From: Sipunculus nudus
Taxonomy: Eukaryota > Annelida > Sipuncula > Golfingiida > Sipunculidae
Assembly (NCBI GenBank): GCA_026874595.1
Contig: CM049316.1
Location: forward strand, 4,726,339-4,790,338
Reading direction: 5' to 3'
DNA: 64,000 nucleotides
This document shows positions 1 to 64,000 of the stretch, piece after piece. The notes beneath the pieces are model-generated. The model saw only the letters and a program-made list of their open reading frames with translations, had not been told where the DNA came from and made no database searches. The position numbers and the translations under genes are program-made. Each line of letters opens with the position of its first letter. Positions within the stretch are counted from its first letter, which is position 1.

Positions 1-93
1 GTTCTTAATATATTTAAAAAATACCTGCAGGTAATGTTTTATAATAATATGTAAAGATTAGAGAGTGCATGGCCACTTTCTGATGTAACTTAC

Positions 94-2970
94 AGACTCC
101 AGATGTCAGCCAGAAAACCACTATATTTTTTGCCAAGAAGAAGTTCTGGTGGTGAGTAACTGAAGGATCCACAAGCAGTGCTGAGTCTACGACGTTTATT
201 AGAAACAATGCAGCAAAATCCAAAATCTACATGCAAAGCAAGCACATAGCCAAGAATATAGAAGAGGTTAGATATAGGATGAGTGAGTAGACAGTATCAG
301 GAATGTTGATGAATGATTACGACTTTGATAAAAGAAGATACAGAAGCAAATTAAATCCTTTCAATGCAGATGAAAATTATTACCAGAATTAGTATCACAA
401 TCAATAGGTGAATGGTTTACTGATAAGTGAATCAATCATACAGGGCTAGTTGTCCTACAGTGCAGGTTAATTTAAGGTAAATTTTAGGTAGTAGGTGTTA
501 CTCACAGACTCATAATTACCTATGAAAAGTGCCCTTTGCCTAAAAAGTACATTTTGCTGAAAGTCTGAAGATTTGTGCAGGATTATAACTGTGGATAAGG
601 ATCCTTGCAAATGTGGCCTGAATAAAGTTGCTTTAACATAAGGACTGTTCTTCCAGTTAAAACATTATTCCCTCCCCCCCCCCAAAATGAGTTCTTGTTG
701 CATCAGTGATGGCGAATTCCTTTCCTATGTGACCTACTTGCACCAAATCAGTTCTGCAGATTTATTCACAATTTTTCAATGCTTTCTGATTGATAAATGT
801 TGCAGAAATATGACACAACTGACACTGAATCCCATGAAAATTATTTTGTAGGTGTGAACAGAGAGATCACAAGCAAGTTGTGCTTATTCCCGACAGAAAA
901 TTGTGAAATGAAATTATATTATGCGTACATGCAAAAATGTACATTATAGAAATATTCAATATTTTACATCTGATGAATTAGAGATAGAAGCAACTTGAAG
1001 ATTACTTTACAATGATAGGTTGGCCATGTTTGGATATTCATAAACTGTGTGGGATACAACTGAATGAAAAATATGGCACTGAACAATTTACCTATAAAAT
1101 AAAGGGAGAATTCATGCTGGAAGTTTTTTTTAAGACACTCACCAGATAAATTTGCATTGTAGTTCTTGTCCAGAAGAATGTTTTCACACTTCAGATCCCT
1201 ACATCATAATGAGATATTATCCATTTATGTCAATGTTTCTAAGCTTCTTAATCTGGTTTTTCATTTCTAAAATTCCCATAAAACTAACCTTCATAATTTT
1301 TTAGCCTTGGATTCTATTATTTTGCTTTGTAAAAGATTCATGTAAACCTATTAGCAGATCAGTTTATCTATCACAAATAAAATTACCTGCAATATGTATC
1401 AGCTGTTTTTATATATCTCATCCTAAAACTTAATGATATTTCTTAAATCTGCATCAGATTTATCCTACTGGGTGAAAATAGGAATACACTCTGGTGCAAC
1501 ATCCCATAATAATAATAGTAAAAGCACAATTCCTGGGAATATTTTCATACATTTATACATATCTAGGACAGATATGATGTAGCATTAACTTATCACCACA
1601 CTAAAGCTGCAAACCTATGTACTACTCCACTCTGGTGACAGTGAAGTAACCCATGACAGATCTGCTTGAAGAGAGTCCTGGCATGGTCCTCAGTGAGTCC
1701 TGGTCCTTTCCATTTAGGAGGAGCCAGGGGATAGTTGGCGATGTAATCAACCAGGTTACCATGGTCCATGTATTCTAACACCAGGTAATGGTTGGTATCA
1801 GTCTCAAATGTCTCATACAATTGCACCTGTAAAAATGATAACAGAGACATTTATGGAATCATAAAAACACTTCTTTAACAGATCATGTCATATGAACTGC
1901 ACTGGCTCTAGTTCTTTTCTTTTGCAAAGTCTTTTACATTGATCTATGATTATTAAAATGGTATTGGTAATTTAATTGATATTTCACCATTTTTAAAAGA
2001 TTAAAAAAGATTATAATAAAGCAAATCAATAATTTTTTGTACACACATTCACTAAAAAGATGATTTTATTAAACTTGAGACTGGATTGTGCTTACTACAT
2101 TGGGATGATATGGCAGATTCATCATGGCGTTCATTTCACGTGGTAGAAATTTCTTGCAATAAGAGCTTGAAGCATTTTTCTTGTTTATCACTTTGATGGC
2201 AACCTGAAATGAAAGGTAATTTGATAAAGAGATTGTGTGAATCATCAATGGTGGGTAAGATTACTTTAAGATAAAAAAGTATTGAAGTTATGTCATAGAA
2301 ATACAAAGCTGTCTTGAATTTTGTAGTTATGTGTGCTTATAAATGATCGTGCAAGTGGAGTATATTTACTACTCTAAGCAAGAAAAGAATAACTTGTTTT
2401 TATACAGGACTGACAGACAGCTGTACTTTTATAGGCCCAATAATGGGAATAACAGACCTGGTTGTTTAAAACATTGGTACTGCCTGGTATCAAGTGTCTT
2501 TAATAGTATGATATTGGTACATATATTTCCTACCACATCTATTAGCGGATATCCTGAGCGCGTAAAAGGATATTCATTTTTCACTGAAAAGTCACTGTAA
2601 CAAGGCATGATCCAAGAAAAAAACTTAAGAAGTGAGAACCCACCTTGTCGCAGCCTGCCCTGCTGATGAGGAACCTGACCCGGGGCTGTGATAGCATCTT
2701 CTCCGTCGACACAACAGCAAGTCTGACCTTTGCGTAACTCCCCTTTCCCAGTAACACACCTCGTCTGACGTGGTAACCTCTCATTTGAGCCTCTCTGATC
2801 TCTAACATATGTAACTGTGTATCAGTCAGTTCCTTCAGCTCACGTCGTTTCTCGACTTCCTTGTTAAGATCTTGATCTGACGGCACTCTCTCGGCACATG
2901 TTGGGTCCCGCCAGTTTTCACGTGTTGCATGGTGAACTCCCCGCCTCAGTTTAGGGCTGTAGTTTTCCAT
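94..2970 (-). CDS. TSSK-like Ser/Thr protein kinase, 5' part (gene cut by left edge)
   Basis: Five exons, joined in phase on the minus strand: 2970-2644, 2203-2096, 1826-1615, 1198-1143, 226-94; the last ends at a GTAAGT donor and the rest lies outside the window. About 278 residues are visible. The start sits in a strong GCCATGG context. Residues 1-70 are a basic/charged leader. The kinase fold then shows the glycine loop GKGSYAKV (75-82), VAIK with K113, a likely alpha-C Glu132, HRDLKCEN (215-222), DFG (235-237), and SPPE (259-262) in place of APE, followed by DIWSL. The HRDLKCENILLDK and LSDFGF strings are typical of the testis-specific serine kinase (TSSK) group, which acts in spermatids; membership is inferred from these motifs. 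Oddities are an insert of about 25 residues between the glycine loop and VAIK, and a proline-rich insert near 176-190. All catalytic residues seen are intact, so an active kinase is likely. Confidence 0.88.
227..2643 (-). other. Introns of the TSSK-like gene
   Basis: Non-coding stretches between the kinase exons: 227-1142, 1199-1614, 1827-2095 and 2204-2643. Donors read GTAAGT, GTGAGT, GTTTGC, GTAAGC and GTGGGT on the minus strand. Apart from a short poly-C run near 671-683 and AT-rich sequence, no repeat, RNA gene or further coding segment was seen. Confidence 0.7.
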
Positions 2971-3125
2971 GGCGGAAAATCTATTGGACTGCAACGAATA
3001 CTTACGATTAACAATTATACCAAAGTTTTCCTGATAATAAATAAACTTATTAGTTATATAACGGTGCAATGATGGTGCATATTATTTAAACGTCAACACA
3101 CTCCATAAACGCACGATGCAGACAA

Positions 3126-3167
3126 TGACGTGTTGCCAAGTTACGTCATGTGATTTGCTCAGCCAAT
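3126..3167 (-). promoter_or_regulatory. Candidate X-box (RFX) overlapped by CRE-like site, plus CCAAT box
   Basis: Read on the minus strand, 3144-3132 is GTAACTTGGCAAC, matching the RFX X-box GTNRCC-N(0-3)-RGYAAC at 11 of 12 positions with a 1-nt spacer. It overlaps TTACGTCA (3141-3148), one base off the palindromic CRE, and TGACGT lies at 3126-3131. AGCCAATGA follows near 3161. RFX factors drive ciliary genes, and CREM/RFX2 drive spermatid genes in mammals, which fits the two flanking genes. Occupancy is inferred. Confidence 0.4.
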
Positions 3168-3924
3168 GAAACAGGTTATCTTTTCTTCATGTGTAAAGGG
3201 AATTGACGTTCTCTTCAGATTTGGACCGTATACAATTATAATTTGTTTTAATACCAGGTTACGTCTTACCTTGAGTAAAAATATTCATTGAAATTAAGGA
3301 AACATTTTGAGAACATTAATTTTACTTTCATTACCTAGTCTATTGGTTAAAAAGTTTTTCTGCAGGTATGATTACTTTTAAGTTTTTTTCTTATAGGCCT
3401 ATATATTGGATAAAAATCTGTTATTATCATTTTTAAATTCGATATTATTCTTTACTATGACAAAAATATTTGTTGTTTAATTTAGGGTACGAGTAAAAAT
3501 TAATAATGCATTTACTATGTGATTATAAACGTATATCCACTTATACGCAGTACGATGTAATTTTATAAAATATTTCGGAAAAGAACTATGTATAGCTAAT
3601 TGGCTAAGTAATCCTTAGAATATTTTCCATCTGAATTACTTATGGTTTAAAAGGGTGCAAATGTTTGCTATTTTATGTTTTCGTTTTTCTTGCAAACAGA
3701 TTTATTATCAACATGTATCAAATTAATTTAATGTATATAATGTAATAATAATCGATAATGATGATGAAGAGAATGATTATCATACTGCTACCTTTGTCCA
3801 CTACTAGTATAAATACTGCTCTTAATAATAAATCAATCCATAGAATATTTGAGCCCCTTTTTTTAAACAATAAAGTTCAAGCCAATTGTAAAGAAAAAAA
3901 TGCGCCTGTGTTTTAATGTTAATT

Positions 3925-3938
3925 GTAACCATTGCCAC
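3925..3938 (+). promoter_or_regulatory. Weak X-box-like motif 5' of CIBAR1
   Basis: GTAACCATTGCCAC lies 107 bp before the CIBAR1 start. The left half fits GTNRCC; the right half fits RGYAAC at only 4 of 6 positions. Position relative to a ciliary gene is suggestive, but the match alone is weak. Confidence 0.25.
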
Positions 3939-4044
3939 CTAGTGGGTAAAAATAACATTAACGTCCCCACAACGAGGTTTGTTTACAGCGGGCGAAAATA
4001 GGGGACACAGCGGTTCAAACGGGTTTCTGACAGCTCCAGGCAAA

Positions 4045-7000
4045 ATGAACAGAAGTAACGTGGAAATAAGAAAAACGTGAGTATGACTGGAATTTAACAT
4101 GGAGAAATCACAATATGAACACGGAGGACACGTGATATTACCAACGCTAACTCAATTTAACGCATAAACCGTTTGCAATTTCTCTGGTCGGTTCAAATGT
4201 CACAAGTTACAGCTTGCATGAATGCAAGTTGATAACCTCACTGTGACCGTTACGGGGTTGTTTTCATCTAATATTGTACCTGTCAAGTCGCGTCTTAATT
4301 CATGTATTTGCCCAACGCTGTAAATTCACTCTTTTAAGTATTGTTTTATTCATATTCTTTAAGATATTGGTGCTTCATTGGTAGTTCAATGAATTATGTG
4401 AAGTGAATCACATTTGACTTGGGGGAAAAAATAAAAAGTTAGGATGAGATTTAGATTAAACAGATATAACTTATATTATAAGATCTTTTAAAATATGTTG
4501 CTTTATAATATCAGTGATGTGTTAAATTATTTCACTAAATTTTAGTAGTGTATCACTTTGTTGTTTTTCCTCGGAATAATATTGTATTATTGATGTTTTG
4601 GTAATGGTTTTGTCTGGAAAACACAAGTAAACTTGATTTTACAGACTGAAACAGTAGGTTTCTCCATTATCTTTTACCAAGCAACGAGGTGGTGTTAGCA
4701 GCTCCCTTTTTTTTCATAAAAGGGGGAGGTATTTATACTGGTTTAGGGACATATCGGCCGCCGTCGACATCGGCCGCCGGCCTCAAATGGACCGTACGGG
4801 CCGCCGGCGCCCAGCGGGACGCAATATCGGCCGCCAGCTGCAATTGCCCACAGGCCTGTATTAACTCTGTCAAGTCAACCATATCGGCCGCGGAAAGAAA
4901 AAGGCTACCATATCGGCCGCCGCCTCCTCATTATACGTTTCATTGGATAATCTATAGTCTCTCTCTCTCTCTCTCTCTCTCTCATATTGTATATATAATC
5001 TATGTATATAAATATATATATATATACATACCTACATAAATACTAAAGCATTATAATAAAAATGTAAATAAATTAATAAACCAAATCACCGACTTATCTT
5101 CCAAATAAAGCGAATATAATAAATCAAGGCTTAACATGAATATATTTTATATAAAAAGTTAATGTATTTTGATATAAATTATATAAATATATATATATAA
5201 ATAAACATACTAATTATGCAAGTATACATCGGGTTATCTTCCAGATAGATAATATTGAATAAAACGCCCTCCAGTGTGACTGCTGTGATGGTTGGCAGCA
5301 CCTCAAGTGTAATACAGGAGTGTCAGTTGTGGAATATGAAGAGGCGACCAGAGAAGGGTGGCTTGAATGGATGTGCCAGCCTTGCCGACAGATGGCGACA
5401 TCGCCAGCCGAGAATTCCGCCGAACCTGAAGAACGACAACCTGAACCTGTAGACGAGACCCCAGAAGAAGCAACTACTGCAGCCCCCCTAGATCTGCTTC
5501 AGACCGAACCTGTAGACGAGACCCCGGAGGAAGCAGCTACTTCAGCCCCCATAGATCTGCTTCAGCCCGAACCTGTAGACGTGACCCCGGATTGAGGAAG
5601 CAGCTACTACAGCCCCCATAGATCTGCTTCAGCCCGAACCTGAAGACGTGACCCCGGATCGAAGAAGCAGCTACTGCTGCCCCCATAGATCTGCTTCAGC
5701 CCGAACCTGTAGACGTGTTCCCAGATCGAGGAAGCAGCTACTGCTGCCCCCATAGATCTGCTTCAGCCCGAACCTGTAGACGTGACCCCGGATCGAGGAA
5801 GCAGCTTCTACAGCCCCCATAGATCTGCTTCAGCCCGAACCTGTAGACGTGACCCCGGATGGAGGAAGCAGCTACTGCTGCCCCCATAGATCTGCTTCAG
5901 CCCGAACCTGTAGACGTGACCCCGGATCGAGGAAGCAGCTACTGTTGCCCCCATAGATCTGCTTCAGCCTGAACCTGTAGACAAGACCCCGGAGTAAACA
6001 ACCACTGCAGCCCTCATAGATCTGCATCAGCCCGAACCCGTGGAGGAAGCCCTGGAGGAAGCAGTTAATGCAGCCCCAGAGGAAACACAGGCACAGGACG
6101 CCAGTCTGTACACGGACGACCTCGGTTCCTTCCACGAACCCTCAGCACTGGAAGAAAGGGACTTGGCCGTTTGGTAAAGTTGCTGAACAAGGAGGCACAG
6201 GTTGTGAATATGACAGCCGAACCAGTGTCAAGGGAGCAAGTCTCCAGGATATTGTCACACAGAAGCCGTGACGTAAACAGTCGACTCTTTGCTTTATGTA
6301 GAGAGTATGGGGATGGGGAGCGGAGCGCAACCTCTCTCTTGGCTGCTGGTAGCAGATTGGTTTGCCCAAAACCAAGTCTGCAACCCGCGGACGAGCCGCA
6401 GCAGCAAGAGGACCAGCAAGTGATCGCCTGAGCTATTGTTTTTCTTATTTTTTTTTAAATCTTGTGAGATACATTTATAAATATTCGCTGTGATATCTTT
6501 TTTTTTTCATGTGCTTTTATATTAGTTTTATGTAGATGTGATGATGATGCGTATTAGTAAGTTGGTTTTAGTTAGCTATATAAATATATATATAGCTTTC
6601 CTTGGATTTAAATGAGATTAATGTTTTCCATGTATATTGTTACATTTTTTTGTAAATATTCTTTGTAAATATTAGTACCAAGATTTTCTTTTGTTCACAC
6701 GTTTTAGTAAGATTTTATTGGGTTGGATTTTAGCGTAGAAGTATTGTGATATATAAATATAGTTTATTGAGAAGTTGCTGTGATGCTTTTATCATGCAGT
6801 AGTTTTGGTCAGTGTTTGTAATGGTTATTGTCATTTCTGTAAATATATGTGTATTTACTGTAATTTGTCTTTTTCTGATTGGGAGTTTAAGTGCGTGTTT
6901 GAGGTGGAGTTGAAAACGTTTGCAAAATGCTCGTGGTCACACTGAATAAAAAAAGCTTCAATTCATATAAAATATTGAATGAAAATTGATATGTACATAT

Positions 7001-10000
7001 ATACATATATGTACAGAGTGAGAGAGAAAGAGAGAGAGAGACTATAGATTATCCAATGAAACGTTTAATGAGGAAGAGGCGGCCGATATGGTAGCCTATA
7101 GATAGTTCTTTCCGCGGCCGATATGGTTGACTTGACAGAGTTAATACAGGCCTGTGGGCAATTGCAGCTGGCGGCTGATATGGCGTCCCGCTGGGCGCCG
7201 GCGGTCGATATGGTTCATTTGTGAAATCACATCAGAATACTTTATTATTGTAATATATACCTTGACAAACCATATATATCATGTTAAAATGACTGTGATA
7301 TTTATGTTTTAATGTCATTTGTCACAGGGAGAACCAGTCAAAATTTATCCAGGATCGGATTACTAATGTAGAGAAACATTTTGGAGATCTGTGTACACAT
7401 TTTGGAGCAATTTCTAGGAAAACTTCTAAACTAAGAGACAAAGGTAGGTGTATATATTTGAGTTGACAGTTCTCTCTTCTGTAAAATATTAAGCAATACT
7501 CTTGTCTTTTTCTTGGCAATGTAGAAAAACAAATAATATATCACACCATGCTGGTGAATTATTGATGCTTTATAATATAGTGGCCATCAAACATGATACT
7601 TTATATCTAGTAGTGAAGTTATTAAAAGTAAAATAAATTAATATTTTCACCTTCCTATGAATATATACAGTATATGCAGTTCTGCCAAGTTTTTAATACA
7701 CTCCAGACACAGCGGTTATACACTGCAGTCATTCTATATCTCCTTTACTTTAGCCACTGCTTTTTTTTAGCAAGCTTCCCCAGGTTTCACCACCATGGCT
7801 GGCAGAGGGCAAAGAATTGTTATCAGACCAATGAGAATTTGGTATGGCATTGTGCATCCAACTCAAGTTTCAAAGCGGTGACATCTTGCTCTCATTGGTT
7901 TGATGCACAATTCTATACCACACTCATGGCTCAGATTACAATTCTTGGCCCTGCACCAGCCCTGGCGCAGAAACCACAAAAAAACTTGTCAAATAAAGCA
8001 GCGGTTAAAGCGAAGGAGATCTAGAAAACCTGCAGTGTATAACCACTGCATCAGGAGCATACTTTTTTAAGTATTATACTGGTTTTACATAACTACTGGT
8101 ATTTTGATACCTTTTTATGCTTTTTTGCCACTGATAAATACTCCTCTCACCCCTCCCCATCAAATAACCAAGTTGTTAATTAATGACTCATCATGTAGAA
8201 AATGTTTGCAATAAGTCACATTCAGAACATATGACAACTATAGCTCCTGTCCTGATATCACTACATATGTGATACTCAAATCAAGTTCTTGTGCAGGATG
8301 CCAGTTAATCACATGATAGAAAATAACATGATGGAATTTTCATCCTCTTTGACTAATTTATACATTTTTTCATGCATTGATGACTTTTTTTTTAATTTAA
8401 GCTTATATACTCTATAGTTCACAGTAGCAACACTATGTTTGTAATGCTAATACAAGTAGAGATTTAATTGCAGATAAGCATAAAAGAAAATGAAGATCAG
8501 TTGGTTATTCATGATTGTTGACCATTTAAGGTGATGAGCTGGCTAGGTCTCTCATGCAATATGCTGAAGAAGAAAACTTAAATCCATCTATGAAAGACGC
8601 CCTGACAGAGTTCTCAGAAAACCTATCAGCTGTTCAAGACTACAGGGAAACGGAGGTGGGTGAATTGTGGCCAGAACGTTATATTTTGATTTTCTGACAA
8701 TATGCTGGTCATATAAAACCCATGTTATGTAGTCTTAGGGATACTAAAATCACAGTTTACTGTTAATGCTCAAAACAGAAAAGAAACCAGAAAGTCATCT
8801 GGACAGTTTTCATGAACCCTAAGTACAGTTCATAAAAACATTTTGTTTCTTTTACTGTGTGTAATAAAAATGGATATCAGTTTATGTGTAATTTTGCATG
8901 TAACCATTCTGCTGTATAACAAGCAACATAATTATTTCATAATAAATAATTATTAATTCATTCATGTTCTATAGGTAAAAAGAATAGAGGCCAAAGTTGT
9001 GGAGCCGCTGTCATTATATGAAACAACCTGCAAACATGCCAAGGTAAGCAAAGGTGTTATGGAATCTGGAAAATCTATTGATTAAAACAAATAAAAGCTG
9101 CATCTTTAAAGTTTTTGTAAATCCTTGACATTCATAAAAATGTTTTCCATTTTGTAAATCTTGGTCTGACTTCCCTGGATTTTTGTATCAGTTTATACCT
9201 TTTATATCATATTATATCCTATCTTGGCTCAGTATTTTACCAAAGTTTTGTTTTACAGATATAATGTGTTCGTATGATTAACCCGGTAAAGCACACTGAT
9301 ATCACTTTTTGTAGGGAGATCTGAAACAGGCGTTTGCAGCTCGGGACAGAGAGATGAAAACTCAGAAGAAGCTGGAGAATGTGAAGGATAAAAACCCGAG
9401 TGATCGTCACACAATTGTATCCTTACAGACGAGCATTCAACTGTGCACCACTATCACATGCATTGCTGGCTTAGTGTTTAGAGCAACACTTCTGGGTTGC
9501 ATCATGGCCTTGAACCTTTAGAATGTTAATCTTGGACTTTCTTAAACTCTTATCATATCAAATTACTGGTAGTCATGTTTTATGTGAACATTTGAAAAAC
9601 AATATGTTATTTATATAACATGTTACTTTGAAAATTGTCACAATATTAATATATTGATTGAGGAATTTCCTAAGCTCTTTTATTCTTCTGTCACCTCCAT
9701 TTGCCAGCTCTCAACTTTTAGTCCCAGTAATATTTTTAATTTTCAATCTAAATGGTACTCTTTCTTCACAATGAATTATAAATGTCAGCAATACTAAATG
9801 TTTTGTTACAAGGTGGTATTCAGCTTCTTGTGCACCCATTTTCTGAAAAATAGACATTTTATGAAATTTAGAAGATACTAAGACTTTAATTGTTGGAAAC
9901 ACTTCAGAATTATTTGTCAGTTTTCATTTAAGTAATTTTTTGTGATGATTTTTTGAAAATTAAGAAATAATACTTTTTTTGTTTCATTTTTATTAGGTGT

Positions 10001-13000
10001 AATTTAGTTAAAATCAGACCCCCACTTCTTGTATGTTGTTCTGTTATTTACCTTAATTGATTTTCAGTCACAGGTGAGAAAGCTTGGTGGGAAGAATGAG
10101 GAGATGGGATTCAAGTTGTCCACTTTTAAATCCTTTATATGAATCATCATAATAACCCGCACTCTCCTAATTTGTAAATATAAAAGCTGAAGCATAGACC
10201 TGCCAGGCTGTTTGTAATAACATTTGCCATTAAAATGTGAAATATAAAATTCTAAATAGATGTTACTGCATCTGTGCCATCTCATTACATTGTTGGTTTC
10301 AGCATTGGGTTTGATTCATAGGTAGGTGTTGCCATCTTGTGGCAAAAACAAAACTAGTTCATCAGCTATAAACTGTTTAATCAGAGGTGTTCCAGTTGCT
10401 TTGTTAAACAACTGAAGATAAAGTGTCTGTTTTGTCATGTGATCAGGCAGAGACAGAGCTACAGAAGGCAGCGGTTGATGCCTCCTGGTCCAATAAACAT
10501 CTTGAGGAAATGATGGACAACTTTGAGAAGAAAAAACTGGTTGATCTGAAGGTAAGATAGTTGTGTGAAAGGTATGAATTACCTCAGCGGCATAGGTACC
10601 TGAAGGTTAACTACAGGTCACAACCAAAATGAAAAGTAAATTTATTATGCCTCAGGAATTTAAAGTTTTATATCAGCTACAGGTTAATACTCAGACATTT
10701 ACTGCAGTGTCTTGGCTACAGGTTAGTACTGTAGTGTTTTGGCTTCAGGTTGGTACTCGGACATTTACTGTAGTGTCTTGGCTACAGGTTAGTACTCAGA
10801 CATTTACTGTAGTGTCTTGGCTACATGTTGTGACTTTTAGGTTATTCCTGGCACTCTGCATGTAAAACCTCAAATCTAGGTGGCTTACTCCTCATTCAGT
10901 AGACAGCGCCACCTACAGGCTGTGGAACACCAGGGTTGGCAAGTTTTAGGCAGGAAGGTTTTAACCATAGGTTTTTACCTGGTTAAAACTGCCCCGCCTA
11001 AAACAGGTTTTGGGCAGGTTTTAGGCACCAAAAGTGCCTAAAACCCATATTTGTTTAAATTTTTACATAAAGATCTATAAAACTACCAAACTGGCTGGGG
11101 TGATGCAGTCACAAAGCTTTGCTGGGCTTCTGGAAGGTTTCAGGTATTACAAGTAATGCATGATTTCCTGTTGGCTGGCATCATGCAGTCTTCAAAGAGC
11201 CTGTATAGGTTTCTTGAGCATGAAACCATGTTTGTGTGGCACATAGTTTCATTGGCCAATGTAATGTCATTATCAGGACCCTTTGGGTTTCCTAATGAGT
11301 GCTCTGCTACCTGGAATGATGTAATAGAGCCTTCATTATGCCTCCTGTAACTTAGTGTGAGGCAGGGTATCAGGGAAGGGGGGGGGGATGGGGGGGGGGG
11401 GGCAGGGGGGGCAGGTCAGACTGGTTAATTACTATTTATCAGGGTGATGGGGTAATAAGACCCAATGGTCATAAGTCCTACTAATGTGTACTAGTAGATG
11501 TTCATGTTAACTTTAATACATGACTAGGATGATCCAATCAAAGTCCTTGCCCTGAAAATTGTTCATGAGTCAAACTTTTTACTGAGTGATGCAGTCAGGG
11601 CCCCTGACCATGACATGTGGGTTTCTCAGGCCTTACATGGCCAAAAAGTGATTATGAATATTCTGTTGTTGGCAACATATTCACTGCAATATATTTTATC
11701 ATTATTTTCAGTTTTATACTAATTATAGTGTTTCATGAGGGTTCATTTTCACAATCTAATCATACAGTTAACATAGCATTTCCATCCTTATATAGACAAT
11801 AAGTATGTGCACAAAATCTAAAAATTTGACAATGGATGACCTAGCTAAGGAAATAAACAACTCGTGGAAATCTTGTTAATTATCAGATAATGTAAAAGAT
11901 AATATCATATTTTAGTTTATGGCTAGCATAAAAGATCTCTTGTTATTTTTAAAATCAATCTTTTGCTTTTTGCCATTTGATGCTACAGGCATTCAAACAT
12001 ACATGTTATGTCAGTGAGACTACAGTATAAAGGACTTTTCATCAGTGTAAATGGAACAACTTTTTCAATTGGGGAAAAGCTTTCGCATATATCACAAAAT
12101 TTAATCCCTTGTGATCAAAAAGCCAATCCAAGAATCTGGTTATAAGCTTACCGTATTAGCATTCATTTATAAATTGGCAGTAATGGAGGTGGGAGACCTC
12201 AGAATATGATTTTGGGATACAAGCCAAAACTGTCATTTGGAAAACCTGAAGTAGTGTTATATTCATTTGTTGCTTTTGTTTGTATCATGGTTTATTTCTT
12301 GAGTTTGAATAAAGTGTTCCTAACTTTAAATTTGTTGAGCATATTTCTGTAATCCATTTAGCTGTGTAACTATAAAACATAGTTTAATGCAGTTAACTGC
12401 AAGTCATAGGTGAGGGTAAGTTAGGTTTTAGGCAGTTAAAGGCATTTTTAGGCAGGTTATAACCTATTTTAGGCAGTTAAAGGCATGTTTTAGGCTCTGC
12501 CCTGCCAAAAACAGGTTTTGGGCAGCCTAAAACCCAACCCTGTGGAACACATTAAAAAAGTAGTTTGGTGTGGTTATTATACCCCGGTCTTATGACGGGA
12601 GTATTATGGTATACTCACCCTCTGTCTGTCCAGTCACTGCAATAACTTACAAAGTCTTTGATGGATTTTTCATGATACTCACCATAAGTACTTCCCAACA
12701 GATTATCTCGCCCAAGTTTGATTATGGGAAATGTCCACACATATTTAATAAGGTCACAGGTCACTCGGCTACTTTGTGGTTTCGCCGCAATAAATTACGA
12801 AGAACATGAAGGATTTTGATAAAATTCATCAGAAATGTTATACAATAAAATATCTTGCGCAAGTTTTAATTCCAGCAAAATCCATGCATATTTAATGAGG
12901 TCAGAGGTCACCACACTTTGGAGGTACCTTGGTGACTAAAAAAAATCCTGTGGATTTACGTGAAACTCATTATACATATTTACCAATATACTTTCTCACC

Positions 13001-16000
13001 TGATTTACATTCTCATAAAAATTAATGCATATCCAATGAGGTCAGAGGTCACCACACTTTGGAGGTACTTGGTAACTTTAAAAAATCCTATGGATTTACA
13101 TGAAACTCATTATACATATTTAACAATAGTTTCTCACCTGTTTTACATTCTCATCATAATTCACACATATTTAATGAGGTCAGAGGTCACCAGATACACA
13201 ACAGGGGTATTATGCACATTTGCTCTTGTTTTCATATAGGATTGTCATCAGTGCCCTCTGCTGGCTAGCATTCAAACCTCGAAATAGTTAGCTTGTGATT
13301 CTGTGGGAGATAGAGCCACAATGAAAGTGCTGTACATGGATAGGTTCACTAACTACTTCTTGCACACAGGTTTTAAACAAATCATTAAGAATTAAACATT
13401 AATGTAATTCTAACCAATCTGTATGGATTCAAGATATTGATACAATATTGACAAATCAGTAGAAATCCAAGAATTTTATACAGAATATGTTGGAATCCAA
13501 GATTTTTATACCATTCTGGTGTAATAGTCTTTCTTTGAATGATCTAGTGTTAAAAAAGTATGATATTTGACATATTTGTTATATTGCAGGTAAATAGTCA
13601 TAGCACTGTTGATTTATATCAGTTATAGGTTTCTTCAAAGATCTTTCTCATTTTGGCCATGTATACTTTTTGGTTTAAATGTAAAAAACCAAATGATGTA
13701 TACCTAATAGAAACCTCCATGGTTTATTACAGTTTTTTCATACAGGAACTTTCAAAACGTTCTCAGGAGATAAGATGACACTCGTCACTCTTTTGATCTT
13801 TCCAGAAAGTTCTCCAGGAGTTTGTAAACATTGAGCTGTTATTTCACGCTAAAGCTCTGGAGATGTACACGCGATGCTTCCACAGCCTGGAGAGGATGAG
13901 TGAGGACGATGATCTGGAGGTAACTGTGTTACATTAATATTACTCTTACTGGGGTATGTTTGTGTGTAACATTGTGACATTAATATAACTCTTACTGGGG
14001 TATGTTTGTGTGTAACTTTGTGACATTAATATTACTCTTACTGGGGTATGTTTGTGTGTGAATTTGTTACTTTAATATTACTCTTACTGGGGTATGTTTG
14101 TGTGTGAATTTGTTACTTTAATATTACTCTTACTGGGGTATGTTTGTGTGTAACTTTGTGACATTAATATTACTCTTACTGGGGTGTGTTTGTGTGTAAC
14201 TTTGTGACATTAATATATCTCCTACTGGGGTATGTTTGTGTGTAACTTTGTGACATTAATATTACTATTACTGGGGTATGTTTGTACGTGTCTGCAGGAT
14301 AACTTTTGAAATGGTTCATTGTTGACAGTAAAAATATACAGACAGATAAGTGTTCCAGTATCATGAATAAAATGTAAAAAGAAGATAAAAAATAGTACAG
14401 TGTGTAACTTTTGTTTTATTGATCAGGATATTATTCTAATTTAAATAATGTTCAATATTTTATAGATATTCATGTTATGGAAGCAAATATAGTTCAAAGG
14501 TACATATGCAGTCACTCACACATGTATACATTCTGTGCTGGGAAAATTCTCACTTAAATACTTTAACTTTTTCATATGCAGCAATTCAGGAATTCCCTCC
14601 GACCAAACAGTACTCAGTCTCGCCTGGACATGCAGCAACGAGCCTCATCAACCAGATCGCTGAACACGACAGACCAGTCTCGTGGAACACCTGGTCAGCA
14701 TCGTCGTCACTCAGACACCCCAGCACTGCGCCCATCTTCAAACGCTTACAACGGTAGAAACTCACAGGTGAGAGTGTCATGAAAGTCTCAGTGTGGTCTG
14801 ACCCAATCACATTTGTTGTCTTTAGTATCATAATACCCATATAAGTTTATAGGTTTAGTTATGAAATTACCCACTAGATACCAGATATTTTGACGGACTT
14901 GCCCCACTATCTGTGATGGATTGCTAGGTCCGACTCGGTGGAGAAGGGGCGTACTGCAGCCTCACTGCTTTTTGCAACATTTTTACCAATGGTGAGTCAC
15001 TGTAACCATAGCGCAGTGAAATGTCCATTTAGATAAGATTCCCAGTATATGATATGTTATTATTTCAAATTAAAAGAAATAATTTTTAACTGCTAGTTCA
15101 TTTTTTAAAAATAGAAAAACAGTAAAAAATTCCTGAGTTTGATTTTCAAACAAATATTTATGTACAAATCGGATGAAAAGGAAGGTTTTATATTCCAGGT
15201 TACAAAGAAAGTACATGTACGGCATTTTAATGTGAAACAGGTTGGTACTGCATGGATTATTAACAGGGGAGAGACTATAACATTTATGCATGAGCTTGAC
15301 AGGTCTGAACTACTCTGAATGAGAGCTTGATCACTGGCAGGTAGTGATGATATATAAACTAACCCATACCATAAAGGATGTGTCCTTAAAATCATCTCAT
15401 AAAATTACTCTGATGGTGGTTGTGTATGTTCTTTGGTCTGAAACTTTGTAGTTATGTCTTCAGTTGCAGTTCATGGGGTTATTAATATTTGGGTTTCACA
15501 TAGACTTTAACAATCAAGCAGTTCTTTCACACAAATCTCAGGTGAATGAGGCTGGGTACTCTTTAATATACTTGTGATTGGTTATCTTGTGAATACTTCT
15601 GATTTTGTGATGATGTGAACTGCATAATTAAAACTATATATTTACAAACAAAAGGTTACTATTAATTAATATATTTTATAATGTAGGTTGTTATACCAAA
15701 ATCAAGCCTGGTCAGTGGTCCTCATAATCTGTACTTCTTCTGAGAGTTCAAGTTAACTTTTGACTTTGTAGAGATTTATAACTCATGAAAATGAAAACAC
15801 TGCAGATATACCAGAATCCTTATTATATTTAAAAATAAAATTTAATAAATAAATAATACAGATTTGGTGCCTGATTACTGCTGTTTTAACATTTCCTATT
15901 GGTGGTAATATTAAATTTTAAGTTTTAAATCACTTCAACAATTTGAGCAGATCTTTTTTATTTCAAGGAAATTAACATATATGTAAAACATTAATTGTTG

Positions 16001-19000
16001 TAAGACCAGGAGTGGTTGATAGAAAAGAAATAGATTATTTGAAATGTAATGCTAATTCATTTCTGACCCTTTGTTAATTTGCTTTTAACAAGCTGGCTAG
16101 ATTGACAGTAACTATGTTCTCCTGCAGACATTAGAACTGAATCTCTTTGATCTCTTATGGTAGATTTATATGATATATTTCGGCTTCAGTGACTTTAAGA
16201 AAAGTAAACATAACTCATCTGATATTATTATAAAGTACCTTTGCCATAGAAATGCTAAATAAATAGAATCTTTAAAGATAGTGGAGCTATAAAATTGAGG
16301 CATACTCTATGCAACATGACAAGTAGACATACTGTGGAACTACTTCCAAAGTACTAATTTCTGTGATCTAAGGGTAGAGCACAGGACTCAAAGCTGGCAG
16401 ATCATGAGTTTGAATCTCAGCTGTGGCCGTGAGATTTTTCATGGTCAACCCCCTCCCAGGATGAGGGTTCTGCGAGCTTAATGGGAAGGCTGCATGTGTT
16501 TCACTCACATATGAGTGCGCCTTTTGGGGTTTCCTTTGTGGTATGACCCAGCAGTGCGAATAATTACACACAATAATCACAGGGCCTGGTTAACACTAGG
16601 ACATAAAATGACAGGAAGCATGTGCTGCCGCCCTGTCATGTAGTCCAAACCCGAATGAAATTCTGCAGTTGTTCACACTTTGTTAAGCTAGCATTAAAAA
16701 ATAGGTGGTTACCTAAAAAAAATTAAAAAAAAAAACCCAATTGGTTAAGTAAAACCTGCCGTGTGTTATAAACCATCTGTGGGACTGGTCAAAAGTAATC
16801 TTAATTTACAGGTGGTCTTATAAGAAAGGCCAGTTATATTCATTGTGAATGTTTTTGGTTCACTCCAGATGGCCTCAATAAACATGTGGTCTTACTAGAC
16901 AGGTGGCCCTTCAGACAGGTTCTTCTGTAAACTATATAGTATCAAATTCTGCATTCGTAAAAAAATATAACAACTTGCATGTGTTAGTACTAGAGTGTAG
17001 GTTACTATGCATCAGGAGGCTTTAGATTTGAGATTGTATTATTTATTCACCAGAGTGACCAGTTCTTATCGGATTTCAACACACAGACTGCATGAGCTTG
17101 CATAGTGAAAGGTAACAATGCGTCAGGAGTGATAAATACAAACTAATAATGAATGTGTGTTAATTACTGCAATTAAAATGAGCTTTTTTTGTGTCCTTGA
17201 ATTTTACTGGTAGCTCATGTTTGCAGTGGGAATGAACAGGCGTGATTGCCGAGTCAGTGTAGCAGTATATGAATATAAATATAATATCATTCCCCAATTA
17301 CTAACCTTTTGTGTGCAGTACATATTGCTTTCTGTTTTATGTAATAGAAAATTTATTAATGTCAATCTTGTTCGTAAATGTATGCTACATCAGTTGCAGA
17401 AATAATCACATGATGTTAACGTCCACATCTGATTGGCCAGGAATGTTTTAAATCAAAACTGAGTTGATTCACCTGTAATAACCACCTCTGTGTAGAAGTG
17501 TAAAGATGGGTTATTGATTACATTGACCTCTAAAATGACATTCATGGTCATTTGCTGAACATAAATCTCCAGGTTTTCGTGACCAATATACCAGTGGTCT
17601 TTACCCTACCCAGTATTAATTATGTTAACTCTGAACAATATGGCTCTGATCTTGGTTACAACTGTACCACAAGTCAAGCCTATATGCATAAACAGGCATT
17701 ACTCTTCAAAGATCCCTGTGCATTTTTTCTCTTTTTTCAAAATTTTTGATCTCTTGAAAAGTCCTTAATAAGTCAACCAACTCTTCTTAAATAAAATGAA
17801 AGTTTATAAAATTTGGATTTAAGTTTTGTGTTGAATTATAATATGTGAACACTGTCTGACCTTGAAAATGACTGTGAAGGTCACATGCCACTTTGGCAAC
17901 CAAGCAATTACAATACGTTGGACCATGGTGATACTTTCTATTATGGTCAGAAGCGGATCCAGGGGGGTCCAGAGGGTCTGGACCCCTCTTTCCTGTCGCT
18001 GCAACCTTTTTTATAGAGTTTCAGACCAAATTTTACAGCTTGGACCCCCCCCCCCCTTTTCCAGACCTGGGGACCTTTTTTTTAGGAATTTTATGAGTTC
18101 TCCTGGGTTGGACCCCCCCCCCCCCCTTTTCCTGAATCCTGGATCCGCCCGTGATGGTTGCCAGTTTTGAACAAAATATGCCTTCTCAGGCTGTTAGTAT
18201 GTTTGATGGGGTTGGCAGCCAGCTACTCCAACAATCTTGATTGAAGTTGTGTCTATATTTTTGGGAAGGGCAGATACCAGCCTGTCTGATGGCTCTATTT
18301 TTAGCTTTCCTGTTGTAGTTCATTGTGTCGTATACCAATCAGTCAATATGGGGATGATCATATCTTGTGAAACTATGTGATGACTCATGATATATGATAT
18401 GATGAAACTACCAGGTCAAGAATGATACATTATCTCACCGAGCAACATGTAGTGTGACGATACCATAAATTACTTTATACATAAAAGATGTATTATGATT
18501 ATGATTCCAAACCAATGTTCTTCCGTCTTCATAAAAAGATGAAAAATCTTCCTCTCACAGAATTTATTTTCAAACCATAAATCAAATTCCGTGTTTGTCA
18601 TACCATTGTCCATATGTTTCAGGATTGATACTGCATCTGAAATAGCCCCTTCTATTGGCTTAATTATGAAGTTATTAGCCAATCAAATGTCCTTTCATAG
18701 GTTTCTGACCAACTACATTTCATGGTACATGCTTCAAAGACTGTTTCAAATGTCAGAGGATGTATCCCTAAGTATGATCGAATATCATCAATCTTTCATT
18801 ACAGGAACATCTGACAATATCAGTTCAGTATCTGATATTTTTCTTTATGTACTGATGCACCACTGTGTAATTGCAGCCCTTGAAACTATTGAGTTAGATA
18901 GATCCCCACATGGTTCACAATTAGATTATTGTATATTAAAGTGATCTATGAATCATTCTACAAATTGACTTTAAATTTTGAGCTTATAAGGTTCTGAATC

Positions 19001-19617
19001 ACATCCAATTAGTCATTATTATTACCTATTATTGTGACACTTCTTTTTTATTTGATCTCATTCTCACAACTAGGCATTCTCATTTGATTCAACTGTTGTG
19101 CATTTATTCACCTATCTATTTTAGTCATTCTGTTGTTTATCTTTAGCCAGACATTGTTTTATTATGATTACTGCTACTTTAATAAAATAGCCAAACCTTG
19201 AGGAAGTATCCTAATGGTAATTTGACAAGCAACCTTAAATTCTAGAGTAAAATCATTGGGGAATTTTATGAAAAAAAGTACACAGCTTATTGTACCAGTA
19301 ATGAGTATACACTTATTTTGCTGCACAGGCTGCTAAAGAAGTCTCTTGAGAGGAGATCTGTCAACTCATCTTTTCTCTTAGCACAATTCACAAGTGACAA
19401 AAATTTTAAATGTAATCAACAAAAGTAAAGCCATATGTAGTAAAACTCACTTATATTTGATTTAACCTCACAGTATGATGACTATGAAGATGATGATGAC
19501 GATGATGACTATGAGAGTGAAGATGAATATGAAAACAAGTTCCAAGCCAGACCACAGAACCCTCGATCCCAGCCGACCAGGTCCCCCGCCCCTCAGCCGC
19601 AGAGCCGACGAAAGTGA
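4045..19617 (+). CDS. CIBAR1: CIBAR1/FAM92 family: CBY1-interacting BAR-domain protein
   Basis: Ten coding exons: 4045-4076, 7328-7443, 8531-8655, 8975-9043, 9315-9416, 10068-10073, 10447-10551, 13806-13919, 14582-14767, 19474-19617. They sum to 999 nt, 332 residues plus TGA, in phase throughout. The family is recognised from TNVEKHFGDLC (23-33), RKTSKLRDKGDEL, NPSDRHTISQAETELQ (about 142-155), FRNSL and an acidic tail (286-304, mostly D/E/Y). Known members form a curved BAR dimer that works with Chibby at the mother centriole/ciliary transition zone. The BAR domain here covers roughly 10-223. The C-terminus from 224 is Ser/Gln/Arg-rich and likely disordered; it is longer than in the vertebrate protein. 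Exon 6 is only 6 nt (Ser-Gln). The first coding exon is 32 nt and the ATG follows CAAA. Introns 1, 2, 7, 8 and 9 host mobile elements or arrays. Confidence 0.92.
5258..6431 (+). pseudogene. Relic transposon ORF: Cys-rich PHD-like finger, 21-residue repeats, broken tail
   Basis: After an acceptor-like CCTCCAG, the frame from 5263 encodes CDCCDGWQHLKCNTG and later WMCQPCRQ. This Cys/His spacing resembles the PHD-like finger in many transposon-derived invertebrate proteins, including MULE/FLYWCH types; that link is from general knowledge and not firm. It continues into 21-residue units of the form PEPVDETPEEATTAAPLDLL (+Q). The third unit ends at a TGA near 5595, and later units carry out-of-phase insertions. 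Downstream open pieces (to about 6176, and 6171-6431 encoding SREQVSRILSHRSRD) are in different phases. No transposase catalytic core is seen. The coding capacity is broken. Confidence 0.6.
5441..6060 (+). repeat. 63-67 bp minisatellite inside the transposon relic
   Basis: About nine tandem units with the core GATCTGCTTCAGCCCGAACC and GTAGACGTGACCCCGGA. The first spacings are exactly 63 bp (GAACCTGT at 5443, 5506, 5569), which keeps frame; later units gain 4 bp or so (CCGGATCGAGGAAGC versus CCGGAGGAAGC) and lose it. Confidence 0.85.
7710..8048. mobile_element. Foldback MITE (long imperfect palindrome)
   Basis: The ends CAGCGGTTATACACTGCAG (7710-7728) and CTGCAGTGTATAACCACTG (8030-8048) are inverted copies with one mismatch. 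Homology continues inward through both arms (about 150 bp each, e.g. TTGTGCATC at left against GATGCACAA at right) to a centre near 7880. The CAGNG end hints at a hAT origin, but the flanks show no clean 8-bp duplication. No coding capacity. Located in CIBAR1 intron 2. Confidence 0.75.
8049..10446 (+). other. CIBAR1 introns 2 (rest) to 6
   Basis: Includes 8049-8530, 8656-8974, 9044-9314, 9417-10067 and 10074-10446. Only ordinary AT-rich intron sequence was seen between the exons. Confidence 0.6.
10068..10073 (+). other. CIBAR1: Six-nucleotide micro-exon of CIBAR1
   Basis: TCACAG sits between a good acceptor (TTGATTTTCAG) and a good donor (GTGAGA). It is needed to give the family string RHTI-SQ-AETELQ; without it exon 5 (ending ATT) joins exon 7 (GCAGAG) in frame but lacks the conserved Ser-Gln. 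The exon 5 donor GTATCC is weak, which is the main doubt. Confidence 0.75.
10669..10830 (+). repeat. 39-bp minisatellite in CIBAR1 intron 7
   Basis: About four imperfect units of TACAGGTTAGTACTCAGACA + TTTACTGTAGTGTCTTGGC, one of them internally deleted. Each contains CAGGTTAGT or a close variant, a good match to a 5' splice site. A short open frame across it is a by-product. Confidence 0.7.
10931..12542. mobile_element. hAT-type DNA transposon with intact 8-bp target duplication
   Basis: The element starts CAGGGTTGGCAAGTTTTAGG and ends CCTAAAACCCAACCCTG, imperfect terminal inverted repeats of a hAT type. TGGAACAC is repeated perfectly on both sides (10923-10930 and 12543-12550), the 8-bp duplication expected for hAT. 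Subterminal regions hold many copies of TTTTAGGC in both orientations. The 1.6 kb interior shows no recognisable transposase, BED finger or dimerisation domain, so it is probably non-autonomous. G-tracts occur at 11379-11411. Located in CIBAR1 intron 7. Confidence 0.88.
12579..13215. repeat. Dispersed repeat with about 125-bp internal tandem units
   Basis: Begins ACCCCGGTCTTATGACGGGA and ends near GGGGTATTATGC, echoing its own start. Inside, AATGAGGTCAGAGGTCACC recurs about every 125-135 bp (near 12895, 13036 and 13175; a diverged copy near 12750) together with GGATTTACNTGAAACTCATT. The structure resembles common marine-invertebrate dispersed repeats; class not determined. Confidence 0.65.
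13920..14287 (+). repeat. 46-bp tandem array starting exactly at the CIBAR1 exon 8 donor
   Basis: Eight units of 46 bp, each GTAACTTTGTGACATTAATA + TTACTCTTACTGGGGTATGT + TTGTGT, with two units beginning GTGAAT. Unit 1 begins at the GT of the authentic 5' splice site after ...CTGGAG. Each unit therefore begins with a donor-like GTAACT or GTGAAT. Confidence 0.9.
14288..16360 (+). other. CIBAR1 intron 8 end and intron 9 first part
   Basis: Apart from exon 9 (14582-14767), this is AT-rich intron. Nothing else was recognised. Confidence 0.55.
16361..16736 (+). mobile_element. tRNA-derived SINE
   Basis: The head resembles a tRNA: A-box-like GGGTAGAGCACAGGACTC (16372-16389) and B-box-like GAGTTTGAATCTCAG (about 16406-16420) at tRNA spacing. 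A unique body of about 290 bp follows, ending in an A-rich tail (16714-16735). Orientation is the same as CIBAR1, within intron 9. The A/B boxes imply past RNA polymerase III transcription. The body family was not identified. Confidence 0.75.
17950..18155. mobile_element. C-rich dispersed repeat with AGCGGATCCAGG ends (copy 1)
   Basis: Ends AGCGGATCCAGG and CCTGGATCCGCC are inverted copies. The interior alternates GGACCCCCCCC runs with a segment CTGCAACCTTTTTTATAGAG and TTTCAGACCAAATTTTACAG. A second, diverged copy lies at 42940-43070. Probably a short MITE; no coding. Confidence 0.65.
18156..19473 (+). other. CIBAR1 intron 9, remainder
   Basis: No feature recognised. An open frame of 117 codons at 18591-18944 has no start context, no homology I recognise and an overlapping antisense frame; treated as chance. 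Confidence 0.5.
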
Positions 19618-21301
19618 TGGTGACCAGGGTCAAAAACTTGCACTTGATCAGCGCAGTCAGCTCTTAATATATATATATATGAAACAGATTGTATTGAACT
19701 GCGTCACCTTATCACATAGACTAATATATTATTACAATTGGATCCACTGGATTTTTATGCAGAAGTTTTAATATATCTAATACAGATGAATACATATACA
19801 GGAACTCATTTAAGTGGGACAAACACTCAATTCGGACCTACCTGTTATGGAATGAGATTCTAGGAATTTTAAGTACCAGTATATTAAAAGACCTTTAAGC
19901 AGGTTTATTAGTGTGTGTAAATATAAAACATATTTTTACTGATTTTAAGACTGGTACAACAAAAATTTTATAAGGTATAAACCTCGCAATATAATATATA
20001 ATAGTTCATTTGGCCTTTACCAAGACATTTGAAAAAGTGCCATTTTGGGGCAAAAGCTTTCAATATGTGATCTGGACACTCTATCAAAATGTGATACCAG
20101 TTAAAGGACTTACTTACTATACTGTACTTTGAAAAGCAGTTCTGTCATTACTGGTGCATTAGTAATTGATAACCCCCTATGCATGCTGATAGACCTTAGT
20201 ATTTAAAGTAAGTGTTAAATATAATATATTGCATGCTACCAGAATTTAGTACTTAAAGGTAGTGTCAGATAAGGCTTATATCATTTGAGCTAGTTTTTAA
20301 CATGTTTTACAAGTTTAACATGCAATGCCAACTGCTTAATTGACGCATCCACCTGTCTTTGTATTACGATTTATAGCCAAGCACTGATGTAAAGTCTCTG
20401 ATATTATACATGTACACCGTACACATATGTACCGTATACACTTAAAGACATATACATGTACATACACAGATATACTCATATTACGTGCCAATGTATGTTA
20501 ATACTATAAGCTTTTGTGAGTTATGCAGAGTTCCAGGCTATTTGGAGATGAGGTTCACATAGGTGGTGTTATTATATTTAATATTGCAAAATTTATATGG
20601 TAAAAGGACCAAGATTTAATGATATTCTCAACTTCTATTCCCTCCATTTCATATATTGAACATTTTATGTGTGCCTTGCAAGAAAAATTGTTTTATTGTC
20701 TTGCAGCCTATATAAACATATATTCTTGATAAAATTTGGTATGCTTGAATAGACATAAAATTATGATAAAAAAATCACCTAATGAGGGCATTGATTCAAG
20801 AGTTAATTGATTATGATGATTGGTCTGATGATTTATGATACAAAGATCTGATCTAGATTAGGTCTATATAGAATATATTACTTAATTTTTGTTTTTGACC
20901 AATTTTCTGTTATACAAGGTCACTGCAATATTTTAGCATTCACCTGCAACTTCAGTTTTAATATATGTGATACTGTGATACGATATGGCTTAAATGCCAT
21001 GGCAACTTGACCAAACAGGACAGTGGATCCACCATGATGACATGGAGTAGGTTAATGATGATGCGAGGGACCATACCAAATGTGTGGATGTCTGCAGAAT
21101 GTGTGCTCTTTCTTTTCATTTTTTTATATCAAACTTTTATCAGTTGGAAAAAATAACCAATTTTGAAGGGTTGCAAAAGCAAAAGAAACCTTTCAATTTT
21201 AAATATAAATAACAAATGCTAATATATGGAGTAACATAATTATCAAATACTATAAAATGATTAATTTTCAAAGGTTTCATAGATTATAGATTCTGCTGGG
21301 G

Positions 21302-21717
21302 AACAGTTAGTATTCCTCTTAATAACTGAAGGTAACAGTTAGTATTCCTCTTAATAACTGAAGGTAACAGTTAGTATTCCTCTTAATAACTGAAGGTAAC
21401 AGTTAGTATTCCTCTTAATAACTGAAGGTAACAGTTAGTATTCCTCTTAATAACTGAAGGTAACAGTTAGTATTCCTCTTAATAACTAAAGGTAACAGTT
21501 AGTATTCCTCTTAATAACTGAAGGTAACAGTTAGTATTCCTCTTAATAACTGAAGGTAACAGTTAGTATTCCTCTTAATAACTGAAGGTAACAGTTAGTA
21601 TTCCTCTTAATAACTGAAGGTAACAGTTAGTATTCCTCTTAATAACTGAAGGTAACAGTTAGTATTCCTCTTAATAACTGAAGGTAACAGTTAGTATTCC
21701 TCTTAATAACTGAAGGA
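21302..21717 (+). repeat. 32-bp tandem array, 13 near-identical copies
   Basis: Unit AACAGTTAGTATTCCTCTTA + ATAACTGAAGGT. Thirteen copies; only one internal base differs (CTAAAGG in one copy), so the array is young or strongly homogenised. It lies 1.7 kb after the CIBAR1 stop, possibly in its 3' UTR. Confidence 0.93.
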
Positions 21718-22687
21718 GTTGCAGTCTTTTTGCAGACACCAGTGTTTGAGGTACTGGTAAAGGAACAAACTACATCAGCTCACTTGGTGCTAAATGTCTG
21801 TTACATTGTATGTTATCATGTATAGCCATTCAGGTTTTTATGTTTGCTTTACACCCTGCATGACACGTAGGATATTAGAGATATATTATACACTTCAGGA
21901 CTTTTAAAACCATATCATTTGTTTTACTGTTTAATGTGATATAACATGTGACCTATATTATTGTGCTTGTAGTAATTTGTTTATGAAGGTGCATAAACTT
22001 GTCAACTTACCAAAATATGCCAGTCTTTGCTGTTGTTATCATGTGAAATATTCCATTTCTAAATTCAGTGTCAATCATATATAGCATAATGTGCAGTACG
22101 CCATATCTATACGAGAAATGTATGCAATACTGGTACAGCTATTTATATTGTATGTGGCCTTTGGATTTTCCCCATGAACTTTGTTCATTAGTAATATGCA
22201 AAGTGGGGAAGGTATGGATTTGAATAATTTGAAGTGATGCAAAAATTCAGTAATACTACAGACTCAGAGCACACTTCATTTGTAATAGAGTGCTTTTCCA
22301 TACAGCATAATCAATACCTAAAAAGGCAAGCTTCTTAATATTATAACTGCTTGTATTGGAAAAATGTATAAAACTGTTCCTGATTTTTCACCAAATACTG
22401 TGACATGATATATATTCACTTTGTGACCTTAGAAATATGATAGATCTGTTCACCTGGAATCATCATACACATCATAAAATAATAATACCTATTAACATGT
22501 GATAGGAAATCCTGATTGTATGATAATGCCATTTTTGGTTTTCATGGTGTTCCGGTCCATTTTCCACTTGAAAAGTTTATGCACCTATCAGTCATTACCT
22601 AGGCATTATATTTAGTGATTTAGTCGACCAAATTGTTTAATGTTGACAACCATGACTTAATTAGGGGGGCATAGTTGATTGTATTTT

Positions 22688-22693
22688 AATAAA
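22688..22693 (+). promoter_or_regulatory. Candidate poly(A) signal of CIBAR1
   Basis: AATAAA followed within 15-40 nt by a GT/T-rich stretch (TGTTTTGTTCTGGTGTTATT). It is the first canonical hexamer found after the CIBAR1 stop; variant ATTAAA near 19885 is an alternative. Confidence 0.4.
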
Positions 22694-23460
22694 ATTTTAT
22701 CTGACTGTTTTGTTCTGGTGTTATTATGTTCTGACCAGGCCTACAGATAGTTTTAAACCATGCCAACCTGTTGTAAAATATAAGTCAGCAATATAACCAA
22801 CCACTTAAATGGTCAACTGTACAAGATAACTCAGTTAATGATTCCTGGATGGGGCTTTTAGTGTTGTCCGGTCCACAATCTGCTGACATGCTTTGATGAC
22901 ATGGTAAAATCTCCTGCACAATGGCATGAACTACATGCCAAATGAAATATTGCCTTGGCCTGCGTGGGTGCCATATTAAAAGTTATAGCCCTATTCAACA
23001 GGTCCCATCCTTTTTAAGTGTTTTTATGCTTAAACTGTTTCCAGATAGGCAGTTTGATTATTGCAGTCTGAAAGCTGTATTGAATATAGTATTTGGTCTA
23101 CTTTGCATTACCTCCATGTACAAAAGAGCATTTTGCTACAATGTTTAAGAGGATGTTTGACCACTTAATATATCTAAAATATGACATCAAATATTTTAGT
23201 TGAAGAAATATTTTCCAGGTGTGTGCAGCCCCCCTTCATGCAGTGCAGGAATTTTATTTGACACACATGGAATTTTAACAGTTCGTGCTGTATAATATTG
23301 TTTTAATATATTCAGTATCATAAATAACTCCTGAAGGATCTAGATTGAAACAATACATGTCATGGGTGTATTGTGAATAACTACATTTTTAGGCTTTTTC
23401 CCTTCATACACTAAACACAGAAACAAGCAATGCCATTTTTTCACTCATAATTATTTTTAT

Positions 23461-23466
23461 TTTATT
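23461..23466 (-). promoter_or_regulatory. Candidate poly(A) signal of RPUSD2
   Basis: AATAAA on the minus strand 74 nt after the RPUSD2 stop, giving a short 3' UTR. Confidence 0.55.
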
Positions 23467-23539
23467 ATATGTTACAGCTGAATTATGTTAAAGTGTAAAT
23501 ATTGTAAAATTATACAATATTATAATGATCAGTACTCTG

Positions 23540-38390
<14,851 letters not shown>

Positions 38391-39604
38391 GTCTGAAATA
38401 ACAATAATAACACCCTGATGTGAAAATAAAAAATCTTCTATTTAACAAGTATTATATTTACAAGCAGGCTTGGCCTGTATTTGGCATAAAGGAGTGAAAG
38501 TAAAGTGAAAAAAGACAGAGTCATGCCTTGTAAATATGGGCAACAAATAGGTTTCATATGAGGAAAGGGAAACAAAATCATCACAGATTCTCTGGTTGAT
38601 CTGACACATTAAATGCTATAAAACTGATTGATTTATTTATATACCTTGAAACCTAATCAGTTATGAATATTACTGTGGCATCCACTGAAAATTAATTAAC
38701 ATTACAAAGGTTAAACCACAACAGCTAAACAATATATATGGCTGTGTATCCATTCAAGATTGGCAGATGTCAAAATATAATAACTAATGTTACACAGCTG
38801 TAATGCTCCAAGTCAAAATTTTAAGTACTACAAGTCAATCTGGAGGAAAATCTATATTGCAAAATATATTTTTTATGCAGATACTGGACCCAGTGGGGGT
38901 CATGTGCTTTGTCTTTTATAACTGTGTTAAGTTACATTAGGTACAGCATTGTCTGTGAGAGCAATAAAAGAAAACATTTGATCAGTTTTTCTTATTAAGT
39001 TCTGCAAAAAGAGAAACTTCAACACCTTCCTGATACAAATCCTGTAAAATTAAAACTGATAACTTGAACTTTAAATTGACATAAATTTTACTTTAAAGAT
39101 TTAAAATTTGCACAGATACAGCAGTGTAAATCCAATGTACCATCATTGTCTTTTTTCATAAATGAAAAATATTCTAATTTTTTTCTTTATTCTGTTTACA
39201 CATCATCTGGACGAGTGTACAAAACCAATGGCTTAGGGTAATTGATAAAGCCGAGCAAAAATGAAGTCCGCTTAGCCAACTCAACCCCAGGCTAGCTTTC
39301 AGTGTAAGCTTGTATCGCTGGATCAAGCTGACTACATGTATTATGTGAGAGATATTTTAAATACAAACTAAAGGACGGTTTCACGCATTACTACCTGTAT
39401 TTGTTACCTGTGTCTACTCTTTTATGTTATTCGCTGTTATCTCCTTGCCTTCTAAGCATGAGTTGGTCCTGGCTTTTAGTTAATGAGGAGTTCGTCAGAT
39501 GTCGCACCTGCGGCTGACACCATGCCTCATTAATATTCATAAGACTTCAGTGGATGGCGGGGAAGCGCAGTGTTGCCAAGCTTTGAAAACAGCACGAGAC
39601 AACC
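38391..39604. promoter_or_regulatory. Shared 5' region of RPUSD2 (minus) and ENY2 (plus)
   Basis: The start codons are 1.2 kb apart. An acceptor (TTTCAG, AG at 38394-38393) lies just before the RPUSD2 ATG, so the minus-strand transcript must have a non-coding first exon upstream; donor-like CACAGGTAACA and ACAGGTAGTA on the minus strand near 39390-39410 are candidates. The probable shared promoter is the GC-richer 39410-39600 segment. Confidence 0.5.
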
Positions 39605-42600
39605 ATGGCCGAGTAAGTTTACAAGAAATATTTGCTGATTTCTTTACATGTCTGTGACAGTAATAACCTGTTTGATTTAAAAATGACAAAGAATATATAT
39701 TCACTCTACTGTTCCGGTGTTTCAAGACCTATCTGTGACCAGTGCGTGGTTATAATGAAAGGGTGATAAAACCATGTTGAACAATCGTGATTGTTGGTGT
39801 CAGTGTTACGGCTTGTGAATTGAGGCCACATACCTGACGTACCAGTCCGGGGGAGTCGGGGATATTACTCATGTGTAACATGGTATCAGATTAACCTGGC
39901 TAAAGCCTGCAAGTTTACATATCATTAATATGATTATCATTATTTAGTTGTATGACTCAGTTGTTGAACAATTTGAAGTCTCAACAAGTAAGAAGAATAC
40001 AAATAGCAATAATACATTCATTACAAGTCTGTTAGGCCCCCCCCCCCCCAAAAAAAATAAGGTTTGGTTCTCACTTCTAAGGCACCTTTTTTCAGAAATC
40101 AGTGTGGGCGGGCATTTTTTTATTTTTAGTTCTTTTGTATGTTTCGATAAAAATTTCAAATGATAAGGAAAAAGTATGATAAAAACAGATTTATTTTGCA
40201 AAACAAGTAAAATCACTATACATAAAAAAGGAAATTTTATCTTAATGAGAGAAATGTCTGAGTGGCTGGAGCTCAAAATTGGCAAGTTTCTATTGAAAAT
40301 CATAAATATTTTTGATGCAGGGGTTTTAAATTGACGAGGGCTGTGCCTGAGAACCATACCTTTTATTGCCATAGGTGTGCCATATGAACTGCTCTAAACC
40401 AGTTGTACCCATTGTGCTCATTTGGTAGTATGCAAATAAAGTACTTTGTATGGTCTGTTCCTGTGAGTGACATACACTGTAACAACCACTCATCTTGACA
40501 TTGTATTTATATTGCTTCTGTCAAACAGTTGCCACTGAGGGCTGATGTTTGTTTATAGAACAGCTGGTCGGCCATGAGTCAGGCTTGTTTATTTCTGTTT
40601 GAGCTACAAACTTTAAAGTCTAATATTCACACAGTATTTTCACCAGTTTTGTCAGTGAGGATCATGTACTCAATCGTGTGCTTAATATAAACCTTGCAAC
40701 CTGTGTTTCACTCAAATTTTACCAATGATTTGTGGGTTTTATCCCCTAATTCCTAATGTCAGTAGTATTGATTTCTCTGCATAGCCAAACATGAGTAAAA
40801 GTTTATGTAGTACATTTGTCAGTTGCTTATTTTTGAAAAGGGTATTGTTTTCAGAGCCACTTAGTGACTACCCACTTGGCTTGCTACAAATATACACAAA
40901 GTGTGTGTATAATGTAATTCTGCTTAAGAATCAGATAGAAACTTAAAGCTAGGTCCTGCTTGATAAAAGCAGATGAATATTGGAAAAAGCTTGGGTAAAA
41001 TAAATCAACTGGGTGGAACCATGAGTAATACCTGGGTAAATTACTTTTTACCCAGTTTTTAGCTCAACTGATTAAAAGTCAACTAAAGTATAGGTATGGG
41101 GCTTTGTCTGTGGTCCGTCTGTTAGCAAGGCACAAACCATAACCACTGAATATAGAAGCTTCTATGTTTACATCCATGGTGGTCAATAAAAAAATCTCAT
41201 TAGAAACCTGAAATTAGGTCACTGCAACCTATATCCTCCAAGTTATGGCAGGTTGAAAGTACCCCCATAGTAATTAAAAATTTGATTAAAAAAAACCTCT
41301 TGATTATTAATGGATGGATTGTCATGAATCCTGCCTTGAATATTGACCATGAGTAGTTTTGTCAGTTCCCAATAAGTGGTGGTGCCACCTGCATTTTTTA
41401 TTCTGTTAACAAATATTTTTCTATTTTTTACTATAAAATGGCAACAATCATGTCATTTGTCAGTTTCTTAGCTTTGATTCCATCTAGTGTCCCCAGACCT
41501 GGTCAGTTGTGTGTTTATTGATCACAAGTGGATGCCCTATAGTAATCACCCTGTCTGTTTGTCTGTCTGTCCATCCGTCCACACAATTTTGTTTCCAGAT
41601 GATGGATTGCAAACATGACTTACATATGGCCCACCACTAAAGAAAGAACCTGTATGATTATTGGGTCATCAGATCAAAGGTCAAGGTCACAAAACTCGCT
41701 TATTTCAAAGGATTATAGCTGCCTTTTAAGCCAAGCTTTTCATCCCGAACTTTCCATCTTGCACATTTAGCTGACTTGCCAGTATGGGGAGAGCATAAAT
41801 GAATTTGGGGTCACAAAGTCAAAGTCATAGGGGCCATCTATTCAAAAATTAGTTTCCAGATGATAACTCCAGTATAGATTGACATATTGGTTTCAAGCTT
41901 AATTATATATAGCTCACCACTAAAGTAAGAACCCTATCGATTTTGGGGTCCAAAGGTCAAAGTCACAGGACCAGTTTCTTTAAAACAAATGTGTATGCAT
42001 TTCCTGCCAAACTTTTCATCACAAATCTTCTATCTACAAGATATTACTGACCTGCCAATAGGGGAAGATTCTTTTTGATTTTGGGGTCATAGGGTCCAAC
42101 TCAAAGGTGAAGATCACAGGGTCCATCCATTCACAAATTAGTTAACGGATGATAATTCTGCTTTGGATTGACAGATTGGCTTCAAACTTTCCATTTTGTT
42201 TTCAGGGTCCAGAGGTCAAAAGTGAAGGTTACAGGAGCCACATCTTTAAAATGACTGTGGATGCACTGTAAATCAAACTTTTCATCCTGAACTTTCCAAC
42301 TTTCACACATGGCTTACTTGCCTAAAGTGGAAAAAATCTGTACATTTTAAGGTTACCTGGTCAAGGTCACTGGACCAACTTTTTTTCTTTTTAATTGTTA
42401 AAATAATCTTAATGCTGCAAGTTCAAGGATAATAAGTTCTCAGATTTTTTTTATCACAAGGTTATTGGTTAAGGTCACAGGACAGCCATTCTGAAAATTT
42501 TTTTAAAAAACATCCTTATAGACATATTTAGCTGGGCGTCAAGACCCCTGGGTGAGGCTGGGTCCCTAGTTTATTCTAAAAGTTCAGATAAAATATAGAT

Positions 42601-45600
42601 TTTAGTGGTAAACTGTCTCAATAAGATATGTACAACTACAAATATTTTTTCATCTATTTTATGGCGCTCTGCCCGTGGCAAGAAATTCATATATTGGTAT
42701 GTTAAACTTGAAAACCTGCATGGTCAGTGTTGATGTTTACATTTGCGAACTGGAATGGGACACTGGGCATTCAGAATTTCGAAGATCTTTGACTGGTTAC
42801 ATATATTATTGTGGTCAGAGGTAAACAGGATAGATTGATGTATCCTTGAAGATATGAAATATTAATTGAATGTATGTGTTAAGGCATAGAAGTTGTAACT
42901 ATAGAAAGAAACGGGAATATGCATACTTCGTTATTAGCAGAAGCAGATCAAAGCTTTGGGGGGGGGGGGGGGTTAGCTGCTGTAACCTTTTTTTTAAGGA
43001 TTTCAGACTAAATTTTGCAGCCTGGACCTCTACTTCTGGACCTGGGGGTCCTTTTTAGGTTGTAATTTTTGCTTGCTGACATAAAAATGAGTGCAAAGGG
43101 ATCAAGAGTCATATGTTCTTCACATTAACTGACCATGCACGTTGGTCAATGACTAGGTCAAATGTCAAGCTTAACATACTTAGGTTACATAGGTTATTCC
43201 TATGGACAAGTCCTTAATCCTGCACTGGAGGTTTCTGTGTCAGGAGGTGTCTGTGTATGCAGGCATTCTGGTCCAGCCAGTATCCCTTTCACTGTTTTCC
43301 GTGGTAACGTCCACACAATTTATGAACCCCGCAAAAATCACTCAAAATGATGTGTACATTAAAATTATTTATTCTAATGTTGGGAGGTCACTGTGGGGAA
43401 AAGGAAACCTTTATAATGAGGTATAGCACATTATCATACACAAAGCAGTTTCAGAGAACATTGAATTCAGAAGTCGACCAACTTTCATTTATAAGTATTT
43501 GATGATGCTCTTAAGACTGTTGATCATATCATACATAACCATTCAACAACATTTGTCATTTGTTTCAGTATTCATGGAAAAAGGTTACGTGACCAACAAA
43601 TGAGAGCTACAATTAACCAAAAATTAATAGAGAGTGGAGAAAAAGAGAGGTGAGTCCTGGTAAAGTCTGGTATTAAAAGAAGAGATATCATGTTTTAATG
43701 TTTCTACATTACAGGGGAAATGATTGGGTTATGTTACATTGAAGAACAAGTGTACCACATTTAATTTTCAGTTGCTTTTCAGTGTTACCACTTAAAATTT
43801 GCAGAAAACATACAAACTTGGTGTTTTCAGGAGTAGTAGACATGACTATGACACATGGAATGTGGTCGTGAGGGCGTTGTACAGATGTAGATATTGTCTG
43901 TTAGTGGAACATGAATTAATTAATATTAATTAAGTTAACCCTTTACTGTTTACAAGCCACTAAAGAGCACTCAAAATGGGCAACTAGAATGCCATGATAT
44001 GTATAGATTCTTTCAGGACAAAAATATTGCATATTATTTTTAAGTTTCAATGATTTTCAATAATCTTTTAAAAAACCCTCTTAGTTGGAACTGTTGAAAA
44101 TTTGATAAAGATACAAAAAAAAAAGCTTGAAAATATATTGCTGTTAGTGTAAATTTAAATAGTGTCAGAATTTGTCAGAGTTTAAAATAAATATAAACAG
44201 GAAAGGGTCAAAATTGTGGTGAAATCAAGAATGAGGTAACACAAAGTTGGGTAATGTTTTACAGGTTAAAAGAACTGCTAAGGACAAGACTGACAGAGTG
44301 TGGATGGAGGGACCAGCTAAAAGCACATTGTAAAGGTATGTGGGGCTAATTCTGACCAGGTCTAATCTGCAGGCAAGGTTGAAAAGTGAAAAGTCAGAGA
44401 TTTTCAGCATGGAATTCTGTGATTATCAGAGCATGTCATGGAATAATCTGGAATTTTTAGGGCTCAACCAACATAGCTGATTATCAAGTTAAAACTGTTT
44501 GGCCTCCCTTTTTTTCAAGAGCCTGCACTAATTCAGTCCTTATTTGATTCATTGTCTGTTCAATTTAGGTTCTAGTGTATGGTCTGATTTAGTTGTTGGT
44601 TGTTTTCAGTGAACTTTACGTTGTGGCTGATTCAGATTGGCTATCAAAAAGTGTTATATGTTTATCTATCCTTGAAAAACAACCAAAATCAGGGGATTAT
44701 TTTTTTGTTTGGCCCCTAGCAACCCTGTGAAAGCAACAATATCTTGGTAGGATATCAGAGATTTTCTCAATGCCTGTAATGCATGTTATTTTTTCTGTAT
44801 TGTTTCTAACCCAGTCAATGTAAAACCAGAAATTTTAAAGGCTTAAAAGAAAGTTAATAGTGACATATCAGTCTCTTTGTAGGGCTGCCCTTTTTCCAAT
44901 TCTGTGGACAGTGCCATGATATGACCAAAGACCTATTCTGATTTAAAAAGGTTTGTCAAACACAAAATTTATTAAACGATCATTTCTCATATACCATCTA
45001 GGTAGTGCATGTGTTTGGTCCCCTGGACAACATATTATCATGTTTTATCATGAATGTTTGTGAAATTTGATTTTTTTTTCAGAAATTGTTAAACAAAAAG
45101 GCTTAGAACATATAACAGTGGACGACCTGGTGGCAGAAATCACACCAAAGGGAAGAGGTAAGATACCTACGACAGCCCTGGGCTGGATTTGTTAAGCTGT
45201 GTCTAGCACAGATTCGTCTGACCTATTAAAGTCTTGTATTTATCATGTTTATATATTTGGTCTTGGTTTGTTATAAATATAAAACTTACTGACTTAAGGA
45301 GTGTGGAATCATAAATTTGTAACAATAACGGAAAGTAATTTTCTGCCTTAAATACATAATATTTGGGTGATTTTTACTTATGAATGTAGTCATTTAGAAC
45401 TATGTTTTCCAGTGGAATGTATATGCATTACTTCAAAATAGGTAATTTCTAGGTGTATATGTTTATTGATTTGGGTGTTAACCTTAATGTACTGGTAAAA
45501 TGTGACTGGTGTATACATTGTAAAGTCAATTTCATATGGTAAACTGTGAGTACATGTTAGATATCTCTGAAATAAGAGCAGCTGAAAATTTTCATCCAGT

Positions 45601-46254
45601 TAAGATGTTAGAGCAAAGAAAGACAATTATACATGTCAGCAATGACGATAATAACACAAAAGTGTTTCAAAATGGATTGGGTAATGTTGATTTATTAAAA
45701 AAGGTTTAATCCCTATTATGTGTTCACATAGGCATAATAATGTATTCACACAGGCATAAGATTAAGACTAGTGTTAACATCGGGGTTGTGATTGACAGCC
45801 TTGAGGGAAACTCCGAAAATTAAATTTCAGTCCTTGCTTTCCCATGTGCAGATTACTCTGTTATCAGGTACTTCGAAGGTAGGTCCAAACTGTTCTAGAG
45901 CATTCACTCATCACTTAAGTGGTGCAGAAATTTTGATTCACATTGGAAATGGTTTGAAACCACCTTCTGAGTTGGATTCAAAATGTTTTGGCCTAAAGCG
46001 ATAGCAAACATTTAGACTGCAGTGTGAATGCACAATTTGCATTCAAAATGGTCTGTAACCATTTTGCATTTACCGTATGAAACGGTTAAATGAAGATGTA
46101 CTGTTAAGCTTTGTTCTTTTTACATTCATAATCTCTAAAACAGTATATTGTATGCCAGAATATCTTTATATTTCCAGAGTTAGTGCCTGACCAGGTGAAA
46201 AAAGAACTGCTCCAGAGGATACGCACCTTCCTCTCCCAGCAGCCAAACATCTAA
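39605..46254 (+). CDS. ENY2: ENY2, transcription and mRNA export factor
   Basis: Five coding exons: 39605-39612, 43569-43649, 44265-44335, 45083-45157, 46178-46254. They sum to 312 nt, 103 residues plus TAA; the human protein is of nearly the same length. Exon 1 codes only Met-Ala and two bases of Asp. Signature strings: [54 protein letters not shown], and [13 protein letters not shown] near the C-terminus. ENY2/Sus1 is a small all-helical protein that wraps partner helices in the SAGA deubiquitinase module and the TREX-2 export complex, in the nucleus and at nuclear pores. Head-to-head with RPUSD2 and upstream of HAUS4 on the same strand. Confidence 0.96.
39613..41052 (+). other. ENY2 intron 1, first part
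   Basis: AT-rich with a poly-C/poly-A run at 40037-40060. No element recognised. Confidence 0.5.
41053..42570. repeat. Dispersed repeat with recurring GGTCAAGGTCAC units
   Basis: Starts TTTTTAGCTCAACTGATTAA and contains a (TCTG/TCCG)n stretch near 41550. AAAGGTCAAGGTCAC-like motifs follow at roughly 200-300-bp spacing (41678, 41957, about 42210, 42360), each after a segment like CCAGATGATAACTC. Ends near CCTGGGTGAGGCTGGGTCCC. In ENY2 intron 1. Confidence 0.6.
42940..43070. mobile_element. C/G-rich dispersed repeat (copy 2, partial)
   Basis: Shares CTGTAACCTTTTTTTTAAGG, TTTCAGACTAAATTTTGCAG and CCTGGACC with 17990-18070, in the same orientation. Its outer ends are decayed. In ENY2 intron 1. 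Confidence 0.6.
43071..46177 (+). other. ENY2 introns 1 (end) to 4
   Basis: Contains exons 2-4. Intron segments 43650-44264, 44336-45082 and 45158-46177 show no recognised element. Confidence 0.55.
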
Positions 46255-48111
46255 TACGTCGGGGAGAATCCTCAGACCTTGCACAGACTTAAACCATAAG
46301 GTCCTTCATGGTATCCACAAAACAAATGTATCTTTGTAAGGGCATGATGTCTGGTGGATGGATCACAAAAGCCAAAACTGTCAGCAAAATTATCAGCACA
46401 AAAAAAAGTTGTACCAGTATCTGCGCTCCCTGTTATCATCACTCCTTAGCAAGAGACGTTTTCTTCATAATATTAGAAACGGTGTAAGCACAATTTCATA
46501 AATTTGTTTTAAGTATAAGACTTTCATGAAAGACTGCTTTTTACCATTATTTTCAAATATTTTTCATATATGAAATACTTTATAATATTTTTATGCCAAA
46601 GTCATCTTTAAGATTGTTATTTTAGACTCTTCACAGGAACATTGTCAGACTGAGAGACCAACTGAAGCACAAGTTACATGCATTTTATGGGTTGTTTTCC
46701 TGTGCTCTCACTGATCAGTAACAAAATAATGGGAATATGAATCTTTGTGTTCATTGGCTGTATAACTGCAGGTAAAATTCCTGAAATTTGTGTACTACCA
46801 TCTCACACAATAAGACTTATAAAAATACTACATTTAGATGTCATTTCATATTTTTTTCAAATATTTTTAACATGGAGCATGGGTCTTGCGGAAGTCACAC
46901 TTTGTAAATTCTGTAGTGACAGTAATGTAGAAAGAGGTGAATTATTCATTGTGGAAAACCTCAACAGCGATTTCTGATTTCTTTTGGTTTTTTTGGAACA
47001 GCAAGATGCAGTGTATATCAGTGTAGTGTGGCCTGGCCTTCAGGGTGTATGAAACCAAAAAAGGGATATCTTTCTCATCACTGGAGCAGATACTGTTGTA
47101 AGCATTATGATATGAAACATTTTGAATGTTCCTGTAATGGATATAATATTAAACTGCCCTGGTGTAGACCAGGGTTTATGTTACTGGGAGTATTATGTAT
47201 CATGTGCTCAGGTATTTAAGTCATAGGATGCCTGTTCTTGCTGGGTTTAGGCATGTTTGCTGATCAGTCTTTTGTAAATAATCAAACTTCAATCAGATGT
47301 TTTCTCAATTTTTGGATTTTGTTTATTCAACACTGCTTGTCACCAGCATTGAAAGCACTGTCATATGATTACAGAATTTCACCTTAATTGCACCATAATT
47401 GATGTTTCTGAGTTCTGCAGTGTTTATGGTCTACTCTAGACCGGTTGATATATATTGGTATGATTCTTTGCATAATCTGATAAGTCAAAGGGTATTCAGT
47501 ATGTAATATAAAAAGTGTTGGCATCAGACATAAATCTAATCATAGTCTTACTCATAGGAAGTATACAATTCAAAATGAATGTGCACTTTGTTATTGACTC
47601 CTTGTAATGATACCTTTTCTTGTAAGTAGAGATTTGAATATAAATTTATTTTTTATAGAAACCCAGTATTTTCAAGTAGCAAGTTCTGTAATTAATCTTT
47701 TAATTGGTGTCATAACATGTTTCCTGGTTATATTTCATAGAAAATTTATGATAAATGTATCACAGATGCATGGATCCATTTGTATTAATGTCCTGCCTCC
47801 GCAAAACAGGGACATTGATTTGGTTTTGTTATATGTTGATACATACTGGTACCATGTTTTGCTGGTGAATATACTCATGCTAAACTCCTGAGTCAGATTG
47901 ATATGACAGTTCTTATAGGAAGTATGGACAGCAAACTTGTATGCTGTATGCATAATTTCCTGTAAATCTCACTCTCACAAGTACACTTTTGGGGAAAAGG
48001 GAATTGTAAGTTTGTAAATAGAATTCAAATACTGCTGGCTGTTTTATGTACATTTGTAAATTTTGTTAATTACAATCTTCATGTATGTTTAATCAATAGT
48101 GTTGTGATTGC

Positions 48112-48211
<100 letters not shown>

Positions 48212-49615
48212 TGTAGAAATTATTGCTCAGACTTTGACACAACATGTTTGACACAAGGGTTTCTATATATACATATATATGCATTTTAGGGACCAGCCTG
48301 GATTCGACTTAGAGCATCCAACCGCTTGAAACATTCACAGAGCTGTAGGTCATACACACATTGTAGTTCACAAAATGTGCAGCTTCATCATTAGACCAAT
48401 AAATACAGGCTGTGTAGACATGAAGATTATCCAAAGCTAAATCCCACAAATTACACTGTGATGTCATGCAACTGTAATTGCAAGACATTGTGACTAGAGC
48501 AATTTAACTTCCCAAATATACCTGTGGAGAGAGCTGTTAGTGCACCAAGCCAAAAGTGTCTGAACTTACAAGCACTGGTGGTGTGTTCAGCTTCTCCTTA
48601 AGAACATGCATAATTACTATAGCTTGCCTTAGTGTTAGTCGCCAAGAAATCACAGGTTAATTTGTAAACAGATCTGTGACTGGTGATTGTTGAAAGTTGT
48701 CACGGTAGCAAGCAATTACAATGGCCCACAGACTGATTTGCTCTAAAAAGTCTCAAATTTGAATACAGCATAATCACTGTTAAGTGGCAAGATTCATGAA
48801 ATGTTCTGTTTTTCTTAGGAACTTGTGAAAGCTGTAGATCTAACAGTGAGTAGATATTTACCAGTAATGGTTATGAACAATGATTTCACCAGGATGTGTA
48901 TTATTTTTCAGGACTTCAGAACGAGTTTGATCCTTGTTATCAGAATTGTGATAAATGTAAAAGACTGGCAGAGGATAGATTATATAACACAAGAGACAAA
49001 TCCTGAACATCCAGGGTACATACTAGTTACTGTCAGGGCATGCATTATAAAATGTTATCCTGTCCATGTAGTTTTGCTGTTATACCTTAATAAGTGCTAT
49101 AAATAATTATCATAAACTGAATAGTTTATATGAAGTCCAGAGGACATAATAACATGTTACTTATAAGTTGTTATTAGGTATACTCATTCCGACTTTCCTT
49201 GATTTGTTGCCCTTCTTTTTGAGGATTGAATCTGACCACATCAGCACATTTGGTGTTATATGTAAGTGACGGGCCATATTGTTACAGTTAAACTTACACA
49301 CTGTAAGTAATAACTGTAAAATAGTTTTTGCTTTGATGCACAAGAGAGACAAAGGAACTAGAGGGAATATGGGATTTAGTAAAGTAGCATGATTTGTATG
49401 TACTACATGAAGTATTATGGGAAGTTACCAGTCTACAGCATACATGAAGTATTATGAGTAATTACCAGTCTGCAGCCTACAGGATAACATTGTCATAGTA
49501 AGGTGCTATAGTTTGGGTCTCTATGTGAAGTGTATAACACCTATTTGTGAATTTACATATATCATATGTGATGTATACCATAGCTGATTTATTCAACTTC
49601 TGTATTGGAGGAGTT

Positions 49616-49621
49616 AATAAA
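49616..49621 (+). promoter_or_regulatory. Possible ENY2 poly(A) signal
   Basis: AATAAA followed by CTTTGTTTTCTGTC about 30 nt on. It would imply a 3.4-kb 3' UTR; the hexamer at 48398 is an alternative. Confidence 0.25.
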
Positions 49622-50643
49622 TTTCATAAAACAAAACATAGTCTTTGTTTTCTGTCATACAGTGGATATATAAGGCATTATTATTCTGTGGATAGCATTG
49701 GCGAATTTATTTGTTCCTATCTTTAGGCCACAACAGAAAAAGGAAGTTTTCCTACAGATCATGAGGTAAAACAGTCTGTGGCCATTGGGTTTATTCCTCT
49801 TCTTTAAAATTTACCAGTTGAGACCCCCCCCCCCCCCACCCCAAACTCCTGGATTTGCAAACTTCAGAACGAACAAAACGTGTTAAATTATTTTTTTGAA
49901 ATGTAAGCAACTAAGTTTAATCCATTATTCAGTCATATCTTAATGATGCTAATTAGGATTAATGCTAGAGCACAAATAGCAACATTACTGAAGATTGTGT
50001 GCATTAATAAAAAATGATCAGCTAAAAAATATGAGCTGCAATCTTATGGAATTTTTATTTCGGGAGGGGAGGGTATTACAAAATAAGTATTAAATAAATG
50101 ATATTTAGGACACAGTTTCTAAGGTTACTTTTTCATACTTCACAACTGTCACTATAGTTATATATCTTCATACATTAGAGTGATATTCTCAAGAATTTCT
50201 ATCTTAAGTCTGTGTCAAATTTTGAAAAAGGTCAGAAAACAATTAAGAATGACGTAATTTTCTGTGACACTATGGAATCCGTTTACATGCAATCTATTTA
50301 ATAAAATGTATATCTGTCACCACTAGAGGTCACTACATGTACATTTGGTGGAGATTTACTATACTTCAGTTAATTTTACTACTATATATGTTATTTATCC
50401 CAACCTTGTTACGAATTTACACGTTAAATGTGTCTGTGTCTCTCGTTCGGCTAATCGAAATTAATCCCTGTCGTTTTAAATTGTCTTTAAGGTGAAAATA
50501 ACGTATATACCATTTTATGCATATTCATTAGAAAGCTATTGGATGTCGTTTAATTACCAACTTAGCGGGCACGAAATTCGAAGATTTCTCCTGGCTCCAA
50601 GTCCAGAGCCAATGCGTACCTGTCAGTGTCAGTAATAACAGCT

Positions 50644-53600
50644 ATGGCGTTAGACAGTCGCTATGCCAGGGGCTACGGGGATCTAGCTGACAGATGTGAG
50701 TTTAACATTTGGAGCGAGTATAGAATCCGGCCTACATGGACGAGGTTACGGGTGTATACGGACGGACGGACGTTGTGATGTTTAGTTAGGATTCCTGTAA
50801 ATTAATGGAGAAGTAAGACTAAGAGGCATGTCGATGTCATATCATCAGGCATGTTATGGCTTATATTGATTACTACTAATATGAGACGGTCCAGTCACTT
50901 AGACCCATCTTGGAAATGTAGGCTGGATTCTATACTCGGGCCTTTACGGGGTCCACAGACCAAATCTTATTCGTTTTCTTCTTTTTTTCATGTTGAAAAA
51001 TGAATGTATGTCTAACAATCTTGCCGTCTTGGAATGAAATCCACATAACCATGAACTGGCGCAATCACTTAAAGAAAAGTACTCCATTAAATGATATGTC
51101 ATATTCCAGCTGCAATATGTTTCTGTAGTGTTACTGTACGTTAGTGTTCACATAAAAAGTAACAATATTGACCCAGGCCTGCTGGGCATACTTTTATGTA
51201 CAGAGATGCCAAGTTGGCAGAAACACAATGTGTGAGATTTCAAACTTGTGGCTGTGGCAGTCAAAAACCATGGTTCCTGAACCCCCCCCCCCCCCCCCCC
51301 CCCCTTTCAAGAATGACATTTGCCACCATTGGATCAATCCTGGCTGGCCCACAGGTCCTTCAGGCAAGACACTGCTGGATATCCAAAAATTCGAGCCGCT
51401 GGGCAAGACACCACACCTTGTCAAATGTTCCACTTCCAGTCTTCAAGTTGAAAGAACATATGGGATATAAAATGTTTGGTTTTAACTTGAAAGCTGGGGA
51501 TGACCGGGCCAGGTAACAGAAATCGTGAGATTTATGTCTCTTGGCATAAGAGTGTGAGACCAGGAGTAAATGCGTGAGTCTCATGCCCAGTGTGTGAGAC
51601 TTGGCATGTCTGTATGTATCACTGTCTTTACACCCCAAGAGGTAGTATATTGTTTGATAAAAAATTTAAATTTGTATTTTATTGTAAACTTTATAAGTTT
51701 ATTAGTTTAAAAAGTTTTATTTATTACCTCAAAGAAATTATGTGTTTGGTTGTTAGCACAACCATGCAAAAATTTAAGAAATCTGGTTCATAGACATTTA
51801 TTTAGGGTGAGCCAGCGAAAATCCTGTTATGTACTGGTAGTCCTATAATCAGTATCAGCAACTGGAACAGCTGTAGGCTGAAACCTCTTTAAAAACCCTT
51901 TGTTACTTAAGTTTGTTTCTGTATAGAATTTGGGTTACAAGTTGTGCCTTTCTTGGATCACTCTGGTTACATCAGTGATCTATACAGGACATAAATTATC
52001 AGAAACCATATTTCATTTTGGTGATGATCCAGTAGGATAACTGCCTTGGTGGGGGTATGTGCTTAAACGAGCGCCTCTCTTGTTTGTTACTCTTCAGTGA
52101 GTGATAACCTCCAGCTGACAGTGACACCTAGTGACGTGGAGCAGAACCCCCAGCTGGTGAAGCTGCTGACTGACCTAGGACATCGGCTTGGGCCACAGAC
52201 CCGCACAAAACATGTCCACACCAACCTGACTCATGTAAGTCCCACAGAGATGCGCCAAACATGTCCACACCAACCTTACTCATGTATCGGTAAGTCCCAC
52301 AGACCCACACCAAACATGTCCACACCAACCTTTACTCATGTATCGGTAAGTCCCACAGACCCACACCAAACATGTCCACACCAACCTTACTCATGTAAGT
52401 CCCACAGACCCACACCAAACATGTCTACACCAACCTGACTCATGCAAGGCCCACAGACCCACACCAAACATGTCCACACCAACCTGACTCATGCAAGGCC
52501 CACAGAGATGCGCCAAACATGTCCACACCAACCTGACTCATGTAAGTCCCACAGACCCACACCAAACATGTCCACACCAACCTGACTCATGTATCGGTAA
52601 GTCCCACAGACCCACACCAAACATGTCCACACCAACCTTACTCATGTATGTCCCACAGACCCACACCAAACATGTCCACACCAACCTGACTCATGCAAGG
52701 CCCACAGACCCACACCAAACATGTCCACACCAACCTGACTCATGCAAGGCCCACAGACCCACACCAAACATGTCCACACCAACCTGACTCATGCAGGGCC
52801 CACAGACCTGCACCAAACATGTCCACACCAACCTGACTCCTGCAAGGCCCACAGACCTGCACCAAACAAGTCCACACCAACCTGACACATGTAAGTAAGT
52901 CATAAAGCTAGGATATATCATCAACCTTCCAAGGTGTACCTCTCAGGTAGCTCATTGTCCGCAAGATTTCTTTTTTTGTGACTGATGTCATCTCAATTGT
53001 AAATTTTCTTTTTTATTTTACTGGAATATTTTGATGTTTAATTTTGTCTTGCACAAATATGATGTTTAGCTTAGTTTTGTATAAGGCCATATAGCAAGCA
53101 AGTTCATATGTTACTTAATAATTGGACATTGTAGAATGTAGATTTGTATAAGGTGGCAAGGCAGTTCTAGGGAGCAGTTTTATATAAGGCAATTCTTTTG
53201 AAAATCTTTACATACTAACCTTCCATAAAGAAGTATTTTGCACAAGGTCATTCTTTAAAGAATATTCACGCGAGGACTTAAAAGAATAAAAAAAAGGCTT
53301 TGAAGAACCTCATAAATTCCACCATCAGGACAAGCAACTTGATTTAGAGTATTTATGTGATGGTTAACAACAAACATTTACCCACCGGTAATGTTAAATG
53401 TTAAAAATATCAGGCAAAGGGTAATCTAAGTAGTCGGGGTAAAAAGGAAGGTGCCTTTGGTTCATTACACATTAATCACTGATTGGTTCAATAGAAATTT
53501 TATGCTTTTGAGTTCCCTTAGCACTGTAGTGAAAAATTAAAAAAATGGGGGCTCCATTGTCAGAGGAATTCTGGTGAAAAATAGGTGTATAAATGAATGC

Positions 53601-55735
53601 ATTCTGTTTCAGGCCCTGGAAGGATTACAGACACAAAAGTACCACTGGTTGAAGAACAAGTTGTTATACTCAGAGCTCCAGGACTGCATTACAGATCATC
53701 AGCTACAGCCAAATAAACAGGTAAGGTCAAATATAATATGAGTTTCCATGGCGTGTATTTATAAAGTCTGCTCTGACCTGATAAAATATTATTAAATATT
53801 TTCAATGCTAATGATGCAACCTTTCTACCAACATTTAACCATTAAGTTTATGTTTGTGTGGCTAAATAAATTAAAAAAAAAATGAAATTCCAGTATGGAG
53901 ACCATTGTAACTAGGCTAACACTTACATAAAGTTTAATTCTTAATTTCCATGTAATAATATTCAGTATTAACAGTCAGTAATAAAAAATTTTACAGTATT
54001 AAGGTGACCCTACTCTAATATTTTAGTTGCTTAGTTGACATAGTCCTTTAATGTAAATACAATTGAATATCCTACTGCCTTCTCTTTCACCAGTTTGGTC
54101 AAGTAGCACAGGAATGCTTGACATATGCTGAGCTGGATGATTACCTGGACTGCAGCCTGGATCCACTTAACGATGTCACCCTGCTCAGCCTGACTCCCGC
54201 AGATATCAAAGGTCCTAATACATCACCAAAGGTAATACACGCAAGACAGGAAAGTTGTAGGTATAAACTCAATAGAAATAATTAGGTTGAGATGATCCTT
54301 TGGTTAGTCTGGGTAATTTAATGACACAAAGTGCAGCTATCAATGATAGACTGGGATCTCATTGTATATTTACAGGGTGCAAAGTTACATGCAAGACACA
54401 GGATTTTTATGTGTACTTTAATGCAGTACAGGTATAGAGATGATTATATCTTGACCAAACATTATGCAGCTATTTATTGTAGCCATTGTTGATGGTATGT
54501 GATCTAATAGCTTATTTTCATGTGAGACTAAATACTTGAAATACTTGATACATCAAAGTTTTTTGCTATTTGTTCATTCTTGTGCAGAATTATGAATTTG
54601 ACTTGAGAATTTTGGCAGACACTATGTATTGATCATACCAAACTGAGTTCTCAACAAGACATGACTTTGCACTAATTGTAGTACATGTACATCAGAGTAT
54701 GACAATCCTGCTAAGTGAAGTATACTTTGTAACTTATGGCTTCTCTGTGAGAAATAGCTCGTCATCACAGTGACAAGTGGACATGCACTGACGGACTGTA
54801 TTTGTATTGTATTACAGCAGGTAGCAGCCCTGCAACAGACCTTGATCCCAGAGCTGGAGCAGAGGCTGAGGAAGCACTGCAATGAGCTGGTCCAGTTCTT
54901 CAGACCCTCAGACTCAGCTGGTGAGAAAAAAATGTTAGAACTGTGAAGATAATACAGGCATTAGGATGAAATGGTCTGCTATCCTCTCCATTGACTTGGT
55001 ATCATCAGTTCTCTTCCTTTTGTGATATGCTGGATTTTAAACAGGAAATTATTTTTGTCTGCATTTAATTTTTGCAGTGAATGAAATCCATGTTTGTCAG
55101 GATAGATCCATGTATGGAAATAATACAAGGGGATGTGAAGTAAGCGTCTCCGATCCTTCAGATCTGTTACTAATGCTTTAAATGCTGTAAATAACTCATT
55201 GTATCCAGCTGAAGTATTGTTACTAAATTTTGCATTTAACAAAGTTCTTTTATAAAGGATGCGTCCATGGGCAAGAAGTTGTCACTAGTTATTAAATTAA
55301 AATTTAATCCTGTGGATTTCAGGCTTTGTGTGCATGAAGTTAGGAATAGCCCAGAAGTAATGAAATGCAGATGAAACATCACACCAAATCTCTCTGATTC
55401 TATCACGATTTTACCATGTTGCTTCTGTGTAGTGGTAAAAAGAACTGACCAGGGACCTTCCGCTCCAAGTTTAGTCTTTAACTAGGTAGTATCCTAACAT
55501 TTATAGGGTAAAGTCATGCTATGTGTACAATTCTGTTTCATACCAGGAATTTCATATTCATTAGAAGTATTGATGATGATTGTCAATTTCTGCAGATGAC
55601 CAGATGAAGGGTTTTGGACCAAGCACGGAGCTGTCACAGCTGGTGGAGAGTGATTCATGTACCCTGGAGAATGAGCGGAGAGTGCTTAGGAAAGACAAGG
55701 AGACCAACCAGAAGTACTGTAGACAGTATTACCAG
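50644..55735 (+). CDS. HAUS4: HAUS4, augmin complex subunit (5' part; gene continues past window)
   Basis: Six exons: 50644-50695, 52098-52234, 53613-53720, 54094-54231, 54818-54920, 55596-55735. They read in phase for 226 residues and end at the donor CCAG|GTGAAT; the rest must lie beyond the satellite. Recognition rests on VEQNPQLVKLLTDLGHRL (about 31-48), the helical QTQKYHWLKNKLLYSELQD, LLSLTPADIK and LQQTLIPELEQRLRKHCNEL, which follow the order of vertebrate HAUS4. HAUS4 is one of eight augmin subunits that recruit gamma-tubulin to spindle microtubules for branching nucleation. Exon 5 has a CAGCAG tandem acceptor. Exons 2 and 6 each have their 3' end copied into a tandem array downstream. 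The assignment is from conserved pattern, without a search. Confidence 0.85.
50696..52097 (+). other. HAUS4 intron 1
   Basis: Holds the TIR-flanked segment at 51198-51614 with a poly-C run (51281-51304). The rest is plain AT-rich sequence. Confidence 0.55.
51198..51614. mobile_element. Possible MITE with short TIRs
   Basis: TACAGAGATGCCAAGT at the left and ACTTGGCATGTCTGTA at the right are inverted copies with one mismatch. GTGTGAGA occurs near both ends. No clear target duplication beyond TA, and no coding signal. Confidence 0.45.
52193..52896 (+). repeat. 49-56 bp tandem array that copies the HAUS4 exon 2 / intron 2 junction
   Basis: About 14 units of ACCCACACCAAACATGTCCA + CACCAACCTGACTCATG + (TAAGT or CAAGG)CCCACAG. 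Some units carry an extra TATCG before GTAAGT. Unit 1 is the last 40 nt of coding exon 2 plus its donor GTAAGT (52235). The array thus contains several further intact GTAAGT donors (near 52290, 52346, 52395, 52542, 52597, 52890) and several GC-type GCAAGG versions. Confidence 0.9.
52897..55595 (+). other. HAUS4 introns 2 (rest) to 5
   Basis: Contains exons 3-5. No mobile element recognised in the introns. Confidence 0.55.
54816..54820 (+). promoter_or_regulatory. HAUS4: NAGNAG tandem acceptor of HAUS4 exon 5
   Basis: ATTACAGCAG|GTAGCA offers two acceptors 3 nt apart, giving protein with or without one Gln before VAALQQ. Phase is kept by both. Confidence 0.6.
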
Positions 55736-58700
55736 GTGAATATTTAAACAATTCACACTGATAATCTTTTATGTAAAATTTAAACAAATTAGAAGTTCTG
55801 TTGACTGTATTACCAGGTGAATATTTAAACAATTCACACTGATAATCTTTAATGTAAAATTTAAACCAATCAGAAGTTCTGTTGACTGTATTACCAGGTG
55901 AATATTTAAACAATTCACACTGATAATCTTTTATGTAAATTTTAAACCAATTAGAAGTTCTGTTGACTGTATTACCAGGTGAATATTTAAACAATTCACA
56001 CTGATAATCTTTTATGTAAATTTTAAACCAATTAGAAGTTCTGTTGACTGTATTACCAGGTGAATATTTAAACAATTCACACTGATAATCTTTTATGTAA
56101 ATTTTAAACCAATTAGAAGTTCTGTTGACTGTATTACCAGGTGAATATTTAAACAATTCACACTGATAATCTTTTATGTAAAATTTAAACCAATTAGAAG
56201 TTCTGTTGACTGTATTACCAGGTGAATATTTAAACAATTCACACTGATAATCTTTTATGTAAATTTTAAACCAATTAGAAGTTCTGTTGACTGTATTACC
56301 AGGTGAATATTTAAACAATTCACACTGATAATCTTTTATGTAAAATTTAAACCAATTAGAAGTACTGTAGACAGTATTACCAGGTGAATATTTAAACAAT
56401 TCACACTGATAATCTTTTATGTAAAATTTAAACCAATTAGAAGTTCTGTTGACTGTATTACCAGGTGAATATTTAAACAATTCACACTGATAATCTTTTA
56501 TGTAAAATTTAAACCAATTAGAAGTACTGTAGACAGTATTACCAGGTGAATATTTAAACAATTCACACTGATAATCTTTTATGTAAAATTTAAACCAATT
56601 AGAAGTTCTGTTGACTGTATTACCAGGTGAATATTTAAACAATTCACACTGATAATCTTTTATGTAAAATTTAAACCAATTAGAAGTACTGTAGACAGTA
56701 TTACCAGGTGAATATTTAAACAATTCACACTGATAATCTTTTATGTAAAATTTAAACCAATTAGAAGTTCTGTTGACTGTATTACCAGGTGAATATTTAA
56801 ACAATTCACACTGATAATCTTTTATGTAAAATTTAAACCAATTAGAAGTTCTGTTGACTGTATTACCAGGTGAATATTTAAACAATTCACACTGATAATC
56901 TTTTATGTAAAATTTAAACCAATTAGAAGTTCTGTTGACTGTATTACCAGGTGAATATTTAAACAATTCACACTGATAATCTTTTATGTAAAATTTAAAC
57001 CAATTAGAAGTTCTGTTGACAGTATTACCAGGTGAATGTTTAAACAATTCACACTGATAATCTTTTATGTAAAATTTAAACCAATTAGAAGTTCTGTTGA
57101 CTGTATTACCAGGTGAATATTTAAACAATTCACACTGATAATCTTTTATGTAAAATTTAAACCAATTAGAAGTTCTGTTGACTGTATTACCAGGTGAATA
57201 TTTAAACAATTCACACTGATAATCTTTTATGTAAAATTTAAACCAATTAGAAGTACTGTAGACAGTATTACCAGGTGAATATTTAAACAATTCACACTGA
57301 TAATCTTTTATGTAAAATTTAAACCAATTAGAAGTTCTGTTGACTGTATTACCAGGTGAATATTTAAACAATTCACACTGATAATCTTTTATGTAAAATT
57401 TAAACCAATTAGAAGTTCTGTTGACTGTATTACCAGGTGAATATTTAAACAATTCACACTGATAATCTTTTATGTAAAATGTAAACCAATTAGAAGTACT
57501 GTAGACAGTATTACCAGGTGAATATTTAAACAATTCACACTGATAATCTTTTATGTAAAATTTAAACCAATTAGAAGTTCTGTTGACTGTATTACCAGGT
57601 GAATATTTAAACAATTCACACTGATAATCTTTTATGTAAATTTAAACCAATTAGAAGTTCTGTTGACTGTATTACCAGGTGAATATTTAAACAATTCACA
57701 CTGATAATCTTTTATGTAAAATTTAAACCAATTAGAAGTACTGTAGACAGTATTACCAGGTGAATATTTAAACAATTCACACTGATAATCTTTTATGTAA
57801 AATTTAAACCAATTAGAAGTTCTGTTGACTGTATTACCAGGTGAATATTTAAACAATTCACACTGATAATCTTTTATGTAAAATTTAAACCAATTAGAAG
57901 TACTGTAGACAGTATTACCAGGTGAATATTTAAACAATTCACACTGATAATCTTTTATGTAAAATTTAAACCAATTAGAAGTTCTGTTGACTGTATTACC
58001 AGGTGAATATTTAAACAATTCACACTGATAATCTTTTATGTAAAATTTAAACCAACTAGAAGTTCTGTTGACTGTATTACCAGGTGAATATTTAAACAAT
58101 TCACACTGATAATCTTTTATGTAAAATTTAAACCAATTAGAAGTTCTGTTGACTGTATTACCAGGTGAATATTTAAACAATTCACACTGATAATCTTTTA
58201 TGTAAAATTTAAACCAATTAGAAGTACTGTAGACAGTATTACCAGGTGAATATTTAAACAATTCACACTGATAATCTTTTATGTAAAATTTAAACCAATT
58301 AGAAGTTCTGTTGACTGTATTACCAGGTGAATATTTAAACAATTCACACTGATAATCTTTTATGTAAAATTTAAACCAATTAGAAGTACTGTAGACAGTA
58401 TTACCAGGTGAATATTTAAACAATTCACACTGATAATCTTTTATGTAAAATTTAAACCAATTAGAAGTTCTGTTGACTGTATTACCAGGTGAATATTTAA
58501 ACAATTCACACTGATAATCTTTTATGTAAATTTTAAACCAATTAGAAGTTCTGTTGACTGTATTACCAGGTGAATATTTAAACAATTCACACTGATAATC
58601 TTTTATGTAAAATTTAAACCAATTAGAAGTACTGTAGACAGTATTACCAGGTGAATATTTAAACAATTCACACTGATAATCTTTTATGTAAAATTTAAAC

Positions 58701-61700
58701 CAATTAGAAGTTCTGTTGACTGTATTACCAGGTGAATATTTAAACAATTCACACTGATAATCTTTTATGTAAAATTTAAACCAATTAGAAGTACTGTAGA
58801 CAGTATTACCAGGTGAATATTTAAACAATTCACACTGATAATCTTTTATGTAAAATTTAAACCAATTAGAAGTACTGTAGACAGTATTACCAGGTGAATA
58901 TTTAAACAATTCACACTGATAATCTTTTATGTAAAATTTAAACCAATTAGAAGTTCTGTTGACTGTATTACCAGGTGAATATTTAAACAATTCACACTGA
59001 TAATCTTTTATGTAAATTTTAAACCAATTAGAAGTTCTGTTGACTGTATTACCAGGTGAATATTTAAACAATTCACACTGATAATCTTTTATGTAAAATT
59101 TAAACCAATTAGAAGTACTGTAGACAGTATTACCAGGTGAATATTTAAACAATTCACACTGATAATCTTTTATGTAAAATTTAAACCAATTAGAAGTACT
59201 GTAGACAGTATTACCAGGTGAATATTTAAACAATTCACACTGATAATCTTTTATGTAAAATTTAAACCAATTAGAAGTACTGTAGACAGTATTACCAGGT
59301 GAATATTTAAACAATTCACACTGATAATCTTTTATGTAAAATTTAAACCAATTAGAAGTTCTGTTGACTGTATTACCAGGTGAATATTTAAACAATTCAC
59401 ACTGATAATCTTTTATGTAAATTTTAAACCAATTAGAAGTTCTGTTGACTGTATTACCAGGTGAATATTTAAACAATTCACACTGATAATCTTTTATGTA
59501 AATTTTAAACCAATTAGAAGTTCTGTTGACTGTATTACCAGGTGAATATTTAAACAATTCACACTGATAATCTTTTATGTAAAATTTAAACCAATTAGAA
59601 GTTCTGTTGACAGTATTACCAGGTGAATATTTAAACAATTCACACTGATAATCTTTTATGTAAATTTTAAACCAATTAGAAGTTCTGTTGACTGTATTAC
59701 CAGGTGAATATTTAAACAATTCACACTGATAATCTTTTATGTAAATTTTAAACCAATTAGAAGTTCTGTTGACTGTATTACCAGGTGAATATTTAAACAA
59801 TTCACACTGATAATCTTTTATGTAAAATTTAAACCAATTAGAAGTACTGTAGACAGTATTACCAGGTGAATATTTAAACAATTCACACTGATAATCTTTT
59901 ATGTAAAATTTAAACCAATTAGAAGTACTGTAGACAGTATTACCAGGTGAATATTTAAACAATTCACACTGATAATCTTTTATGTAAAATTTAAACCAAT
60001 TAGAAGTTCTGTTGACTGTATTACCAGGTGAATATTTAAACAATTCACACTGATAATCTTTTATGTAAATTTTAAACCAATTAGAAGTTCTGTTGACTGT
60101 ATTACCAGGTGAATATTTAAACAATTCACACTGATAATCTTTTATGTAAATTTTAAACCAATTAGAAGTTCTGTTGACTGTATTACCAGGTGAATATTTA
60201 AACAATTCACACTGATAATCTTTTATGTAAAATTTAAACCAATTAGAAGTACTGTAGACAGTATTACCAGGTGAATATTTAAACAATTCACACTGATAAT
60301 CTTTTATGTAAAATTTAAACCAATTAGAAGTACTGTAGACAGTATTACCAGGTGAATATTTAAACAATTCACACTGATAATCTTTTATGTAAATTTTAAA
60401 CCAATTAGAAGTTCTGTTGACTGTATTACCAGGTGAATATTTAAACAATTCACACTGATAATCTTTTATGTAAAATTTAAACCAATTAGAAGTTCTGTTG
60501 ACTGTATTACCAGGTGAATATTTAAACAATTCACACTGATAATCTTTTATGTAAAATTTAAACCAATTAGAAGTACTGTAGACAGTATTACCAGGTGAAT
60601 ATTTAAACAATTCACACTGATAATCTTTTATGTAAAATTTAAACCAATTAGAAGTACTGTAGACAGTATTACCAGGTGAATATTTAAACAATTCACACTG
60701 ATAATCTTTTATGTAAAATTTAAACCAATTAGAAGTACTGTAGACAGTATTACCAGGTGAATATTTAAACAATTCACACTGATAATCTTTTATGTAAAAT
60801 TTAAACCAATTAGAAGTACTGTAGACAGTATTACCAGGTGAATATTTAAACAATTCACACTGATAATCTTTTATGTAAAATTTAAACCAATTAGAAGTAC
60901 TGTAGACAGTATTACCAGGTGAATATTTAAACAATTCACACTGATAATCTTTTATGTAAAATTTAAACCAATTAGAAGTTCTGTTGACTGTATTACCAGG
61001 TGAATATTTAAACAATTCACACTGATAATCTTTTATGTAAATTTTAAACCAATTAGAAGTTCTGTTGACTGTATTACCAGGTGAATATTTAAACAATTCA
61101 CACTGATAATCTTTTATGTAAATTTTAAACCAATTAGAAGTTCTGTTGACTGTATTACCAGGTGAATATTTAAACAATTCACACTGATAATCTTTTATGT
61201 AAAATTTAAACCAATTAGAAGTACTGTAGACAGTATTACCAGGTGAATATTTAAACAATTCACACTGATAATCTTTTATGTAAAATTTAAACCAATTAGA
61301 AGTACTGTAGACAGTATTACCAGGTGAATATTTAAACAATTCACACTGATAATCTTTTATGTAAAATTTAAACCAATTAGAAGTACTGTAGACAGTATTA
61401 CCAGGTGAATATTTAAACAATTCACACTGATAATCTTTTATGTAAAATTTAAACCAATTAGAAGTACTGTAGACAGTATTACCAGGTGAATATTTAAACA
61501 ATTCACACTGATAATCTTTTATGTAAAATTTAAACCAATTAGAAGTACTGTAGACAGTATTACCAGGTGAATATTTAAACAATTCACACTGATAATCTTT
61601 TATGTAAAATTTAAACCAATTAGAAGTTCTGTTGACTGTATTACCAGGTGAATATTTAAACAATTCACACTGATAATCTTTTATGTAAAATTTAAACCAA

Positions 61701-64000
61701 TTAGAAGTACTGTAGACAGTATTACCAGGTGAATATTTAAACAATTCACACTGATAATCTTTTATGTAAATTTTAAACCAATTAGAAGTTCTGTTGACTG
61801 TATTACCAGGTGAATATTTAAACAATTCACACTGATAATCTTTTATGTAAATTTTAAACCAATTAGAAGTTCTGTTGACTGTATTACCAGGTGAATATTT
61901 AAACAATTCACACTGATAATCTTTTATGTAAAATTTAAACCAATTAGAAGTTCTGTTGACAGTATTACCAGGTGAATATTTAAACAATTCACACTGATAA
62001 TCTTTTATGTAAATTTTAAACCAATTAGAAGTTCTGTTGACTGTATTACCAGGTGAATATTTAAACAATTCACACTGATAATCTTTTATGTAAATTTTAA
62101 ACCAATTAGAAGTTCTGTTGACTGTATTACCAGGTGAATATTTAAACAATTCACACTGATAATCTTTTATGTAAAATTTAAACCAATTAGAAGTACTGTA
62201 GACAGTATTACCAGGTGAATATTTAAACAATTCACACTGATAATCTTTTATGTAAAATTTAAACCAATTAGAAGTTCTGTTGACTGTATTACCAGGTGAA
62301 TATTTAAACAATTCACACTGATAATCTTTTATGTAAATTTTAAACCAATTAGAAGTTCTGTTGACTGTATTACCAGGTGAATATTTAAACAATTCACACT
62401 GATAATCTTTTATGTAAATTTTAAACCAATTAGAAGTTCTGTTGACTGTATTACCAGGTGAATATTTAAACAATTCACACTGATAATCTTTTATGTAAAA
62501 TTTAAACCAATTAGAAGTTCTGTTGACAGTATTACCAGGTGAATATTTAAACAATTCACACTGATAATCTTTTATGTAAATTTTAAACCAATTAGAAGTT
62601 CTGTTGACTGTATTACCAGGTGAATATTTAAACAATTCACACTGATAATCTTTTATGTAAAATTTAAACCAATTAAAAGTACTGTAGACTGTATTACCAG
62701 GTGAATATTTAAACAATTCACACTGATAATCTTTTATGTAAAATTTAAACCAATTAGAAGTACTGTTGACTGTATTACCAGGTGAATATTTAAACAATTC
62801 ACACTGATAATCTTTTATGTAAAATTTAAACCAATTAGAAGTTCTGTTGACAGTATTACCAGGTGAATATTTAAACAATTCACACTGATAATCTTTTATG
62901 TAAATTTTAAACCAATTAGAAGTTCTGTTGACTGTATTACCAGGTGAATATTTAAACAATTCACACTGATAATCTTTTATGTAAATTTTAAACCAATTAA
63001 AAGTACTGTAGACTGTATTACCAGGTGAATATTTAAACAATTCACACTGATAATCTTTTATGTAAAATTTAAACCAATTAGAAGTACTGTTGACTGTATT
63101 ACCAGGTGAATATTTAAACAATTCACACTGATAATCTTTTATGTAAATTTTAAACCAATTAGAAGTTCTGTTGACTGTATTACCAGGTGAATATTTAAAC
63201 AATTTACACTGATAATCTTTTATGTAAAATTTAAACCAATTAGAAGTTCTGTAGACTGTATTACCAGGTGAATATTTAAACAATTCACACTGATAATCTT
63301 TTATGTAAAATTTAAACCAATTAGAAGTACTGTAGACAGTATTACCAGGTGAATATTTAAACAATTCACACTGATAATCTTTTATGTAAAATTTAAACCA
63401 ATTAGAAGTTCTGTTGACTGTATTACCAGGTGAATATTTAAACAATTCACACTGATAATCTTTTATGTAAATTTTAAACCAATTAGAAGTTCTGTAGACA
63501 GTATTACCAGGTGAATATTTAAACAATTCACACTGATAATCTTTTATGTAAAATTTAAACCAATTAGAAGTACTGTAGACAGTATTACCAGGTGAATATT
63601 TAAACAATTCACACTGATAATCTTTTATGTAAAATTTAAACCAATTAGAAGTTCTGTTGACTGTATTACCAGGTGAATATTTAAACAATTCACACTGATA
63701 ATCTTTTATGTAAAATTTAAACCAATTAGAAGTTCTGTTGACTGTATTACCAGGTGAATATTTAAACAATTCACACTGATAATCTTTTATGTAAAATTTA
63801 AACCAATTAGAAGTACTGTTGACTGTATTACCAGGTGAATATTTAAACAATTCACACTGATAATCTTTTATGTAAAATTTAAACCAATTAGAAGTACTGT
63901 AGACAGTATTACCAGGTGAATATTTAAACAATTCACACTGATAATCTTTTATGTAAAATTTAAACCAATTAGAAGTTCTGTTGACTGTATTACCAGGTGA
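55711..64000 (+). repeat. 81-bp satellite (about 102 copies) derived from the HAUS4 exon 6 / intron 6 junction
   Basis: The unit is GAAGTACTGTAGACAGTATT + ACCAG|GTGAATATTTAAACA + ATTCACACTGATAATCTTTT + ATGTAAAATTTAAACCAATT + A. Unit 1 begins inside coding exon 6: its last 25 nt are identical to the A variant of the repeat. The array runs unbroken to the window edge. Two main head variants alternate (A: GTACTGTAGACAG; B: GTTCTGTTGACTG), and independently GTAAAATTT or GTAAATTTT in the tail. All copies keep CCAG|GTGAAT. The antisense frame is open because 81 = 27 x 3; one base is missing near 57635, splitting it in two. Not coding. Confidence 0.97.

Follow-up and report, generated by a model that had tools for sequence, protein, structure and literature searches.

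Intron 6 of HAUS4 in Sipunculus nudus is occupied for most of its length by a tandem array of the exon 6/intron 6 junction itself, in which an 81-bp unit containing the exact donor recurs about 280 times over 22.7 kb and the true donor comes first. In our best reading, to which we give a probability of roughly 0.7, this is a locally grown minisatellite of the 'mirage' type that is tolerated with the true donor transcribed first. The locus amounts to a natural competition experiment: downstream of a single exon lie about 280 copies of its junction, 279 with an identical donor 9-mer, and the rule by which the spliceosome selects the first donor, whatever it may be, must hold at HAUS4 exon 6.

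Results

The window, by which we mean the whole stretch of 64,000 nucleotides of DNA that was analysed, carries on its plus strand HAUS4 exons 2 (52098..52234; 137 nt, donor CAT|GTAAGT), 3 (53613..53720), 4 (54094..54231), 5 (54821..54920, with a 3-nt ambiguity at its acceptor ACAGCAG) and 6 (55596..55735; 140 nt). Intron 6 is in phase 0 and 25,049 bp long, covering 55736..64000 in the window and ending at joined position 80784. A preliminary description of this DNA had named the gene HAUS4, an identity borne out by the joined exons 2-9, which match positions 13-235 of the 235 in the Pfam HAUS4 profile (E = 5e-60) and are collinear with HAUS4 of PDB 8at2 (E = 3.7e-35). The same comparisons confirm that the exons 3' of the array are still HAUS4-like.

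Within the window, TRF places the array at 55703-64000 on the plus strand, with a period of 81, 102.5 copies and a 97% match, and the array continues to joined position 78425 (C11:4804763), giving 280.6 copies and 91% of the intron. Earlier statements that the array fills the intron and leaves the window were thus correct, and the proposed count of about 102 copies holds for the window though not for the whole array. Likewise, the exact donor does lie inside the unit, as had been described, but TRF assigns about 33 nt to the end of exon 6, the founder of the unit together with its donor, and about 48 nt to the intron, instead of 25 exonic bases and about 55 bp. Exon 6 was confirmed to end at 55735, with its donor at the head of the series and part of the repeat.

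The units are strikingly uniform. In the window CCAGGTGAAT is present 102 times, at a spacing of 81 (100 times) or 80 (once). Across the whole array, 282 sites lie within three mismatches of TATTACCAGGTGAAT, and donor-like sites are 81 nt apart in 275 of 281 intervals. The form CAGGTGAAT, with its intact CAG|GTGAAT, is kept at 280 of these sites, the true donor included, in agreement with the earlier claim that more than 100 decoy donors follow the true one; the two exceptions are one CAGGTTAAT and one diverged edge copy. A single dominant variant accounts for 189/282 sites, and the 55 exon-like copies all share the final 26 nt of exon 6. Copy number and exon identity together exclude chance.

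Homogenisation of the array is local: the 275 full-length units fall into only 28 distinct forms with a mean identity to the consensus of 98.6%, and two diverged copies lie past its 3' end (~78447-78622; alignment score 107, against 80 for the best of 200 shuffles). An exact 90-mer of the consensus unit has 115 matches in the 1.43-Gb genome, all 115 of them within the array, and on this search for exact copies, which confines the unit to HAUS4 intron 6, we reject a mobile-element origin.

Donors scoring at least as high as the true one number 280 in 22.7 kb, or about 12 per kb, whereas two 100-kb background blocks, chosen at random on C2 and C5 and without gene annotation, hold 39 and 46 per 100 kb. 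A stop lies in frame directly past the true donor. Our splice-site scores use human weights, and on these weights the real acceptors of HAUS4 exons 2-8 score 5.57, -0.09, 5.35, 0.74, 0.86, 1.05 and 4.75. The 24-nt mini-exons that had been suggested are unsupported and we reject them, as their TTAG|AAG acceptor scores -6.4 to -8.0, far below the -0.09 to 5.57 of the seven real acceptors (human weights), and the dominant 189 copies hold an in-frame TGA within the putative mini-exon. The acceptor and donor at the junction itself score 1.43/4.79 in the dominant variant and -3.15/4.79 in the exon-like variant (human weights); the acceptor gains because the dominant variant departs from the exon by three A-to-T changes that eliminate two AGs upstream. 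By the same human weights, the dominant CCAG outscores four of the seven real acceptors, those of exons 3, 5, 6 and 7, and about 7% of random AGs reach its score. The array holds 195 AG|GT pairs above both thresholds, compared with 4 and 2 in the two random 100-kb blocks.

The donor can pair with a downstream ATTCAC in a computed 28-nt hairpin (-6.5 kcal/mol). Positions 52000-58000 gave no Rfam match at the gathering threshold, and the predicted folding of three 81-bp units is not better than that of shuffled sequence (z -0.60). Together with the folding energies of array donors reported below, these results lead us to reject a structured RNA.

The 81-bp array is not alone, since the window also holds donor-founded arrays at HAUS4 exon 2 and at a FAM92 exon, both on the plus strand. 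At exon 2 (52193..52896), TRF finds 14 copies of a 49-bp unit made of 42 nt of the exon and 7 nt of intron, and several of the decoy donors have decayed to GCAAGG. The end of the FAM92 exon (13806..13919) coincides exactly with the start of a 46-bp array of 8 copies (13920..14285) that begins at the donor GT; its decoys have no AG before GT because the unit contains no exon bases. The window arrays at 10676, 21302 and 36373 straddle no identifiable exon end, and sequence inspection of the array at 5443-6038 gave no gene call.

Beyond the window, we surveyed 60 myosin-head exons chosen by homology and all of one protein family. A tandem duplication straddles the donor in 6/60 and the acceptor in 0/60 (Fisher two-sided p = 0.027). 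The six donor cases (L041, L052, L061, L063, L096 and L097) lie on six contigs, and in each the unit is the exon's own sequence; L097 and L041 are short, unambiguous instances, and the decoys of L063 have decayed to ATGTAC. The statistics of this donor bias are modest. L041 was detected by self-shift rather than by TRF, and without it the comparison is 5/60 against 0/60 (p = 0.057); the first 20 exons sampled gave 0/20 by TRF. With mid-intron coverage as the reference, the excess at donors gives p = 0.004 with straddling arrays out of the background (3/120), p = 0.038 with them in it (5/120), and p = 0.10 with them in it and L041 dropped. Array donors differ from the others neither in strength (6 vs 54, p = 0.95), and strong donors as seeds are therefore rejected, nor in local folding energy (9 vs 54, p = 0.62), the 54 comparison positions having been picked by best score and being approximate. 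Because array donors are neither stronger nor more structured, we find no sequence reason for their seeding.

Discussion

In the reading that we prefer, the seed would have been a tandem duplication of the HAUS4 exon 6/intron 6 junction, and unequal exchange or replication slippage could have expanded it into the present run of about 280 81-bp units that hardly differ from one another. In RNA, the 25-kb intron is most likely excised whole from the true donor, which is transcribed first and alone belongs to a bona fide exon preceded by an acceptor; splicing from it would hide all the decoys. Use of a decoy would instead read GTG AAT ATT TAA and give a truncated protein. That transcription reaches the correct donor before any decoy may be why the array is tolerated. 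In other genes, a duplication that straddles a donor would similarly keep the right donor first, while one that straddles an acceptor would put the wrong acceptor first and probably be purged, so that selection may be the cause of the donor bias. More tentatively, and with odds that we put below even, the 5' splice site may be a standing satellite seed in this genome, with about one in ten donors carrying a tandem duplication of its own junction and acceptors few or none. The asymmetry would then record, across the genome, a rule that whichever splice site is transcribed first wins, and HAUS4, with 280 donors and perhaps some units acting as ratchet points, its extreme.

It is conceivable that the decoys are useful. 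U1 snRNP protects long introns against premature polyadenylation, an activity known as telescripting, and decoys that hold U1 snRNP could shield this long intron or enhance expression, as the density of donors in the array and the donor bias among the sampled myosin exons would allow. However, AATAAA and ATTAAA are absent from the 81-bp unit, decoys have decayed elsewhere (exon 2, L063), and homogenisation alone accounts for the invariance, which makes a useful function very improbable. The CCAG|GTGAAT units have also been proposed as recursive-splicing ratchet points, through which the intron would be removed stepwise with no trace in mRNA. Consistent with such a role, the dominant acceptor falls inside the range of the seven real ones, the AG|GT pairs far outnumber those of the random blocks, and a donor lies 81 nt past each AG|GT, as a cryptic recursive-splicing exon requires. 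Yet these scores rest on human weights, about 7% of random AGs reach that of the dominant variant, and an intron of about 2.4 kb, as it would be without the array, needs no ratchet. Furthermore, ratchet sites do not appear to be maintained in general, because the decoys of the exon 2 and FAM92 arrays are decayed or weak. We consider recursive splicing quite unlikely.

Two further explanations concern how the arrays arose or were assembled. If donors were mutational hot spots for tandem duplication, selection on splice-site choice would be unnecessary, and the contrast between donors and acceptors in the survey would follow; but neither strength nor folding energy separates array donors from the approximate comparison positions, and we think this account unlikely. 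An assembly artefact, in which the assembler made the array longer than it is or otherwise collapsed or expanded it, is suggested by near identity across 22.7 kb in one assembly. Against it stand the ordered series of 28 variants, five 80-bp units, unique flanks on both sides, sequence with no N, and the like structure at short scale in L097 and L041, and we regard it as extremely improbable.

Our preferred reading, a locally grown mirage, places the array in a known kind. Two papers on amphioxus (PMC3087553, PMC3902484) describe mirages as minisatellite-like arrays in which the border of an exon and its intron is duplicated in tandem, in Adh3, the globins Gb6 and Gb9, PGBD5 and TnC, and which reportedly leave splicing undisturbed. 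As in those accounts, the unit here crosses the junction between exon and intron in an actual gene, many units carry a splice signal, a homogenised core has diverged edge copies, and unit sizes are alike (30-83 bp here, 10-160 bp in amphioxus). The host, in contrast, is not a cephalochordate, and about 280 copies over 22.7 kb contrast with Gb6, whose two haplotypes have 3 and 6 units. The HAUS4 array is a new, extreme form of this kind. In amphioxus mirages occur at acceptors as well as donors, unlike the donor side only among our 60 exons, and because of this the donor bias may not be general. A review (PMC3443670) treats the gain of introns when genomic DNA is duplicated in tandem at AGGT, which likewise involves a segment with AG|GT, whereas the HAUS4 duplication lies at a donor that was already there and makes its intron longer. 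As outlined in a study of long Drosophila introns (PMC8605326), ratchet points juxtapose AG and GT and a cryptic recursive-splicing exon needs a downstream donor; nearly every HAUS4 unit has such a juxtaposition, a short cryptic exon and a donor, but no long intron preceded the array, the acceptor score is modest, and the likeness is one of sequence.

If the donor-only pattern holds genome-wide, the long-standing problem of how a splice site is chosen among equal neighbouring ones would become countable in genomes, and a route would lead from coding junctions to satellites and introns of very great length. The HAUS4 array is also likely to confuse gene predictors and RNA aligners.

Additional observations

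Among viral contigs, 14 pattern matches to HAUS4 were found, of which 0 were confirmed. Further tandem arrays occur in the window, for instance at 12877, 25645, 28435 and 29668. For one muscle myosin exon, the best PDB chains are 3i5f, 2ec6, 2os8 and 1dfk, which we take to be mollusc myosins, with Myosin-6 about 3 bits lower. Queries for mollusc haemocyanin and egg lysin matched nothing, a result that carries no information. The myosin ranking weakly suggests a protostome host, as does a cluster of alternative-looking myosin exons on C2.

HAUS4 and its sixth intron

The 81-bp tandem array delimited by TRF, which we describe from one assembly, begins at 55703 and extends beyond the window to joined position 78425 (C11:4804763; joined positions continue the window coordinates downstream on the same contig, C11). 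Its 3′ end was located with four further stretches of that contig (L001-L004), giving a total of 280.6 copies over 22.7 kb. The figure of about 102 copies in the preliminary description is thus right for the window, where CCAGGTGAAT occurs 102 times (spaced 81 bp in 100 cases and 80 bp in one), but too low for the whole array. Among 282 sites differing from TATTACCAGGTGAAT by at most three mismatches, CAGGTGAAT is intact in 280, the true donor included; one exception carries CAGGTTAAT and the other is a diverged edge copy. Neighboring sites lie 81 bp apart in 275 of 281 intervals, 80 bp in five and 87 bp in one.

HAUS4 exons 2-9 were read on both sides of the array and joined as a protein, with a numbering that presumes a first coding exon, which was not found. 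The joined protein matches Pfam HAUS4 over profile positions 13-235 of 235 (E = 5e-60). It also matches the HAUS4 chain of PDB 8at2, presumably the Xenopus protein, without a break over the join between exons 6 and 7 (E = 3.7e-35). Exon 6 (55596-55735) ends inside the array with its donor among the intact sites, as had been proposed. Because exon 7 starts at joined position 80785, intron 6 (phase 0) measures 25,049 bp, of which the array takes up 91%. A HAUS4 family search of the genome, with 7/7 candidates scored, returned two matches, both exons of this same gene.

Each unit combines an exon end, the donor and intron, the makeup originally suggested, in revised proportions: about 33 nt of exon rather than 25 coding bases, and about 48 nt of intron rather than about 55 bp. 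The commonest form (189 sites) shows five differences from exon 6 over the last 33 exonic positions and has stop codons in the exon 6 frame; the last 26 nt of exon 6 are unaltered in 55 sites, and the last ten exonic columns are invariant across the 275 full-length units. Only 28 forms exist among these units (mean identity to consensus 98.6%), two diverged copies lie past the 3′ edge (local alignment 107 vs at most 80 in 200 shuffles), and exact matches to a consensus 90-mer number 115 in the genome, all forward, with 115 in the array itself. These features mark the array, on its sequence, as a local, recently homogenized minisatellite, locality being judged on the exact 90-mer.

At the true exon 6 end (55713-55760) two hairpins can form side by side, one (AGTACTG/CAGTATT) ahead of the donor and one (CAGGTGAAT/ATTCACACTG) across it, with a predicted 60-nt fold of -13.7 kcal/mol. 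By reading, the dominant variant of the decoys, as we call the array copies of the donor, lacks the complementarity of the first hairpin.

Arrays at other donors

TRF finds a second array (52193-52896) at the end of HAUS4 exon 2 (52098-52234), with 14 copies of a 49-bp unit made of 42 nt of exon and 7 nt of intron. A 46-bp array (13920-14285) starts at the G of the donor of a FAM92 exon ending at 13919 (Pfam FAM92, E = 2.8e-23, the profile ending at the exon end) and takes in no exon bases. Because these two arrays were seen only after the window had been chosen, we tested an independent exon sample, the first 60 of 75 exon matches from a Pfam myosin-head search. For each exon, 401 bases were cut around the donor side and the acceptor side (trimmed from ~1-kb pieces for the first 20 exons) and examined by TRF and a self-shift scan, a procedure that detected all three window donors as positive controls.

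In this sample, drawn from one protein family with exon ends placed by profile matches, a tandem duplication straddles the donor in 6/60 exons (10%, 95% interval 4-21%), and none straddling the acceptor was found by TRF or self-shift in the 401-base cuts of the same 60 exons. The six cases are L052 (36 bp, with ~9 copies falling within the cut), L061 (30 bp, ~8 copies), L096 (61/35 bp, ~3 copies), L063 (83 bp, ~2 copies), L097 (35 bp, 2 copies) and L041 (56 bp, 2 copies; self-shift only, score 16 vs at most 12 in shuffles). Each lies on a contig of its own, every unit is made of its own exon's sequence, and at L063 the protein reading continues over a short intron into the next exon. We did not count repeats starting ~22 nt (L105) or ~115 nt (L035) past the donor, one ending ~25 nt ahead of an acceptor (L125), or short or low-scoring repeats off the boundary (L053, L100, L070).

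The difference between donors and acceptors gives a Fisher two-sided p of 0.027, or 0.057 without L041. As a background we took the fraction of mid-intron points, set 150 nt away from the exon, that arrays cover; against it, p is 0.004 with straddling arrays excluded (3/120), 0.038 with L052 and L061 included (5/120), and 0.10 if L041 is dropped as well. On these values, the recurrence of arrays at donors is firm and their donor-only bias is suggestive. Within the myosin matches, several neighboring hits to one short head stretch (profile ~90-153) at C2:44849337-44854198 resemble the alternative exons of a gene for muscle myosin.

Probable consequences for splicing

Use of any decoy would add 81n nt opening GTG AAT ATT TAA, and hence a stop, so full-length HAUS4 requires that the decoys be ignored. 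The most likely course is splicing from the true donor, which is the first to be transcribed and closes an exon that has an acceptor upstream. In amphioxus, according to passages of two reports, splicing is normal despite mirages, tandem duplications that span an exon-intron boundary (PMC3087553, PMC3902484). Selection for the right site coming first would explain the donor bias, because a donor-straddling duplication would leave that site first whereas an acceptor-straddling one would not. Neither donor strength nor local folding explains the bias in a comparison with 54 donors of approximate position.

The preliminary description also raised 24-nt mini-exons and recursive splicing. Scored with human weights, the mini-exon has no usable acceptor. 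For recursive splicing, the CCAG of the dominant unit scores 1.43 as an acceptor on these weights and that of the exon-like form -3.15; the real acceptors of HAUS4 exons 2-8 score 5.57, -0.09, 5.35, 0.74, 0.86, 1.05 and 4.75. In the array, 195 AG|GT pairs exceed both thresholds; two 100-kb blocks taken at random hold 4 and 2 such pairs, and ~7% of random AGs pass the acceptor threshold alone. Recursive splicing requires a cryptic exon and a second donor, according to part of one report (PMC8605326), and the construction of the array supplies both. The units therefore stay candidate ratchet points as far as their sequence goes.

Relation to known arrays and other repeats

The HAUS4 array is of a kind already known from the mirages of amphioxus, as passages of PMC3087553 and PMC3902484 describe them. 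No mirages outside cephalochordates appeared in the literature searched, which covered few subscription papers. An abalone gene has a polymorphic 27-bp minisatellite within an intron (PMC6905558), and earthworm metallothionein genes have intron minisatellites and fourth-exon duplications (PMC12783039); unlike the HAUS4 array, neither case is described in the passages concerned as having units founded on a splice site. Within the limits of our searches, what is new is the size of the array, the restriction of the pattern to donors among independently sampled exons, the presence of two such arrays in one gene and, probably, the occurrence in an animal group other than cephalochordates; myosin sequence gives weak evidence of a protostome host.

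The window also holds a 67-bp tandem repeat (5443-6038) within a GC-rich, possibly coding stretch; since 67 cannot be divided by 3, frames would rotate from copy to copy. Dispersed tandem families with units of ~277-280 and 335-340 bp occur at 25645-26462, at joined positions 99747-101151 (L004) and in sequence blocks from contigs C2 and C5 (L005-L024). Several share GGTGGCGCCACC-like cores, and they may represent a mobile family whose members carry tandem repeats internally.
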